Shown piece after piece: positions 1 to 64,000 of a stretch of 64,000 nucleotides of DNA. Both the position numbers and the translations under genes were made by a program. The notes under the pieces were generated by a model. It was not told where the DNA came from, made no database searches, and worked only from the letters and a program-made list of their open reading frames with translations. Each line of letters opens with the position of its first letter. Within the stretch, counting starts at the first letter, position 1. The stretch is from Rhizobium rhizoryzae (lineage in GTDB: Bacteria; Pseudomonadota; Alphaproteobacteria; Rhizobiales; Rhizobiaceae): the NCBI RefSeq assembly GCF_011046895.1, contig NZ_CP049250.1, forward strand, positions 434,001 to 498,000, given 5' to 3'.

Positions 1-6
1 TTTCAT
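1..6 (-). CDS. flbT: FlbT start codon (partial, runs off left edge)
   Basis: Only the first two codons (ATG AAA, Met-Lys) lie in the window. The ATG overlaps the stop of flaF as ATGA, which signals translational coupling. FlbT follows FlaF in rhizobial flagellar clusters and its proteins usually begin Met-Lys; in Caulobacter FlbT binds the 5' leader of flagellin mRNA. The identification rests on position alone, because almost no coding sequence is visible. Confidence 0.4.
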
Positions 7-350
7 TTAAGTCCATCCCTGATGATGGTGGTCACGTCGATGATGCCCTGGAAATTCTGCGATTGTCTCTGACGAATCCGCTCGCATTCCTTCAATATCC
101 AGATGGCGATGGAGATGAGGTTGGCTCTCAGCTCGGCGTTCAACTCGTTCTCCGGCTGGCGCAGATCCTCGATGAAGCGGATCCAGACACGCCTGGTGAA
201 AAACAAGGCCTCGATGGTGGCGCCGGAATACTCGGCAGTATCACGGGCCGCCTTCAGGAGTTCGATCGAGCGATCGAGCGCCTGACGTTCGCGGCTTTTG
301 GCGTCCGCGACGTCGTCCTCCATGATCTCGGCATATGAAAACTGGTACAT
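3..350 (-). CDS. flaF: Flagellin synthesis regulator FlaF
   Basis: The 115-residue protein has the usual FlaF length and the typical opening MYQFSYAEIMEDD, followed by an all-helical body rich in Arg and Glu. FlaF works with FlbT in alphaproteobacteria to set flagellin translation and secretion; in Caulobacter it acts in opposition to FlbT. It is the last complete gene of the flgE-flgK-flgL-flaF run, 37 bases after flgL, and its stop overlaps the presumed flbT start. No nucleic-acid-binding motif is visible. The assignment rests on the N-terminal signature, the length and the position. Confidence 0.9.
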   Translation of the reverse strand: MYQFSYAEIMEDDVADAKSRERQALDRSIELLKAARDTAEYSGATIEALFFTRRVWIRFIEDLRQPENELNAELRANLISIAIWILKECERIRQRQSQNFQGIIDVTTIIRDGLK

Positions 351-387
351 TCATGTATCCTTCATTTTCAGTCACTTCCTTCAATCA

Positions 388-1473
388 TCAAAGGAAGTTT
401 ACGAGGCTCAATTGTTGTATTCTTGACGTCAAGGTATAGGACGCTTCCAGCAAAGCCTTCAGCGATGTTACGCGGGTGGATGCCTCATAGGCATCGACAC
501 CTTGCAGATCATTCAGATGAAGTTCGAAGATCTTCTTTTGAGATTCGAGAGACTCATTCGCGTTCTTCACGCGCTCACTGGAAATACCAAGGTTTGAGCG
601 AGCGGCGGTGATCCCGGTTTCGGCCCGGCCGATGGCACCGCTGGCAACCTTTACCGCTGCCTGCCGCGAAGCTTCCGGGATGTCTGTCGTCAAGAATTCG
701 TTGGAAACGACGGCGGCGAAGACGAAGCTGCGGAAACCGGACCCATTCGCGTTGGTGGATGTATCGACCACCTCATTGGCGCTGATGCGCGTCGTCATGT
801 TCGTATCGTTTGCATTGGAAACGAACGTGGTCCAGAAATCCTGTCCGGCCTGGCCCGCGTGGGGCGGGTCGGTCAAGGTCGTGGTACCGCTGAACTTTGC
901 TTCGAGATCCGTCAAGAAACTGTCCACCTGAGCTGCCGTCATGGCGCTCTTGGAAGGTATCCCGTTGGCACTTAAAAATTGGTTCAGTTCCGCATCGTAA
1001 GCCGCTTTAAATGGCGATCCGGCTTCCGTGAAGGATGTCAGCGGCTTGACGTCAGTGTTCGTGCCCGCGAACAGATATTCACCAGCAACCGACGAGTTCG
1101 CCGCGTCTGTGAACGAATCGAGCGCGGAGGTCAGCGTGCGTCGGGCATCGTCCAGCGTCGACGCGCTGGAGGTAAGCGAGGCGAGTGCGCCGCGAACCTT
1201 GTCGACCGATGTCGACATATTGTTGAGTGCCGCCTCGGAAGAGTCCAGACGCGTCACGGCGACCGAATTTGTTGTCAGCTGCGACTCGATCCGCATGACA
1301 TCGCGCGTCAGATCAAGATTGCGTGCGGTCTGCGATCCGAGAGAGACACCCATGTCGGCGTGAACGCCGGTAGTGACCTCCTCGTTTGCCTTCATCAGTT
1401 CATTCTGGGCTTTCGCCATTGCCGTTCTAAGGCTGGTCTGAACTGAAATCGTCGAGCTGAATGAAGTCTTCAT
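388..1473 (-). CDS. flgL: Flagellar hook-filament junction protein FlgL (HAP3)
   Basis: This 361-residue protein joins the hook to the filament. The N-terminal part, with MKTSFSSTISVQTSLRTAM and a helical TGVHADMGVSLGSQTARNLDL stretch, and the C-terminal helix with TSLKALLEASYTLTSRIQQLSLVNFL resemble the D0/D1 ends of flagellin-like proteins. A variable Thr/Asn/Ala-rich middle lies between them. Like its family it has no cleavable signal and is exported by the flagellar type III machine. It starts three bases after the flgK stop, so the two junction proteins are almost certainly made from one mRNA. Confidence 0.93.
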   Translation of the reverse strand: MKTSFSSTISVQTSLRTAMAKAQNELMKANEEVTTGVHADMGVSLGSQTARNLDLTRDVMRIESQLTTNSVAVTRLDSSEAALNNMSTSVDKVRGALASLTSSASTLDDARRTLTSALDSFTDAANSSVAGEYLFAGTNTDVKPLTSFTEAGSPFKAAYDAELNQFLSANGIPSKSAMTAAQVDSFLTDLEAKFSGTTTLTDPPHAGQAGQDFWTTFVSNANDTNMTTRISANEVVDTSTNANGSGFRSFVFAAVVSNEFLTTDIPEASRQAAVKVASGAIGRAETGITAARSNLGISSERVKNANESLESQKKIFELHLNDLQGVDAYEASTRVTSLKALLEASYTLTSRIQQLSLVNFL

Positions 1474-1476
1474 GTC

Positions 1477-2922
1477 TTATCCTGCCGCTTGTAGCAAGGC
1501 TGCCATCATTTCATCGATGGTGCTGACCAGCTTGGTCGCCGCCTTGTAGGACTGCTCGATATCGAGAAGCAGGGAGAGCTCCTCGTCGAGGCTGACGCCG
1601 GTTTCGCTTGTGTAGGCTTCCGAGGCCCGTGCCTCCATGGCCGTCTTGGTTTCGTTTGCGGCTGTGGCCGTGCTACGGATCGCTTCCAGCCAGGACGTCG
1701 AGGCCGACGAGTAGGTCATGAGGTTGAGGGTACCCTTCACCTCCGTCGCCTGATCGAAGCTGCGCGTCGTCTTCATCGCCTGGGTGTAGCTGTCGAGTAG
1801 CGCCGAATAGCCCGAGCCGCCCGCGTTGACGACATAGGCAGCGCCATTGAATCCGCCATCGCGGATCATGGTCGGATTGCCCTTGGCCAGGGGATTGACC
1901 TTGATGGATGCCGCAAGACCCGGAATGACCGTGCCGGTCGCATCGACCGCATCATCCACACCGTTTGTAAAGAGACCCGCGAGAGGTGGCAGTGCCCCGG
2001 AAGGACCGGTTTCAGCAAAGGACACGATCAAGGTGCGCGCAACTTCGTCGAGCTGGCTCTGGAATTTCGGCGCGATCTCGTCACGGATCTGCAAAAGGGC
2101 CTGCAGCGAACCGGATGCGCTGGTGTCTCCGCCCTCTCCTGCCGTGATCGCAACGCCATCGATGTAGATCGGGTTGCCGGTGACATTCGCCGCATAGGCA
2201 TTGGTCGAGCTGAAGGATACCGTGCGCGGGATCGTTTCGAAAAGCGTGGTGCCTTCGGAGGTGTAGATGGCCATATCGCCATTGTCGCGAACGACAGTCG
2301 AGACACCCACGATGCTGGAAATCTGCTTCAGGATCGTTTCGCGATTATCCAGCGCGTTGTTGGCATCCGATCCCGTGATCTTTGCACCAACAACCTGATT
2401 GTTGGCAGCCTCGAACTGGCCGAGCAGGCCATTCAGCTTGTCGACCTGGCTCTGGATTTCTGCGTCGGCGCGGGTTCGAATGCCCTGAACGCCAGCAGAG
2501 ATATTGTTCAGCGTATCCACCAGATCCTGCGCGTTCGACACGACGGTCGATCCGAGCGTGGTCGATGTCGGCGAGGCAGCATAAGAACTCAACTGGTCGA
2601 AGAGGTCCTGAAGGCGTTTGCTCGGCGAGTTGTCATACTCGTTGTTGCCCATCAGGTCGCGCATTTCCTGCAGACCGGTGAGAAGAGTGGACTGGCCGGT
2701 GGAAACAGAGGTTGCCGTGATGGTCTGCCGCAACAGAGAATTGTTCTGGGCTCTGTCGACAGACGCAACCAGCGCACCGTTGCCAGCCGTAGTCAACGAG
2801 GCGGAACGGCGAACATAGTTCGCGTTCTGACCGTTGGCGATATTCGTCGAAACAACCTGCGTCTGCTTCGAGGTATTGTTGAATATGGCCTGGGCTGTAT
2901 TCAGTGCGGTGGAAAGCGTCAT
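1477..2922 (-). CDS. flgK: Flagellar hook-associated protein 1 FlgK (HAP1)
   Basis: This 481-residue axial protein forms the hook end of the hook-filament junction. The N-terminal rod/hook motif is visible as TQVVSTNIANGQNANYVRR (around residues 20-38), where the family has the N-[IV]-A-N-x-x-T-xGY type signature. The C-terminal part has LDEELSLLLDIEQSYKAATKL, the FlgK/FlgE-type terminal helix. The gene lies between flgE and flgL, with a 29-base gap after flgE. At 481 residues it is shorter than enterobacterial FlgK (about 547), with the middle domains reduced. Confidence 0.93.
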   Translation of the reverse strand: MTLSTALNTAQAIFNNTSKQTQVVSTNIANGQNANYVRRSASLTTAGNGALVASVDRAQNNSLLRQTITATSVSTGQSTLLTGLQEMRDLMGNNEYDNSPSKRLQDLFDQLSSYAASPTSTTLGSTVVSNAQDLVDTLNNISAGVQGIRTRADAEIQSQVDKLNGLLGQFEAANNQVVGAKITGSDANNALDNRETILKQISSIVGVSTVVRDNGDMAIYTSEGTTLFETIPRTVSFSSTNAYAANVTGNPIYIDGVAITAGEGGDTSASGSLQALLQIRDEIAPKFQSQLDEVARTLIVSFAETGPSGALPPLAGLFTNGVDDAVDATGTVIPGLAASIKVNPLAKGNPTMIRDGGFNGAAYVVNAGGSGYSALLDSYTQAMKTTRSFDQATEVKGTLNLMTYSSASTSWLEAIRSTATAANETKTAMEARASEAYTSETGVSLDEELSLLLDIEQSYKAATKLVSTIDEMMAALLQAAG

Positions 2923-2951
2923 GTTACATTACTCCAGCGAGAGCCTTGGCG

Positions 2952-4172
2952 TTAGCGCTTCAGGTTCACGAGTACGTCGAGAAGTTCGGAGCCGGTCTGG
3001 AAGACCTTCGAATTGGCCGTGTAGCTGCGCTGCGATTCGATCATCGTTGTCAGTTCTTCGGCGATATCGACGTTGGAATCTTCCAGCGCACCAGACAGAA
3101 TGTCACCGTAACCGACGGAACCCGCATAGCCCATGACGACGACGCCGGAGTCATTGCTCTGGGAGTAGACGTTACCAGCGACCGGACGAAGGTTGTTGGG
3201 GCTCTGCACGTTTGCCATGGCGATACGATAGGTCGGAACCGACTGGCCGTTCTTGTAGAGAATGGAAACGACGCCATCCTTGCTGATCTCGACCTTGTCG
3301 ACGGCGCTGGCGCCCTGACCGTTGATGTTACCGGTAATCGAGTAGTCCGCTCCCAGCTGGGACAGTTTGGAGAGGTCGATGTCCAGCGCACCCAGTTCAG
3401 CACCGCCAAGGCTTGTGGATGGGATGGCCGTGGTGGTGATCGGTGCCGCTGGCGCCGTCAATTTGCCGTTGGCGTCGAATGTCAGCGTTGTGGTCGACAA
3501 GTTGGTGGTGACCGGCGGCGTGCCCGAATCGGTAAAGTCGACCGTCAGTTCCCACTCATTATCAGCGGTCTTCTCATAGGTCAGGTTCAAAAGCCTGCCA
3601 TTACCCTGCGAGTCATAGGCGACGAGCGAAGAGGACTTTGTGTACCCGATTGCTTCCTTGGCTGGCAGGTTGCCTGCCACAAGACCCTCTGTTGAAGGCG
3701 TCGCTGTCATGCCACCAGATGTGACGTTGATTTCCGTCAGACCTTCGAAACCATTGATGACGATCGTCGGATCCTCATTGGCCTTGTAAGGATAACCCAT
3801 CAGGGTGAAGCCAGCCGAGTTCTGCAGCGTGCCGTCTTCCTGCACTTCGAAATTGCCTGCGCGGGTCAGGTAGTCGGTGCCATCGGCTCCAGCGACGATG
3901 AAGAAACCTTCACCATCAATCGCCAGATCGGTCGAGGACGTCGTGTAGCTGAAGGCGCCCTGATCGTTGATGGAATAACGGACGGTGGTGTTGACGCCGC
4001 CGGAATTGTAGGAACCTTCGGAAGACGGCAGGATCATCGACGAAAACTGGGTCGACGATTTCTTGTAACCGGCCGTGCTGGCGTTCGCGATGTTATCGCC
4101 CACCGTGCTGAGACGATTTGCCTGGGCATTCATTCCGGACACGCCGGTCCGCATGGTTCCGTAAAGGCTCAT
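2952..4172 (-). CDS. flgE: Flagellar hook protein FlgE
   Basis: The 406-residue hook subunit starts MSLYGTMRTGVSGMNAQ, with the rod/hook motif VGDNIANASTAGYKKSS near residues 27-43 and the terminal ...LTTMIESQRSYTANSKVFQTGSELLDVLVNLKR helix shared by axial proteins. I chose the ATG at 4172 over an upstream in-frame start because GAGGA lies seven bases before it and the family begins at MSLYG. The gene heads flgE-flgK-flgL-flaF. A perfect-stem terminator separates it from rem upstream, so it should have its own promoter; a copy of the shared flagellar motif lies 46 bases before the start. Confidence 0.95.
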   Translation of the reverse strand: MSLYGTMRTGVSGMNAQANRLSTVGDNIANASTAGYKKSSTQFSSMILPSSEGSYNSGGVNTTVRYSINDQGAFSYTTSSTDLAIDGEGFFIVAGADGTDYLTRAGNFEVQEDGTLQNSAGFTLMGYPYKANEDPTIVINGFEGLTEINVTSGGMTATPSTEGLVAGNLPAKEAIGYTKSSSLVAYDSQGNGRLLNLTYEKTADNEWELTVDFTDSGTPPVTTNLSTTTLTFDANGKLTAPAAPITTTAIPSTSLGGAELGALDIDLSKLSQLGADYSITGNINGQGASAVDKVEISKDGVVSILYKNGQSVPTYRIAMANVQSPNNLRPVAGNVYSQSNDSGVVVMGYAGSVGYGDILSGALEDSNVDIAEELTTMIESQRSYTANSKVFQTGSELLDVLVNLKR

Positions 4173-4217
4173 ATCAATTCCTCGTTCTGCCTGTGGTAGC
4201 AACACTAGATGACGGGC

Positions 4218-4232
4218 CTTGCGTGAAGCTGG
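4218..4232 (-). promoter_or_regulatory. Flagellar motif copy before flgE
   Basis: On the minus strand this reads CCAGCTTCACGCAAG, 46 bases before the flgE ATG and after the rem terminator. It matches 12 of the 14 positions of the consensus derived from the other copies. It is placed where it could control flgE but not rem. Confidence 0.55.
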
Positions 4233-4300
4233 CTGTTTCGGCTGTTCATCAGCCATTCCGAACATCCTGAAGCAAAGTCAGACCGAGAGCGCTACAGGCA

Positions 4301-4343
4301 GATACAAAATACAAACCCCGGAAATCGCTGTCGATTTCCGGGG
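4301..4343 (-). terminator. Rho-independent terminator of rem
   Basis: The arms 4316-4327 and 4332-4343 form a perfect 12-bp stem with a four-base loop. On the minus strand the stem is followed by TTTGTATTTTG. It lies 53 bases after the rem stop and before the flgE promoter region, so it should end rem transcription. Confidence 0.8.
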
Positions 4344-4395
4344 CTAAACTCGGCTAATGCCAAGTGAATCACTGTCTATTTTCGGGAAAGCTCAA

Positions 4396-5067
4396 TCAGC
4401 TCCAGTCGATGCAATAGCCAAGGAAACGCTTGCTATCGATCGGGTCGAAGCCGAGCTTCTTGCGCAGCTTCTTGCGCAGCTTGCTGATGTGGCTTTCGAC
4501 GACGTTCTCTTCGACTTCCTCGTCGAAGATACCGTAGATGGCGTTGAAGATCTGGGTCTTCGACACGCGACGTCCGCGGTTTGCGACTAGATATTCGAGA
4601 ATGCGACGCTCACGCCGCGGCAGGGGGAAGATCTCGCCCTGGATTTCCGGATCGCGACCATCGTCGAAAACGCGGATCGGTCCGATATCGGTGTAGTTCG
4701 TCAATGCCTTCACACGACGACGGATTGCCGCCGCACGTGCCAGGATTTCCCGGGGATGAACCGGCTTGCGCACGACATCGTCGACGCCGCTGTCGAACAA
4801 TGCCAGCGTTGCTTCCAGCGACGGCTGATCACTCACAGCAATCACTGGTGCTGCGGTACGATCCCGGATTGCACGCGGCAGTTCCAGCGCATGCTCGGTC
4901 TGACCGATCAGAAACGCTTCAACCGCTGCGATATCCGTATCGGCCGCAGTCGATACCCACTCGCCAAACTCTCTGGGATCAAACCCTGTTGAGGGTACTC
5001 CCTCACGCCCAAACAATGAGGTGTAACCCTCTTTCACGAGCTCACGCTCATCAACCACTACGATCAT
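4396..5067 (-). CDS. rem: OmpR-type motility regulator Rem (FtcR orthologue)
   Basis: This 223-residue protein has an N-terminal receiver-like domain (residues 1-115) and a C-terminal winged-helix DNA-binding domain (about 125-223, [18 protein letters not shown] ... [13 protein letters not shown]). Rem of Sinorhizobium activates motility genes in exponential phase under VisNR control, and the Brucella orthologue FtcR acts on fliF. The receiver is atypical: the third beta strand, where the phosphorylated Asp should be, reads AAVEAFLIG, although the Lys of the RKP motif is kept. Rem is therefore probably active without phosphorylation. It is a single-gene unit with a terminator and a 283-base upstream region. 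Confidence 0.92.
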
Positions 5068-5350
5068 TCGTCCGCCTCCGAATCAGTGTGGTGCCTCGAT
5101 GATCTATGGGTACGAATCGGCGGCTTCATGAACAACTACGCAAAATTAACCATAGATTTTAATAGTTGATTAAGGGTCGGCTCCTGATTTGCTCTATATC
5201 TAGTGGGTGCGACAATTTTTCCCCACAAAAAATTAGTGGAAAAGTTAACGTAACGTAAAACTGATCTTTTCTTGCCACTTTTTCGCCAAATCAGTCTATC
5301 TGCGGCCACCCCCTATTCGGCGGCGCCCTACAACCAATTTTTAGTTGTAT

Positions 5351-5938
5351 TCACTGACAAAAATTTGCAGCCCCCGGTGTCCACTTGCCGTAACCCGTCG
5401 CGACCAGATTCGCAATGACGCGGCAGACGTACCGCTTTTGTGCCGGGTCATTGTTCGGTCCCGCATGGTATCTGGCTACCGCCATCGTCCATGTTTCGTG
5501 GCGGTCGTGGAGGTTGCGGAGAAACTTCGCGGCGTATTCGACGTTCCGCCGCGGGTCCAGCATCTCCTGGGGAGACGCAAAATTCTCGCCATGGAAGTGG
5601 TGATTGATCTGCATGCAACCCATGTCGATGAGTTGCCTGCCCTCCCGACGAGCCGCTTCGAAGGCCTGCATGGCGGCCATCGGGGTCTCCGGGAAGTAGG
5701 CTTTACCCTCGATATTGAGCGCCCAGGGATAAAGGCTGCCCTTGCGACCAGTCTCTGTCAGACCGACCGAATACAGGATACCTTCAGGGATCTGGTACTT
5801 TGCTGCAGCCGATTGGATTTCCTTCTCACAGGCGCCAGCAGCTACTGCAGCGGCATCAGAGATAGATATCGCCAGCGCGAACATCGCGCCCAGAAGCAGC
5901 GCCAGAGCGCGGATCTGCGGCTGTCTCATAGTCATCAT
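5351..5938 (-). CDS. Lytic transglycosylase, SLT type, of the flagellar cluster
   Basis: This 195-residue protein has a signal peptide (about residues 1-34, LALLLGAMFALAISISDAAA) and one SLT domain. The likely catalytic Glu is in SVGLTETG near residue 62, followed by IDMGCMQINHHFHGENFASP and VARYHAGPNN, both typical of the family. Such enzymes cut glycan strands, and in this setting would open the wall for the rod or help motor assembly. Its start overlaps the end of fliK by 83 bases, an unusually long overlap, so translation is likely coupled. An inner start at codon 4 is possible. Periplasmic location is inferred from the signal peptide. Confidence 0.85.
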   Translation of the reverse strand: MMTMRQPQIRALALLLGAMFALAISISDAAAVAAGACEKEIQSAAAKYQIPEGILYSVGLTETGRKGSLYPWALNIEGKAYFPETPMAAMQAFEAARREGRQLIDMGCMQINHHFHGENFASPQEMLDPRRNVEYAAKFLRNLHDRHETWTMAVARYHAGPNNDPAQKRYVCRVIANLVATGYGKWTPGAANFCQ

Positions 5939-7316
5939 TTCCTGTCATGAAGGGCACTCCGGCACGTCCGGATTGCTGCCCCTGTCCCTGCCCTGCGCCA
6001 CCATTGCCCTGTTGCCCGGCCATGGCACCACGCTGTCCGGCATCATTGGACTGCTGCGAATTATCCGATTGCGATGTCGGCGTGATCGTCACCGTCACCT
6101 GATCCACTGCAAAGCCTTGCGAGCGCAGCGCGTCCAGAATGCCGCTGCTATCACTTGTGAGCTGGCTGTGCGCCGCCCTCGTCTCGACAGTCAGGTGAAC
6201 GCTCAACTGCTCTCCAACGAGCCTCAAGGTCGCTGTGACCGACCCCAGATCAACCGGCGTCATCTGCAGTTTCAGCGTATTGACGACGTTACCGGTGCTG
6301 CTCTGGGCAGCCGCATTCGACAGAGCGGAACTGGGATGCATGGCAGCAGCCCAGTCCTGATCCTGCGAGATGGCTGTCGTCAGGGCTGTTGCGTTCTGGG
6401 ACGTACCAAAACCCAGGAACCGGCGTGCATCGAGCACCGTGACCTGTTCGGCACCGCCATTACCACTGCGTCCGGTTTCAAACGTCGTCTTGCCATCAGC
6501 GCCCGTGCCGATGATCATGTCCAGACTGCTGCCGCGCGGACCGGCAAAGCGGAACGTCTTTTCCCCGCCTCCAACGCCAGTCTCCGGCAGTTCCGCCGAT
6601 ACATCAAGTTCGGTTGCCATCACCGTATCCGCAGCAGCGACCTGTTTCTGTAGCGGTGCAGCATCGCGGTTCCCGTCATTGGAATCACCGGATCCAGATG
6701 CCTTGCCGCTGGTGATCTTCACTCCGGAATGAGCAACCGCTGCAGCTTCAGCCGAGCCCGAAAGCAGTGACAGCACGGAATTTGCATCTGTGGCTGCCGT
6801 CTTCGGGTCGGCCTTATCGGCATCCGTCTTCTTTACGTCGGGCTCAAGATTGGCGGCTATCTCAGTCTTATCGGACAGGACCTCGTCATCGGCGTTCTTG
6901 TCCTGCGCCTTGGTCTTGATCTTCTCAGCCTTATCCTGCTTCTGCGTCTTCGGGTCGCCCTCGATCTGTTGAGGCTCGGCTACAACGGAGTTTACTTCGG
7001 CACCCACTTTCGGGTTTAGTTTGCCTGCGATGGCGAGATCAAGGCGCAGCGCCGCCGAGGCGTTCGTGCTGCCCGCAATACGAACACGCGAAACTGTATT
7101 CGCCGGCTGCGCATCGGCATCAGCCTCCAGATCAGCGGAGGTTGAGGCCTTCGCCCCGGACTGATCCTCGCCCTGCCCTTTGGACTCGCGTTGAGAGACG
7201 CTGGAGAGAGCATTGCCGAAGTCGTCTGATTTTTCTTTTACACCGCGTCCCTGCACGGCGTCCTGAGGCGCCGCGCCGCTGGCGGGCGCGCCCAAATTCA
7301 AGGCCGACGTAATCAT
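5856..7316 (-). CDS. fliK: Flagellar hook-length control protein FliK (formerly MotD)
   Basis: The protein has 486 residues. The N-terminal two thirds is low-complexity and rich in Ala, Asp, Lys and Ser, as in hook-length rulers. The C-terminal Flg_hook domain (about residues 345-415) contains LQMTPVDLGSVTATLRLVGE and SSGILDALRSQGFAVDQVTV. This gene was first called motD in Sinorhizobium and later shown to act as FliK, setting hook length and switching export from hook to filament subunits. It follows motC by four bases within fliH-like-motB-motC-fliK. A Gly/Gln-rich tail follows the conserved domain. Confidence 0.9.
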   Translation of the reverse strand: MITSALNLGAPASGAAPQDAVQGRGVKEKSDDFGNALSSVSQRESKGQGEDQSGAKASTSADLEADADAQPANTVSRVRIAGSTNASAALRLDLAIAGKLNPKVGAEVNSVVAEPQQIEGDPKTQKQDKAEKIKTKAQDKNADDEVLSDKTEIAANLEPDVKKTDADKADPKTAATDANSVLSLLSGSAEAAAVAHSGVKITSGKASGSGDSNDGNRDAAPLQKQVAAADTVMATELDVSAELPETGVGGGEKTFRFAGPRGSSLDMIIGTGADGKTTFETGRSGNGGAEQVTVLDARRFLGFGTSQNATALTTAISQDQDWAAAMHPSSALSNAAAQSSTGNVVNTLKLQMTPVDLGSVTATLRLVGEQLSVHLTVETRAAHSQLTSDSSGILDALRSQGFAVDQVTVTITPTSQSDNSQQSNDAGQRGAMAGQQGNGGAGQGQGQQSGRAGVPFMTGNDDYETAADPRSGAASGRDVRAGDIYL

Positions 7317-7320
7317 CGCG

Positions 7321-8598
7321 CTACTTGTCCTTTTTCAGCAGTTCATCGATAGCGCTCAGCTTGGACCGACCCTTGTCGACATAGGACTTGAAGTCGGGAT
7401 CGAGCGCTTTCGCCTCACCGGCAGGAGGTTGAACTCCCTTCGCCGTGGCTCCTGCTGCATCATGCGCAGGCAGTGCAGAGGTTTGTTCTGCACTGATCTG
7501 ATTGGGGATTGTCTCTGCTTTGTCTTGCCCGAGGCTTTCGAGGCTGGGAGCCTTCAGAACCTCGGCGGCAATTCGTCGTGCGGCATCACGCAGCGCGCGA
7601 TCCTCTGCACTGAGTTCATTATCGGGAATTTGATCGAGGGCCTTGACGGCCTCCTGCATCTTGCCCGCAGGCATGCGCGCAACATTGCTGAAGAGGCTCG
7701 CAGCAGACAGGCCGCTGGTGGCGAGTGATTTTCCGCGCTCAGCCGCCTTGTCGGCAGCCAGCTTGGCAAGCTCGGTCTTTCCTTCAATGGTCGCCTGGCG
7801 TGCAAGTCTCAGATAGATCTCGCGCGCCCGATCATCCGCCATGACTTCCAGCGCACCGTCCAGGTCCTCGGCGGTGATCTCTCCAAAATGAGCTGAAACC
7901 AGAGCGACAAAAAGATCCGCAAACTGGCTGGCATAGGGAGAATGGGAGAAGCGTCTTGCGTACTGGCGTGCGTAGCCAAAGCCTTTGGCAACGAGCCCCT
8001 GTTCGACCGCGACCGCGACAGACCGGCGCAGAGCCGCTTCCTCAATGATGGTTCCGGGCGCCAGCAGGCGTGCCGTATCATAGAACTCCAGGGCCTTCTT
8101 CTGATCCGTCGCGATGATCACATTGCCAGCGACAAGCGCAAGGTAAGGGCCGATCCGCTGATCGCGGTACTCCGGCACCATGTTTGCGAGACCACTTGCG
8201 ACCATCGTACCGCGACCACTCAGGTATTTGCGCAGCGCATTGGCGACACGGTTGTCGAAATTGCCGGCCGTATCCTTCGAGACGATCAGTTCCAGGGTGG
8301 AGGGATTGCCGCCGCTCATGGCGTAGATCAGCGCCGCGTCGACGTTCCTCGGATCCTCGAAGACGCGCATATCGGCGGTGCGCAACCGCTTATCGATGGT
8401 GGACAGCATGAAGCGCTGCATGGCACCGGCCGAGTGATCGCCCATGACCACCGTATCCTGCACGAATTGCAGGGACCGCAGCATCTGGTAGGGCTCCAGC
8501 GTCTCTTGCGATTGCTGGGCACGGCTGTCCATCGGCAGAACCAGCGCGATGGCCGTTGCCGCAAGCAGAGACAGAGCATGGCGCGCTCGCCAGTTCAT
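7321..8598 (-). CDS. motC: Periplasmic motor protein MotC
   Basis: This 425-residue secreted protein has a signal peptide (about 1-28, ending SRAQQ). It is found in rhizobia, where MotC binds the periplasmic part of MotB and is needed for flagellar rotation. The body is helical with tetratricopeptide-like stretches such as AVAVEQGLVAKGFGYARQYARRF and ends in a charged, proline-rich tail. Its ATG shares one base with the motB stop (TGATG), so the two partners are translationally coupled. No enzymatic motif is visible. Its folding is known to need MotE, whose gene lies further upstream in this cluster. Confidence 0.92.
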   Translation of the reverse strand: MNWRARHALSLLAATAIALVLPMDSRAQQSQETLEPYQMLRSLQFVQDTVVMGDHSAGAMQRFMLSTIDKRLRTADMRVFEDPRNVDAALIYAMSGGNPSTLELIVSKDTAGNFDNRVANALRKYLSGRGTMVASGLANMVPEYRDQRIGPYLALVAGNVIIATDQKKALEFYDTARLLAPGTIIEEAALRRSVAVAVEQGLVAKGFGYARQYARRFSHSPYASQFADLFVALVSAHFGEITAEDLDGALEVMADDRAREIYLRLARQATIEGKTELAKLAADKAAERGKSLATSGLSAASLFSNVARMPAGKMQEAVKALDQIPDNELSAEDRALRDAARRIAAEVLKAPSLESLGQDKAETIPNQISAEQTSALPAHDAAGATAKGVQPPAGEAKALDPDFKSYVDKGRSKLSAIDELLKKDK

Positions 8599-9902
8599 CA
8601 GGCTTTGCCGTCCTCAAGCAGGATTTCGATGCGCCGGTTCTGATCAGCCAGCGGGTTATTGGGAACCTGAAGGCGCCGATCCGCATAGCCGGAGATCTGC
8701 TTCACCCGGTCTTCGGCAAGCCCGCCCTTGGTCAGCATGAAATAGGCGCTGTGGGCGCGCTGGGAGGAAAGCCGCCAGTTGTCGTTTTCGCCCGACTTGA
8801 ACGGACGACCGTCCGTATGTCCACGAATGATGACGCTTCCCTTCCGATCCTTCAAAATTGCACCGATCTTCTCCATGGCCAGCACCAGTTCCTTGCGAGG
8901 AACGGCTGAACCGACATTGAACATTGGCGTATCAAGCTGGTCGGAAATCGTGATCAGAAGCCCACCTTCAGCCGGCGTCACGATCAAACCTTCCGCCAGC
9001 TTGCCCGAAATGCCTGCAATCTGGCTTTCGATCTGCTGCTTCAGTTCATCAGCCTTGCGTGCCTCGGCTGCAGCCGCAGCAGCCGCTGCCGCCGCATCCG
9101 CCTGCACCGTTGCAGGGTCGGGTCTGGGTCGCGGGAGAGCGACGGATGCCAGTTGCATATCGGCGGCCGGGGCACCGGCCTGCGCAACGTTTGCCGGGTT
9201 CTTCGGCGGTTCTCCGCGCGTTTGCGTCGCAGAAGGCGGCGTCGGCGGCAGCATTTCCGGCATGGTTTCGTTGGAAGGATTGACCGGCTTGACTTCTGCC
9301 GGCGCCTTGGCCTGTCCGTCAGCACGGGTGACTTCAACCTGCTTGGTCCAGAAGTCGGGATCGAACGGATCGCGATAGGCTTCGCCGCCGTCTGCGCCCG
9401 TTGCGGGGCCCGATGAACTCGCGCCGCCCTCACCCTTTGCGCTGACATTGGCCTGCTGACCGACTTCCTGAGCGATTTCCGCCAGGACGGAATAGGGATT
9501 CTGGAAGAAGTCCGCTTCCGAGAAGTTGGCTTCTTCACCCGAGGCCTGCGTCATATCCTCGCCAGTTGCGGCGGCAGCCCCGACCTTGTCGGCATCGGCC
9601 TTGACCTTGGAGCGCTCCTTGCTCTCCTCGCCTTCAGCGGCATCGACCGGCTTTTCCAGGCCCTTCTTTGCCGGGGTCTGGTCCGAAAGCTTGATCGGGT
9701 TGAAATAGCTGGCGACAGATGCCGTCGTCTTTTCGTTCGCGGCGTTAACCAGCCACATCACGAGGAAAAACGCCATCATCGCTGTCATGAAGTCGGCATA
9801 GGCGATCTTCCAGGCACCACCGTGATGTCCGTCGTGCCCACCGCCATGCTTCTTGACGATGATGATTTCGTTCTTGCCGTGATGATGATTCTGTTCGCTC
9901 AT
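8598..9902 (-). CDS. motB: Flagellar stator protein MotB
   Basis: The 434-residue protein has one membrane helix (residues 31-53) carrying the proton-binding Asp (D37 in [10 protein letters not shown]). A long periplasmic linker rich in Ala, Pro and Glu includes an alanine run. The C-terminal OmpA-like peptidoglycan-binding domain (about 300-430) has [12 protein letters not shown] and NWRLSSQRA. At 434 residues it is longer than enteric MotB (about 308); the extra linker is typical of rhizobia, where MotC binds it. Its partner motA is about 14 kb away on the other strand. The start overlaps the fliH-like gene by four bases (ATGA). Confidence 0.95.
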
Positions 9903-10531
9903 GCGAGCACTTTCTTCAGGCTGCCAGCCCAGGCAGAAAGCCGGGTGACCAGGACAGCCTCATTGATATCGACGGACAGATCGAGATCTGATGTCTCGAT
10001 GTGCCGCATGTCCGGGGCATTCTCGCCCAAGGCTTTGGTGAACATTTCAAACAGGTTCTGACTGCCGTGGACCGTCAGTTTCGCGACGTCTTCGCTTTTC
10101 AGGGCCTCAATGACCTGTTGCGCAAGTTCAGCGACCATAGCTTGCGCAACGGCCTCTTCCATCACTGGCGCAAGAACCGCAGTCACCGCCGTCTCCAGGG
10201 CGACGGCAGCCTCCTCGCGCATGCGCTCGAGGCTTTCGACAAGACGTTCAGCGGTCTGTCTTTCCATTTCATGACGTAGTTCAATCAGAGCAGCCTCATG
10301 CTCGGCCACAAGCCGCTCGCGTTCCGCTTCCCAGCGCGCATCGCTGGCCGCCTCGCCTTCGGCGCGCCCTTCTGCAAATGCAGCTGCCCGTTCCGCCTCC
10401 AGATCGACAGACGGTTCTGGCGCTGGGGGCTCGAAATGGAAATCATTGTCGAGCTCAAATGCGACGACCGGAACCGGCGCCGCGGGAGGCGTGGAAAAGT
10501 CCTTCAGATATCGCGTCAGGGATGCCGTCAT
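9899..10531 (-). CDS. FliH-like flagellar export protein
   Basis: I chose the ATG at 10531 (210 residues) because GGAGAGG precedes it. The protein has an acidic, Pro-rich N-terminus, then [17 protein letters not shown] (the A-x3-G/E-G repeat seen in FliH-family stators), a long coiled coil, and a C-terminal domain with [11 protein letters not shown] and [21 protein letters not shown]. FliH holds the FliI ATPase in an inhibited dimer at the export gate. The gene heads motB-motC-fliK, with an ATGA overlap into motB. The repeat pattern, coiled coil and context support a FliH role, but sequence alone does not prove it. Confidence 0.6.
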
Positions 10532-10702
10532 CGTCCCTCTCCTGCACTGCGAAAGGCCGGACCTTCGCATGGTGAAGCGCTCGAAGGCACAAGTCGTCGA
10601 AAGCTAGCCACCATGATTTTCGCCATACCCTACTGCATGCCAAACATGTCCCGACAAATTTATCGGATCAGCGTGAATTTTTTGGAACTTTAGGAATTCA
10701 AA

Positions 10703-10716
10703 CTTGCGCGAAGGTG
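10703..10716 (-). promoter_or_regulatory. Flagellar motif copy before the fliH-like gene
   Basis: The minus strand reads CACCTTCGCGCAAG, 172 bases before the start of the fliH-like gene that opens the motB-motC-fliK run. It lies in the 245-base gap after the third flagellin gene. Two inner positions differ from the consensus. Confidence 0.45.
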
Positions 10717-10776
10717 AAGATAGGGGCCGCCATTCCGACGAGCAGCGACCCCTTGTATCGTTTCAACGATTTGTGA

Positions 10777-11745
10777 CTACTGCTGGAAGAGCTGCAGAAT
10801 GTTCTGGGCGTTGGTGTTCGCGATGGAGAGCGACTGGATCGCCAACTGCTGCTGCGTCTGCAGGGCCTTCAATCGGGTCGATTCCTCGTTCATGTCTGCA
10901 TCGACCAGACGACCGATACCGGTATCGATCGCATCCATCAGGGTCGAAACGAACTGCTCCTGCATGTCGATACGGCTGGTGATGGCACCAAGCGCTGACG
11001 CTGAATCGGTCAGGCGCTGAAGGATCTTTTCTGTTGCACTCAACATTCCGGCGAGATCTTCTGCCGAGGTCGTATTGCTGATCGCAATTTCGGTTCCAGA
11101 TGCACCGGAGGCGGAATCGGCATTGATCAGGAAGTAGTCCGCTGCAACCGTACCGCCGCTACCGTCAGGCTGATCTACGGTCCAGTCCATGGTCAGAACG
11201 CCGCGCTGGGCGTCTTCGGTATCGATGAGGGTCGAGGTTGCCGTATCGAAAGCGAGCGTCGTCAGGCTTACGGCACCATCGGAAGCGCGATTGAACGATG
11301 CAACGATATTCTTGACGCCCGGATTTGCGCTATCCTTGTTGAAAAGCCAGTTTTCTCCGGAGAAAGACGCTGATTCGGAGATCGATGACAGCTGGTTCTT
11401 CAGCTGTTCGATTTCCTTGTTGATTTTGGTTTTATCGACACCTGGCTGTGATGCAGCCGTTATCTTGGATTTGATCTGATCGACGACCTTGATGGCGGAA
11501 TCCAAGCCCGTATAGGCCGTGTCCGTGGTCGCTGCGCCAAGACCGAGAGCATCCTGAACCGTGCTGAGCGCCTTGTTGTCCGACCGCATGGTGGTTGCGA
11601 TCGACCAGTAGGCAGCGTTATCAGCAGCGGTCTCGACGCGGTAACCCGACGAAATGCGCGCCTGCACCTGCTCCATGTTCTGATTGACGGAACGCAGTGT
11701 CTGAAGCGCCGCCAGAGCGCCGGTGTTGGTAATAATACTTGTCAT
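10777..11745 (-). CDS. Flagellin (third in the tandem set)
   Basis: This 322-residue flagellin has the N-terminal D0/D1 block (SIITNTGALAALQTLRSVN ... ISSGYRVETAADNAAYWSIA) and the C-terminal D1/D0 block (VDADMNEESTRLKALQTQQQLAIQSLSIANTNAQNILQLFQQ). The middle differs clearly from the two upstream paralogues, so it is the most divergent copy. In complex rhizobial filaments a main flagellin is mixed with minor ones, and this is probably a minor subunit. By position it corresponds to Agrobacterium flaC or Sinorhizobium flaD, and I cannot tell which. It has its own promoter region and no clear terminator. Confidence 0.95.
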   Translation of the reverse strand: MTSIITNTGALAALQTLRSVNQNMEQVQARISSGYRVETAADNAAYWSIATTMRSDNKALSTVQDALGLGAATTDTAYTGLDSAIKVVDQIKSKITAASQPGVDKTKINKEIEQLKNQLSSISESASFSGENWLFNKDSANPGVKNIVASFNRASDGAVSLTTLAFDTATSTLIDTEDAQRGVLTMDWTVDQPDGSGGTVAADYFLINADSASGASGTEIAISNTTSAEDLAGMLSATEKILQRLTDSASALGAITSRIDMQEQFVSTLMDAIDTGIGRLVDADMNEESTRLKALQTQQQLAIQSLSIANTNAQNILQLFQQ

Positions 11746-11759
11746 TTCGAATATCGCCC

Positions 11760-11812
11760 CTGGATATGATTTGGGACATGCCGGACCGGGCTAAACGCGC
11801 GATTGCATCATG
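11760..11812 (-). promoter_or_regulatory. Promoter block and leader block of the third flagellin gene
   Basis: On the minus strand CATGATGC begins at 11812 and is followed 17 bases on by TTTAGCCCGG, the counterpart of CATGAAGC ... TTGCCGGTAG before flaA. A leader block GTCCGGCATGTCCCAAA...TATCCAG then matches the flaA leader almost base for base. Promoter function is inferred from this conservation. Confidence 0.5.
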
Positions 11813-11932
11813 CAGACGTTAGCCGACCAAGTTTTCGGCAGACGTTCGGGCGTATGTGAATGGCCAGCCCGATCTGCTCCGAACAGAGCATTCAGCAGAC
11901 TCGCATCCCGAGGTCGATAAAGCCGCATTTGT

Positions 11933-11946
11933 CTTGTGCGAGGCTG
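11933..11946 (-). promoter_or_regulatory. Flagellar motif copy before the third flagellin gene
   Basis: The minus strand reads CAGCCTCGCACAAG. All 14 bases are identical to the copy before flgF. It lies 188 bases before the flagellin start, upstream of the promoter-like block, and downstream of the flaB terminator. Confidence 0.55.
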
Positions 11947-12010
11947 ATCTTTTTCCATAGACAACAGGTTGGGGAAGAAGCCGAACCGTCCGTATCAGGA
12001 ATCCTGAACG

Positions 12011-12048
12011 AAAAAGGGAGGCCGCGCAAACTGCGCGGCCTCCCTTTT
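12011..12048 (-). terminator. Rho-independent terminator of the second flagellin gene
   Basis: The arms 12016-12028 and 12032-12044 form a perfect 13-bp GC-rich stem with a three-base loop. Flanking AAAA and TTTT extend the pairing, and on the minus strand the stem ends in TTTTTCG. It lies 23 bases after the stop. Confidence 0.88.
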
Positions 12049-12070
12049 GAAGGTCTGAAACGTCTTACGA

Positions 12071-13033
12071 TTAACGGAAGAGTGTCAGAATGTTCTGCGA
12101 GTCGTTGTTGGCAATCGAGAGAGCCTGGATGCCAAGCTGCTGCTGTGTCTGCAGAGCCTTCAGCTTTGTCGACTCTTCGTTCATGTCGGCATCCACGAGC
12201 TTGCCAACACCGGTGTCGATGGAATCGATCAGATCCTGAACGAAGTTGGACTGGAGATCGATACGGCTGTTGATCGAGCCGACGTCAGCTGCCGCATCGG
12301 TCATTTCCTTCAGGGCCTGATCCGTTGCAACGAGATACTGCGCCATTTCATCACGTGTCGTCGTGTTCGTGATGGTGAGGCCCAGCACACCGTCTGCCAA
12401 CGCGCCGTTGGTCTGCGTGTTGCCGGTCTCATCGACGTAGGTCAGGTTCGTCCATTCCTTGGAGAGAATGCCAGCGCCGGCCGTATCGTTTGCACCCGTT
12501 GCGTCGAGGCTGACCAGAGTGGACTTCGTGGTGTCGTACTCCAGCGTTGTGAGGCTGATATTGCCGGTCGCATCGCGGTTGAAGGAACCGATGATGGCCT
12601 TGGTCTCAGGAGTCGTGGTCGGGTCTTCGAGAACCCAGTTCTGACCGGAGAAGGACGCCGACTTCGCGATCGACTTCAGCTGGTCCTGGAGCTGCGTGAT
12701 TTCCTTCTGGACCTTTTCCTTGTCCACGCCGGGCTGCGAGGCAGCCGTCAGCTTGGCCTTGATCTCGTCGACAACCTTGATCGAGCTCTGGAGAGCCGTG
12801 TAAGCCGTATCCGTCATCGCAGCGCCAAGGCCGAGAGCGTCCTTGACTGTGCCAAGAGCCTTGTTGTCCGAACGCATCGTCGTGGCAATCGACCAGTAAG
12901 CAGCGTTGTCCGAGGCCGTTTCGATGCGATATCCGGAAGATACGTGGTTCTGCGTTGTTTCCATATCGCTGGCGATGGAGCGCAGAGTGGAGAGCGCTGC
13001 AATCGCTGCGGTATTGGTCAGAATGCTGGTCAT
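12071..13033 (-). CDS. flaB: Flagellin FlaB
   Basis: This 320-residue flagellin is very close to the upstream flaA product. It shares the N-terminal block (STLRSIASDMETTQNHVSS), the central KDALGLGAAMTDTAY segment, and the C-terminal block LQTQQQLGIQALSIANNDSQNILTLFR. The variable surface segment (about residues 150-215) differs most. It starts at the ATG at 13033 with TAGGGGCC before it, and has its own promoter region and a strong terminator. The name follows gene order in Agrobacterium and Sinorhizobium and is not diagnostic for function. Confidence 0.93.
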   Translation of the reverse strand: MTSILTNTAAIAALSTLRSIASDMETTQNHVSSGYRIETASDNAAYWSIATTMRSDNKALGTVKDALGLGAAMTDTAYTALQSSIKVVDEIKAKLTAASQPGVDKEKVQKEITQLQDQLKSIAKSASFSGQNWVLEDPTTTPETKAIIGSFNRDATGNISLTTLEYDTTKSTLVSLDATGANDTAGAGILSKEWTNLTYVDETGNTQTNGALADGVLGLTITNTTTRDEMAQYLVATDQALKEMTDAAADVGSINSRIDLQSNFVQDLIDSIDTGVGKLVDADMNEESTKLKALQTQQQLGIQALSIANNDSQNILTLFR

Positions 13034-13075
13034 AATTGGCCCCTACAAGAAAACAGTGGACTTGATATTCCGGGT

Positions 13076-13151
13076 CTACCGGCAAGGGGTGTTGCGCCTC
13101 ATGCTCGTCCTGCTTCCAATGGTTATCGGGACGCACCGCTTGTATGAGTCC
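13076..13151 (-). promoter_or_regulatory. Promoter block of flaB
   Basis: On the minus strand CATGAGGC (ending at 13096) is followed ten bases on by TTGCCGGTAG (13085-13076), nearly the same as before flaA. A weaker flagellar-motif copy, GGACTCATACAAG (13139-13151), lies 106 bases before the start. The flaA-type leader block is not preserved. Confidence 0.45.
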
Positions 13152-13232
13152 ATATCAACTGATTAAGGTTAACAAATATTGAAGTGGTTAAGGAAAAGAT
13201 TAGCGGACTGAAGGGAAACATTTACTCAGAGA

Positions 13233-13262
13233 CAAAAAAATCGCGCCCTGGCCGGGCGCGAT
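13233..13262 (-). terminator. Rho-independent terminator of flaA
   Basis: The arms 13240-13248 and 13254-13262 form a perfect 9-bp stem with a five-base loop. On the minus strand the stem is followed by a run of seven T. It lies 28 bases after the flaA stop. Confidence 0.92.
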
Positions 13263-13289
13263 CTTAAACTTTGCTTAACCTTGGTTCGC

Positions 13290-14252
13290 TTAGCGGAAGA
13301 GCGACAGGATGCTCTGCGAGTCGTTGTTTGCGATGGACAGAGCCTGGATGCCGAGCTGCTGCTGCGTCTGCAGAGCCTTGAGGCGGGTCGACTCTTCGTT
13401 CATGTCAGCGTCAACGAGCTTGCCAACGCCCTTGTCGATGGAGTCCATCAGGTCTTCGACGAAGGAGTTCTGCAGTTCGATACGGCTGTTGATGGCACCA
13501 ACGTCAGCGCCGGCATCGGTCATTTCCTTCAGTGCAGCTTCAACACCAGACAGGATCTGCGCCATCGTGTTGCGATCGGTGGTGCCGGTGATCGTGAAGC
13601 CCAAGATGCCATCGGCGACTTCGCCGTCTGTCTGTGTCTGACCAGCGTCGTCCACATAGGTCAGGCCGGTGCGCTCCTTGGACAGGATGCCGTCGCCAGA
13701 CGTATCGTTGGTGCCATCGGTCTGCAAGCTGACCAGGGTGGAGCTTGTGGTGTCGTATTCCAGGGTCGTCAGGCTGATATTGCCTTCAGAGTCACGGTTG
13801 AACGAACCAACGATTGCCTTGGTTTCCGGCGTATTGTTATCATCCTGCAGAACCCAGTTCTGACCGGAGAAGGATGCAGACTTTGCAATCGACTTCAGCT
13901 GGTCCTGAAGCTGCTTGATTTCCTTTTGAACCTTGTCCTTGTCAACGCCCGGCTGGGAGGCAGCAGTCAGCTTGGTCTTGATCTGGTCGACAACCTTGAT
14001 GGAAGATTCAATCGCGGTGTAGGCTGTATCAGTGGTAGCAGCACCCAGACCGAGAGCGTCCTTAACGGTGCCAAGTGCCTTGTTGTCGGAGCGCATCGTT
14101 GTCGCGATCGACCAGTAAGCGGCGTTGTCGGAAGCGCTTGCGACGCTATAGCCCGATGAGATCGCCGACTGGGTCTTCTCCATGCTGCTGCTGATGGAGC
14201 GCAATGTGGAGAGCGCTGAGATAGCCGAGCTATTCGTCATAATTGATGACAT
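13290..14252 (-). CDS. flaA: Flagellin FlaA
   Basis: This is the first flagellin of the set, with 320 residues. The N-terminal D0/D1 block reads STLRSISSSMEKTQSAISS, and the C-terminal block ends NNDSQSILSLFR. In Agrobacterium and Sinorhizobium FlaA is the main filament protein and is required for a functional filament; I apply that by position and by its strong expression signals (own promoter blocks, strong terminator). I kept the start at 14252 because MSSIMTN aligns with the paralogues MTSILTN and MTSIITN; an inner ATG at 14240 would shorten the conserved end. Confidence 0.94.
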   Translation of the reverse strand: MSSIMTNSSAISALSTLRSISSSMEKTQSAISSGYSVASASDNAAYWSIATTMRSDNKALGTVKDALGLGAATTDTAYTAIESSIKVVDQIKTKLTAASQPGVDKDKVQKEIKQLQDQLKSIAKSASFSGQNWVLQDDNNTPETKAIVGSFNRDSEGNISLTTLEYDTTSSTLVSLQTDGTNDTSGDGILSKERTGLTYVDDAGQTQTDGEVADGILGFTITGTTDRNTMAQILSGVEAALKEMTDAGADVGAINSRIELQNSFVEDLMDSIDKGVGKLVDADMNEESTRLKALQTQQQLGIQALSIANNDSQSILSLFR

Positions 14253-14781
14253 AGTATTCTAGTCCCTTGTTACTGGATACTCGTTGGGGACATACCGGAC
14301 TTAAACTACCGGCAATGACGATTGGCTTCATGCCCACTCGGTTCCGTGTACTCGAAGGAAACCAAACGCGTCATATGCCAAGGATATTTGCAGAGATTCA
14401 TTGCGGATTCCTTAAACCGCATTCTAAAGTTCGACCTATGCAAACACTCCGGTGGATAATGATTTACAGACTATGACCAGAAGAATTATCGCATTGTTTT
14501 AATTAAATTTTTTCGGCCTGCTTCACAGAAAGGCAATGTGTGCCGTCACGACATGATTTCGAGTTCGAAGGGCTGGCTGTTAACGCTTGAGAAGCTTTGT
14601 TCGCACTTGCGCATCGTACGATATGGAGACGATCGTGCCTGCCCGAAATCGCCTCGAAAATGAGCAGTCCGCGCAAAGCTTCGCCAGTTGGAAGCGACAG
14701 GGAACGGAAGAAATGATCGGTCGAGCCTGAATGGAACGGCGTCCGGGCGTGAAAAATTCGATCTTTGCCCGCCTGATTGCG
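14253..14781 (-). other. Long gap between fliP and flaA
   Basis: This 529-base stretch has no convincing gene; an 86-codon open frame at 14580-14840 overlaps the fliP end and looks like chance. The flaA promoter and leader blocks occupy 14273-14332. Bases 14380-14520 are AT-rich. I see no clear terminator for the long operon ending with fliP. Confidence 0.6.
14273..14332 (-). promoter_or_regulatory. Promoter block and leader block of flaA
   Basis: On the minus strand CATGAAGC (14332-14325) is followed nine bases on by TTGCCGGTAG (14315-14306). The leader block GTCCGGTATGTCCCCAA...TATCCAG (14300-14273) comes next and is repeated before the third flagellin gene. The GCCGGTAG part resembles a sigma-28 type -10 box (GCCGATAA), but no matching -35 is evident. 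Confidence 0.5.
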
Positions 14782-15519
14782 TTAGTTAAACGAGCGGACG
14801 AGGCTTCCCACCAGGAGGTTCCAGCCGTCGATGAGGACAAAAAAGAGGATCTTGAAGGGGAGAGAGATGGAGGTCGGCGGCAGCATCATCATACCCATGG
14901 CCATGGTGATGGCAGCGACGATCATGTCGATCACCAGAAATGGCAAGACAATCAGAAAGCCGATCTCGAAGCCGCGCCGGATTTCAGACAACATGAAAGC
15001 CGGTATCAGCACGCGATAGTCTACAGCTTCCGGCGTGCCGACGGACTGGCCCTTCTCTCGCGCGATGTCCACGAAGAGCGTCAGATCCTTCTCACGCGTG
15101 TTGGCGCTCATGAAAGCTCTGAAGGGCTCCCCGATCCGTTGTACCGCTTCCGCCTCGTTGATTTCGTTGCGCAGCAGGGGCTGTACGCCTTCCGTCCATG
15201 CACGATCGAAGGTCGGCGTCATGACGTAGAAGGTCATGAACAGGGCCATGGAGATCAGGACCATGTTGGAAGGCGCGGTTGCCAGACCCATTCCTGTTCG
15301 GAGAATGGAAAAAGCAATGATGAACCGCGGAAAGCTGGTGACCATCACCAGAATGCCCGGCGCAATGGAAAGCACCGTCAGCAGTCCGAAGGTACGGATG
15401 ATCCACGCCGCCGCGGAGCCATCCACCGGCAGATTCAAAAGGTCAGCTGGCGATTGCTGTGCAAATGCCAGTCCCGGTGCCATCAGGAAGACGGCGAGCA
15501 GCGCAAGGAGTCGAATCAT
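14782..15519 (-). CDS. fliP: Flagellar type III export gate protein FliP
   Basis: The 245-residue protein has a cleavable N-terminal signal (about 1-20, ending AFAQQ), as many FliP proteins do. Membrane segments near 43-65, 85-105, 185-210 and 215-240 contain the family landmarks TSFPRFIIAFSILRTGMG, RAFMSANTREKD and FLIVLPFLVIDMIVAAITMAMGMMMLPP. FliP builds the core of the export gate with FliQ and FliR. Its start overlaps the fliL stop by four bases. It is the last gene of the long operon that begins with flgF. Confidence 0.97.
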   Translation of the reverse strand: MIRLLALLAVFLMAPGLAFAQQSPADLLNLPVDGSAAAWIIRTFGLLTVLSIAPGILVMVTSFPRFIIAFSILRTGMGLATAPSNMVLISMALFMTFYVMTPTFDRAWTEGVQPLLRNEINEAEAVQRIGEPFRAFMSANTREKDLTLFVDIAREKGQSVGTPEAVDYRVLIPAFMLSEIRRGFEIGFLIVLPFLVIDMIVAAITMAMGMMMLPPTSISLPFKILFFVLIDGWNLLVGSLVRSFN

Positions 15520-16052
15520 TCGATCACGAAGGTTCTGAACATCACTTTCGATACTTTGCCTTGCGAACGCAGGTCAACACGTTCCTGAATGTCGTCCTTA
15601 AGATATTGAAATCCGCGTGGACCTTCGATCTGCTGGAGCGAGACGGTCCGCATGTAGGCCATAATATCCTGGTGGATCTGCTCAGCGAGCGGCATTTCAG
15701 GCGCCCCTTTGAACGCCAGCGCCACTTCAAGTCGAACCCAGTTGTCGGAAGGATAGGCGAGGTTTGTCGTGATAGGCTCAAGCTGCACGACGCCGGTCGC
15801 AGGGGTGGAAATGTGAGGGAGGCCCTCCTCCTTCTTGCCACCGCCATGGGCGGCGGCCGCCGCGGCAGCTGCCGCTTCCTGCTTTTTCTCTTCTGCAGCC
15901 TTTTCGGCAGCCGGATCCTTCGGCGCGATCATTCCACCGAGAAACCAGCCGCCACCGGCGCCGATCAGAGTGACGATGGCGACGCCAGCGATGGTGGCCA
16001 CCATGCCGCCACCCTTTTTCTTGGTCTCAGCGCCTTCTGCTGCGTCTTCCAT
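15516..16052 (-). CDS. fliL: Flagellar basal-body-associated protein FliL
   Basis: This 178-residue protein has a single membrane helix (about residues 16-38, GMVATIAGVAIVTLIGAGGGWFLGG), an Ala/Lys/Glu-rich linker with an alanine run near residues 60-70, and a periplasmic FliL domain (about 85-178) ending KVMFRTFVIE. FliL sits around the stator units and supports torque. It is preceded by AAGGGATACCGGG, and fliP overlaps its stop. The length is normal for the family. Confidence 0.93.
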   Translation of the reverse strand: MEDAAEGAETKKKGGGMVATIAGVAIVTLIGAGGGWFLGGMIAPKDPAAEKAAEEKKQEAAAAAAAAAHGGGKKEEGLPHISTPATGVVQLEPITTNLAYPSDNWVRLEVALAFKGAPEMPLAEQIHQDIMAYMRTVSLQQIEGPRGFQYLKDDIQERVDLRSQGKVSKVMFRTFVIE

Positions 16053-16078
16053 GATCCCGGTATCCCTTCAGGCCGTCA

Positions 16079-16789
16079 TCAGAAAGGTGAGAACAGGTCG
16101 ACAACCTGCTGGCCGACTGGCGGCTGCTGCACTTCCATCAGGCGACCGCGACCGCCGTAGGAGATGCGGGCTTCGGCGATCTTGTCATAGGAAATGCTGT
16201 TCTTGGCGTTAACATCCTGTGGCCGAACAATACCCGCCACATTCAGGATGCGAATTTCGTGATTGACGCGCACTTCCTGCGAGCCGCTGATCAGAAGGTT
16301 TCCATTTTCGAGGACGCCGGTCACGACCGCTGCGACCAGAAGGTTCAGCTTTTCCGAGCGCTTGGTTGATCCCTTGCCCTTCGAAGAGGTATCGGAATCC
16401 GTGCTCAAGTCACCATCCGTCTTCGGCTTCCAACCCAGAAGACTTGCACCGACTTCCCACTTCAAACCTGTGGAGTTTGTCCGGCTGCGGTCGGTTTCGT
16501 TATCGAAATCCGCTTTATCATTGATCTGGATATCGACCGTCAGGATGTCGCCCACATTCAATGCACGCGCATCCTTGAAGAGCGCTGCCTGGCTATCGGT
16601 CCACAGCGAATAACCGTTCGCCATGTGGCGTGGCTGCTTGGGATAGGACGACATCTGCGGCGTCTGTGCATACTGAAGACCGCTGCCGATCGGGCTCATC
16701 GACGGAGCATTGCCGATCTCCTTGACCGTCTGACTGGCGCAACCTGTCAAAAGCAGGCCTACACAAAATACGGAAATGCGCTTGATCAT
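16079..16789 (-). CDS. flgH: Flagellar L-ring lipoprotein FlgH
   Basis: This 236-residue outer-membrane L-ring subunit begins with a lipoprotein signal whose lipobox is LLTGC, so Cys17 should be lipidated. Family landmarks are YSLWTDSQAALFKDARALNVGDILTV, the central TNSTGLKWEVGASLLG, and the C-terminal ISYGGRGRLMEVQQPPVGQQVVDLFSPF. It overlaps motE by four bases and lies between motE and fliL. FlgH forms the outer bushing in the outer membrane, complementing the P-ring protein FlgI encoded two genes upstream. Confidence 0.96.
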   Translation of the reverse strand: MIKRISVFCVGLLLTGCASQTVKEIGNAPSMSPIGSGLQYAQTPQMSSYPKQPRHMANGYSLWTDSQAALFKDARALNVGDILTVDIQINDKADFDNETDRSRTNSTGLKWEVGASLLGWKPKTDGDLSTDSDTSSKGKGSTKRSEKLNLLVAAVVTGVLENGNLLISGSQEVRVNHEIRILNVAGIVRPQDVNAKNSISYDKIAEARISYGGRGRLMEVQQPPVGQQVVDLFSPF

Positions 16790-17334
16790 GTGCGGCGATC
16801 CTTGGATGTGTTGGGGTCGGACGCGCTGGACATGATCATGGAAATCTGACCCGCCTTCAGCGGATCCATCTCACTCAGAATCAGGCCGGACTGACGTGCC
16901 GGAAGTTTCATGATGATCGCTGCAGCCAGTTCGAGCCTCATCTGCTCAAGCCGGGGCGCTGCCGCGTCTGCTTTCATTGTCTTGAAGATTTCGATCAGGC
17001 CGGCATCTGCCTTTGCCATGAACTCGTTGCGAACCTTGAGCCACTGCTCATATTCCGCCTTGCGCTTTTCCAGAACGGCGATGCGTTCGTCCACATCCGC
17101 CTGCAGCTTTTCGAGTTCCTGCTTCTGCAGAAGGTAGCGCTGATCGCGCGCTGAATCGGCGATGTTCGTGCAGAACTTCTCGATATCGGCAGCGGTCGAA
17201 TCTTGCGGCAGCGACGTCGCCTGCTGTGCATTGACCTGTGGCACCAGAAGCAGAAGCGCTCCAACCACCGCCATTCGCAGGAAAGATTTCCTGCGGCCAA
17301 GCGCGAACATGACAGGTTCCAGATCAGACTTCAT
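16786..17334 (-). CDS. motE: MotC-specific periplasmic chaperone MotE
   Basis: The 182-residue protein has an N-terminal signal or anchor (about 20-37), a coiled coil (about 65-105, QKQELEKLQADVDERIAVLEKRKAEYEQW), and a C-terminal MgtE-N-like helical domain (AAAIIMKLPARQSGLILSEMDPLKAGQI). MotE of Sinorhizobium helps MotC fold and acts as a disulphide-linked dimer. The only cysteine seen here is Cys55, just before the coiled coil, and could serve that bond. It overlaps flgI and flgH by four bases each. Some genomes annotate the domain only as a magnesium-transporter-like protein; the context favours MotE. Confidence 0.85.
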   Translation of the reverse strand: MKSDLEPVMFALGRRKSFLRMAVVGALLLLVPQVNAQQATSLPQDSTAADIEKFCTNIADSARDQRYLLQKQELEKLQADVDERIAVLEKRKAEYEQWLKVRNEFMAKADAGLIEIFKTMKADAAAPRLEQMRLELAAAIIMKLPARQSGLILSEMDPLKAGQISMIMSSASDPNTSKDRRT

Positions 17335-18446
17335 TGTATGACGAGCTCCGCCTGAAGCGCGCCTGCGGACTTGATGCCCTGCAGGATCGCGATGATTCCA
17401 TCTGGCTTGACGCCGATGCTGTTGAGACCTGCAACCAGCGTCCTGAGATCCGGTCCGTTGAGGATGGCGACATTGCTGCCGCTCTTCATGACGCTGATAT
17501 CGGTCTGGGGTTGAACGGCGGTCTCACCATTGGAAAAGGGTTGCGGCTGAATAATCTGCGGTGTCTCCGTGACCTGGACGGTCAAGGTTCCATAGCTGAC
17601 GGCCACACGCGATACCTTCACATCGGCACCGATGACGACCGTGCCGGTTCGCTCATTGACGACGACCTTCGCGGGGGTATCCGTTTCGACGACAAGATTT
17701 TCAATCTCCGCCATCAGCCGCGTCAGATCAGCCGTCTTCGGCTTCGCGACCGAGACCTCCTGCGAGTCGCGAGGCTCCGCGATCGCACCTCCATAGCGCT
17801 GGGCGGCAAAGCGGTTCACGGTATCAGCAATGCGGACCGCCGTGGAAAAATCCGGGTTGCGCAATTGCAGCACCAGATTGACGGCGTCCTTGAATTTCGA
17901 TGGGAGTTCGCGCTCGATGATGGCACCGTTTGGAACGCGGCCCGCTGTCGTCACACCTTCGGTGACGGAAGCCGCCTGCCCTTGCGCCGAGAAACCAGAC
18001 ACGATGACCGAGCCCTGCGCGACGGCGTAGATCTGGCCGTCGGCGCCGGTCAACGAGGTCATGATGAGAGTACCGCCACGCAGCGACGTTGCGTCGCCGA
18101 GGGAGCTTACCGTGACGTCGAGGCGGCTGCCGGGGCTGGCGAAGGGCGGCAGATTAGCCGTCACCATGACGGCCGCCGTGTTCTTCGCTGCCGACTGGCC
18201 ACCTTGTGTCGATATGCCGAGATTCTGCAGCATGGCGCGCATGGACTGCTCGGTGAAGGGTGAGGATCGCAGGCTATCGCCCGTTCCCTGGAGACCAACG
18301 ATCAGACCGTAGCCGATCAACTGGTTGTCACGACCTGCCTGCAGGGATGCGATATCCTTGATGCGCGAAGCATCGGCAAAGGCCGGTTGAATTGGTGTTA
18401 GAAGGCACAGGAAGGCAAGGCCTGCCACAAGAAGACGCTTCATCAT
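17331..18446 (-). CDS. flgI: Flagellar P-ring protein FlgI
   Basis: This 371-residue periplasmic P-ring subunit has a signal peptide (about 1-25, ending AFADASR) followed at once by the family opening RIKDIASLQAGRDNQLIGYGLIVGLQGTGDS. Other landmarks are NTAAVMVTANLPPFASPGSRLDVTVSSLGDA, ERTGTVVIGADVKVSRVAVSYG and the C-terminal IGVKPDGIIAILQGIKSAGALQAELVIQ. It overlaps flgA by four bases and motE by four bases. FlgI forms the peptidoglycan-layer bushing and is helped by FlgA. Confidence 0.97.
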   Translation of the reverse strand: MMKRLLVAGLAFLCLLTPIQPAFADASRIKDIASLQAGRDNQLIGYGLIVGLQGTGDSLRSSPFTEQSMRAMLQNLGISTQGGQSAAKNTAAVMVTANLPPFASPGSRLDVTVSSLGDATSLRGGTLIMTSLTGADGQIYAVAQGSVIVSGFSAQGQAASVTEGVTTAGRVPNGAIIERELPSKFKDAVNLVLQLRNPDFSTAVRIADTVNRFAAQRYGGAIAEPRDSQEVSVAKPKTADLTRLMAEIENLVVETDTPAKVVVNERTGTVVIGADVKVSRVAVSYGTLTVQVTETPQIIQPQPFSNGETAVQPQTDISVMKSGSNVAILNGPDLRTLVAGLNSIGVKPDGIIAILQGIKSAGALQAELVIQ

Positions 18447-18934
18447 TTCGCCATCACCTGCACTGTTCCATTCGCCATGACCGTTCCCGAAACGGTGACG
18501 CCCGAATCCAGATTGCGAACCTTGATGACGTCGCCGACCGCTGCATTGTCGAGAGGCGTACCTGTTGCACTGATGGTCATGTTGCCGAGGCTGAAGGTGA
18601 GGCGCACAGGCGCGCCGCGCTTGACCGCGTAGGGCTCACGCAGGGCACTGAGCTGGATGGTGCGGCCCGGCAGAAGCGTGCGGTTGCTGACCTTGCCCAT
18701 GACCTGGTCGATACCGGAGGCATAGCCGCCGGCAAGGTTCGGATTGGTGACTTCGACTTCCTGAAGCTGGGCGGCATCGATTTCCTGACCCGGATAGATG
18801 ATCTGCTTCGGCACGACCGCATAGCCCATATCGGCGTATGCGGACGGCGCCAAAAGACCAGCAAGAAGACCAAGGGCAATGCCCTGCAATCCGACCCGCT
18901 TCCGGCTATTCCGGCGAAACATCATGTCTGCCAC
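18443..18934 (-). CDS. flgA: P-ring assembly chaperone FlgA
   Basis: The 163-residue periplasmic protein has a signal sequence (about 12-34) and an SAF/FlgA-type fold. Recognisable stretches are VVPKQIIYPGQEIDAAQLQEVEV, QVMGKVSNRTLLPGRTIQLSALREPYAVKRGAPV and the terminal VGDVIKVRNLDSGVTVSGTVMANGTVQVM. FlgA guides FlgI subunits into the P ring. At 163 residues it lacks the extra N-terminal domain of enteric FlgA (about 219). It lies directly between flgG and flgI, ten bases after the flgG stop. Confidence 0.93.
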   Translation of the reverse strand: MADMMFRRNSRKRVGLQGIALGLLAGLLAPSAYADMGYAVVPKQIIYPGQEIDAAQLQEVEVTNPNLAGGYASGIDQVMGKVSNRTLLPGRTIQLSALREPYAVKRGAPVRLTFSLGNMTISATGTPLDNAAVGDVIKVRNLDSGVTVSGTVMANGTVQVMAK

Positions 18935-18944
18935 CCCTTCAAGA

Positions 18945-19733
18945 TTACTTCAGGTTCTTACTGACGATCGACGCCATTTCGTCTGCTGTCGTGATCACCT
19001 TCGAGTTCATTTCATAGGCACGCTGTGCCGCGATCAGGTTGGTGATTTCCTTCACGGCATCGACGTTCGAGGATTCGAGGTAACCCTGCTTGAGGTAACC
19101 AAAGCCCGGATCGTCGGGAGCTGCGACAATGGCCTCACCGGAAGCAGCCGTCTGCTGGAAGAGATTGTCACCCATTGGCTTCAGGCCTGCTTCGTTGACG
19201 AAGTTCGCCATGGTCAACTGGCCGAGCGGCGTGAAGGTCGTGGCATTCCCGATGCGGACGCTGACTTCGCCGGAGCGGTTGATCACCGTTTCCGTCACAT
19301 CGGCCGGAAAGGTGATGTTGGGGACCACGGCATAGCCGTCGATCGTCACCAGCTGGCCTTGCGCATTGGTATTGAAGGCGCCTGCACGGGTGTACATGGT
19401 CGAGCCATCCGGAGCCTGCACCTGGAACCAGCCGCGACCGATGACGGCAACGTCGAGTGAGTTCTCGGTCTGGGTGAGTTCGCCCTGCTGGAAGATGTTG
19501 CGCACAGCGGCGGTCTGTACGCCGAGACCAATGTTTGCACCTTCCGGAACAATCGCCTGGTTAGCCCGGTTGGGAACGCCGCCAGCCCGTTCGGTCTGAT
19601 ACAACAGATCAGCAAACTCGGCGCGGGCGCGCTTGTAGCCAGTGGTGTTGATGTTCGCGATGTTGTTCGCGATGACCTCGAGGTTGGTCTGCTGGGCATC
19701 CATGCCCGTCGCTGCGACGGAAAGTGCTCTCAT
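18945..19733 (-). CDS. flgG: Distal rod protein FlgG
   Basis: This 262-residue rod subunit has the N-terminal [35 protein letters not shown] signature, the central [25 protein letters not shown] block characteristic of FlgG, and the C-terminal helix [25 protein letters not shown]. It forms the distal rod that crosses the P and L rings. The gene sits between fliE and flgA, a usual order in rhizobia. Length and all key blocks are intact. Confidence 0.97.
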
Positions 19734-19754
19734 CGATCTGATGTCCTTGAACCG

Positions 19755-20090
19755 CTAGATTTGCATTTTGGTGATGTCGAGATAGGCGCTGACGATCTTG
19801 TCGCGGAAGGCGATGGCCGTCTGCAGCGACTGCTGCGCCTGCAGAACGGCATCGACGACTTCACGTGTGTTCGCCTTGCCGGTAATTCCGTCGAAGGAAA
19901 TGGCTTCCGCGCTCTTCAAGCTGTTGGCGGCATCGACCGCCATATTGCCGAGCACTTCGGAGAAGGAAGCGCCCGTGCTTGCTGCAGAACCGCCGGTGCC
20001 AAATGCAGAAGCAGCACTCGAAGAGGAAGTCACCTCGCCGAGATCTCGCGTCATGGAGAGACCGGCGACTTTCTGGATACCGTCAATCAT
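19755..20090 (-). CDS. fliE: Flagellar hook-basal body protein FliE
   Basis: The 111-residue protein is small and helical; its C-terminal part [55 protein letters not shown] carries the FliE family pattern. FliE joins the MS ring (FliF) to the proximal rod. The N-terminal 40 residues are Ser/Gly/Ala-rich. Its start overlaps the flgC stop by four bases, giving coupled flgB-flgC-fliE synthesis. Confidence 0.95.
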
Positions 20091-20509
20091 TGCGATGCGC
20101 CCTTCAGAAGATCGAGAGTGGAGGAAATCATTTCGCGCGTCTGCTTGATGGTCTGCAGGTTTGCGTCATAGCTGCGGTTGGATTCCCGAAGGTCGGCCAT
20201 TTCGATCAGCACGTTCACATTGGGCATCTTCACCATGCCCTTGGCATCGGCGGCCGGATTGCCGGGATCGTATTCCTCGTGAAAATCAGAGGAGTCGGTG
20301 CCGAGCTTCTTGACGTCGACAACCTGGGCGCCGGACAGCTTGTCCAGTTCCGATCCGAAGGTGATCGTCTTGCGGCGATAGGGATCAGCACCGGGCGTAT
20401 CACCCGTGGTGCGCGAGTTGGCGATGTTTTCTGAAACAATGCGCAAGCGGGTGGATTGGGCTTCCAAACCCGAACCGGCAATCCTGAGCGATGCGGCTAG
20501 CGGATCCAT
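20087..20509 (-). CDS. flgC: Proximal rod protein FlgC
   Basis: This 140-residue rod subunit has the N-terminal [38 protein letters not shown] motif and the C-terminal [40 protein letters not shown] helix, both diagnostic of FlgC. It lies six bases after flgB and overlaps fliE by four bases. Length is normal. Confidence 0.96.
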
Positions 20510-20515
20510 GGATCA

Positions 20516-20908
20516 TTACCTCCTGACTGTCATCAGCATCATGCTGTGGAAGGACTTAACCAGCGTGTTCCCGATATCGTACTGACGCTTGATCCCACCC
20601 ATCTTGGTGAGTTCCTGCGACAGGGAAACGGTGTTTCCCGATTCCTGGACGCCGATTTCCTGATTGAGATCTTCTTCTTCGATGTTCACATCGATCGAAC
20701 TATCCAGGGAGTGACCCGACAGGTGCGCCGCATTGGTGCGCGCCATGGCGATGTTGGTCTCGTTCATCACCGCCGAAAAGGGTGTGACATCCTTGGATTT
20801 GTAACCGGGCGTGTTTGCGTTGGCGATGTTGCCAGCAACGACCTGCTGGCGAATGGAAAGCCATTCCGCTTGACGCGATGCCAGATCGAACAATTGAATG
20901 GGTTGCAT
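20516..20908 (-). CDS. flgB: Proximal rod protein FlgB
   Basis: This 130-residue rod subunit has the motif RQQVVAGNIANANTPGYKSKDVTPF near residues 20-44 and the terminal stretch LTKMGGIKRQYDIGNTLVKSFHSMMLMTVRR. It is followed closely by flgC. A 53-base gap separates it from the upstream unknown gene, and a copy of the shared flagellar motif sits in that gap, so flgB may have an internal promoter in addition to read-through from flgF-fliI. Confidence 0.96.
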   Translation of the reverse strand: MQPIQLFDLASRQAEWLSIRQQVVAGNIANANTPGYKSKDVTPFSAVMNETNIAMARTNAAHLSGHSLDSSIDVNIEEEDLNQEIGVQESGNTVSLSQELTKMGGIKRQYDIGNTLVKSFHSMMLMTVRR

Positions 20909-20949
20909 AGGCTTCTCTCCATTTTCTAATTGAAGCCTAGGCTGATATC

Positions 20950-20963
20950 CTTGCGTCAGACTT
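20950..20963 (-). promoter_or_regulatory. Flagellar motif copy before flgB
   Basis: The minus strand reads AAGTCTGACGCAAG, 42 bases before the flgB ATG. Its first bases overlap the stop codon of the preceding gene, so it would be an internal control site inside the long operon. The core CTGACGCAAG equals the fliN copy. Confidence 0.45.
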
Positions 20964-21537
20964 ACGGACTGCCCGAGGCCTGATCGTTTAACACCTCACC
21001 GGTGGAGGTTATGATCACCCAGCGTCCGCCGCGCTGCTCGATTGTTGCAAGACGGCTGTTATCTGGAAGGATCGAGCCAACACGCACCATGTACATGCCC
21101 TTGCTGTCTTCGATCAGCGCCCGACCATTGGCAACATGCATGAGGCGGAACGTATTCTTGCCGGGCAGAGGCTGCATGAGCCCCGCCCCTTCATTCCCAT
21201 CGGTCTTGTCAGGCGAGGCAACCGTCGCTGTCGTCAGATTGTCGGTTGGATCCAGCGGGTCCTTCGGCGTGTCGGAGGGCGTGTTATCGACCATGGCAAG
21301 CGGCGATACGCTGAAGACGTTCCGGGCCGGCGTGTCTGGCAGGTCGCGCGTGTGATCCATTGTTTCGACACGGATGCCGAACTTGTCCTCGTTGAAGAAA
21401 ACGTACCAGGGGAAGAGCGCTGATGCGGTTGCCAGAAGGATTCCGGCACCAGCCAGCATTCGATCGCTGGAAGATCCAGATCGCCGACGGGTGCGCGAAG
21501 GCTTGATCTCTTCGTCGTTGTCCTGCTGCATGTTCAA
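20962..21537 (-). CDS. Single-span membrane protein of the flagellar operon, unknown function
   Basis: I do not recognise a family. The 191-residue protein has a charged, Arg/Ser-rich cytoplasmic N-terminus (1-27), one membrane segment (about 28-48, MLAGAGILLATASALFPWYVFF), a Pro/Asp/Thr-rich periplasmic linker, and a compact C-terminal region (about 128-185) whose pattern NGRALIEDSKGMYMVRVGSILPDNSRLATIEQ looks like a small beta-rich domain of the kind seen in type II secretion C proteins. It overlaps fliI by four bases and precedes flgB, where many bacteria have fliJ, but it does not look like FliJ. Confidence 0.8.
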   Translation of the reverse strand: MNMQQDNDEEIKPSRTRRRSGSSSDRMLAGAGILLATASALFPWYVFFNEDKFGIRVETMDHTRDLPDTPARNVFSVSPLAMVDNTPSDTPKDPLDPTDNLTTATVASPDKTDGNEGAGLMQPLPGKNTFRLMHVANGRALIEDSKGMYMVRVGSILPDNSRLATIEQRGGRWVIITSTGEVLNDQASGSP

Positions 21538-22919
21538 CCTCTCTGTCTCAGGTTCCCGGGGCCTGCACCGGCCCGTAAGGCGCCTGCCAGATCCGCATAG
21601 GCATCCTCTGCCGGCGGATCTCCTGGACCTTGCTTGAGTACGTCGTAGATGATGGGAACCTGCTTGATCGCCATGTCGAGATCGGCGTCACTGCCGGCGC
21701 GATACCCCCCGATCAGTCGCAGATCCCGCGTCTCCTCAAATTTATGAATGAGGGATTTCAACCTCGAAACGAGCTTTTCCTGATCACCAGTCCAAGCTTT
21801 GCGTGCAAGACGCGAGATGGACGACAAGGGATTGATGGGCGGATAGCGTCCCTCTTCGGCAAGGCTACGCTCCAACACCACGTGTCCATCCAGAATCCCG
21901 CGCGCGGAGTCGGCGATCGGATCGTTGTGATTGTCGCCATCCACCAGGATTGAAATGATAGCCGTTATGGTACCCGTTCCTTCCGGACCCGGACCCGAAC
22001 GCTCCAGCAGGCGCGGCAGCTCGGTAAACACGGAGGCAGGATAGCCACGTGCGATGGGCGGCTCGCCGGACGCAACCGCGACCTCTCGGATCGCATGGGC
22101 AAATCGGGTGATGCTATCGGCGATGAACAGCACGTTTTCGCCGCGATCGCGAAAGTGCTCCGCAATGGTGATCCCGACCAACGGCGCCATCTTGCGCAGC
22201 ATCGGGCTCTCGTCACTGGTGGCAACGACGGCAATGGATTTCGCCATGTTGTCGCCCAGCGTGTCTTCGATGAATTCGCGCACTTCTCGCCCACGCTCGC
22301 CAACAAGCGCGATGACGACCTTGTCGAAGGCCACCGCGCGCGCGATCATGGAAAGAAGCGTCGATTTGCCCACACCGGACCCGGCGAAAATGCCGAGACG
22401 CTGGCCTAGGCACAGCGGCGAGAAGATGTCGATGGCACGCACGCCGGTTCGAAATCCTTCTTCAATACGCTGTCGCGTCATCGAAGGTGGAGCCGTGTTG
22501 GAAATCGACCGCTTCTCCGGTCCATTGACCAGCGGGCCTTTTCCGTCGATGGGGTCACCCAGGGCACTGATGGTGCGGCCACACCAGCTGTCGTCCGGCG
22601 CAATGCGGAAAGCGCCCTTGCGGATGACCACATCGCCGATACCGATCGGTTCACCGGGTTCGATGGGGCAGACATAAACAAGATCCGGTTCGACCCGCAC
22701 AACTTCGCCCAGATGGATGCCGGTCTTGCTGCGGTGCGCGACGAATTCGCCAAGCCTTACCTGCTTCGAAAGTCCTGAGACCGTGTAATGACCGGCTGCA
22801 ATTGTGCGCACATGACCGCCAGGGGCCACTGCGACCTCGGGTTTGGTAAAGCGTTCAACGAGCGACGCCATCTGGGTCAGCTTGCCGTTCGGCACCGGTT
22901 CCACGGACTTGCCGTTCAT
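21534..22919 (-). CDS. fliI: Flagellar type III export ATPase FliI
   Basis: The 461-residue ATPase energises export of axial proteins. The Walker A motif GSGVGKST lies at about residues 180-187, followed by VIALVGERGREVREF and, near residue 270, the Walker B strand ENVLFIADSITRFAHAIREVAVASGEPP; GTITAIISILVDGDNHNDPIADSARGILDGHVVL is also typical of FliI. The N-terminal 25 residues, where FliH and membranes bind, are less conserved. It is second in the flgF operon, 21 bases after flgF. A candidate FliH partner is encoded upstream of motB. Confidence 0.97.
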   Translation of the reverse strand: MNGKSVEPVPNGKLTQMASLVERFTKPEVAVAPGGHVRTIAAGHYTVSGLSKQVRLGEFVAHRSKTGIHLGEVVRVEPDLVYVCPIEPGEPIGIGDVVIRKGAFRIAPDDSWCGRTISALGDPIDGKGPLVNGPEKRSISNTAPPSMTRQRIEEGFRTGVRAIDIFSPLCLGQRLGIFAGSGVGKSTLLSMIARAVAFDKVVIALVGERGREVREFIEDTLGDNMAKSIAVVATSDESPMLRKMAPLVGITIAEHFRDRGENVLFIADSITRFAHAIREVAVASGEPPIARGYPASVFTELPRLLERSGPGPEGTGTITAIISILVDGDNHNDPIADSARGILDGHVVLERSLAEEGRYPPINPLSSISRLARKAWTGDQEKLVSRLKSLIHKFEETRDLRLIGGYRAGSDADLDMAIKQVPIIYDVLKQGPGDPPAEDAYADLAGALRAGAGPGNLRQRG

Positions 22920-22940
22920 GATTCAGCCTTCACCGAGAAA

Positions 22941-23675
22941 TTAGCGCGAGCCGCCGAGGGTCTTGATGGCTTCGCTGAAATTGGTTTCCGTGTCGCGCAT
23001 CAGCGAAGAAATGGCTTCGAAGCTGCGATTGACCTGAATGAGTTCGGTCATCTGGCCGATGCCGTTGACGTTCGATTGCTCGAGATAGCCCTGGACAACG
23101 CTGATATCGACGCGATCGACAACCGGCTGCGGCGCCTGCGTGGGAATTACGCCGCCATTCTCAAAGCGCAGATATCCCTTGGATATGTCCGTGCTAAAGA
23201 CCCCGAGCGTGGCAACAGGCCTGTCGTTCTGCGTCACGCGACCATCTGGACCGATGACCGGCGGACCGGCGGTGCGGTCCAGCTGGATGGGTGCGCCACC
23301 GGCATCAAGCACCGGATAGCCCATGTTGGAAACGAGCTCGCCCGTTTCCTTCAGCGTGAAGCGTCCATCTTTCGTCAGAACCTGACCCTGCGGGGTGTCG
23401 ATCGCAAACCAGGCATCGCCCTTGATCGCAACATCCAGCGGGTTGCCCGTATGATCGAAGCCGCCGCTACGCGTGGACAGATAGTCATTGCCCTGGCTGA
23501 CAAAGGCGACCTTCGCGTTGAGTTCATTGCGTGTCTTGCTGAGTACTTCGTCGAACTTCACTTCGGTCGCTCGAAAGCCAACCGTGTTCATGTTCGCCAT
23601 ATTATCGGCGATCGTGTTCAAGCGGCGCTCAAGCGCGATCTGCGAAGAAATACCGACATACAAACCGGACTGCAT
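22941..23675 (-). CDS. flgF: Proximal rod protein FlgF
   Basis: The 244-residue rod subunit starts at the ATG at 23675, giving MQSGLYVGISSQIALERRLNTIADNMANMNTVGFRA. An upstream in-frame start would add 28 residues that do not belong to the family. Other features are FDHTGNPLDVAIKGDAWFAIDTPQGQVLTKDGRFTL and the C-terminal MTELIQVNRSFEAISSLMRDTETNFSEAIKTLGGSR. It opens the long minus-strand operon and diverges from motA across a 239-base control region. Confidence 0.93.
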   Translation of the reverse strand: MQSGLYVGISSQIALERRLNTIADNMANMNTVGFRATEVKFDEVLSKTRNELNAKVAFVSQGNDYLSTRSGGFDHTGNPLDVAIKGDAWFAIDTPQGQVLTKDGRFTLKETGELVSNMGYPVLDAGGAPIQLDRTAGPPVIGPDGRVTQNDRPVATLGVFSTDISKGYLRFENGGVIPTQAPQPVVDRVDISVVQGYLEQSNVNGIGQMTELIQVNRSFEAISSLMRDTETNFSEAIKTLGGSR

Positions 23676-23780
23676 TCGTCTCTGGCTCCGTGATGGTTCA
23701 GATGTTTCCGACACGCTGGTGGGGTCGAATGTGCGGGCTCCACAGAGAACCCTGATCATGCCAATCCATAGGCAGAGAGA

Positions 23781-23794
23781 CTTGTGCGAGGCTG
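23781..23794 (-). promoter_or_regulatory. Flagellar motif copy before flgF
   Basis: The minus strand reads CAGCCTCGCACAAG, 106 bases before the flgF ATG. It lies in the divergent flgF/motA control region, 57 bases from the motA copy, which faces the other way. Each copy points to its own gene. Confidence 0.6.
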
Positions 23795-23851
23795 TTCCAC
23801 TGCGAAACCATGCCGCTGCAATTTTTCGATTTACTTAAACAGCTATAAACC

Positions 23852-23865
23852 CAGCCTCACGCAAG
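23852..23865 (+). promoter_or_regulatory. Flagellar motif copy before motA
   Basis: The plus strand reads CAGCCTCACGCAAG, 50 bases before the motA ATG. It is a full match to the derived consensus and has the same orientation toward its gene as the copies on the minus strand. Confidence 0.6.
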
Positions 23866-23914
23866 CCAGCGCCAGTAATTCAGGAACCTGATACGAACAT
23901 GGTGCAGGTGTACG

Positions 23915-24793
23915 ATGACAATCATAATCGGATTTATAGTCACATTGGGCTGCGTTCTCGGCGGCTACATGGCCATGGGCGGCCATCTGGACGTGCTTGT
24001 CCAGCCCTTCGAGCTCGTCATCATCGGCGGTGCCGGTGTCGGCAGTTTCATCATGGCCAACCCGATGAAGGTTGTGAAGGATTCGGGCAAGGCGATCGGA
24101 GAGGCTTTCAAGTATGCGGTTCCGAAGGAGCGCAACTACCTCGATGTTCTGGGTGTTCTCTATTCTCTCATGCGCGACCTTCGCACCAAGTCACGTAACG
24201 AGATCGAAGCGCACATCGACAATCCGGAGGAATCCTCGATCTTCCAGACCGCTCCGACGGTCCTGAAGAACAAGGAACTGACTTCCTTCATCTGTGACTA
24301 TGTTCGCCTCATCATCATCGGCAATGCCCGAAGCCATGAAATTGAAGCGCTGATGGACGAGGAAATCGAAACCATCCTGCACGACAAGATGAAGCCTTAC
24401 AATTCGCTGACGACCATGGGTGACGCATTTCCGGCGATCGGTATCGTCGCCGCCGTTCTCGGGGTTATCAAGGCCATGGGCAAGATCAACGAATCGCCGG
24501 AGGTTCTCGGCGGCCTGATCGGTGCGGCGCTCGTCGGCACCATGCTTGGCATCTTCCTGTCCTATTGCATGGTCGCGCCGCTCTGCAACCAGATCAAGAT
24601 CGTGCGTTCCAAGCAGCATCGCCTCTACATCGTCGTGAAGCAGACCCTGATTGCCTACATGAACGGCTCGGTTCCGCAGGTCGCGCTTGAGTATGGTCGC
24701 AAGACGATCTCCGGCTATGAGCGTCCGTCGATTGACGCCGTCGAGCAGGAAATGATGAATCCGGGTGGCGGTGGCGAAAGCAAGGCGGCCTGA
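23915..24793 (+). CDS. motA: Flagellar stator protein MotA
   Basis: The 292-residue protein has four membrane segments (about 2-20, 30-52, 168-190 and 200-222) and a large cytoplasmic loop that contacts FliG. Typical blocks are [19 protein letters not shown] and [25 protein letters not shown], the latter carrying the conserved Pro of the third helix. It pairs with MotB to form the proton channel of the stator. It starts the plus-strand operon motA-fliM-fliN-fliG-flhB and has GCAGGTG ahead of its ATG. Confidence 0.96.
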
Positions 24794-24798
24794 CCCAG

Positions 24799-25746
24799 AT
24801 GACCAAGAGCACCGACGACATGGCTTCCGGTATGGATCTCGCGCTTCTTGCAAAGCTCACCGGCGGATTGGGCGACTACAAGACCGTGGAAAAGCTTGCC
24901 GCCGATTTCGGCCAGCTCTATTCGGAATTTCTGCCGGATGTCTTTCACAGCGAGACGAATATCCACATCGACGTTTCCTATATCGGCTTCCAGTCGGGCC
25001 TGATGCAGGACCTTATCGCACAGCTGGGCGATGTCGTGTGCCTGGCTGACGGATCCTTGCGCAACTGGTGCCCGAACTTCGTTCTCGCCTGTGGCAACAG
25101 CTTCGTCATCGCATTGATGGAGCGTATGCTGGGCGCAGATCCGGCCATCATCGTTCAACCGGATCCTCGTCCCCTTTCGGACATTGAAATCGATCTGGCC
25201 TCCATGGTGTTCGAGCGCATTGCGAATGTTCTGCGTTCGGGCGTCAATGCAGCCGGTGGTTTCGAAGCGATGCTGGAGCGCCCCTATAACGCCGCCGCCA
25301 GACCGGAAGCGGACAAGGATGAGAAGCCTGAATTCGGCGCTACTATCCGCATGGCCGTCGAGATCGGCAATGTTTCGTCAGAAATCGCCCTGGTCATACC
25401 GCAGACGGCGCTCCTGAAGACAAAGGTCGTGACACCGAAATCCCGGGCACAGCTTTCGAAACAGAAGCAGGAATGGGCAGATCGCATTGCCGAACAGGTG
25501 CGCCGCTCGCAAATCACTCTGCAGGCGCGCATTCGTCTGCAATCGCTGACGCTGAAGACCATTTCGAAGCTGATGGCAGGCGATGTCATCGCCTTCGAGG
25601 ACAAGGGAGATGTCCGGGTCGATGTCAGCGCCAACGGGAAAGATCTCTATGCGTGCGAATTCGGTCGCTCAGGCGATCGCTACACGGTACGCGTCAAGGA
25701 CAACATCAGCACCGAAGACGAACTGCTGAGACATCTCATGAAGTGA
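24799..25746 (+). CDS. fliM: Flagellar motor switch protein FliM
   Basis: The 315-residue C-ring protein has a central CheC-like middle domain (about 45-210, with SSEIALVIPQTALL) and a C-terminal SpoA domain (about 230-310, RSQITLQARIRLQSLTLKTISKLMAGDVIAFEDKGDVRVDVSANGKDLYACEFGRSGDRYTVRV). The N-terminal CheY-binding peptide (LSQxEIDALL in other bacteria) is not obvious here, as in other rhizobia. It follows motA by five bases and precedes fliN. Rhizobial motors change speed instead of direction, and the switch proteins reflect this by divergence. Confidence 0.9.
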   Translation: MTKSTDDMASGMDLALLAKLTGGLGDYKTVEKLAADFGQLYSEFLPDVFHSETNIHIDVSYIGFQSGLMQDLIAQLGDVVCLADGSLRNWCPNFVLACGNSFVIALMERMLGADPAIIVQPDPRPLSDIEIDLASMVFERIANVLRSGVNAAGGFEAMLERPYNAAARPEADKDEKPEFGATIRMAVEIGNVSSEIALVIPQTALLKTKVVTPKSRAQLSKQKQEWADRIAEQVRRSQITLQARIRLQSLTLKTISKLMAGDVIAFEDKGDVRVDVSANGKDLYACEFGRSGDRYTVRVKDNISTEDELLRHLMK

Positions 25747-25773
25747 CCCGCCAGGTTCGTAATTTAGCATGGG

Positions 25774-25787
25774 CAGCCTGACGCAAG
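25774..25787 (+). promoter_or_regulatory. Flagellar motif copy before fliN
   Basis: The plus strand reads CAGCCTGACGCAAG, 23 bases before the fliN ATG, within the 63-base fliM-fliN gap. The distance is shorter than for the other copies, so here it might overlap an internal promoter or the ribosome-binding region. Confidence 0.5.
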
Positions 25788-25809
25788 TTTCAACAGGAAT
25801 AATCAATTC

Positions 25810-26388
25810 ATGGCTACGAATAAGACACCTTTCAATCCGGACGATATGTTCGCCCCTTCCAGCGACGAAAAGGAACTGGATCAGGCGATCGACGATCTGC
25901 GCGGCGTGCTGAAAGCTGACGAAACCGGCAGCCTCGGTGACGATTTCGGCATGTCTGCATCGGCCTCCGAATCTCCGTTCGGTGCCGATCTTGGATCGGA
26001 TACTGCCTTTGGTGGCTCCGATTTCGGCGGCGGTTCTGATTTCGGTGGTGCCTCGCTCGGAGGTGACTTCGGTGGAGGTGCGTCCTTCGGTTCGTCGGCG
26101 TCATCATCCATGCCGGAGCCAGGGAGCGCGCTCAATTCGAACCTCGACCTGATCATGGATATTCCGATTACGGTCGAAATCGTCCTGGGCACAAGCAAGA
26201 TGCAAGTTTCGGGGCTTATGGGTCTTGAGGAAGGCGCCATTATCGCGCTGGACAAGAAGATCGGAGAACCGGTCGAAATCACCGTCAATGGCCGCAGGAT
26301 TGCCAAGGGTGAGATCACGGTGCTCGAAAATGACGACACACGGTTCGGCGTCAAGCTAACGGAAGTGTTGAGTACAAACAAAGTCTGA
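25810..26388 (+). CDS. fliN: Flagellar motor switch protein FliN
   Basis: The 192-residue protein has a long Gly/Ser/Asp/Phe-rich N-terminal extension (residues 1-110, repeated FGG/DFGG patterns) and a C-terminal SpoA domain (about 115-190: [59 protein letters not shown]). FliN forms the base of the C ring with FliM and binds FliH. The extension makes it longer than enteric FliN (137), as is usual in rhizobia. It lies between fliM and fliG. Confidence 0.95.
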
Positions 26389-26415
26389 TCCCATGAGGGA
26401 CAGTGAGGGAAGACC

Positions 26416-27459
26416 ATGATGGACTTTGACGATTTCGGAGGCCCAGTCTCCAAGAAACCGTTATCCCAAGCTGAAAAGGCCGCCGCCGTCCTTCTTGCGA
26501 TGGGCAAGGGGGTTGCTGGCAAGCTGTTGAAGTTTTTTACCCAGAGCGAGCTGCAAACAATCATTGCAGCTGCGCAGACACTGCGCGAAATCCCGCCGGA
26601 TGAACTTTTGCAGCTGGTCAATGAATTTGAGGACCTGTTCACCGAAGGTGCGGGTCTCATGGACAACGCACGCGCCATCGAAAGCATCCTCGAAGAGGGC
26701 CTGACACCGGAAGAAGTGGACGGGCTGCTGGGTCGCCGTACCGCCTTCCAGGCTTACGAGACGTCGATCTGGGACCGCCTGCAGGATGCCGACCCGGCCT
26801 TTGTCGGTCGCTTCATGCTGAAGGAACATCCTCAGACCATCGCCTACATCCTCTCCATGCTGCCCTCGTCCTTCGGTGCGAAGCTCCTGATGCAGCTTCC
26901 CGACGCCCAGCGGGCCGACATCATGAACCGTACGGTCAACATGAAGGATGTGAGCCCGAAGGCGGCGCAGATCATCGAGAACCGCGTCATCGAGCTGATC
27001 CAGCTGATCGAAGCCGAGCGCAACTCGAACGGTTCCAACAAGGTTGCGGAACTCATGAACGAGTTGGAAAAGCCACAGGTCGACAATTTGCTCACGTCGC
27101 TGGAGACAATCAGCAAAGAATCGGTCAACAAGGTACGTCCGAAGATCTTCCTGTTCGACGATCTTCTGGCCATGCCGCAGCGCAGCCGCGTGATGCTGCT
27201 GAACGACATTGCCGGCGATATCCTGACGATGGCCCTGCGTGGGGCCTCGGCGGAAATCAAGGAAGCCGTTCTGTCTGCCATCAGCCCGCGCCAGCGTCGC
27301 ATGATCGAGTCCGATCTCGGCTCCAACGCGGCCATCAATCCGCGCGAAGTGGCTATCGCACGGCGCGCCGTGGCGCAGGAAGCCATTCGTCTGGCCAATG
27401 CGGGCCAGATACAGCTCAAGGAGGCCGCGCCAACTGGCGAGGCTCCGGCGGCCGCATAA
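26416..27459 (+). CDS. fliG: Flagellar motor switch protein FliG
   Basis: The 347-residue protein links the MS ring to torque generation. The N-terminal domain (PLSQAEKAAAVLLAMGKGVAGKLLKFFTQSELQ), the middle domain with LLMQLPDAQRADIMNRTVNM (about 155-175), and the C-terminal domain with QRSRVMLLNDIAGDILTMALRGASAEIKEAVLSAISPRQRRMIESDLG are all present. The last block holds the charged helix that meets MotA. It is preceded by GAGGGAAGACC. Two small hairpins follow before flhB. Confidence 0.97.
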   Translation: MMDFDDFGGPVSKKPLSQAEKAAAVLLAMGKGVAGKLLKFFTQSELQTIIAAAQTLREIPPDELLQLVNEFEDLFTEGAGLMDNARAIESILEEGLTPEEVDGLLGRRTAFQAYETSIWDRLQDADPAFVGRFMLKEHPQTIAYILSMLPSSFGAKLLMQLPDAQRADIMNRTVNMKDVSPKAAQIIENRVIELIQLIEAERNSNGSNKVAELMNELEKPQVDNLLTSLETISKESVNKVRPKIFLFDDLLAMPQRSRVMLLNDIAGDILTMALRGASAEIKEAVLSAISPRQRRMIESDLGSNAAINPREVAIARRAVAQEAIRLANAGQIQLKEAAPTGEAPAAA

Positions 27460-27461
27460 GC

Positions 27462-27546
27462 GGAGTGAACTCGAAAGGTTCATTCCGTCGCTTTCCGGAG
27501 ATCATGACGATCTTCGGTTGAAAGAGCGTCAAGCACCTGGCGCTCT
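27462..27546 (+). other. Two stem-loops in the fliG-flhB gap
   Basis: The first hairpin (27462-27470 with 27478-27486) is a 9-bp stem with one GU pair right after the fliG stop. The second (27523-27530 with 27539-27546) is an 8-bp stem with one GU pair, ending 17 bases before the flhB TTG. Neither has a T-run, so they look more like mRNA processing or translation-control structures than terminators. Confidence 0.4.
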
Positions 27547-27563
27547 GACACAGGGATGAAGCC

Positions 27564-28640
27564 TTGTCTGAGGATAAAGAAAGTAAAACAGAAAGCCCGA
27601 CCGAGAAAAAACTTCGTGACGCGGCTGAAAAAGGTAACGTTCCGTTTTCGAAAGAGGTGACGCTCTTCGCGTCATCTCTTGCGTTTTATTGTTACCTCAT
27701 CTTCTTCCTGCCGGGCCGGACACTCGACCTCGGGGAAACGCTCAAGGACATCATCGCACAGCCGGATCAGTGGCAGTTGGAAAACGCCTCGGATATCGTG
27801 TCGATCGGTGTGCATATCGGCTGGGCAACGGCTTCTTTCCTGCTGCCTGCCATGCTGATGTTCAGCCTGTTCGGTCTGGCTTCCTCTTTTGCACAGAACC
27901 TGCCCTCCGCCGTTCTCGAACGCGTACGTCCGCAGATTTCCCGCGTGTCTCCCATGAAAGGGCTGGAGCGTATCTTCAGCGTACCTGGCCTGGTGGAATT
28001 CGGGAAATCGCTCTTCAAGATCGTTGTCGTCAGCATCTGCATGTTCTTTGCGATGCGTGGTGACTTCATGCATTCGCTGGATGCCATGTTCGCCGACCCG
28101 AAAGTGGTGCCGGACATGCTCTATGTGGCCGCAACGAAAATGATGGTGGTGATTCTGCTGTCGACCGGTGTGCTTGCGGCAGCTGACTTTTTCTGGACGC
28201 GGCATCACTGGTACAGCGAACTGAAGATGTCGCAGCAGGAAATCAAGGACGAGCACAAGCAGTCGCAGGGTGACCCGATGGTCAAGGGACGCCAGCGTGC
28301 CGTCATGCGCAGCCGCGCCCGCCAGCGCATGATCAACAATGTCCCGCGCGCAACCCTCGTGATTGCAAACCCGACCCACTATGCCGTGGCCCTGCGCTAT
28401 GTGCGCGAAGAAAGCGATGCGCCGGTGGTTGTTGCCAAGGGCAGTGACCTGATCGCATTGAAAATTCGCGAAATCGCAGAGCAGAATAACATTCCTGTTT
28501 TTGAGGATCCGCCGCTCGCTCGCTCCATGTTTGCGCAAGTCTCGGTGGATAGTGTCATTCCACCAGCCTTTTACAAGGCAGTGGCCGAACTGATTCATCG
28601 AGTCTACGCCTCGCGATCGCCTCAAAAACGGATACGCTGA
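27564..28640 (+). CDS. flhB: Flagellar export switch protein FlhB
   Basis: The 358-residue protein has four membrane segments (about 33-53, 86-110, 143-165 and 187-208) and a cytoplasmic domain with the self-cleavage site NPTH at residues 269-272, the canonical position. FlhB switches export specificity from hook to filament subunits after a FliK signal. The start is a TTG at 27564, giving [39 protein letters not shown] precedes it and no in-frame ATG would keep the conserved N-terminus. The gene lies about 100 bases after fliG. Confidence 0.95.
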
Positions 28641-28645
28641 ACGCC

Positions 28646-29083
28646 ATGAAAAAATGCAACTATTCGCTTGAACGTGAAAAAATCCTGGCTCAGGCGATCA
28701 GCCCAGTTGCAACAGAATTAAGAATGCTGGATGCGGCCGACCTGATTTCGCTGCTGCGCCTCGAATGCTATGGCAGCATTGCCGACCTGGTTTCCTCGGC
28801 TGCAGAACTGTATTTCCATCCAGGCACTGTAAGTTTCGGTTCCGGTGGCGACTACAAGCTGGAATGGGACGGTCGACCGGAAGTCATCCTGGATCTTGAG
28901 ATCAAGCCGCAGGGCCTTTCCGTCTATGCAAGACTGATGCTGACGGACAAGACCGCCGGCATAGAGATCGACCATATTTCCTTCCAGAACCCCTCTGACG
29001 ACCCGGAGGAAAATACGCGCTTCCTTTCGCGCAGCCTGCATGCGGCGCGGTTCATCAGAACGCCAACCGCGCTGGCCGGCTGA
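28646..29083 (+). CDS. Conserved-looking protein after flhB, unknown function
   Basis: I do not recognise this 145-residue protein. It has no signal or membrane segment. The N-terminal half is helical (ATELRMLDAADLISLLRLECYGSIADLVSSAAELYF), and the middle looks beta-rich (GSGGDYKLEWDGRPEVILDLEIKPQGLSVYARLMLTDKTAGIEIDHISFQ). It starts five bases after the flhB stop, so it belongs to the motA operon and is likely made together with motor proteins. A flagellar or motor role is an inference from position only. Confidence 0.75.
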   Translation: MKKCNYSLEREKILAQAISPVATELRMLDAADLISLLRLECYGSIADLVSSAAELYFHPGTVSFGSGGDYKLEWDGRPEVILDLEIKPQGLSVYARLMLTDKTAGIEIDHISFQNPSDDPEENTRFLSRSLHAARFIRTPTALAG

Positions 29084-29105
29084 ACTCAATCTTCGTAGCC
29101 ATTTA

Positions 29106-29156
29106 AAGCGTCTCGCGATCTTTCAGATTCGCTCCTGACGCTTAATCTCTTTGTTT
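29106..29156 (+). terminator. Probable terminator of the motA-flhB operon
   Basis: AAGCGTC (29106-29112) pairs with GACGCTT (29137-29143), and an inner GCGATCT...AGATTCGC pairs with one bulge. The outer stem is followed by AATCTCTTTGTTT. It lies between two genes whose 3' ends face each other. Confidence 0.5.
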
Positions 29157-29205
29157 ATCGCATGTCGTTGTCGCAAAACCGCTGCACACTTTTGCGCGCC
29201 ATGCT

Positions 29206-29904
29206 TTAGTGAATGAAGCCAAGGCGTATGGCCTTGGCGATAGCCTGTATCCGGTTCACGGCATCGAGCTTAATGGTGGCGGAACCGAGATAGGCATTGA
29301 CCGTATGAACGGAGAGACCAAGCCGTTCGGCGATCTCTTCGCTGATCTGCCCATCGCCTGCAAGCTGAAGACAGGCCACTTCTCTTTCGCTCAGTGACTC
29401 GGCAGGGATGGACCGCCGCTCGTCCATAGCGAGCAGGTCCATCATGACGTGGCAACTGCGCACGTGCTGGTCAATGACAAGGTCGTTCGAGAGGTCCATT
29501 GCAGACCCGGCAAAGGCGACATAACCATTGCCTAAGGCGCCCAGCCGAACCGGGAAGGCGATCCCTTCGAAGGAAAGCTGCTGACCATCCAGCAGGACAG
29601 TCATGCCCGAAACCTTGATCGAAAGCCTGGTCTCGGTGTGACCCCTGGACTTCCAGATCATCGGGAGAAGTGACAGCTCGATGTGGTTCAGCAGGCGGTC
29701 GCCATAGGCCTGCAGGAAGGCGCCGCAATGCTCGGCGGCAGAAACGCCCCAGTTCTCCATTTCGCAAACCAGCTTGCGCTTGTTGGGCAAGCCGGATCCT
29801 GAAACGCGAAACACGGCAAAGTTCCGCGCATTCAGCGCCCGCTGCATGTTGATGAGCTTTGGGAAGATATCCGAGCGGCTCGAAACGCGCTGACCGATTG
29901 TCAA
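29206..29904 (-). CDS. visR: LuxR-type motility regulator VisR
   Basis: The 232-residue protein has an N-terminal sensor-like domain and a C-terminal LuxR helix-turn-helix (about 170-232, ESLSEREVACLQLAGDGQISEEIAERLGLSVHTVNAYLGS). VisN and VisR act together as the top regulators of flagellar, motor and chemotaxis genes in Sinorhizobium and Agrobacterium. The best start is a TTG at 29904 with GGGAG five bases upstream; the next ATG is 19 codons further in. It lies 52 bases after visN, on the same strand. The ligand of the sensor domain is unknown. Confidence 0.9.
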   Translation of the reverse strand: MTIGQRVSSRSDIFPKLINMQRALNARNFAVFRVSGSGLPNKRKLVCEMENWGVSAAEHCGAFLQAYGDRLLNHIELSLLPMIWKSRGHTETRLSIKVSGMTVLLDGQQLSFEGIAFPVRLGALGNGYVAFAGSAMDLSNDLVIDQHVRSCHVMMDLLAMDERRSIPAESLSEREVACLQLAGDGQISEEIAERLGLSVHTVNAYLGSATIKLDAVNRIQAIAKAIRLGFIH

Positions 29905-29956
29905 GAGAACTCCCGTTTTTGTTCCGCAGACAACTCACATGAGTTATCGATACTGC

Positions 29957-30694
29957 CTAAACCAGATTATTGCGAACAGCGTAGGCGATCGCCTCCGACC
30001 TGGTTTTGGTTGCCGTCTTGCGCATCACGCTCGTGATATAGTTATTGATCGTATTGCGGGAGATGCCGAGAATTACGGCAATCTCGTCGCTGGTCTTGCC
30101 CTCGGCGATCCAGAAAAGACATTCAAGTTCCCGGTCGGTCAATTCGAAGTCTCGCTCGGTCCGCAGTTCTCGCGTGTCGCCAAGGCTCAGGACATAGGCC
30201 GCCAGCAGCCCCACCTCGCGCAGACGATCCTGCGACAGGATTAGTCCTTCCGAAAACAGGAGCATGACCGAGAAGCGGGTTCGCCCGACGCAAAAAGTCA
30301 ACGAACAGTATTGCTGACTGACATGTTTCGGCAGGCTCAAATCATCCGGAAGAAGAGCGAATTGCGGTGTCAGCAGGCTCAGGCATTTTTCGATTTCGGT
30401 GGAACGCCCATAGCTGCGCGCAAGATCGCTGCCCATGCGGCGCACCAGATCGAACGGCCAATTTGACGCGACGATGAAATCAAGCCCATTTTCCTGAATA
30501 AGGTCGTAGCGCGCCAGGAGGTAGTGAGAGGCACCGACATAGTCCGTCAGTTGCGCCATGGCGCTCTGAATCTGACCGGATGACCCGCTGGCTGACAGCT
30601 TAGCGAGAAATTGTTCACGGCTAAAGGTTGTGGAGGCCAGCACTTCGGGCTGCACCATGTTACCCGCAAACTGTTCCGGGGCTCGCAACTCCAT
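29957..30694 (-). CDS. visN: LuxR-type motility regulator VisN
   Basis: The 245-residue partner of VisR has an N-terminal autoinducer-binding-like region (about 20-165) and a LuxR helix-turn-helix (about 178-245, FELTDRELECLFWIAEGKTSDEIAVILGISRNTINNYITSVMRKTATKTRSEA). The start at 30694 has AAGGAGAAAGGCGG before it. The VisNR complex is known to act on rem, which in turn drives later genes. No copy of the shared flagellar motif lies before visN, which fits a place at the top of the hierarchy. Confidence 0.92.
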   Translation of the reverse strand: MELRAPEQFAGNMVQPEVLASTTFSREQFLAKLSASGSSGQIQSAMAQLTDYVGASHYLLARYDLIQENGLDFIVASNWPFDLVRRMGSDLARSYGRSTEIEKCLSLLTPQFALLPDDLSLPKHVSQQYCSLTFCVGRTRFSVMLLFSEGLILSQDRLREVGLLAAYVLSLGDTRELRTERDFELTDRELECLFWIAEGKTSDEIAVILGISRNTINNYITSVMRKTATKTRSEAIAYAVRNNLV

Positions 30695-31054
30695 TCCGCC
30701 TTTCTCCTTCCGGCGAGATCATCTCTCCGGTCAACAGTGGTCGATCAGTCGTCGGTCAGGGCGAACTCCTCTTCCGTTCCCGCATCGGCACGTCGAATCA
30801 TCTACATTGTAGGCGGGGATCGTAGAATTGCCATAACCTTGAGCACGTTTTCGAATTCCCTTTCCCTTATACACACAAGCCGGGCCGTCTGACAAAATTA
30901 TATTGTGACGCCTGAAGTATGGAACACGGCGCTGAACCAATGTCTTACGCCGAGGCTTGCAGGATCAGCGCCTGTCTGAATTGAGGGCACAAAAGCAAAA
31001 AGGGCCGGCATTTCGCCGACCCTCTCGCGTTCTGGTTTATCTGTCTTTGCCTGA
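30695..31054. other. Control region between visN and fliF
   Basis: This 360-base stretch holds the visN promoter region and the fliF terminator near its right end. Bases 30820-30910 are AT-rich and could carry the visN promoter. I see no gene; short open frames on both strands have no start signals or family features. Confidence 0.55.
30993..31023 (-). terminator. Rho-independent terminator of fliF
   Basis: On the minus strand a 9-bp stem with one UG pair (31023-31015 with 31009-31001) and a five-base loop is followed by TTTTTGCTTTTG. It lies 32 bases after the fliF stop. Confidence 0.85.
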
Positions 31055-32749
31055 TCAGGCGGCGCGATCCACAGCCCATTTGCGCAGGATCTTGGCAGCG
31101 CGCTCTTCGCTGATTTCCACCATGCGGGCCAAGCGCTTCTCCGGGCCTTCCTTGACGCGCCGGTTGAAGCCGCCGTTCGGATCGTCCTCGGCACCGAAAA
31201 GATCGTTCGAGCTGTCGAACCCGAAGTCCGAACCGAAGTCGGCTCCGAAGCCTTCTGCGAGGGCGGGGTTGGCGCCGGCAGGTGAGAAGTCCGGCAGTTC
31301 CAGTCCGGCAGCCTCGCCAGCGGTCTCCGTGCTGACGGCCGTACCGGTGACGCTGCGGACGACCGGGCGCAGGCCGAACCAGACGACGAGGAAGGCGACA
31401 AGGACGAAAGCCGCGGAGTTGATGATGCCGCCCATGTTGCGCGTCAGCATTTCGCCGAAGCCCGGACCACTTGCAGCAGACTGGTCAAGCAACTGGTTTT
31501 CGAGGAAATCCATTGCCGTGACTGTTACGACGTCGCCCCGATCCGCACTAAGCCCCGCAGCCGTCGAAACGATCTGCTTCATCTTTTCCAGGTAAGCATC
31601 AATCTTCTGCTGGTCGACCGGTTCGCCAACCATCTGCGCAATGCGGCCACGATTGACGACGACCGCGATGGAAAGCTTCTCGAGGCGATAGCCGTTCCTT
31701 GTCGTTGCCGTCGTCTTCGAGTTAATTTCGTAGTTGGTCTGCTCTTCCTTCTTGTCCGACTGGTCGGACGATTCCGGACCACCAGCACCGCCGGCCTGCG
31801 GCGCGGCTTGCGGGATATTCTGCTCGACTGTTGCCGCAGAGTCGGATTGCTTCTGCTGAGACTTTTGCGCTTCCTTCGTGATCTTCACCGAACGTTCGAC
31901 ACGCGATTCAGGATCGAACACGGTTTCCTGGATCTGCTGGGTATCGGTGTTCAGCACCACAGTTGCACTGGAACGGAAATTGTCCATGCCGAGGAAGGGT
32001 GCGAGTGCCTTGTCGATATTGCTTTCGAGTTCCTGCTGGACCGACTGAACGGCATTCATAGAGCGCGAAAGGCTGCTATTGCCGCTTTCATCGCCGGAGG
32101 CCAGCAACTGGCCAGTCGAATCGAGAATTGTCACATCGTCGACCTCAAGCCCGGGAACGGCAGAGGCGACAAGATGGCGGATGGATGAAGCCGCCTTGCG
32201 ACCAGCTTCCGTCGAGGCGCGGATCATGACGGAGGCCGTCGGCTTTTGACCGGCGCGGCGGAAGTTGCCGACGTCTGGCATGACGATGTGCACGCGTGCG
32301 GCTGCAACGCCACTGATCTGCTGGATCGAGCGAGCGATTTCGCCTTCCAGCGCCCTCACTCGCGTGACTTCCTGCATGAAGGAGGTCAGGCCGAGCGAGC
32401 CAACCTTGTCGAACAGTTCGTAGCCGGCATTGCTGCTGTTTGGCAGGCCACGCTCGGCAAGCAGAAGACGCGCACGGCTGGTCATACCAACCGGCACCTG
32501 TATGCTTGAACCGTCCTGGCCGACTGCAAAGTTGATACCTGCTTCGGCCAGCGCAACGCTGACCTTGTTCAGGTCTGCCTGTTCCAGTCCCACATAGAGT
32601 GTTTCGAAGGCCGGTTTGTTTACATAGAGGGCGGCAGCGATGACAATCGCCATGGATACGAGGCCAACCCCTGCCAAAGTCAGCAGTTTGGTTTGGCCTA
32701 ACGACCCGAAATTCTTCATTATTTGATTAAATTGAGCTAACAGATTCAT
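31055..32749 (-). CDS. fliF: Flagellar MS-ring protein FliF
   Basis: The 564-residue protein has two membrane segments (about 24-44 and 433-455). Between them lie the secretin-like ring-building domains, with VALAEAGINFAVGQDGSSIQVPVGMTSRARLLLAERGLPNSSNAGYELFDKVGSLGLTSFMQEV and MPDVGNFRRAGQKPTASVMI. The C-terminal cytoplasmic tail (about 540-564, RLARMVEISEERAAKILRKWAVDRAA) binds FliG. FliF nucleates the whole basal body. It is a single-gene unit with its own terminator and a motif copy upstream, and it follows the che operon. Confidence 0.96.
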   Translation of the reverse strand: MNLLAQFNQIMKNFGSLGQTKLLTLAGVGLVSMAIVIAAALYVNKPAFETLYVGLEQADLNKVSVALAEAGINFAVGQDGSSIQVPVGMTSRARLLLAERGLPNSSNAGYELFDKVGSLGLTSFMQEVTRVRALEGEIARSIQQISGVAAARVHIVMPDVGNFRRAGQKPTASVMIRASTEAGRKAASSIRHLVASAVPGLEVDDVTILDSTGQLLASGDESGNSSLSRSMNAVQSVQQELESNIDKALAPFLGMDNFRSSATVVLNTDTQQIQETVFDPESRVERSVKITKEAQKSQQKQSDSAATVEQNIPQAAPQAGGAGGPESSDQSDKKEEQTNYEINSKTTATTRNGYRLEKLSIAVVVNRGRIAQMVGEPVDQQKIDAYLEKMKQIVSTAAGLSADRGDVVTVTAMDFLENQLLDQSAASGPGFGEMLTRNMGGIINSAAFVLVAFLVVWFGLRPVVRSVTGTAVSTETAGEAAGLELPDFSPAGANPALAEGFGADFGSDFGFDSSNDLFGAEDDPNGGFNRRVKEGPEKRLARMVEISEERAAKILRKWAVDRAA

Positions 32750-32813
32750 TCTGTTCCCGCACCGTCTAATAGGTCATGTAGGCCTTTGCCCTCACACAAC
32801 CTACGCGGCGAAG

Positions 32814-32827
32814 CTTGTGCGAGCGTT
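32814..32827 (-). promoter_or_regulatory. Flagellar motif copy before fliF
   Basis: The minus strand reads AACGCTCGCACAAG, 65 bases before the fliF ATG. The CTCGCACAAG core equals the flgF copy, while the first four positions differ. In Brucella the Rem orthologue FtcR binds the fliF upstream region, which makes this copy a useful test case. Confidence 0.5.
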
Positions 32828-32865
32828 TCGCAAAGCCCCATCGAGACGGTGGAGACAGTTATAAA

Positions 32866-33255
32866 TTAGAAGAAATCAAAATCTCCTGCCGCCTTGGAAA
32901 GAGGCTGTGAATGACCATGACGCATGCCGCTGCTCAACGCCTTGTGCATTTCCGCCAGCTTGACGAGACTCAAAGCGGTTGTGAGGTCGACTGTCCAGTT
33001 GTCGGGAATATCCGCTGTGATCGTGTCGATGAACTCGGCAAGCCCGCGCGTTTTCTGAACGGCCAGATCAATCCCCTGCAGCACCTTCATGCTATCGGGA
33101 GATTGCAGGACGGACTCACCGCCAAGCTCAAGCAGTTGCGGTTCGATACGTTCGATAAGGTAGGCAACGTCGTGCAACTCGGTCACGACGCGCATCAGAA
33201 CGTCCGGGAGCTTTTCGTCCTCGGAGAGCGATGGCTGAACATGCAAATCGGTCAT
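32866..33255 (-). CDS. cheT: Chemotaxis protein CheT
   Basis: The 129-residue protein starts at the ATG at 33255, with GGAGAAGCA before it; an upstream in-frame start would overlap cheD by 127 bases and add 46 unrelated residues. It is acidic and helical, with no signal. A small gene after cheD at the end of the rhizobial che operon is called cheT; it has been suggested to act like the CheZ phosphatase, and TELHDVAYLIERIEP and SMKVLQGIDLAVQKTRGLAEFIDTI would fit a helical bundle of that kind. The exact role remains inferred. Confidence 0.75.
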   Translation of the reverse strand: MTDLHVQPSLSEDEKLPDVLMRVVTELHDVAYLIERIEPQLLELGGESVLQSPDSMKVLQGIDLAVQKTRGLAEFIDTITADIPDNWTVDLTTALSLVKLAEMHKALSSGMRHGHSQPLSKAAGDFDFF

Positions 33256-33266
33256 TGCTTCTCCGA

Positions 33267-33821
33267 TCAGAAGAATTCGATTGAACTTTCCACTGGCTTT
33301 GCAGGACGCGCGGGGCGCTGTTCCTGGGCCACGGTTTTCTGTGTTTCCGCGCCTGTCAGAGGGTAGGTTCGAGCGCGACCGCTGACGGGCCAATATTCGA
33401 GCTTTCGCCCGAATTCACCGCCTGTAGACGATCCCACGATCGCTATGCCTTCATCCCGCAGGAATTGTGTGGCGAAGGTCGCGTTCTGCTCTCCGACATT
33501 GGAGAAACTCGCGATGGTCTTGGCACCACCAAAGATCTTGGCTTCCAGTCTGTCACGCCGCCCGCCGCGCTTCAGGATGCCGTTGATCAACAATTCCATC
33601 AAATGAACGCCGTAGCGAGACATATCCCCCCCGGACATGCCTCCCGGACCGTTTCCGGGAAGAAGAAAGTGATTCATCCCCCCTACTCCGGCCACGGGGT
33701 CCCTGAGGCACGCAGCCACGCAAGAACCCAGGATCGTCGTAATTACGGCGTTGGGATCATCCGTCACTTTAAATTCGCCTTGGATGATATTCATCCGCTT
33801 GGCTGCGGCCAGTTCGTTCAT
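33267..33821 (-). CDS. cheD: Chemoreceptor glutamine deamidase CheD
   Basis: The 184-residue protein is a normal length for CheD. It contains the catalytic Cys in [11 protein letters not shown], the catalytic His in [12 protein letters not shown], and a following Ser/Thr patch in [12 protein letters not shown]. CheD deamidates receptor glutamines and so tunes methylation sites. It overlaps cheY2 by four bases and is followed by cheT after 11 bases. Confidence 0.95.
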
Positions 33822-34207
33822 TTAAGAGCTCCGAATACTGCCTCGATGGCAGCTTTCATTTTTTCGATGGTAAATGGCTTTGCGAGTACGTTATTGGCAC
33901 CCAATTGGGCTGCTTTCTGCACCAGCGCGCGGTCGCCCTGCGCCGTCAGAATAATGAATGCCGCCTTCTTGGTGTTAGGATTGGTCCGCACGGCCTGCAG
34001 CAGACCCAGACCATCCATCTTCGGCATGTTGAAATCCGAGATGACGAGATGGTGTGGCTGCTCGGCCATGATCTTCATGCCTTGCTCGCCATCGCCGGCC
34101 GCAGTGATCTGCTTGAAGCCAAGCTGTGTCAGGGCGTCGCTGAGAAGCAAACGGCTCGTTACCTGATCATCGACGATCAGAACTTTGATTTTTTCAGCGA
34201 GAGACAT
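33818..34207 (-). CDS. cheY2: Chemotaxis response regulator CheY2
   Basis: The 129-residue single receiver domain has the acidic pair DD (13-14), the phosphorylated Asp58 in [12 protein letters not shown], and the conserved Lys in LAKPF. In Sinorhizobium CheY2 is the main regulator that slows the motor, while CheY1 acts as a phosphate sink. The name follows position in the operon (after cheB). It starts directly after the cheB stop and overlaps cheD. Confidence 0.93.
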
Positions 34208-35248
34208 TTATTCGGTACCTTCTTTTCGGGCAGCAGTTAATTTCAAGATTTCCTCACCGATAGCGCCGAGCGGCAATTGCTGCTCGACGGCACCGATGTC
34301 GTTCGCAACACGAGGCATGCCGTAAACGACACAGGTTCTCTCGTTCTGCCCAAGCGTGCGTGCGCCAGCATTGCGCATCTTGAGCAGGCCGGAAGCCCCA
34401 TCCCGTCCCATTCCGGTGAGGATGACGCCAACGGCATTGCGTCCCGCCAGTTCAGCGACCGAATCGAAGAGAACGTCGACCGATGGCCTGTGGCCATTGA
34501 CCGGTTCGCGCTCGACAAGACGACAGCTCGGGGCTGACGGATTGACGACCTGCAGATGCCGGTCGCCACCGGGCGCCAGATAGATCTTGCCGATCTCCAA
34601 TCTGGCTCCGTCGGTTGCTTCCTGCACAACAGGGGCACAGATACGATTAAGCCGTTCTGCAAAACTTTTGGTAAACGTCGGCGGCATATGCTGCGTTATT
34701 ACCGTCGGCGGGCAATTTTGAGGGAATTTTTGCAGGACCGTGATCAGTGCTTCGACCCCACCGGTCGACGAACCGATGGCGACGATCTTGCGCCCGACCC
34801 TGTATTCTGCCGCCGGAGACACGGAAGGCGCGTGCATGGTCTGCACCCGTCCGCGATTGGATCGAGCCGCAGCCTTGACTTTCTCAGCCAGATCGCCGAA
34901 CGGACGAACATCCCCAGGTACCGGTTTGGAAACACAATCGAAGGCGCCGATTTCCAGCGCCGCCAGCGTTGCATTCGCACCCTGATGCGTCATGGTCGAA
35001 ACCATGATCACAGGCATAGGGCGCAGACGCATGATCTTTTCAAGAAACTCCAGCCCATTCATGTTGGGCATCTCGATATCCAGCGTCACGACGTCCGGAT
35101 TCAACTGCTTGATCGCAGCGCGTGCTTCATGCGCATCACCAGCCTGACCGATGACGCTTACGTCCGGATCCTTGTTCAGCACAGCCGTGATGAGGCCGCG
35201 CATCGTGGGACTATCGTCAACGACAAGAACTCTTGCTGGCATGCTCAT
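34208..35248 (-). CDS. cheB: Chemoreceptor methylesterase CheB
   Basis: The 346-residue protein has an N-terminal receiver (phosphorylated Asp57 in [12 protein letters not shown]) and a C-terminal esterase (about 155-340). The catalytic triad candidates are Ser in [12 protein letters not shown], His in [11 protein letters not shown] and Asp in [13 protein letters not shown]. CheB removes methyl groups from receptors and resets signalling after CheA phosphorylation. It overlaps cheR by four bases, so methylation and demethylation enzymes are made together. Confidence 0.97.
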
Positions 35249-36153
35249 CCTTTCCTCCCCCCACTTTTGCCAGTGTAGCGGTAGGTGGTTATTCCAATGT
35301 TATCGAAGAGATTTTTTGCATCTCCCGTCACACGCTCGGAATGTCCGATGTAGAGATGTCCGCCGACCGGCAGGAGCTCGGAAAAACGGGACCAGATTTT
35401 CATCTGGGTGGGTTCGTCGAAATAGATCACCACGTTGCGGCAGAAGATGACGTCGAACTGACCCTTGAACGGCCACTGGGCCATCAGGTTCAATTCATTG
35501 TAGGTGATCAGTTTCTTGACCTTGTCATCGATCTGGAATTTGCGCCGGCCATCGATCGTGACCTCACGGAAATACTGCTTGCGCATGGCAGGCGTAACCG
35601 TTTCCAGCGAATTCTCGTCATAGGCCCCGGCCCGGGCCAGAGCCAGAATCTTCGGGTCTATATCGGTTGCCAGAATTCGGAAATCGTAATCGGCCGCGTT
35701 CGGCAAGAGCGACATGACCGTCAACGCGATCGAATACGGTTCCTGGCCATCAGAAGACGCCGCCGACCAGATACGGACGCGGCCACCGCTTTTGGCACGG
35801 GCAATCAGGCCCGGCAGCACTTCGTCACGAAGGTGTTCGAAATGATGGTTTTCGCGGAAGAACCGAGTGAAGTTTGTTGTGAGATGCGACAACATCTCAC
35901 GCCGAACCGGCGCTCCTTCCGGCGAAGCGACGAGGGCGCAATATTCCGGAAAGCCACTCAGGCCCAGATTGCGGATATGCTTGGACAGACGCGAATAGAC
36001 GAGAGACGCCTTCGTGTCGTTCAGGAAGATCCCGGCATCCGCATAAATCATGGCCGCAATTTCGGACAAGTCCCGGCGTGTCAGCGGATATTCTCCGCTT
36101 GCCAGAACTTCATCCGGCGATTGCCGGCTATCGCTGAGACCAGTGGCTCTCAT
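35245..36153 (-). CDS. cheR: Chemoreceptor methyltransferase CheR
   Basis: The 302-residue protein has the helical N-terminal domain (about 25-95, [40 protein letters not shown]) and the S-adenosylmethionine-binding domain with [38 protein letters not shown] and [16 protein letters not shown]. It adds methyl groups to receptor glutamates. It overlaps cheW at its start and cheB at its end by four bases each. Confidence 0.97.
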
Positions 36154-36617
36154 GCAGCTTCGCTTTCAGTATCGGGGAAAAGGGCATCGAGTTCGATGAG
36201 ACAGATCATGCGTTTGTCGATCGCCAGGATGCCTCTGGCATACTGTTTTTCGAGATCGGACGAGACTTCAGGCACGGGTTGGATGTTTTCATCCGTTACC
36301 GTCAGGATGTCCGACACCGCCTCGACAAGCATGCCCACCACGCGGCTTTTCACCTGGGCGACAATGATGACATGGCGGGGGGTCGGCTCTGCCCTGCGCA
36401 TGCCCAGCCGCGCCGAGAGATCGACGATCGGCAGGACAGCGCCACGCAGGTTGATGACACCCATGACGTAGGACGGGGAATGAGGAAGGGACGTTGCTTT
36501 CGTCCATCCGCGGATTTCCCGTACAGACATGATATTGACGCAAAATTCCTGATCGCCGATACGGAAAGCGATCAGCTCCCGGCTACCTTGAGCAAGATTT
36601 TTCACGGCGTACGACAT
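36150..36617 (-). CDS. cheW: Chemotaxis coupling protein CheW
   Basis: The 155-residue coupling protein bridges CheA and receptors. It shows the usual beta-barrel blocks ELIAFRIGDQEFCVNIMSVREIRGWTKATSLPHSPSYVMGVINLRGAVLPIVDLSARLGM and VRILAIDKRMICLIEL-like C-terminal features (GILAIDKRMICLIELDALF). It lies between cheA and cheR with a four-base gap to cheA. A second CheW is encoded about 20 kb to the right. Confidence 0.96.
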   Translation of the reverse strand: MSYAVKNLAQGSRELIAFRIGDQEFCVNIMSVREIRGWTKATSLPHSPSYVMGVINLRGAVLPIVDLSARLGMRRAEPTPRHVIIVAQVKSRVVGMLVEAVSDILTVTDENIQPVPEVSSDLEKQYARGILAIDKRMICLIELDALFPDTESEAA

Positions 36618-36621
36618 ATAC

Positions 36622-38925
36622 TTAACCCGTTGCTGCCAAAGACATATCCGACTTCAGGGCACCATCGCCGCGCAGCGACTGGCCGCGGGAAGCCGCCACC
36701 ACTGCATCGACATCGAGAATGAGCGCCACGCGACCGTCACCCAGAATGGTGGCAGCGGCGATGCCCGGAACATGCGTGTAGTTTGCTTCGAGCGACTTGA
36801 TGACGACCTGGCGCTGACCCTGGATTGCATCCACCATCAGTGCGCGCTGGCCGCCGCCTTCGGATTCGACCAGCAGAGCCACACCCTCGACAGGATTTGC
36901 CTGCATCGAGCGGAAATTCAGGATCCGGCCCACATCCACCAGCGGGCAGAAGGAGTTGCGGATCGAGATCAATCGCTGGTTCGCGCCGAAGGAATGGATC
37001 GCTGCGGCTTCCGGCTGAAGGGTTTCGACAATCGCCGTCAACGGAACGACGAGCGTCTGTCCGGCCACCGTGACGACCATGCCGTCGAGAACGGCGAGCG
37101 TCAGCGGCAAGCTCATGGTAAAGGTGGAGCCCTGACCTGGCCGTGAGCTGATGGAAATGCGCCCACCGAGAGCCTGAATGGACCGCTTGACGACGTCCAT
37201 ACCAACGCCTCGGCCGGAAATGTCCGAGATCTTGTCGGCGGTCGAGAAGCCGGGCATGAAGATCAGGTTGTCGATTTCCTCGTCGGTCAGATTGGCATCT
37301 GCCGGAATGAGATCGTTGTCGATCGCCTTCTGGCGAACACGTTCACGGTTGATGCCTGCGCCATCGTCCTGGAGTTCGATCAGGATTCGGCCAGAGCGGT
37401 GCTTTGCAGTCAGCTTGACCGTGCCTTCCGGATTCTTGCCAGCAGCCTCACGCTTTTCGGGCGTCTCGATACCATGGTCGACCGCGTTACGGATCATGTG
37501 CGTCAGCGGCTCGGCCAGCTTGTCGATAACGGTCTTGTCGACTTCGGTGTTTTCACCTTCAGTAACGAGGCGGATCGACTTTCCGACCATGTCGGCAACT
37601 TCGCGGACGATACGGGACATGCGCTGGAAGACCGGCTTCACAGGCTGTGCGCGGATCGCCATCACCGAGTCCTGGATCTCGCGGGTGAGCTGCTGAAGCT
37701 CTTCCAGTCCCATATTGATGGACGATGTTCCGGTCGTATCGTTTTCGATGACGCTCTGGGAAAGCATGGCCTGATTGATGACAAGCTCGCCCACAAGGTT
37801 GATGAGGCGATCGACGCGATCAAGATCAACGCGGATCGTCTGACCGGCACCGGCCGCAGCGTTCGCCGCATTGGCACTTGCTGCGGCTGCAGCAGCAGCT
37901 GCAGCGGACGACTGGCTCTCTTTCTTCTCTACGCGGGCCGCAGCGGCAGCCATCTTGCTGACATTGCTTGCCGTTTCGGCGGCCGCAACAGCAGCGGCCT
38001 GCTCGGAAGAATGATGCTCGACAGCCGGCTCGTCATCGGCACCGTGATCGCTGAGAAAATCGAGATCGAACGGTACCGGGATCATCGGCAACTCTTCGTC
38101 CGTGCTTTCGGCAAGCTTGACGTCGAGATCGCAATCCCATTCCGCGAATTCGAAGACGGAGCGGATATCCTGCTCGGATTTCGTCGTCTTTACGTTGATA
38201 GTCCAGCTGAAGTAGGCCGCTTCCGGATCCATCTTCTCGAAGGCGGGAAGACTGTCGATATCGCAATTGATGCTCATCTCGCCAACGCGGGAGAGATCAC
38301 GCAGGAGCAGAGCTGCTTCGTTGCCCTTGCTGTACAACTCGCGCCGCGGCTTGAAGACCACTTCGAAGGAGGACGGCTCGATTGTCGCTTCTTCATCGCC
38401 GAATTCATCGAACGTGAAGGGGATCGGCTGGAAGCCGCTGTCATCTGTCGGCGCAGGGGCCGGGGCCACTGCTACTGCAGCCGGGGCCGGGGCCGGTTTC
38501 GCCTGTGGCTTGGGTGCTTCCGAAGCGCCGCCGCTTGGCAGTTCGCCGCGGGCCAGGGCTTCGAGTTCCTTGACAAGACCCCTGCTTCGTCCCTCGTCCA
38601 CGCCGCCGCCATCGCGGGCGGCGGTCACAAGGTCTGCCAGCACGTCAGCTGACTTCAGCATGACTTTCAGGACATCCTGCGAAGGTTCGAGCTTGTTCGA
38701 GCGAACGCAATCGAGCGTCGTTTCAAACACGTGTGCGAACGAAACCAGGTCATCAAGGCCAAACGCGCCTGCACCACCCTTGATCGAGTGAACCGCGCGG
38801 AAGACGGCATTTACCGTTTCCGGGTCTCGGTCGCCATCATTCAGCTTGAGAAGACCAGATTCCAGTTCGGCGAGCTGCTCCTCGCACTCCTGGAAGAAGA
38901 TCTCTTTGATTTCGTTCATATCCAT
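36622..38925 (-). CDS. cheA: Chemotaxis histidine kinase CheA
   Basis: The 767-residue kinase has P1 with phosphorylated His46 in AVFRAVHSIKGGAGAFG, a low-complexity Ala/Pro linker, a P2-like region (about 200-290), a second Ala-rich linker (about 330-365), dimerisation P3 (about 372-430), the ATPase P4 with MIRNAVDHGIETPEKR and SGRGVGMDVVKRSIQALGG, and a CheW-like P5 (about 630-760). It phosphorylates the CheY and CheB proteins. It has an alanine run in the linker, a common feature of this gene in rhizobia. It lies 16 bases after cheY1. Confidence 0.97.
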   Translation of the reverse strand: MDMNEIKEIFFQECEEQLAELESGLLKLNDGDRDPETVNAVFRAVHSIKGGAGAFGLDDLVSFAHVFETTLDCVRSNKLEPSQDVLKVMLKSADVLADLVTAARDGGGVDEGRSRGLVKELEALARGELPSGGASEAPKPQAKPAPAPAAVAVAPAPAPTDDSGFQPIPFTFDEFGDEEATIEPSSFEVVFKPRRELYSKGNEAALLLRDLSRVGEMSINCDIDSLPAFEKMDPEAAYFSWTINVKTTKSEQDIRSVFEFAEWDCDLDVKLAESTDEELPMIPVPFDLDFLSDHGADDEPAVEHHSSEQAAAVAAAETASNVSKMAAAAARVEKKESQSSAAAAAAAAASANAANAAAGAGQTIRVDLDRVDRLINLVGELVINQAMLSQSVIENDTTGTSSINMGLEELQQLTREIQDSVMAIRAQPVKPVFQRMSRIVREVADMVGKSIRLVTEGENTEVDKTVIDKLAEPLTHMIRNAVDHGIETPEKREAAGKNPEGTVKLTAKHRSGRILIELQDDGAGINRERVRQKAIDNDLIPADANLTDEEIDNLIFMPGFSTADKISDISGRGVGMDVVKRSIQALGGRISISSRPGQGSTFTMSLPLTLAVLDGMVVTVAGQTLVVPLTAIVETLQPEAAAIHSFGANQRLISIRNSFCPLVDVGRILNFRSMQANPVEGVALLVESEGGGQRALMVDAIQGQRQVVIKSLEANYTHVPGIAAATILGDGRVALILDVDAVVAASRGQSLRGDGALKSDMSLAATG

Positions 38926-38941
38926 CGCAGGAATTCCCGGT

Positions 38942-39307
38942 TCAGGCGGTTACACGCTCGATCGCATCAATCAATTTCGCGGGATCAAAAGGCTTGACGA
39001 TCCAGCCGGTCGCTCCGGCCTGTCGTGCACGATTCTTCTTTTCCGCGTCACTTTCCGTGGTCAGCACCAGGATCGGCACCGCACGATAACGCTCGTTCCG
39101 ACGCACACCCTCGATGAAGCCAAAGCCATCCAGGCGGGGCATGTTGATATCGGTGACGATGACATCCGGATTGCATTCTTCGAGAACTTCCAGACCTTCC
39201 ACACCGTCTTCAGCCTGAATGGTTTCGAAGCCCGCATTGTTAAGAGTCACCAGAAGCATGTTCCGGATCGTCCGCGAGTCATCCACGGTAAGTACTTTCT
39301 TTTTCAC
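38942..39307 (-). CDS. cheY1: Chemotaxis response regulator CheY1
   Basis: The 121-residue receiver has the acidic DD pair at 9-10, the phosphorylated Asp53 in VIVTDINMPRLDG, and Lys in IVKPFDP. In Sinorhizobium CheY1 drains phosphate from CheA and needs CheS to do so well. It overlaps cheS by four bases and precedes cheA. Confidence 0.94.
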   Translation of the reverse strand: MKKKVLTVDDSRTIRNMLLVTLNNAGFETIQAEDGVEGLEVLEECNPDVIVTDINMPRLDGFGFIEGVRRNERYRAVPILVLTTESDAEKKNRARQAGATGWIVKPFDPAKLIDAIERVTA

Positions 39308-39603
39308 TGCCGAATCTCCTTCGCGAGCAGGTGATCTATGTTGATGCCGATGAGCTGCATGGTCTTGCGAAAAGCATCGGAAACCTTGTCGATGACGAGG
39401 CTCTTGCTATCTTTCTCCCAGGCATTGGCCGCAGCCAGCAGGACCTGAACACATTGAACGCCCACCCGTTCGACGCCGGATGCATCGATCGCGACATCCT
39501 TGCCTCGCAGGGAGGTCAATGTGCCGTGCAGATTGGACGCCTCGTTGAGGTCCAGAATCTTTGCCAGCTTGAGCGTCTCGGCCGATTTATTGTTGACTGC
39601 CAT
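39304..39603 (-). CDS. cheS: STAS-domain chemotaxis protein CheS
   Basis: The 99-residue protein starts at the ATG at 39603 with GAGGG before it; a longer in-frame start adds 28 unrelated residues. It is a single STAS domain, with LRGKDVAIDASGVERVGVQCVQVLLAAANAW holding the usual strand-turn region. CheS of Sinorhizobium binds CheA and speeds phosphate loss through CheY1. It lies second in the operon and overlaps cheY1. Confidence 0.88.
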   Translation of the reverse strand: MAVNNKSAETLKLAKILDLNEASNLHGTLTSLRGKDVAIDASGVERVGVQCVQVLLAAANAWEKDSKSLVIDKVSDAFRKTMQLIGINIDHLLAKEIRQ

Positions 39604-39687
39604 TCCAGGACCCTCGTCTCTCGAAACTTCTTGCAAAGCGCGACATCGCGCTGAAATCCAATTGTCCGGCCTGCGCCGGTCCCCCAC

Positions 39688-41307
39688 TCAACCCGTCAAC
39701 GCAACTGCCTGAGACGACAGGAACGCCATCATTCCACCGGACGAAATCTCGGTGTCTTCGATCGTTGCGTCCTTCGTCGGCATAGTTTTTCTGGCTTCCC
39801 AGATGCGGCTCTTGTCGGAACTGCGTTCAATCCGGAACTCCCGCACTGTCCGTCCCAGTTCCACGATAACCGTCTTGAGTTCATCGCCTTCCTGGCCCAA
39901 AGCGCGCGCACGCTCGGCACTGCGGGCCAGACGCTGATCCAGCACCTCGACATCGAGGCTCATCTTCTCAAGCGAGCGGACCTGTTCGTCTGTCGCACGC
40001 GCAAGGCCGGACACCGTTTCGTTGATGCTGGAAACCTGTTGCACGAGACCACCAATCGCATTCTGCGTCTGGTGGACCATCTTCACACCTGCCTCGACCT
40101 GCGACTTGGTACCGCTGACGAGTTGCTTGATTTCCCGGGCCGCATCAGCGGAACGCTGTGCGAGAGCCCGAACTTCCTGAGCAACGACGGCGAAACCCCG
40201 GCCCGAATCCCCGGCGCGTGCCGCTTCTATGCCGGCATTCAGGGCAAGAAGGTTCGTCTGGAACGCAATCTCATCGATCACGCCAATGATTTGCCCGATC
40301 TTTTCTGCCGACTGCTCGATATCGGACATGGCATTGATCGCACGTCCGACAACCTCACCACTTTCTTCGGCCGCGCGGCGAGCGTCGGACGTCGCCTTTT
40401 CCGCTACTGCCGACTCAGCGGCGCTGTCACGCACCTTCTGTGTCAGATGCGAGATTTCCTGGAAGGCAGCAGAAAGCGCCTCAGCCTGCGCGTCAACCTC
40501 CGTCGCGATCTCAAGCGTCTGGCCAGCAATTGATCCGGCAAGCGTTTCGGCTCGCAGCAGCTTGTCGGAGGCCGATTTGAGTGAGGCGCACATGGCGTCC
40601 TGCGCCTGATCGAGCAACGAGGAAAGCTCGGCATAGACTTCCGGACGTTCGTCGCTGACCGCAACGGTCAGATCTTTATTCGCAAGCGCTGCTGCCACGG
40701 GGCCGAACAGGTCGTTTGCCTGTGCCTGGTCACGTTCTCTCTGGGTTGCCAGAGAACGCTGGTGCTTCTGCCGGATTTCGTTGATCCGAAGCGACACCGC
40801 AATCTCGACATCGACCAGCACAAGGCGGATGACCGCCTGGATGGCGTCGGTCACTTCCTTCTCGCGCTTGCGAGCGGCAGGAAGCAGAGATCTGCCGCCG
40901 ATCTGTTCGAGGAGACCGCCAATCAGGGCCTCGAGCATGACTGCATGGCCAGCGATATGCCAGCGCGGATCAAGCCCCATCCGTCCTTCGGCGTCGGAGA
41001 GCACCTTCACGCGCTCCGCATACAGCGCGTCGAAGCGTGCATCCGTCAGAACGCTCCAGTGGGAAGCCTGCAGGTCATGCAATCTTTCCAGCTGCAGATC
41101 GCTCTCGAAATGACGCATCGCATCCGGTGATGATTGCAGTCTGTGCAGGAAATCGCGAAGGCCTTCCTTCAGACATCCTTCCAGTGTGGGGCGGAACCGG
41201 CGCAAAAGCTCGCAGCTTTCTGCATCCAGGCCGGCAAAGGCAAGCCGTTCGCGCAGGCTGCCCGCCTGTGCCTTTCTTGCCTGATCCGTTGCCGTTTCGT
41301 GAGCCAA
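39688..41307 (-). CDS. Soluble globin-coupled chemoreceptor (IcpA-like)
   Basis: The 539-residue protein has no membrane segment. Residues 15-185 form a protoglobin-like sensor ([18 protein letters not shown] is the family's E/F-helix signature), followed by a HAMP-like linker and a methyl-accepting signalling domain with the hairpin tip [41 protein letters not shown] (about 346-390). The position of the heme-binding proximal His (H-x3-GL) is Glu107 here, so heme binding is doubtful. There is no C-terminal NWETF-like tether. It is the first gene of the che operon, as icpA is in Sinorhizobium. Confidence 0.9.
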
Positions 41308-42162
41308 AGCCCGTCCCCAACACTGCTGTCCCTCAAGGATCAGCGAAAATCGTTACCGAACCCTCTGCATCCAGAGGTTAAAAACATTATCTGCCCCTCT
41401 TGAGGGAGGAATGCAGGCTTGCGCGTTCCATCCGATCACTGATTTTCACGGGCGGCGAACCGGTAAGGCTCGCGGCTGTTGCCAGACGATCCTGATGAAA
41501 ATCACTGCTTGATGAAAAGCATACCGGACCAAAACCGGTACGTCGGCGCGGCATCATGCCAGGAAGGAGCGGGCATAGGCCCATCACACTTCGCCTTGTA
41601 GAACTAGTTGTATGGTTAATTCCTTGCCTGAAGGTTAATAGCTTCGAGCCTTCAAAGCTTTTCCAAAGTGCTGAAATAGCCCACGCCACGAGGCTTTAGC
41701 GCCAAGTCAATGAAGAGGCGAAATAAAAACCGTTACGCCTTACCGAATATGATACTTTTCCGAGGTTCCTCGCGAGTACCGTGCAATGGGCTTTGACGAC
41801 AATCACTGATCATCCCTCGGATTCGGGCGGCGTTGATTTACATATATTGGAACAGTTTACTCGTATTTTAACTGATTAATTCATACAAATGCGTAGCCGG
41901 GGCGGATGGGGGCTACGGGATGGGGGCATGTCTTCGTACAATCTCAATCTAGGCCTGATAGATCGGTCCTGGCACAAAGGCTGCGCGCGCTGTCCAGCGC
42001 CGCACTTTTGACCAAGTTGGCGCGAGAGGGATACCGTTAACAAACTCTTATTTGCACATTGTTGAGGTTTCGGTCGGGAAGCCTAGGTTTCCTTGTCTGG
42101 ACCGCCATCCGTGTGTGACGCGCGCGACCCTTGACCAAGATAACGCATTGCCAGGTACATTG
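41308..42162. other. Long gap between the che operon and lpiA
   Basis: These 855 bases carry the divergent control regions of the che operon (left) and the lpiA-acvB operon (right). I see no gene. Signals noticed: a partial flagellar-motif copy on the minus strand (41418-41429), a 9-base inverted repeat TGATTTTCA/TGAAAATCA (41440-41448 and 41496-41504), a short inverted repeat TACCGG/CCGGTA (41522-41540), and an AT-rich stretch at 41830-41890. Confidence 0.55.
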
Positions 42163-44763
42163 ATGGATAGTCAGGACATACACGATCCCACCACTCCGCA
42201 AGGCAGCCGAGTAGCAGCCTTCTTTGCGCGTTTCCGGTTCTACCTGACCTGGCTGGCCATGCTCATCGTTTTCGCGATGATGGCTGTTGCTGTCTATAAA
42301 CTGACGAACGAAGTTCGCTATGATGAAGTCGTCGATGCGCTAACCGATACGACATGGACAGACATCGTGCTCGCGGTGATCTTCACGGCGCTCAGCTTCG
42401 TCTCTCTGATCTACTATGACCTCAATGCACTGGAGTATATCGGCAGGAAGCTGCGCATAGCGCCCGTGGCCGCAACGGCATTCACCGCCTATGCAATCGG
42501 CAACACAGCTGGCTTCGGCGCGTTGAGCGGCGGCGCAATTCGCTTCAGATCCTACAGCAGGCTTGGACTGACGCCAGAGGATGTGGCGCGGGTCATCGCC
42601 TTTGTGACCTTTGCATTCGGCCTTGGATTGCTGGCGGTCAGTTCGTTGACTGCATTGGTCACCGCACCTCGCCTGTCGGCGATCCTCGGCTTCGACCCCG
42701 TCTATGTCCGCGTGGGCGCCGTCGTTATTCTGCTGATGCTGGCATCACTCCTGTTTGTCGGGCGAAATGGCCGTCGCGTCCAAATCGCCGGCATCAGGCT
42801 TCGTCTGCCCGATACCCTGACCTCTTCGCGACAATTCCTGATTACGGCTTTCGATCTCGCAGTGTCCGCCTCTGCGCTCTATGTGCTGCTCCCCCCGACC
42901 ACGATCGGCTGGCCATCTTTCTTCGCGATCTATTCGACGGCGGTTGGTCTCGGCGTCCTCAGCCACGTGCCGGCAGGCCTCGGCGTGTTCGAGGCGGTCA
43001 TCATCGGCGCTCTGGGAAGCTCCATCAGCTTGGATCAATTGCTGGGTAGCCTGGTGCTCTACCGCATGGTCTATCACGTCCTGCCTTTGACGATCGCCAT
43101 CGTCATGGTGGTCTTCTCGGAGGCGCGCGCGCTTGCCAAGCACCCGGTTGCGGGAGAAATTGGCAATGTTGCCGCACGCCTGTCCCCGCCTCTCCTGTCT
43201 GCATTCGCATTGCTGCTGGGTACAATGCTGATCTTCTCCAGCGTCACCCCTACCCCCGATTCGGACCTGGAATTCCTGAAGAGACTGGTTCCTCTGCCGG
43301 TGGTCGAGGCTGCGCACTTCATCTCGAGCCTGCTGGGCCTTGCCCTCGTCATCACGTCGCGCGGACTGGCGCAACGTCTGGATGGCGCCTGGTGGGTCGC
43401 GCTGGTCGCGGGAACAATCGCTTTCCTGTTCTCCTTCATCCGGGCGCTGGCACTGGGAGAGGCAACGTTCCTCGCGATCTTCATCATCGCGATGCTGCTG
43501 AACGGAAAGCGCTTTACCCGGCCCGCGTCGCTGTTCAATCAGGTTCTGAGTACGCCCTGGATCGTGACGCTCGGCATCATTCTGGCCGGTGCGACAACAA
43601 TCCTGTTCTTCGTGTATCGAGACGTGGATTACAGCAATCAGCTATGGTGGCAGTTCGAATTCTTCAGCGAGGCGCCGCGTGGTCTGCGCGCGCTTCTCGG
43701 CGTCAGCATCCTGTCCGGTGCAATTGCAATCTTCAGCCTCCTGCGACCGGCATTCGACCGGCCGGACGAAGTCACCGCAGACGAAATCAGCAAGGCGGTC
43801 AGCATTGTTCAGGCACAGGACAGTGCCGATGCGAACCTCGTGCGCATGGGCGACAAGCACGTGATGTTCTCGGAGAGCGGGCGCAGTTTCATCATGTACG
43901 GAATCCAGGGTCGATCCTGGATTGCGCTCGGTGATCCCGTGGGGGACAAGGAAGAGACCGCCGAGATGATCTGGCGCTTTGTCGAACGCGCACGCGATGC
44001 GGGCGGTCGGGCTGTGCTGTACCAGGTCTCTCCTACGCTGCTTTCCTTTTGCGCCGATGCGGGTCTTCGCGCTTTCAAGCTTGGAGAGATGGCGCTCGTG
44101 AACATGTCGGGCTTTGACCTCAAGGGGGGGCGACTTGCGGGCCTTCGGCAGGCTCTAAACAAGGGCAAGCGTGATGGCATGGAATTTTCGATTGTCGAGG
44201 TCGAGGACGTGGCCGCGCTGATGCCCGAACTCAAAGCCGTCTCGGATTCCTGGCTGTCACATCACCAGACGCGCGAGAAGGGCTTCTCTCTCGGCGCGTT
44301 CGACGAGGACTATGTCTCCTCCATGCCGGTCGCGACCATCCGCATGAACGAGAAGATCATAGCCTTTGCTACTGTCTTCCTGACACAAACAAAATCGGAA
44401 GCGAGCGTCGATCTCATGCGGTTCGCCCCCGAGGCGCCGCGGGGTGCCATGGACTTTTTGTTCGTGAGTTTGATCGAGCATCTGAAAAATGCCGAATATC
44501 AATGGTTCAACCTCGGCATGGCACCGCTCTCGGGCATGTCGCGACGGGAGGTCGCTCCGGTCTGGGACCGGATCGGCAGCACGCTATTTGAACACGGCGA
44601 ACGCTTTTACAACTTCAAGGGATTGAGAGCGTTCAAATCGAAATTTCATCCCCGTTGGGAGCCGCGCTATTTTGCCGTGGCCGGGGGAACTGGAGCCGTG
44701 CTGGCTCTGATGGACGTGACGCTGCTGATCAGCGGAGGAGTGCGAGGCGTGGTCGGAAAATGA
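42163..44763 (+). CDS. mprF: Phosphatidylglycerol lysyltransferase (LpiA/MprF)
   Basis: The 866-residue protein starts at 42163 (MDSQDIHDPTTPQGS); an upstream in-frame start adds 37 residues of no family character. The N-terminal 540 residues carry many membrane segments (flippase-type domain, with GNTAGFGALSGGAIRFRSYSRLGLTPEDVARVIAF). The C-terminal DUF2156 domain (about 565-855) contains QGRSWIALGDPVGDKEE and WFNLGMAPLSGMSRRE, and transfers lysine from Lys-tRNA to phosphatidylglycerol. In rhizobia the gene is called lpiA and is acid-induced. Its stop overlaps the acvB start (ATGA). Confidence 0.93.
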   Translation: MDSQDIHDPTTPQGSRVAAFFARFRFYLTWLAMLIVFAMMAVAVYKLTNEVRYDEVVDALTDTTWTDIVLAVIFTALSFVSLIYYDLNALEYIGRKLRIAPVAATAFTAYAIGNTAGFGALSGGAIRFRSYSRLGLTPEDVARVIAFVTFAFGLGLLAVSSLTALVTAPRLSAILGFDPVYVRVGAVVILLMLASLLFVGRNGRRVQIAGIRLRLPDTLTSSRQFLITAFDLAVSASALYVLLPPTTIGWPSFFAIYSTAVGLGVLSHVPAGLGVFEAVIIGALGSSISLDQLLGSLVLYRMVYHVLPLTIAIVMVVFSEARALAKHPVAGEIGNVAARLSPPLLSAFALLLGTMLIFSSVTPTPDSDLEFLKRLVPLPVVEAAHFISSLLGLALVITSRGLAQRLDGAWWVALVAGTIAFLFSFIRALALGEATFLAIFIIAMLLNGKRFTRPASLFNQVLSTPWIVTLGIILAGATTILFFVYRDVDYSNQLWWQFEFFSEAPRGLRALLGVSILSGAIAIFSLLRPAFDRPDEVTADEISKAVSIVQAQDSADANLVRMGDKHVMFSESGRSFIMYGIQGRSWIALGDPVGDKEETAEMIWRFVERARDAGGRAVLYQVSPTLLSFCADAGLRAFKLGEMALVNMSGFDLKGGRLAGLRQALNKGKRDGMEFSIVEVEDVAALMPELKAVSDSWLSHHQTREKGFSLGAFDEDYVSSMPVATIRMNEKIIAFATVFLTQTKSEASVDLMRFAPEAPRGAMDFLFVSLIEHLKNAEYQWFNLGMAPLSGMSRREVAPVWDRIGSTLFEHGERFYNFKGLRAFKSKFHPRWEPRYFAVAGGTGAVLALMDVTLLISGGVRGVVGK

Positions 44764-46133
44764 GATCTATCTTCAAGACGGTCGCCATCAGCACTTTGCT
44801 TCTGGCGCAAGGCATTACGGTTCCTGCACTGGCACAACGGGTCGAGGCCAAGTTCGATACCGGCATGATTCCCTCCCCTCACATCCTGATGCCCCAGGGA
44901 GAGGTCAAGGCGAGCATCTTTCTCCTGTCGGATGAGAATGGCTGGAACGCTGACGAAGACAAGCAGGCAGAGGCGCTGACCGAAAAGGGCGCCGTTGTCA
45001 TCGGAATCGATCTGCCGACGTACATCACATCGCTGGGCAAGGATCCGGATGACTGCATTTACACGATTTCCGACATCGAGTCGCTTGCCCAGCAGGTACA
45101 GCGCTCGCTCGGCAACGGCAGTTACCGGACACCCATCATTGCCGGGATCGGCGCCGGCGCGACTTACGTGCTGGGCATGATGTCACAAAGCCCTCCGGCC
45201 ACGATCGGTGAAGCCGTTGCCGTCGATCCGGGTGCTGCGATTGCGCTTCCGAAGGTTCTCTGCACTCCGGCAGAAAAGAAGACCGTTGCAGGCGGCATTC
45301 AATATGGGCTGTCGGACGGATCACTGCCGGCGCCGACCAGCATATTCCTGACCAAATCGGCGACCGCAGATGGGACGGCGCATGCTGAGGCCCTGAAGAA
45401 GGAACAGCCTGATATCGACCTCGAACAATCTGACCGATCTGCACAGGAGACGCTGATCCAGGCGCTTTCCGACCGAATCGATGCAGCGAGCCAGGATAAT
45501 TCTCCGCTCGGATTGCCACTCACGATCCTCGATACCAGGCCGACACTCAACACGATGGCAATCATCATTTCCGGCGACGGTGGCTGGCGCGATATCGATG
45601 CGGACCTTGGCGACGCTCTGCAGGAAGACGGGATCCCGGTCGTAGGGTTGGACGCTCTACGCTACTTCTGGAGCAAGAAGGACGCGGTCTCGACAGCGGC
45701 GGACCTGAGCCGCGTCATCCGCGCCTACCGCAAGCAGTGGGGCGTTCAGAACGTTCTCCTGATCGGATATTCCTTCGGGGCAGACCTTCTGCCTGCGACC
45801 TATAACCAGCTTCCGGAAGCTGACCGCAGCCGGGTTGCAATGCTGAGCCTGCTTGCTCTCTCGAATTCCGCAGAATTCGAAATCTCCGTTTCCGGCTGGC
45901 TTGGTGGATCCGGCAGCGGCGAAGGTGGAGATCCGACTGTGGACCTGCAAAAGATCGATCCCAAGAAGGTTCAATGCGTCTATGGCACGGAAGATGATGA
46001 AGATGCCTGCAAGGCGCTTGCGCCGCGTGGCATCGAAACCATTGGCATTGCAGGCGGTCATCACTTCGACGAGGATTATGAAGCGCTCGCCAAGAAGATT
46101 GTGGCATCCCTCAAGAAGCGCATCAATTCATGA
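44760..46133 (+). CDS. acvB: AcvB/VirJ-family lysyl-phosphatidylglycerol hydrolase
   Basis: The 457-residue secreted protein starts at 44760 (MRSIFKTVAISTLLLAQGITVPALAQ, signal peptide about 1-25). It has two related alpha/beta-hydrolase-like halves. The C-terminal half is VirJ-like, with IIISGDGGWRDIDADLGDAL and the nucleophile Ser338 in IGYSFGADLLP. The N-terminal half has a matching GIGAGAT without the Ser. AcvB of Agrobacterium removes lysine from lysyl-phosphatidylglycerol and is needed for virulence; the rhizobial atvA is the same gene. It is coupled to lpiA, giving a make-and-remove pair. Confidence 0.92.
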   Translation: MRSIFKTVAISTLLLAQGITVPALAQRVEAKFDTGMIPSPHILMPQGEVKASIFLLSDENGWNADEDKQAEALTEKGAVVIGIDLPTYITSLGKDPDDCIYTISDIESLAQQVQRSLGNGSYRTPIIAGIGAGATYVLGMMSQSPPATIGEAVAVDPGAAIALPKVLCTPAEKKTVAGGIQYGLSDGSLPAPTSIFLTKSATADGTAHAEALKKEQPDIDLEQSDRSAQETLIQALSDRIDAASQDNSPLGLPLTILDTRPTLNTMAIIISGDGGWRDIDADLGDALQEDGIPVVGLDALRYFWSKKDAVSTAADLSRVIRAYRKQWGVQNVLLIGYSFGADLLPATYNQLPEADRSRVAMLSLLALSNSAEFEISVSGWLGGSGSGEGGDPTVDLQKIDPKKVQCVYGTEDDEDACKALAPRGIETIGIAGGHHFDEDYEALAKKIVASLKKRINS

Positions 46134-46232
46134 TGAGAACGCATCTTCCCCGCTGATTTTCATGCCGCACGGCACTTAACACTTGCCTTGCGGCGGAAAA
46201 TCTTATGTAGCCAATCATCAAGAGTGATTAGG

Positions 46233-46266
46233 CGCGCACGCCGGGGGGCAGGTGCGCGATAAGGGA
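46233..46266 (+). promoter_or_regulatory. Hairpin just before the TerC-family ribosome site
   Basis: CGCGCAC (46233-46239) and GTGCGCG (46252-46258) pair perfectly around a G-rich 12-base loop. The stem ends two bases before the AAGGGA ribosome site. It could control translation, but it does not match the manganese riboswitch core I would expect for this family. Confidence 0.35.
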
Positions 46267-46275
46267 CAAAGCGTC

Positions 46276-46908
46276 ATGGAAATTTTTACCGCCGCTGGCC
46301 TGGCTGCCTTATTCCAGGTCATTGCGATCGATCTTGTGCTTGCGGGCGACAATGCCATCGTCATCGGGCTGGCTGCTGCAGGCCTTCCGGCCCACCAGCG
46401 CAACAAGGCAATTCTGGTCGGCATCATCGCAGCAACCGTGCTGCGTATCGGCTTCGCCACCATAACGGCCTACCTGCTGGGAATTGTTGGTCTTCAACTC
46501 CTGGGTGGACTGCTGCTCGCCTGGGTCTGCTGGAAAATGTGGGTTGAGCTACGCTCTGCCGATCACAATGCAGAAGACGCAATGACGGATGCGGATGCCG
46601 AGAAGACGAAGGTCGACAAGACGTTCGCACAGGCAGCGACCCAGATCGTCATCGCCGATGTTTCCATGTCGCTGGACAACGTGCTTGCGGTTGCGGGCGC
46701 GGCGCAGGACCACACCACCGTTCTGATCATCGGCCTGGTGGTTTCCATTGCTCTCATGGGCCTGGCGGCAAATCTGGTTGCGCGCATTCTCCACCGCTAT
46801 CGCTGGATCGCCTATCTCGGCCTCGCCGTCATTGTCTATGTCACGGCAAACATGATCTATCATGGCAGCGTCGAAGTCTGGCCCTACATCCAGCAGTGGC
46901 TTGCCTGA
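46276..46908 (+). CDS. TerC/YjbE-family integral membrane protein
   Basis: The 210-residue protein starts at 46276, with AAGGGA before it. It has about seven membrane segments and two copies of the family Asp motif: VIAIDLVLAGDNAIVIGLAA near residue 13 and IVIADVSMSLDNVLAVAGAA near residue 130. This YjbE-like branch of the TerC family is linked to metal export, often manganese. It is a lone gene between acvB and a flavoprotein gene. The transported metal cannot be read from the sequence. Confidence 0.88.
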   Translation: MEIFTAAGLAALFQVIAIDLVLAGDNAIVIGLAAAGLPAHQRNKAILVGIIAATVLRIGFATITAYLLGIVGLQLLGGLLLAWVCWKMWVELRSADHNAEDAMTDADAEKTKVDKTFAQAATQIVIADVSMSLDNVLAVAGAAQDHTTVLIIGLVVSIALMGLAANLVARILHRYRWIAYLGLAVIVYVTANMIYHGSVEVWPYIQQWLA

Positions 46909-46956
46909 CCAACCTTGAAAGCGGGGAGCTATCCGGCTCCCCTCAAGGCATGTAAA

Positions 46957-48183
46957 ATGACAGAGTCCAGCCAGCAAAGCGACGTCATCATCGTAGGCGG
47001 TGGCCCGGCAGGCCTTATGGCCGCGGAGGTACTCAGCCTCCGTGGCGTCAGCGTTTCGGTCTACGATTCCATGCCTACGTTTGCGCGCAAATTTCTGCTG
47101 GCAGGAAAATCGGGGCTCAACATCACGCATTCCGAAGACTACACCGTCTTCAGGCACCGCTTCGGAACATCAACTGAACGCCTTTCCACTGCCCTCGACG
47201 CGTTCACGCCGACAGATCTGCGAGGGTGGTGCAACGGCCTGGGAACGAAGACTTTCGTTGGAAGCTCTGGCCGGGTCTTTCCGGTTGCGATGAAAGCCTC
47301 ACCTTTGCTCAGATCCTGGCTTGCACGCTTGCAGATGCAGGGCGTTCGCTTCCACAGCCGGCACAGGTTGATATCTCTTGAGGGGAGAACTGCAGTCTTC
47401 GATACGCCCAGTGGTGAAGTGCGCTCATCCGGCCGTGCAATGCTTCTTGCCATGGGCGGGGCAAGTTGGCCCCGACTTGGATCGGATGCGGCCTGGGTGC
47501 CCATGCTTGCCTCTCTGGGCGTTGAAATCCCGAAACTGCGCCCGGCCAACTGCGGTTTCGACGTGGCGTTCTCCGATTACTTCCTGGCGAAGTTCGCGGG
47601 AGAACCGCTTAAATCCGTCAGCATCACATCCCGCGCCGGCACGACGCAGGGTGAATTCGTGATTTCGCGCCATGGCGTGGAAGGAAGCCTTGTCTACGCC
47701 CATGCTCAGGCTCTGCGGGACGATCTCGTGTCCATCGGTCGCGCGGAAATGGTTGTGGATCTCGCACCTGGCCGTAGCGAGGCGCAACTGACCACAGCCC
47801 TGGAGAGACAGCCGACGACGCAGAGCCTTTCAAACCGGCTCAGAAAGGCGGCAGGACTGTCTCCGGTAAAGATCGCTCTGTTGAGAGAGTGTGCGCCCGC
47901 CGATGCCTTCTCCAGCGCTGCGTCGCTATCCCGGCAGATCAAAAGCCTGCATATTCCGCTCGTTCGCCCGCGCCCAATCGAAGAGGCGATCTCTTCGGCA
48001 GGCGGAATTTCCTGGGCGGAGCTGGATGAGAATTTCATGCTGACGAAACAGCCTGGCCTGTTTGCCGCTGGCGAGATGATCGACTGGGAGGCTCCGACTG
48101 GCGGTTATCTGCTGACGGCCTGCCTGGCGACGGGCAAAGCGGCGGCGAACGGAATTCTGAATTATCTGAAGCCGGTACTCTGA
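46957..48183 (+). CDS. HI0933/YhiN-type flavoprotein oxidoreductase
   Basis: The 408-residue protein starts at the ATG at 46957 (MTESSQQSDVIIVGGGPAG), with AAGG before it. The Rossmann FAD-binding motif GGGPAGL lies near residue 12, followed by ARKFLLAGKSGLNITHSED, and the C-terminal GLFAAGEMIDWEAPTGGYLLTACLATGKAAANGIL matches the FAD-binding end of the HI0933 family. I recall the subgroup as the PP_4765 type. The substrate is unknown. Its last codons fall in a 14-base tandem duplication that supplies the stop codon. Confidence 0.87.
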   Translation: MTESSQQSDVIIVGGGPAGLMAAEVLSLRGVSVSVYDSMPTFARKFLLAGKSGLNITHSEDYTVFRHRFGTSTERLSTALDAFTPTDLRGWCNGLGTKTFVGSSGRVFPVAMKASPLLRSWLARLQMQGVRFHSRHRLISLEGRTAVFDTPSGEVRSSGRAMLLAMGGASWPRLGSDAAWVPMLASLGVEIPKLRPANCGFDVAFSDYFLAKFAGEPLKSVSITSRAGTTQGEFVISRHGVEGSLVYAHAQALRDDLVSIGRAEMVVDLAPGRSEAQLTTALERQPTTQSLSNRLRKAAGLSPVKIALLRECAPADAFSSAASLSRQIKSLHIPLVRPRPIEEAISSAGGISWAELDENFMLTKQPGLFAAGEMIDWEAPTGGYLLTACLATGKAAANGILNYLKPVL

Positions 48184-48194
48184 AGCCGGTACTC
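48167..48194. repeat. 14-base tandem duplication at the flavoprotein stop
   Basis: TGAAGCCGGTACTC occurs twice in a row (48167-48180 and 48181-48194). The reading frame runs through the first copy as L-K-P-V-L, and the TGA at the start of the second copy ends it. With only one copy the frame would continue for more than 60 codons. Confidence 0.9.
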
Positions 48195-48226
48195 TGGCCG
48201 GCGTCACATCTTGCAAGCTGTCGATG

Positions 48227-48418
48227 TTACTGCCACAGCCAGATTGCCAGAACGAACGGGACGACTTCGCTTGCCAAAGCGGCAATCGTCAACAGGAACA
48301 GTCCTATGTTGGAAAGCCGTCGCTTGCGTTGCTGCGCGGGCGTTTCCTCGTCAGGCAGCGGCTCCACGTGACCGGGTGGATAAATCTCCACTTTTCCCCG
48401 CTCCTCGTCCACCTGCAT
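48227..48418 (-). CDS. Small single-span membrane protein, unknown function
   Basis: The 63-residue protein has an acidic, proline-rich N-terminus (VEIYPPGHVEPLPDEETP), a basic patch QQRKRRLS, then one membrane segment (about 38-60, IGLFLLTIAALASEVVPFVLAIWL). The basic-before-membrane pattern suggests a cytoplasmic N-terminus. It lies alone between the flavoprotein gene and a DUF4214 protein gene. I do not recognise it; composition and the strong membrane helix suggest that it is real. Confidence 0.6.
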   Translation of the reverse strand: MQVDEERGKVEIYPPGHVEPLPDEETPAQQRKRRLSNIGLFLLTIAALASEVVPFVLAIWLWQ

Positions 48419-48491
48419 TCTCCAACCGCCGAATATATCCGCTACCTATCATGTCAGATCGGGCAGAACAACGAAGCGGGACGGGCATCGG

Positions 48492-49589
48492 CTACACGTA
48501 CCAGATTCCATCTTTGATATCCGCGCTGACATTGGCGACGTTTTCGACGCTCTCGGCGAAATCCGCCAGAACGGACGCCTTGGTCGTACCGGCTTGCAAC
48601 TGGCCAATCCAATAGGCCATGCCAGCCGCTTCGCCTGCCCGATGCAACACGTTCTGATAAAGCTTTGCGACATAATCAGTGTTTGAAACGGAACTGCCGT
48701 AAACTGACATGAATTCCGCCGAGGCGAGAAACCCGGTTGCCGCATCCTTCAATGTCTTGCCGCCGTCCAGCAGTTGGATCCAATAACCTAGACCAATCAT
48801 ATCCGGCTTTCGATCAAAGGCCGCCTGATAAAGCCGATAGGCCTGTCCGGCATTGCCTGCCGTATCAAGCGCAAGAGTGCCATCCGCGAAGGAGAGACGC
48901 TCAACGGCGATCAACTGGTCACGCCCGGTGCCGCTGGCGCTCAGCATCCATGCGCCGCCATCCTGAACAAGAGACACATCAGCACGTTTCAGTGCATAAA
49001 CGACCGTATCGACGCCTGCTCCACCATTGAAGACATCATTGCCACCACCGGCAACAAAGCGGTTTGCCTTGTCGAGGTTATCGACGAAACTATCTGGCGT
49101 GTCGTATCCGGCGAACTGTCGAAGATAATCCACCAGTGTCGTCCCGTTTGCATCGCTGGAGGTAACAACGCCCCCGGACTTGACGAAATCGATAAGCTTT
49201 TGCGTGCCCAGAAGATGGGTTGCGGCAATCATTCCGGTTTTGGTGAGCGCAATACCGTTCAACGTCTGACCGGCGTAGAACTCCAGATCAAAATAGCGCA
49301 CACGGCTCCAGAGCAGCGTGAACCAGGCGCCTGCCGCCTTGTCCTGCTCTGCGGGACTGCGTAGGAACTCAGCCAGCGAGCCGATGCCGTTCTTGCCGAG
49401 GAAACCTTTGCTGTAGATGTTATCGTAGACGTTGGAATCGCGGGGCGCGTAACCCAGATCGATCAGCGCGGCTTCGCCGAATTGATAAGCACCTGCATAT
49501 CCAAAACGGTTGACGACGGAATAGTCGCCACCGGATTCCCGTGCGCGCAAAGCCGCAAAAAAATCGCTGTAGGAGCCTCGACTTGCCAT
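48492..49589 (-). CDS. Secreted-type fusion: lysozyme-like, RTX-like and DUF4214 domains
   Basis: The 365-residue protein has no signal peptide. Residues 1-75 look like a lysozyme or transglycosylase-type N-terminus (FFAALRARESGGDYSVVNRFGYAGAYQFGEAALIDLGY, with Glu18 a candidate acid). Residues 180-200 carry one RTX-like nonapeptide (GGGNDVFNGGAGVDTVVY), which would bind calcium. Residues 245-355 hold two DUF4214 copies (QAAFDRKPDMIGLGYWIQLLDGG and QNVLHRAGEAAGMAYWIGQLQAG). Such proteins leave the cell by type I secretion. Its role, perhaps in wall or matrix contact, is inferred. Confidence 0.82.
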   Translation of the reverse strand: MASRGSYSDFFAALRARESGGDYSVVNRFGYAGAYQFGEAALIDLGYAPRDSNVYDNIYSKGFLGKNGIGSLAEFLRSPAEQDKAAGAWFTLLWSRVRYFDLEFYAGQTLNGIALTKTGMIAATHLLGTQKLIDFVKSGGVVTSSDANGTTLVDYLRQFAGYDTPDSFVDNLDKANRFVAGGGNDVFNGGAGVDTVVYALKRADVSLVQDGGAWMLSASGTGRDQLIAVERLSFADGTLALDTAGNAGQAYRLYQAAFDRKPDMIGLGYWIQLLDGGKTLKDAATGFLASAEFMSVYGSSVSNTDYVAKLYQNVLHRAGEAAGMAYWIGQLQAGTTKASVLADFAESVENVANVSADIKDGIWYV

Positions 49590-49710
49590 GAACTCACTCT
49601 GGGACGGTACACCTGCCCGGAGTGTATCTGGATGTCATCAACATTCGGTTAGCCGCGCAAGATACAAGCGAGGCCGATAGAGAACCATTTATCAAAGTAA
49701 TGAAGTTTAA

Positions 49711-49786
49711 TGGTGCCCGGAGGCGGATTTGAACCACCGACACGCGGATTTTCAATCCGCTGCTCTACCAACTGAGCTATCCGGGC
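49711..49786 (-). tRNA. tRNA-Phe (GAA)
   Basis: The minus strand folds as a full cloverleaf of 76 bases with encoded CCA. The acceptor arm GCCCGGA pairs with TCCGGGC, the D-arm reads GCTCAGTTGGTAGAGC, the anticodon loop TTGAAAA gives GAA, and the T-arm has GGTTCAAATCC. It lies between the DUF4214 fusion gene and yacG. Confidence 0.97.
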
Positions 49787-49808
49787 ATCTGGGTTTTTAC
49801 AAACCTTC

Positions 49809-49826
49809 AGGCTTCTCTCGAAGCCT
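49809..49826 (-). terminator. Possible terminator after yacG
   Basis: A perfect 7-bp stem with a GAGA loop lies in the gap between the yacG stop and tRNA-Phe. Only a short T-run follows on the minus strand, so it may be a stability hairpin instead. Confidence 0.3.
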
Positions 49827-49981
49827 CCGGGCGTTTCCCCCGGGAGCGAGCGGGGTTATAACATCTTGTTCGGACATGGCAAGCGGCTTTGCCAACTTTT
49901 TTGAACCTTCTGTGAAAAATAGTCCCTGCGCTGGTCCAAGAAATTGATTTCATTCGGTAATTTTGCCGTAACCTATCGCAG

Positions 49982-50191
49982 TCAGCGCTCGTCGCCATCC
50001 GCCTTTGCTTCATCGTCGGCCACAGGAATGGCATAGGAACCGTTCAGCCAACGCGAGAGGTCGAGCGTGCGGCATCGATCCGAGCAGAAGGGGTAATGAT
50101 CGCGAACCGATGGCTTGCCGCATTCCGGACAAGGCCGCGCCTTGCGCAAGGGCTCAACCTTTGCGCCTGTCGTTTTCGAGGTATCGGTCAT
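49982..50191 (-). CDS. yacG: DNA gyrase inhibitor YacG (zinc-binding)
   Basis: The 69-residue protein starts at the ATG at 50191 with GGAGAAC before it, one base after the maf stop; a longer start would run 45 bases into maf. It contains the zinc motif C-P-E-C ... F-C-S-D-R-C, four cysteines in the family spacing, followed by [16 protein letters not shown]. YacG binds and inhibits gyrase in E. coli. It ends the hisD-to-yacG gene run. Confidence 0.92.
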
Positions 50192-50192
50192 T

Positions 50193-50813
50193 TCAGTTCT
50201 CCGGCCACAATCCAGCCAGTTCGTAGCCTTCGCCATTCAGCAGCAAGGCTGTTTCGTAAAGCGGCAAGCCAACGACATTCGTATAGGAACCGACAAGCTT
50301 CTGGACAAAACTGCCGGCTATGCCCTGGATGGCATAGGCTCCCGCCTTGCCGCGCCACTGATCGGACGCGAGGTAGGCTTCAATTTCCCGCGTCGACAGC
50401 CGCTTGAAGCGCACCTTCGTCTCGACAACCTTCTGTCGAAACTGACCACCGGGCGTCACCAGGCAAATGCCTGTGTAAACCCAGTGCCCACGGCCAGAGA
50501 GGAGATGGAGTGCCGCCGAAGCCTCATCCATATATTCTGTCTTTCCGAGAATGCGGCGGCCAACGGCCACGACCGTATCGGCTGACAGGATATAGCTTTG
50601 CCGCCAGGCCAGATCATCCTTCACGGCTGCAAATGCCGCCTCCGCTTTTTCCAGCGACAGGCGGCGCGCAAGCGAACGCGGATGCTCCGACTTCTTGGGC
50701 GTCTCATCAATATCCATCGGCATCAGCCGGGATGGCTTGATCCCCACCTGGTTGAGAAGATCAAGGCGCCTGGGAGAACCCGAGGCGAGAATGAACTTTT
50801 GATCCAGCGGCAT
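50193..50813 (-). CDS. maf: Maf-family nucleotide pyrophosphatase
   Basis: The 206-residue protein begins [19 protein letters not shown], the family's nucleotide-binding opening with the catalytic Arg pair. [18 protein letters not shown] and [50 protein letters not shown] complete the pattern. Maf proteins split non-canonical or canonical nucleoside triphosphates and are linked to septum control. The gene lies between infA and yacG, as is common in alphaproteobacteria. Confidence 0.95.
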
Positions 50814-50861
50814 GGAGATCCTCGGACTAGCCTTCCGGGTAGAGACCCAGAGGTTCGCTTT

Positions 50862-51080
50862 TTACTTGAAGCGATAGGTGATGCGACCCTTGGTCAGGTC
50901 ATAGGGGGTCATTTCCACCAGCACCTTGTCACCGGCCAGAACGCGGATGCGGTTCTTGCGCATACGACCTGCCGTATGCGCGATGATCTCATGCTCGTTT
51001 TCCAGCTTCACGCGGAATGTCGCGTTCGGCAGCAATTCGGTTACGATGCCCGGAAATTCGAGAACTTCTTCTTTCGCCAT
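50862..51080 (-). CDS. infA: Translation initiation factor IF-1
   Basis: The 72-residue protein has the exact usual length. It starts at 51080 with [32 protein letters not shown] and ends [21 protein letters not shown], the S1-type OB fold of IF-1. An upstream in-frame start would add 30 unlikely residues. It binds the ribosomal A site during initiation. Confidence 0.98.
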
Positions 51081-51231
51081 GGAGAGCTTTTCTTCCTGTG
51101 TTGTCCTGGATGTGCAGCCACAGTTTGGCCGCAGCTTTAAAATTGCGCGGAAACTACACGTTCGCCGCACGTTTGTGAACCTCGAAGGTAGGCGAATCTC
51201 GCAGCTTGCAAGGTCTTATGTCAGATGCCGT

Positions 51232-51708
51232 TCAGATTGTCTGGCGCCCCTGCAGCAGTGGCAGGGCGAAACGCGCCTCGATCCGTTTCAAAAGCTCATC
51301 GCGCACCCCGCGATAGGCATCCAGAATGCGCTCACGGGTGCCGGTCTCAAGCGTCGGATCCGCCGTCTGCCAATATTCAACATCAATTGCCTGGGCTCGT
51401 GTCGCTTCAAGAGCCCGATGATGGGCCTCAGGCGACAGCGTCACGATGATGTCGAAATAATCGTCTTCAAGCTCATCCAGCGTCTGCGGCGGATGTTTGG
51501 GCAGCGATAGGCCGATCTCCTCCAGTACGACATCGACGAACGGATCTGCCTCGCCTGCCTTTACGCCAGCCGATCTGACATAGATATCGGGAGGCAAGAG
51601 ACGTTTTGCAATAGCCTCCGCCATGGGAGATCGGATCGCATTCATGCCGCACATGAACAGGATTGCGCCCGGGCGTTTGGATTGGCTCGACCCTGCGGTG
51701 GTCTCCAT
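51232..51708 (-). CDS. Low-molecular-weight phosphotyrosine phosphatase family protein
   Basis: The 158-residue protein starts at the ATG at 51708, preceded by GGGGGTGAGC, two bases after the UPF0262 stop; a TTG five codons upstream is less likely. The phosphate loop C-G-M-N-A-I-R-S (C-x5-R) near residue 20 follows the strand AILFMCG. It ends ...DELLKRIEARFALPLLQ. It may act on phosphotyrosine or arsenate; the missing DP acid loop near the end argues for caution. It lies between UPF0262 and infA. Confidence 0.85.
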   Translation of the reverse strand: METTAGSSQSKRPGAILFMCGMNAIRSPMAEAIAKRLLPPDIYVRSAGVKAGEADPFVDVVLEEIGLSLPKHPPQTLDELEDDYFDIIVTLSPEAHHRALEATRAQAIDVEYWQTADPTLETGTRERILDAYRGVRDELLKRIEARFALPLLQGRQTI

Positions 51709-51710
51709 GC

Positions 51711-52184
51711 TCACCCCCGCCAATAGAGTACACAGACCAGCGTGAACAGACGCCGCGACGTGTCGAAATCCAAGAGGATCTTGCCCTTCAATCGGTCTTG
51801 CAGGATTTCAGAGCCTTCGTTGTGAATGCCCCGTCTTCCCATATCGATCGCTTCAATCTGTGACGGCGTGGAGCTTCGGATGGCTTCATAATAGCTTTCG
51901 CAGATCATGAAGTAGTCCTTGATGATCCGCCGCAGCGGCGTCAGCGAAAGGATATGCGTGGCAACCGCCTCCCCGCTTTCAGTCGAGATTGAAAAAACCA
52001 GTTTGGAATCCATCAGCGAAAGCTGAAGTCGGTAAGGACCACCAGCATGGCCAACGGGCTCGAATCGGTTTTCCTCGATCAGGTCAAAGATAGCGACGGC
52101 TCGTTCATGTTCGACATCCGGCGTCGATCGGCCGATGCTGTCGTCCAGCACCACGTCGAACAGCCGAAAGTCCCCATTTGCCAT
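51711..52184 (-). CDS. UPF0262 family protein
   Basis: The 157-residue protein matches the uncharacterised UPF0262 family by its opening [45 protein letters not shown], the middle [50 protein letters not shown], and the place after hisD. The ATG at 52184 follows a TTG one codon upstream. The function is unknown; it is soluble with no signal. Confidence 0.9.
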
Positions 52185-52190
52185 CAATCA

Positions 52191-53486
52191 TCACCCCTGG
52201 TTCAGGCGAATAGAAACCGAACGGGCGTGCGCATCAAGCCCCTCTGATTGTGCAAGCGTGATGGCGGCCGGTCCAAGCTCTCGCAACTGTTCGGGACCCA
52301 GCCGAAGGATGGAGGTCCTTTTCACGAAATCCAGCACGGACAGGCCGGAGGAAAAGCGCGCAGAACGCGCAGTCGGCAGAACATGGTTCGAGCCGCCGAC
52401 ATAGTCGCCGATGACTTCCGGCGTATGACGCCCCACGAAGATAGCGCCTGCATTGCGGATGCCGGCAAGCAGCCTGTCCGGATCGGCAACGGCAAGCTCC
52501 AGATGCTCCGCGGCGATGCGATTGGCGAGCGGCAATGCTGCCTGCAGATCGGGGACCTGGATAATCGCACCAAAATCGCGCCAGCTCAGGGCCGCGGTTT
52601 CGGAGCGGGAAAGCGTCTTCAACTGACGCTCGACGGCCTGCTCGACAGCAAGACCGAGTGCTCTGTCATCGGTAATGAGGATCGCCTGAGCGCCCGCGTC
52701 ATGCTCGGCCTGGGCCAGAAGATCAGCCGCCAGCCAGTCCGGATTGTTTTCGCCATCGGCAATCACCAGCACCTCCGAAGGTCCGGCAATCATATCGATA
52801 CCGACCGTGCCGAAGACCTGCCGCTTTGCTGCGGCGACATAGGCATTGCCGGGACCGACGATCTTGTAGACCGGCGCGATGGATTGCGTTCCATAGGCAA
52901 GCGCTGCCACGGCCTGCGCACCGCCAATGCGATAGATCTCCGAGACACCGGCAATCCTGGCGGCAACCAGAACGGCGGGGTTGATCTCTCCGCCGGAGGC
53001 AGGGCAGACCATGACGACACGCTCGACACCGGCCACGCGCGCGGGAACCGCGTTCATGAGAACCGAACTCGGATAGCTTGCCGTACCGCCTGGAACGTAG
53101 AGACCTACCGCTTCGATGGCGGTCCAGCGCGACCCCAGACCAACGCCGAGTGCATCCTCGTAGATGTCGTCCTTCGGCATCTGGCGGGCGTGATGTTTCT
53201 CGATCCGATGGGCGGCAAGTTTCAGAGCCTCGATGACGGCATCATCGACTGCGGCGAAAGCGGCTTCAATCTCTGCGTCCGTTACCCGCAAACCCACCTG
53301 CTTAAGATCGACGCGATCAAAGCGGCTAGAATAGTCGATCAGGGCCTCATCGCCGCGAATGCGGACATCATCCACAATCGCCCGCACGGTCGCATTTACA
53401 TCTTCAGAAACTTCGCGCTTCGTGGTCAAGAATGCCGCGAACCGCGCTTCAAAGTCCCCTGCCGTCTGATCCAGCCAGATTGCCAC
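52191..53486 (-). CDS. hisD: Histidinol dehydrogenase
   Basis: The 431-residue enzyme carries out the last two steps of histidine biosynthesis, histidinol to histidine with NAD. Landmarks are [76 protein letters not shown], and [28 protein letters not shown]. The zinc-binding Gln and His in LLAQAEHD are present. It starts the run hisD-UPF0262-phosphatase-infA-maf-yacG. Confidence 0.98.
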
Positions 53487-53531
53487 CGTTTCATCCCTCT
53501 ATCATTCAGAACGAAAATGGCGAGGCCGCCG

Positions 53532-53975
53532 TCAGGCGTCGTGCTTCGGCCGGTTTTCCGTTCCCCAGACGCCACCGGTATCTGCCAGTTGCGCCTCAAT
53601 ACATTCCACATCCAGGCTGATCGCAGAGCCACCCGCCAAGGTCAACTCGATCGTGCCATCCGGCCCCTCATCCTTTCGAGAGAACCGTATCGCCAGAAGG
53701 GAGTAGACAGCCTGGTCGTCCCGCCGATCAATACCCAAAGTGCGCACCGCTTGCACGCGCTTGAAGCTCAAGGCAGCCTTGCGCCGCTCGTAACCTTCGC
53801 TCGCCCGCGCCGCCTTTTCCCACACAAAGCGGTTTACCACCAGAGAGAAATGGCCGCGTTTTCCGTGCCATTCGAGATCCGATGCCTTGAACACACTATC
53901 CTGCATATGGGCCGAGATGATTTGCAGATCTTCATCATCAAGCGCAAGCAGTTTCAGTTCTGTCATCTCTGCCAT
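53532..53975 (-). CDS. DUF2948 family protein
   Basis: The 147-residue protein starts best at the ATG at 53975, with GAGG eight bases upstream; three codons later a second ATG (MTELKLLALDDEDLQIIS) is also possible. The LKLLALDDEDLQIISAHMQDSVFKASDLEWHGKRGHFSLVVNRFVWE block is typical of DUF2948, a small family found next to murA and hisD in alphaproteobacteria. The function is unknown. Confidence 0.85.
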   Translation of the reverse strand: MAEMTELKLLALDDEDLQIISAHMQDSVFKASDLEWHGKRGHFSLVVNRFVWEKAARASEGYERRKAALSFKRVQAVRTLGIDRRDDQAVYSLLAIRFSRKDEGPDGTIELTLAGGSAISLDVECIEAQLADTGGVWGTENRPKHDA

Positions 53976-54071
53976 GGAGAGCCTCTTCATCGCGCCGAAA
54001 CCGGCTTGTTCATCTGGCTCTGGAGATAGGATGAGCGGCGACAGGAAACAACCCGTCACCGCCGCAAGCTG

Positions 54072-55364
54072 TCACTCGCTGACGCGCTCCACGACCGCGC
54101 CGCAGCGGGTGAGCTTTTCTTCCAGCCGCTCGAAGCCGCGGTCCAGATGATAGACGCGGTTGACGATGGTTTCACCTTCGGCTGCCAGACCTGCAATGAC
54201 AAGCGAGACGGAAGCGCGCAAATCCGTTGCCATGACCGGAGCGCCCTTAAGGCGCTGGACGCCTTCAACGCGCGCCATCTGACCGGAGAGCGAAATACGG
54301 GCGCCCAGACGTGCCAGTTCCTGCACATGCATGAAACGATTTTCGAAGATGGTTTCAGTGATGTGCGACACGCCGCTGGAACGGGTCATCAGCGCCATGA
54401 ACTGCGCTTGAAGATCCGTCGGGAAGCCGGGGAAAGGTTCTGTCACGATATCGACGGGGTGAATGCCGTGGCCATTTCGTACCACGCGCAGGCCAGTTTC
54501 AGTTGCCGTGATTTCAGCCCCCGTCTGGCGCAGAACATCCAGCGCATTCTCCAGCAGGGCGGCGCTGGTGCCTTCGAGCGTCACATCACCGCCCGTCATG
54601 GCAACGGCCATGGCGTAGGTTCCGGTTTCGATGCGATCGGGCAGCACGCGGTGACGGGCGCCGGAGAGGTTCGTCACACCCTCGACCGTGATGGTCCGGG
54701 TGCCTGCGCCGGTAATTCTTGCGCCCATTGCATTCAGGCAGTTTGCAAGATCCTCGACCTCTGGCTCACGCGCAGCATTATCGATGATCGTGGTTCCCTT
54801 GGCCAGGGTCGCCGCCATCATCATGACGTGGGTTGCGCCGACAGAGACCTTGGGGAAAGTGTACTTTGCACCGACGAGCCCACCGGACGGCGCTGTCGCA
54901 TTGACATAACCACCGTCGATTTCGATGTCGGCGCCAAGGGCCTGCAAACCTTCGAGGAAGAGATCGACGGGGCGCGTTCCGATGGCGCAGCCACCCGGCA
55001 ACGAAACGCGAGCCTTGCCTTCACGCGCAAGAAGCGGCCCGATGACCCAAAAGCTGGCCCGCATCTTCGACACGAGTTCGTAAGGTGCTGTGGTGTCTGC
55101 AATCGTGCGGCAGGTGAAATGGATGGTGCGGGAATAGCCATCCTCCTGCCGCTCGCGGCGACCGTTCACGGCAATATCGACACCGTGGTTGCCAAGGATA
55201 CGCATCAGACCTTCGACATCTGCCAGATGCGGCACGTTTTCGAGCGTCAGCGTATCGCTTGTGAGGAGCGATGCGATCATCAACGGCAGCGCCGCATTCT
55301 TCGCGCCCGAAATGGGGATGATTCCATGCAGCCGATTGCCACCCGAAATTCTGATGCGATCCAT
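54072..55364 (-). CDS. murA: UDP-N-acetylglucosamine enolpyruvyl transferase
   Basis: The 430-residue enzyme makes the first committed step of peptidoglycan synthesis. It has the paired K22-N23 of [11 protein letters not shown], the fosfomycin-target Cys126 in [14 protein letters not shown], and [38 protein letters not shown] near the end. Length and key residues are complete. It precedes the DUF2948 gene and hisD. Confidence 0.98.
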
Positions 55365-55598
55365 TCAATCTTTACGGACAGCGAAGTCCGCCTTTCCTGT
55401 TGCGGGGTTTGGCAGTGGCCGCCTTTTGGGCCGTCCCGCCAATCCAAACCAAATCATCTTGCCTGCAAGTCGCGACTCAGACCACTCTCCTGATCCGGTC
55501 CGTCTGGATGAATATCCAGTCATAGAAGTGGGGCGTGCATAAACGAAATCGAGAAATCCTTCAATTCTTCGCTCGTCTCGGTAACAAGCCCGCGGCAT

Positions 55599-55799
55599 TC
55601 AATCGTCTGATTGGTGCGGTTTTGCGGCAGGTAGTCCATCTGTCAGGTCGGCCTCTCCATCGCGGCGGGCGCGGGCCTGCTGTTTGCGACGTTGCAGATT
55701 TTCGCGCAGCTTCTGGGCTGCACGCGCACGCCGCAACTCAGCCTCGGTAGGCTGGCGGCGCTGCACGATTGAAGGGTCCGATTCGTTCTTGTCGCTCAT
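55599..55799 (-). CDS. Small basic protein before murA, unknown function
   Basis: The 66-residue protein starts at the ATG at 55799 with GGAGTTCTGC before it. It is charged and helical, with the basic stretch RRARAAQKLRENLQRRKQQARARR in the middle. I recall similar small ORFs upstream of murA in rhizobia but cannot name a family. Nucleic-acid or protein binding is possible, given the charge. The 234 bases between its stop and murA show no convincing gene. Confidence 0.65.
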   Translation of the reverse strand: MSDKNESDPSIVQRRQPTEAELRRARAAQKLRENLQRRKQQARARRDGEADLTDGLPAAKPHQSDD

Positions 55800-55951
55800 G
55801 CAGAACTCCATAGCCGATCACGAGGGATTGCTGAAGAGAAACAGGTTTTGATGAGTTTTGGCAAATTTGTAGAAGTTGCGGCTTGCGCTGCCGGTCAAGC
55901 TATGGCAATAGGCCGCTCACTTGCAGCGCGGCAACACATCGACGCGCTCCT

Positions 55952-56026
<75 letters not shown>

Positions 56027-56241
56027 TTCTACCAAGACAAACTCAATTAGTTTGCCGAAACGGGTGATGGTTAATCATTGGCTGCTTTCTGTGTTCAGAA
56101 ATTAGCAAAGCATCAAGGTTCTCAGACAATACTCGGCTGAATACGCGATCTGATTCGGATTGCACCTGAACAGGTTAAGTCTCAGCCTGTCGCCGGGAGC
56201 TCATTCGGGTCGATCATGGATCATTCCAAGGGGTTGACGTC

Positions 56242-56712
56242 ATGAACACGGTACAGATGAGCGGCGAAGAAGTGCTCGAAATCATTGCGTTTCGCCTGCA
56301 CTCCCAAGAATTTTGCGTGCGCACCACCTCTATCCGCGAAATTCGCGGCTGGGCGCCGGTGACGCCGATTCCCCATTCGCCTTATGAAGTTATCGGCGTG
56401 ATGAACCTTCGCGGCACGGTCATCCCGATCGTCGATCTGGCCGTCAAACTCGGCATGCACAATACCGAGGTCAATGAGCGCAGCGCCATCGTTGTGGCCG
56501 ACATCAAGGGCATGACCGTGGGCCTGCTGGTTGACCGCGTATCGGATATCATGACGATCCCGTCGAGCCGCCTTCAGCCGGTTCCGGCTGCCGCAGGCTC
56601 CAGCGGCACCTTCTCCGACGGTCTCATTGCCCATGACAGCGGCATGATCTGCTTCCTCAATCTCGAGCGCATGTTCGACGCAGGCGACGATGATTGGGGC
56701 ATGGTGGCCTGA
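56242..56712 (+). CDS. Second CheW-type chemotaxis coupling protein
   Basis: The 156-residue protein has the CheW blocks IIAFRLHSQEFCVRTTSIREIRGWAPVTPIPHSPYEVIGVMNLRGTVIPIVDLAVKLGM, ADIKGMTVGLLVDRVSDIMTIP and the C-terminal GLIAHDSGMICFLNLERMF. It is about as long as the che-operon CheW and clearly related, but encoded 20 kb away with no other che gene near. A degenerate flagellar-motif match (56183-56196, CAGCCTGTCGCCGG) lies 46 bases upstream. It probably feeds the same or a second receptor array. Confidence 0.93.
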   Translation: MNTVQMSGEEVLEIIAFRLHSQEFCVRTTSIREIRGWAPVTPIPHSPYEVIGVMNLRGTVIPIVDLAVKLGMHNTEVNERSAIVVADIKGMTVGLLVDRVSDIMTIPSSRLQPVPAAAGSSGTFSDGLIAHDSGMICFLNLERMFDAGDDDWGMVA

Positions 56713-56731
56713 GCCGAATTTCGGCTCCGGA

Positions 56732-57763
56732 TCAGAAGTTTGCCACAAGCTTGCGGTGGATCGCCGCAAGATCGCCCTCGCGTCTCGCCCAGAGATTGGA
56801 TTCCCATTCGAGCGCAGTCGTGACAATACGGTCGAGCGAATTGTATTTCGGCTTCCAACCAAGCAAACGCCGAGCAAGGGTGGAATCCGCAACCACGGCT
56901 CCTGCATCTCCTGGACGGCGTGGACAGAAGCGAACCGGGAAGTCCGTTCCATGTACACGCTTCACCGATTCAATAACCTGCAACACGGAATAGCCTTCGC
57001 CATAGCCGCAATTGGCGACGATCGGGTCCCCGCCACGCCGCAGGTATGACAGGGCATTGAGATGCGCGGCAACCAGATCGCTGACGTGGATGTAGTCACG
57101 AACGCCCGTGCCATCCGGTGTCGAATAATCGGTACCGTAGACGTCAATCGAGGGCCGCCGACCAAGTGCTGCTTCGCAGGCGAGCTTGATGAGATGCGTT
57201 GCCCCTTCCGTCGAGAGACCCGTGCGTCCCTTCGGATCGGCTCCGGCGACGTTGAAATAACGAAGCACGACATAGCGGAAATCATGCGCACGCGCGGCAT
57301 CCCGTAGCATCATCTCCGACATCAGCTTGGACTGTCCGTAGGGGTTCTTCGGCACGGTGGGATTTGTTTCCCGCACCAGGCCCTCGCCGGCCTCGTCGCC
57401 GTAGACAGCCGCCGTCGATGAAAAGACAAAGTGCTTGATGCCAGCCTCGATGGCCGCAGCGGCCAGAACGCCGGTCTTAGAGGTGTTGTTCTCGTAATAT
57501 TCAAGCGGATGGGCGACAGACTGAGGTACAACGATGGAGCCCGCGAAATGCAGGATCGCATCGATGCTGTGTTCGGCAAAGACCCGTTTCAGGGTTTCGC
57601 GGTCACCGACATCCCCGAAATAAAAGCGCGCCGCATCCGGCACCGCCCAGCGGAAACCAGTGGAGAGGCGATCGAGAACAACAACCTCTTCGCCAGCATC
57701 CAGCAATGCCCAAACCATATGGCTACCAATGTAGCCCGCTCCACCTGTCACCAGAACAGCCAT
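56732..57763 (-). CDS. galE: UDP-glucose 4-epimerase
   Basis: The 343-residue protein starts at the ATG at 57763 with GGAG nine bases upstream. It has the NAD-binding TGGAGYIGSHM near residue 6, a catalytic YGQSK (Tyr/Lys pair), and YFNVAGADPKGRTG, all typical of GalE. The product supplies UDP-galactose for surface polysaccharides; the rhizobial gene is also called exoB. It lies convergent to the lone cheW gene. Confidence 0.94.
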   Translation of the reverse strand: MAVLVTGGAGYIGSHMVWALLDAGEEVVVLDRLSTGFRWAVPDAARFYFGDVGDRETLKRVFAEHSIDAILHFAGSIVVPQSVAHPLEYYENNTSKTGVLAAAAIEAGIKHFVFSSTAAVYGDEAGEGLVRETNPTVPKNPYGQSKLMSEMMLRDAARAHDFRYVVLRYFNVAGADPKGRTGLSTEGATHLIKLACEAALGRRPSIDVYGTDYSTPDGTGVRDYIHVSDLVAAHLNALSYLRRGGDPIVANCGYGEGYSVLQVIESVKRVHGTDFPVRFCPRRPGDAGAVVADSTLARRLLGWKPKYNSLDRIVTTALEWESNLWARREGDLAAIHRKLVANF

Positions 57764-57921
57764 GTCCGATGCTCCTGCCAATTTTGTTCTGGCAGCATGG
57801 AAACATGTTCCGCTTCAGGAGACCTTACCGCGGAGCTTAACGGTAAGGTATTGTTCTGGCAGTGGAAAACGAAGCGTCTATAGTTTCGCTACAATTTTAC
57901 CCAACTGCGCCATGAAGGCAC

Positions 57922-59088
57922 TCAGAGCTTGGCGATATACTCGGCCAGACGCCCCGCCGCTTCAGTGATCTGCTTGGGATCGCGCAGGAAGCAGGCACGC
58001 AGAAACGCACCGCCGCCAGGACCAAAAGCGGTTCCCGGCGCAAGCCCCACAAGCGTTTTGTCCACGATGTCGAAGGCTGCTGCACGAGGGTCGTCGATGC
58101 CGTCGATCTTCAAAAACGCATAAAGTGCACCATCGGGCTTGCGGGTCTGCACGCGGTTTGTTGCGATCAGCGCGTCGCACAGGATATCCCGCGACGTGCG
58201 GGCGCGTTCGATATTTGAGCGCACGAATTCATCCCCCTGTTCCAGCGCAGCAATGGCTCCGCGTTGCATGAACGGTGTCAGCCCTGAGCTGGAATACTGG
58301 ATCAGATTTTCGAGCACCTGACCGATTTCAGGCGGCGCAACGATCCAGCCGACACGCCAGCCGGTCATCGACCAGTTCTTGGAAAAGGAATTGGCGTAGA
58401 GAATGCGGTCTTCAGGTGCCTGTATATCCATGAAGGACGGCGCGCGAGCACCATGGTAGTAATAAAGGGCGTAGATCTCATCCGCGATGATCCAGAGCCC
58501 ATGCTTACGGGCAAGCGCCAGAATCGCCTGCAGATCGTCCTGCGTTGCGGTCCAGCCCGTCGGGTTAGAGGGCGTATTGATGAAGAGCGCCCTCGTGCGT
58601 GGCGTGATCGCCTTTTCAATCTTTGTCACGTCCAGCGACCAGCCACCGTTGACATAGTCCACCTCGACCGGCACCGGATTAGCCCCCGAAATGCCAACGG
58701 CGGCGACGATGTTCGGCCAGCTCGGCGTCAGATAGACGATCTCGTCGCCGGGCGAGGCAACTGCCTGCACGCACAGATTGATGGCGTGCATGCCTGAACT
58801 GGTGGCGAAGAAATGTTCGAATGGCCGCTCAACGCCAAAATGACGCTGGTAGTAGCGCGAGAGAGCCTGGCGCAGTTCCGGCAGACCACGCTGCCAGGTG
58901 TAGAATGTTTCCCCGGCGTCCAGCGCGTCTTTGGTGGCACGATTGATGAAATCGGGGCTTGGCAGATCGCCTTCACCTGCCCAGAGCGGGATAAGGCCCT
59001 GACGTCCTCGTGCATAGTTCACCAGTTCAACGATACCGCTTTGCGGCGCGGCGAGCGCACGGGCGCTCAGGCTTTCCTTCAAGGTCAT
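57922..59088 (-). CDS. Class I/II pyridoxal-phosphate aminotransferase
   Basis: The 388-residue protein starts best at the ATG at 59088 (MTLKESLSARALAAPQSGI), with GGAG upstream. The cofactor-binding Lys is in ANSFSKNWSMTGWRVGWI. Other blocks are WAGEGDLPSPDFI, ATSSGMHAINLCVQAVASPGDEIVYLTPSWPN, and NTPSNPTGW. It belongs to the aspartate-aminotransferase-like fold; the substrate is not evident. It stands alone downstream of mscL. Confidence 0.92.
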   Translation of the reverse strand: MTLKESLSARALAAPQSGIVELVNYARGRQGLIPLWAGEGDLPSPDFINRATKDALDAGETFYTWQRGLPELRQALSRYYQRHFGVERPFEHFFATSSGMHAINLCVQAVASPGDEIVYLTPSWPNIVAAVGISGANPVPVEVDYVNGGWSLDVTKIEKAITPRTRALFINTPSNPTGWTATQDDLQAILALARKHGLWIIADEIYALYYYHGARAPSFMDIQAPEDRILYANSFSKNWSMTGWRVGWIVAPPEIGQVLENLIQYSSSGLTPFMQRGAIAALEQGDEFVRSNIERARTSRDILCDALIATNRVQTRKPDGALYAFLKIDGIDDPRAAAFDIVDKTLVGLAPGTAFGPGGGAFLRACFLRDPKQITEAAGRLAEYIAKL

Positions 59089-59187
59089 GCAATCGATCTC
59101 CAACGGTTGCATGTTCATAAAGGAAAGCGCGAGCAAAATCCCATTCGTTTCAGTGTACGAACATTCGATTGATTTGATGGATCGCGA

Positions 59188-59619
59188 TCAGGCGCGGGTC
59201 TTGAGAAGATCGCGGATCTCGGTCAGCAGTTGCACATCGGCCGGTGGCGGCGCCGGGGTCGCGTCCGCCGGCTTCTTTTCCTCGGCCGCACGGATGCGGT
59301 TCACGCCCTTTACCATCAGGAAGATGATCCAGGCCAGAATGAGGAAGTTGATGATCACGGTCAGGAACTTGCCGTAGGCAAAGACCGGCCCCTGCGCCTT
59401 CGCGGCCTCAAGGGTCGGCGCCGTAACGGTCGAGCTCAGGGCGAAGAAATAATCGGAGAAATCGATGCCTCCGATGACCACGCCCACGACGGGCATGACG
59501 ACATCATTGACCAGCGAATTGACGATGCCGGTAAAGGCGCCGCCGATGATAATACCGACGGCAAGATCCACAACATTGCCCTTGGCGATGAAAGATCGGA
59601 ATTCGCTAACCATAGACAT
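59188..59619 (-). CDS. mscL: Large-conductance mechanosensitive channel MscL
   Basis: The 143-residue protein has the N-terminal amphipathic helix and first pore helix [41 protein letters not shown], a periplasmic loop, the second membrane segment [23 protein letters not shown], and a C-terminal coiled helix [11 protein letters not shown]. It releases solutes under osmotic shock. The length is normal. Confidence 0.97.
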
Positions 59620-59812
59620 GACTGTTCCCCTCAGTTTTCAATGACATGCGCTGTTTCTACTATAGCGACGACTTCCGCCTTGGGAAGGTGCAATGGACGA
59701 TGAGCATCTCCGGTCTAGTACTTTTTGCCAAGGTCGCATTCATTTCCAAGCCGCCGCTTTTCGCCTAGTATCGTCGCTCAAGAGGTTGGCGTCATGCCAA
59801 GGCGGAGGTGCA

Positions 59813-62800
59813 ATGCTGCCCGGCTGGATCATCGTTCTGTCCGCATGCGGCTATATTCTCCTGCTGTTTGCCGTAGCAAGCTATGGTGACCGCAGGAGCA
59901 GACGCTTGGGTACACGCTCCGGCGGACGGCCTGCGGTCTACGCGTTGAGCCTTGCAGTCTATTGTACATCCTGGACCTATTTCGGCGGCGTTGGACTGGC
60001 AGCTCAGAAGGGCCTCGAATTCACCGGGATCTATATTGGTCCCATCATCGCTTTCACGCTTCTCATGCCACTCGTTCGCCGCATCGTCGAACTGGCGAAG
60101 GCGGAGAAGCTGACATCGGTGGCGGACTTCATCGCCGCGCGCTATGGCAAGAATTCCGGCGTCGCTCTTCTCGTCGCACTCATCTCGCTGATTGGCGCGA
60201 TCCCCTACATCGCGCTCCAGCTCAAGGCGGTGTCGAGTTCCGTTGCCGCCATGGTGGATCCGTCCGCCTTCGGCCTTGGCAGCGGCAATCTTCATTTCAT
60301 CGATCTGGCACTGGTCGTTACTCTGCTGATGGCCGTGTTCGCAGTGATGTTCGGTACACGGCATACGGATGCGACAGAACATCAGGATGGCTTGATCCTG
60401 GCCGTCGCCATGGAATCGGTGGTGAAGCTCATTGCTTTTCTCACCATCGGTCTGGCGGTGATTTTTCTCATCTTTGATGGGCCACTGGATCTATGGCACA
60501 AGGCATCGGAAAGCATGCTGGTGGAGGCCGCGCTTCAGTATGAGACGCCGCTGTCGCGCTGGCTTCTCCTGATTGGACTTTCCGCCTTTGCCATCATCAT
60601 GCTGCCGCGACAGTTCCATGTCACGGTGGTCGAAAACCGCACAGCTGGCGAAATGCGGCGCGCCAGCTGGCTGCTGCCACTCTATCTAATCGCGATCAAT
60701 ATCTTCGTGCTGCCTGTGGCCATCGGCGGCCTGATTACTTTCGGCGGCACGGGCAATATGGACCTCTACGTCCTGCAGCTGCCACTCTCCAACCATCTGC
60801 CGATCATTACCCTGATTGCCTTCATCGGCGGCTTCAGCGCCGCCACCGCGATGGTCATCGTCGAGTCCGTTGCCCTCTCGATCATGATCTCCAACGATAT
60901 TGTCTTGCCGATCTTCCTGCGTCGAAAGCTGATGGTATCAAGCGACGACCGGGCGGATTTCGCCAAACCGCTCTTGCGCATACGCCGGACCGCCATCTTC
61001 GCCGTCCTTCTACTAGGTTATGCCTATTATCGGGCGGGAGACAGCGAGACGGGTCTGGCTTCCATCGGTCTGCTGGCCTTTGCCGCAACGGCACAGATTG
61101 CGCCCTCCCTGCTTGGCGGCCTGTTCTGGCGACGAGCAAATGCTCGGGGTGCGATCGTTGGAATGTCACTGGGCTTTCTGGCCTGGGCCTACCTTCTGTT
61201 CCTGCCGAGCCTGGGAGGAACGGACAACTCGCAGCTTGCGGCCACCATCCTCAATTTTCTTGTCCCCGGAACCAACCTGTTCTCCGGCTCGCATTCCGAT
61301 CCGCTGGTCAATGGCGTCGTGCTCAGCCTGCTGATCAACTGTCTTGCCTTCGTCGTCGGTTCCTTGTCGCGCAATCCACGACCCGTCGAGCGGATCCAGG
61401 CGGGCATATTCGTCAAGCGTCAGTCGCGCTCGCAGTTTGCGACACGAGGCTGGAAGACACGCGTCAGCGTGGGAGATCTGAAGGCGGCGATTGCGCGCTA
61501 TCTCGGTAACGAGCGTATGCGGCGCTCATTTGCCAACTACGAGAACACGCTTGGGCGCAAGCTATCGGACGACACGGCTGCCGATATGGCCTTGATCCAT
61601 TTTTCGGAGCAGCTTCTGGGAAGCGCGATCGGCTCCTCTTCCGCAAGACTGGTTCTTTCCATTCTGATGCAGAAGGCGGAAGACGCGAATGCCGATACGG
61701 CATGGCTGCTGGATCAGGCGTCCGAAGCGCTGCAATACAATCAGGACATTCTTCAGACTGCTCTCTCGCAGATGGATCAAGGTGTTGCCGTCTTCGACAG
61801 TTCCGACAAGCTGGCGATCTGGAATCGTCGCTTCCGGATTCTGCTGGACCTGCCGGAACAGGTAGGACAGGTGGGATATCCTCTGCGGGACATCATCGAC
61901 ATTCTGGCTGAGCGCGGCCACATCGCCGGTGACGATGTCGATACGGTGATTGCACGGATCAAGACGCTCGACATGCCGTTCTCGCTGGTATTGCGAGGCG
62001 GAGAGCGCATTATCGAAGTGCGCTCGAACACGATGCCCGACCACGGCATCGTTGCGACCTTCACGGATATGACGGAACGGGTTGCCGCAGCGCAGGCCCT
62101 GAAGCAGGCAAATGAAACGCTGGAGCAGCGCGTGGAGGAGCGTACGGCAGAACTCACGCGCGTGAATCGCGCGCTGGCCGAGGCCAGAGCTGCCGCCGAC
62201 GAAGCCAATCTCGGCAAGACGCGCTTCTTTGCGGCGGCTGGCCATGACATCTTGCAGCCGCTCAATGCCGCGCGCCTCTACTCCTCCTCGCTTGTCGAAA
62301 GACTGGGCGAATCGGAAAACAGCCAGATGGTTCGAAACATCGACTCAGCGCTGGAGTCCGTCGAAAGTATTCTTGGCGCTGTCCTCGACATCTCGAGACT
62401 GGATACGGGTGCCATGAAGCCGCGAATGGCGACGGTTGCTCTTGGCGAGCTTTTCCAGAAAATCGAAACGGACTTTGCACCGATCGCGCGAGAGAAGAAC
62501 CTGAAGTTCAAGGTTCTGCCTACCAGCCTTTCGGTACGAACTGATCCAAATCTTTTGCGGCGCCTCGTCCAGAACCTCGTTTCCAATGCGATCAAATACA
62601 CGGTCAGCGGCAAGGTTCTCGTGGGTGCCCGTCGGCGCGGAAACGAGGTCGTCATCGATGTCGTCGATTCCGGCATCGGCATTCCTTCCTCGAAGTTCAA
62701 AACCGTGTTCAAGGAGTTCACCCGGCTGGACGAAGGTGCAAGAACAGCGACCGGCCTCGGTCTTGGACTTTCCATCGTCGATCGAATTTCCCGAGTGCTG

Positions 62801-63316
62801 TCGCATCCGGTCGAGCTCGCATCGACACCCGGGCGTGGCACCATCTTTCGGGTCAGAATGCCGCGTGAACTGGTGACCCTGGCAAAGCCACGCAAAGATG
62901 CCGTATCTCGTGTCGCGGCACAGCCGTTGTCTGGTTTGCGAATCCTCTGCATCGACAACGAACCTCGTATTCTGGAAGGAATGCAGCTCCTGTTGTCCGG
63001 CTGGGGATGTACAGTGCTGACCGCCAAAAGCGTCTCGGATCTGGACACACTGTATCCGGACCGCAGTTCCCCTCCCGATATCGTGATTGCGGATTATCAT
63101 CTCGACGACGAGACAGGAATTGATGCAATCCTGACGCTGCGAAAGCTCCTGGGGGCTGCCGTTCCTGGACTGGTGATCACCGCGGATCGAACCCCGGAAG
63201 TGCGCGCAGAAGCCGAAAAATATGGTCTTGGTCTTCAGCACAAGCCTGTGAAGCCTGCCGCGTTGCGCGCGTATATCACGCAGATCGCCGGCTTGCGCCG
63301 AGCTGCTGCAGAGTGA
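59813..63316 (+). CDS. Sodium/solute-symporter-like hybrid sensor histidine kinase
   Basis: The 1167-residue protein starts at 59813, with GGCGGAGG just upstream; an earlier in-frame ATG adds 40 poorly conserved residues. Residues 1-570 form an SSF-type transporter domain with about 13 membrane segments. A PAS domain follows (about 655-760), then a coiled coil, a kinase with His811 in AAAGHDILQPLNAARLYSSSL, an ATPase with LVSNAIKYTVSGKVLVGA and GLGLGLSIVDRISRVL, and a C-terminal receiver with Asp1094 in DIVIADYHLDDETG. It resembles CbrA/NahK-type kinases. Its ligand and partner are unknown. Confidence 0.92.
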   Translation: MLPGWIIVLSACGYILLLFAVASYGDRRSRRLGTRSGGRPAVYALSLAVYCTSWTYFGGVGLAAQKGLEFTGIYIGPIIAFTLLMPLVRRIVELAKAEKLTSVADFIAARYGKNSGVALLVALISLIGAIPYIALQLKAVSSSVAAMVDPSAFGLGSGNLHFIDLALVVTLLMAVFAVMFGTRHTDATEHQDGLILAVAMESVVKLIAFLTIGLAVIFLIFDGPLDLWHKASESMLVEAALQYETPLSRWLLLIGLSAFAIIMLPRQFHVTVVENRTAGEMRRASWLLPLYLIAINIFVLPVAIGGLITFGGTGNMDLYVLQLPLSNHLPIITLIAFIGGFSAATAMVIVESVALSIMISNDIVLPIFLRRKLMVSSDDRADFAKPLLRIRRTAIFAVLLLGYAYYRAGDSETGLASIGLLAFAATAQIAPSLLGGLFWRRANARGAIVGMSLGFLAWAYLLFLPSLGGTDNSQLAATILNFLVPGTNLFSGSHSDPLVNGVVLSLLINCLAFVVGSLSRNPRPVERIQAGIFVKRQSRSQFATRGWKTRVSVGDLKAAIARYLGNERMRRSFANYENTLGRKLSDDTAADMALIHFSEQLLGSAIGSSSARLVLSILMQKAEDANADTAWLLDQASEALQYNQDILQTALSQMDQGVAVFDSSDKLAIWNRRFRILLDLPEQVGQVGYPLRDIIDILAERGHIAGDDVDTVIARIKTLDMPFSLVLRGGERIIEVRSNTMPDHGIVATFTDMTERVAAAQALKQANETLEQRVEERTAELTRVNRALAEARAAADEANLGKTRFFAAAGHDILQPLNAARLYSSSLVERLGESENSQMVRNIDSALESVESILGAVLDISRLDTGAMKPRMATVALGELFQKIETDFAPIAREKNLKFKVLPTSLSVRTDPNLLRRLVQNLVSNAIKYTVSGKVLVGARRRGNEVVIDVVDSGIGIPSSKFKTVFKEFTRLDEGARTATGLGLGLSIVDRISRVLSHPVELASTPGRGTIFRVRMPRELVTLAKPRKDAVSRVAAQPLSGLRILCIDNEPRILEGMQLLLSGWGCTVLTAKSVSDLDTLYPDRSSPPDIVIADYHLDDETGIDAILTLRKLLGAAVPGLVITADRTPEVRAEAEKYGLGLQHKPVKPAALRAYITQIAGLRRAAAE

Positions 63317-63491
63317 ACGTGACATTCACTCACGGTTCATGAGACACTTGTGACAATCTCCAAATCACAATAGACGCCGCACCGGGGAACCGCTCCACCG
63401 AGTGTGCGTTAAGAGCCTCATCATCCAGCCCGAAGAGGCCCACCGGACCGATTGCAAAAGCGATCAGTGCCGCCCAAGGAGAATGCGAACG

Positions 63492-64000
63492 ATGAAACGC
63501 TATGATCTCATCGATGGAATGCGAGGATATTTCCTCGTCTTCATGCTGATCAATCACCTCGTATTCGCCGGCGGCTATTGGCTGGTGAACATCAATCACA
63601 ACCAGTTGGCCTTCGTGGAAGACGCGCAAGGCTTTGTCTTTCTATCTGGTCTTTTGATCGGCATGGTCTACGTGCGAAAGATGGTCAAGAACGGCTATGC
63701 AGCTGGACGTCAGGCGATCTATTCACGCGCTTTCGAGCTCTATCGGTATGCGATGGGGATCGTAATCTGCGTGCTGGCAGCACAAATGTTCCTGCCCGGC
63801 GCTTACTATGTCTGGTACAACTGGCTAGGCTACACGACATTCGACGACCCGCTACGCCTTGCGGCAATCGCCACCTTCGTGTTCCAGCCGACCTTCATGG
63901 ATATCCTGCCGCAATACATCATCTACATGCTGTTTGCGCCGATGCTGGTGAAGCTCGTTATCGACGGCAAGTGGGCCCATGTGATGGCTGGTTCGCTCAT
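63492..64000 (+). CDS. OpgC-like membrane acyltransferase (partial, cut at right edge)
   Basis: An open frame starts at 63492 with AAGGAG upstream and continues to the window end without a stop (169 codons seen). It begins MKRYDLIDGMRGYFLVFMLINHLVFAGGYWLVNINH, with further segments GFVFLSGLLIGMVYVRKM and MGIVICVLAAQMFLPGAYYVW. The R-G-x-x-L/V and H pattern matches the OpgC family, which adds succinyl groups to osmoregulated periplasmic glucans or related acceptors. Its acceptor cannot be read from this part. Confidence 0.82.
   Translation, partial: MKRYDLIDGMRGYFLVFMLINHLVFAGGYWLVNINHNQLAFVEDAQGFVFLSGLLIGMVYVRKMVKNGYAAGRQAIYSRAFELYRYAMGIVICVLAAQMFLPGAYYVWYNWLGYTTFDDPLRLAAIATFVFQPTFMDILPQYIIYMLFAPMLVKLVIDGKWAHVMAGSL

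Follow-up and report, generated by a model that had tools for sequence, protein, structure and literature searches.

The window analysed here, a 64,000-nucleotide stretch of the Rhizobium rhizoryzae genome (G000:C4:434001-498000), carries a cluster of flagellar and chemotaxis genes. The products named in it are FlgE, FlgB, FlgF, FliN, FliF, the flagellins, FlgL, FlgK, MotB, MotC, FliI, VisR and VisN, together with FliP, FliG, FlhB, CheD, a protoglobin methyl-accepting chemotaxis protein (MCP) and CheW; FliM matches below its cut-off, and FlhA, FliR and FlgD are encoded to the left of the window. The names motA and fliK, presumably correct, follow gene order. The gene that we take to be rem, a name supported by gene order, encodes an OmpR/PhoB-type regulator of 223 residues. 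The product of orf223 (9899-10570), labelled fliH-like in the first-pass annotation, has no NCBIfam or Pfam match. The gene at 48492-49589 encodes a DUF4214 protein that also matches RTX repeats, though below cut-off.

The first-pass annotation had described a 14-base motif, scored here as CAGCCTSRCRCAAG, at ten places in this cluster. All ten stretches exist. Exact matches lie at 11933-11946 and 23781-23794 on the minus strand and at 23852-23865 and 25774-25787 on the plus strand, and these four are the only exact copies in the 4.98 Mb genome. The copy at 4218-4231 (minus strand) has one mismatch, those at 10703-10716 and 20950-20963 have two, those at 32814-32827 and 56183-56196 have three, and the copy before flaB has four. 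With up to three mismatches allowed, the 14-mer alone occurs 46 times in the window against an expected mean of 44.6, which is chance level; thus, although the motif is real, its length does not suffice for it to be used by itself. Across the whole genome the one-mismatch form matches 33 times, compared with nine times for the pattern read backwards, and six of the 33 matches fall in the flagellar cluster.

To define the element more fully, we took 20 relatives from the same family and mapped the proteins of the window onto a 40-kb stretch of each; the relatives were picked from 100 genomes with MotA that included the R. rhizoryzae genome. Upstream of six genes, sites were accepted if they contained CAAG, had at most four mismatches to the first-pass consensus and lay within a per-gene distance range, chosen after a first look at the sites and their spacings. 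This yielded 104 sites, 88 of which come from the relatives and do not belong to fliN. The sites from the 20 relatives give the consensus mAGnYTCRCRC-AAGnYTSRnnn-n2-TAGnnT; the 14 bases noticed at first are only part of this larger element, which is real at most of the listed places.

The geometry of the element is nearly invariant. A -10-like TA stands exactly 10 bases after CAAG in 86/88 sites, and a TA at this place was not among the conditions for site selection. The two exceptions (fliF in genome G069 and orf223 in G033) are probably wrong sites and were removed before matrix building. Within the box, two half-sites repeat every 11 bp in direct orientation. Lag 11 is alone among the lags tried: the half-site model refits its own element only there (+1.7 bits; the runner-up, lag 10, reaches -8.6), and column permutation gives a p value of 0.0026 in a test that the CAAG condition helps somewhat. 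The column frequencies of the 88 class II sites contain no TTAA element.

A matrix was built from 86 sites of the relatives, originally found with the first-pass consensus; the R. rhizoryzae genome was excluded. It picks out seven strong sites in the window (Table 1), all scoring above 17.5, the maximum reached in 20 first-order random sequences of window length, which have a background of 0.25 hits with a score above 10 per 64 kb. Six of the seven had been listed before; the seventh, inside the 3' end of flhB, had not, and neither had a box before flhA at G000:C4:432587-432618, 1.4 kb to the left of the window, with a score of 33.1. In 13/20 relatives a similar site lies at the left end of the stretch.

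Table 1. Box elements and the proposed regulator gene in the window (positions count from the first base of the window)
Feature	Position	Strand	Box and -10 sequence	Matrix score	Leave-one-gene-out, upstream regions with box
rem, OmpR/PhoB-type regulator, 223 aa, proposed box binder	4396..5067	-			
Box and -10 before flgE	4201..4232	-	CAGCTTCACGCAAG-N10-TAGTGT	32.1	19/21
Box and -10 before orf223-motB-motC-fliK	10686..10717	-	CACCTTCGCGCAAG-N10-TAAAGT	29.7	16/17
Exact 14-mer upstream of third flagellin, doubtful	11916..11947	-	no TA at -10 place	8.0	
Box and -10 before flgB	20933..20964	-	AAGTCTGACGCAAG-N10-TAGGCT	24.0	13/20
Box and -10 before flgF, divergent from motA	23764..23795	-	CAGCCTCGCACAAG-N10-TATGGA	28.2	
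Box and -10 before motA	23851..23882	+	CAGCCTCACGCAAG-N10-TAATTC	20.2	19/21
Box-like element before fliN	25773..25804	+	AATAAT at -10 place	9.2	
Box and -10 inside flhB 3' end, before 145-aa gene	28525..28556	+		23.4	19/21
Box and -10 before fliF	32797..32828	-	AACGCTCGCACAAG-N10-TAGGTT	29.1	17/17
Hybrid element upstream of MCP gene	41606..41637	-	box-like AACCTTCAGGCAAG overlaps TTAACCAT	6.3	

The remaining four listed copies fare differently. The weaker copies before flaB and cheW score no higher than 6, the listing limit, and have to be struck off. The scores at fliN and at 11933 lie inside the random range of the matrix. The 11933 copy is an exact 14-mer, but it lacks TA at the -10 place and its position is not conserved: none of the 19 upstream regions of flaC best matches has a box, and an exact copy of the 14-mer stands in locus L195 and none in L194, from Rhizobium lemnae, to which R. 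rhizoryzae is close (92.8% identity over 13 kb). This copy should probably be struck off as well. More broadly, none of 57 upstream regions of best matches to flaA, flaB and flaC (19 each, several queries falling on the same gene) has a box, so that flagellin promoters were rejected as members of the set.

In leave-one-gene-out searches the box was recovered upstream of flgE, orf223-motB, flgB, motA and fliF in 84/96 cases, compared with 1/317 upstream of 17 other genes of the cluster; flgF (4/21), fliN (0/18) and the gene after flhB were counted in neither group. The box keeps one orientation towards the next gene, as had been proposed: flgE, orf223, flgB and fliF give 0/75 antisense hits and the control genes 2/317, and the 8/21 antisense hits at motA are found where the divergent gene has its own box. 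In a wider set, the best 80 of 477 Rem loci by Rem similarity (Rhizobium, Sinorhizobium, Ensifer, Shinella, Agrobacterium and others), the flgE box is present in 80/80 and a box within the wide expected range of orf223 also in 80/80; at least four of these loci are probably shared with the training genomes, and the set is not wholly independent.

It is hardly credible, then, that visual inspection had merely selected matches that owe their existence to chance or base composition. Such an origin would fit the three-mismatch counts, the copies at flaB and cheW and perhaps the one at 11933. Where the seven strong sites are concerned, it is contradicted by the conservation of place, direction and spacing in relatives and by the extended pattern, which matches 24 times in the whole genome and 11 times when read backwards.

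A whole-genome model search of R. rhizoryzae, which scored 150/1524 candidates and in which absences therefore carry little weight, returned 12 rows at E values up to 10; seven are in the flagellar cluster, and the best four all lie there. Thirty of the 33 one-mismatch matches were made into loci, 24 of them outside the cluster, and only one of the 24 (L023, 20.8) has a score of at least 15 where the 14-mer matches; L012 reaches 16.0 away from its 14-mer match. Candidate boxes outside the cluster lie at G000:C4:2217129-2217154, 2779411-2779436 (L118) and 3297347-3297372 (L105, 21.1). The nearest genes downstream of such candidates encode proteins with no Pfam match above cut-off and, at L108, which coincides with L023, a lytic transglycosylase-like protein.

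In the window flgF is directly divergent from motA (23675-23915), and the gap holds the two opposed copies that had been reported, both exact (23781-23794 on the minus strand and 23852-23865 on the plus strand). The first residue matched is number 29 in the open frame of FlgF and number 32 in that of FlgE; therefore, the starts are placed near 23675 and 4172, and the box spacings become 105 and 45 bp. The flgF box is less widely recovered, with just 4/21 upstream regions passing the leave-one-gene-out cut-off. Several relatives have the divergent box at a distance of 0.5-1.2 kb from the start of flgF; there seems to be a further gene between flgF and motA in these genomes, with the box before that gene. 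A DNA hairpin across the divergent gap was considered and rejected, as folding is no better than in shuffled sequences (z -0.60).

The fliN site combines an exact 14-mer and a nearly constant position with a poor fit to the matrix. It stands 22 bases before the start codon in 10/11 aligned genomes, R. rhizoryzae included, and 16 bases before it in the other; it deviates from the matrix, and 0/18 fliN upstream regions pass the matrix cut-off. If transcription started about 7 bases after the -10 hexamer, the start codon at 25810 would be at +1, and a leaderless transcript is therefore predicted; 171 leaderless starts are reported among the mapped starts of Sinorhizobium meliloti (PMC3616915). 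The short distance at fliN, together with the shared orientation of motif and gene, could also suggest that the motif works in the mRNA leader as a binding site for a small RNA or a protein. We regard this as very improbable: distances from the box to the start codon range from 22 to more than 200 bases, and a -10-like element at a fixed distance would place the box upstream of the transcript.

The box in flhB precedes a conserved gene (28646-29083) whose product, of 145 residues, has no Pfam match. We compared the codons that the box occupies with general usage. In the 18 of 21 related genomes that fitted the search (three were left out), CAA encodes Gln in 18/18, AGT encodes Ser in 13/14 and GAT encodes Asp in 18/18, compared with 2.0, 0.5 and 7.0 expected from usage; these choices are unusual for these genomes. 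The amino acids at the box are likewise conserved.

Which protein might read the box is suggested by the distribution of Rem. The rem product has a clear DNA-binding domain (Trans_reg_C, PF00486, E 3.4e-16) and a weak receiver match below cut-off. In an alignment to regX3, Glu50 of Rem stands at the position of the phospho-acceptor Asp; among 48 Rem orthologues this position is Glu in 34, Gln in seven, Arg in four and Gly in two, with no Asp among the residues listed. Rem has been called 'aspartate-less' (PMC9812332), and it is described as an activator of class II genes (PMC9812332, PMC6180460). Rem orthologues (E <1e-40) are found in 47/199 genomes of the order, five further genomes with matches near 1e-20 being counted as Rem-negative. 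In a class-wide draw of 190 genomes, Rem had a match in R. rhizoryzae only, which makes this draw uninformative. Across the 199 genomes, Rem and the closer FliF type tend to co-occur, and several genomes have two flagellar systems.

The box model matches 26/47 Rem-positive and 4/152 Rem-negative genomes of the order (Fisher p 8e-16, computed without correction for descent). The four Rem-negative genomes with a match (G355, G417, G446 and G463) have only distant Rem relatives, with best E values of 6e-15 to 5e-19. In the other 21/47 Rem-positive genomes the model found no box, which may reflect strict filters, diverged sites or real absence; order-wide absences are weak evidence because 35 candidates were scored per genome. 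Of the 48 hits in Rem-positive genomes, 39 are no more than 60 kb away from Rem or the Rem-type FliF, and the other nine are more distant or fall on a different contig; outside the family the near hits are 21/29. Seven genomes with two FliF types allow an internal comparison. All 13 stretches of Rem-type cluster contain a hit with a matrix score above 10 (41 hits in total), and none of the seven 20-kb stretches round the other FliF does; the seven were chosen, and others with two or more FliF matches, among them the Rem-positive G000, G029 and G494, were left out. The box is not merely a neighbour of rem: in one relative (G097) the 40 kb analysed contain no Rem, and a Rem 89% identical is encoded on a contig separate from that of the flagellar cluster with its boxes (C5 and C7). 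No box precedes rem itself in 19 upstream regions searched with autoregulation in mind.

Taken together, these observations make it very probable that Rem binds a box of which the motif forms the conserved core, and thereby switches on the operons that the boxes face. The first-pass annotation had named Rem as the natural candidate, and that proposal stands as a reading of sequence: the 11-bp direct repeat, the co-occurrence with Rem and the Rem-type cluster and the persistence of the box in genomes with no match to VisN all point to it. Two DNA-binding domains of Rem would bind head to tail, to half-sites of about mAGnYTCRC and AAGnYTSRC, and with the 11-bp offset both domains would sit on the same side of the DNA helix. 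The box would cover the -35 place, with the TAGnnT -10 element following at its fixed distance, and Rem would replace the -35 element and recruit RNA polymerase with the housekeeping sigma factor, in the manner of PhoB at pho boxes. Each box would thereby drive the operon it faces, namely those of flhA, flgE, orf223-motB, flgB, flgF, motA, fliF and the gene after flhB, and probably that of fliN as well. The sequence of the element, its 11-bp period, its spacing, orientation and conservation and its association with Rem genomes and the Rem-type cluster are observed; binding by Rem, replacement of the -35 element, the sigma factor and the start sites are what we infer from them.

The proposed arrangement has a known counterpart. 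PhoB replaces the -35 element at pho box promoters. Direct repeats of 11 nt are described for PhoB (PMC4415409) and for ArcA (PMC3798270), and PhoB is also described as requiring a strict distance between its sites and the core promoter (PMC10294691). The element found here shares with the pho box two head-to-tail 11-nt direct repeats and a fixed distance to the core promoter; it differs in half-site sequence and in its flagellar operon targets, and the presumed binder, unlike PhoB, has no phospho-acceptor Asp. The box would thus be a well-defined addition to the known OmpR/PhoB-type kind. A fixed geometry between box and TAGnnT would equally be expected if the two formed a two-part promoter recognized by an alternative sigma factor rather than an activator site. 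We consider this improbable, as sigma promoters are not expected to contain an 11-bp direct repeat, TAGnnT is close to the common -10 element and the box tracks a winged-helix regulator.

We give equally little weight to VisN/VisR or CtrA, which also belong to the flagellar cascade, as the protein that binds the box. The window contains the genes for VisN and VisR, and both VisNR and CtrA are reported to act on rhizobial flagellar genes (PMC9812332, PMC4433202). VisN matches (E <1e-20), however, occur in 6/199 genomes, all in the family and three of them at 34-35% identity, and outside the family 20 genomes combine Rem and a model hit but show no match to VisN; in 14 of these a hit is no more than 60 kb away from Rem or its FliF, and six have far hits only. 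As for CtrA, its site is TTAA-N7-TTAA or TTAACCAT, and the class II boxes, unlike CtrA sites, have no TTAA element. Further, S. meliloti CtrA is reported to bind the flaABC and some mcp promoters directly and to control flgBCDH and fliEFIL, the basal-body genes, only indirectly (PMC4433202). That study proposed rem as the go-between, with rem itself reported as neither bound nor changed (PMC4433202). These data fit a division of labour between Rem boxes and CtrA sites; they do not fit a simple chain from CtrA to Rem.

The Rem reading also agrees with what is known of the VisNR-Rem cascade of S. meliloti and Agrobacterium, in which class II basal-body genes are likewise the targets; in loci that carry the names Sinorhizobium and Ensifer the regulator shows 86-88% identity, and what is added here is an element defined and traced into genomes with no VisN match. 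We take FtcR, the flagellar regulator of Brucella melitensis, to be the orthologue of Rem. FtcR is reported to act on fliF, and its published ChIP motif is TGTGGGCA (PMC9456535). Despite the common role of flagellar regulator, that motif is unlike the box and was rejected as its equivalent, being absent from all 115 upstream regions of six genes, rem included.

The first-pass annotation knew of no published consensus of this form, and none was found in the open-access literature covered. The 2013 S. meliloti start-site paper gives three de novo motifs, none of box form in the part covered (PMC3616915), and the box form is likewise absent from the covered parts of PMC9456535, PMC9812332, PMC7617929, PMC8639532, PMC9731437, PMC4433202, PMC10469942, PMC12632262, PMC6180460 and PMC4696191. 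An earlier box consensus may nevertheless be in print.

A different arrangement, also missing from the first-pass list, is seen where the chemotaxis genes begin. The MCP gene at 39688-41307, whose product has an N-terminal protoglobin domain, comes first among them, and upstream of it a box-like sequence overlaps TTAACCAT (Table 1); this overlap is seen before the chemotaxis operon only. The hybrid element aligned in 11/11 genomes, that is, R. rhizoryzae and the 10/20 relatives that passed a filter on MCP similarity and start, with CAAG in ten and CAAC in one. 'Motif 2' of S. meliloti, which has no assigned regulator, is TTTGTTAACCAT (PMC3616915). Among 64 flagellin upstream regions from 19 genomes (R. 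rhizoryzae and relatives), TTAACCAT occurs in 21, eight of which contain the full TTTGTTAACCAT; CATGATGC occurs in 19 and ATGTCCCT in 32. Thus TTAACCAT, unlike the class II box, is found upstream of some flagellin genes as well as ahead of the chemotaxis operon. Elements like GGCATGATGCC and CCGGTATG also precede the chemotaxis operon. These recurrent upstream elements are possibly class III promoter and leader elements.

A bolder reading, possible but short of probable, would join these sites in one history: a single Rem promoter of fixed geometry, older than VisNR, that drives basal-body and motor genes order-wide, that was written into flhB, where it froze rare codons, and that was fused to a CtrA-type half-site at the chemotaxis operon. 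If the hybrid element is what this reading makes it, the chemotaxis genes would need both Rem and the cell-cycle regulator.

If Rem does bind the box, the step from Rem to the class II genes would become a readable DNA code, and regulons would be predictable from sequence in many soil and symbiotic bacteria. The question raised by the S. meliloti CtrA study, which regulator acts on the basal-body genes and where it binds, would become testable site by site, and an aspartate-less response regulator would gain a likely binding site with PhoB-like geometry.
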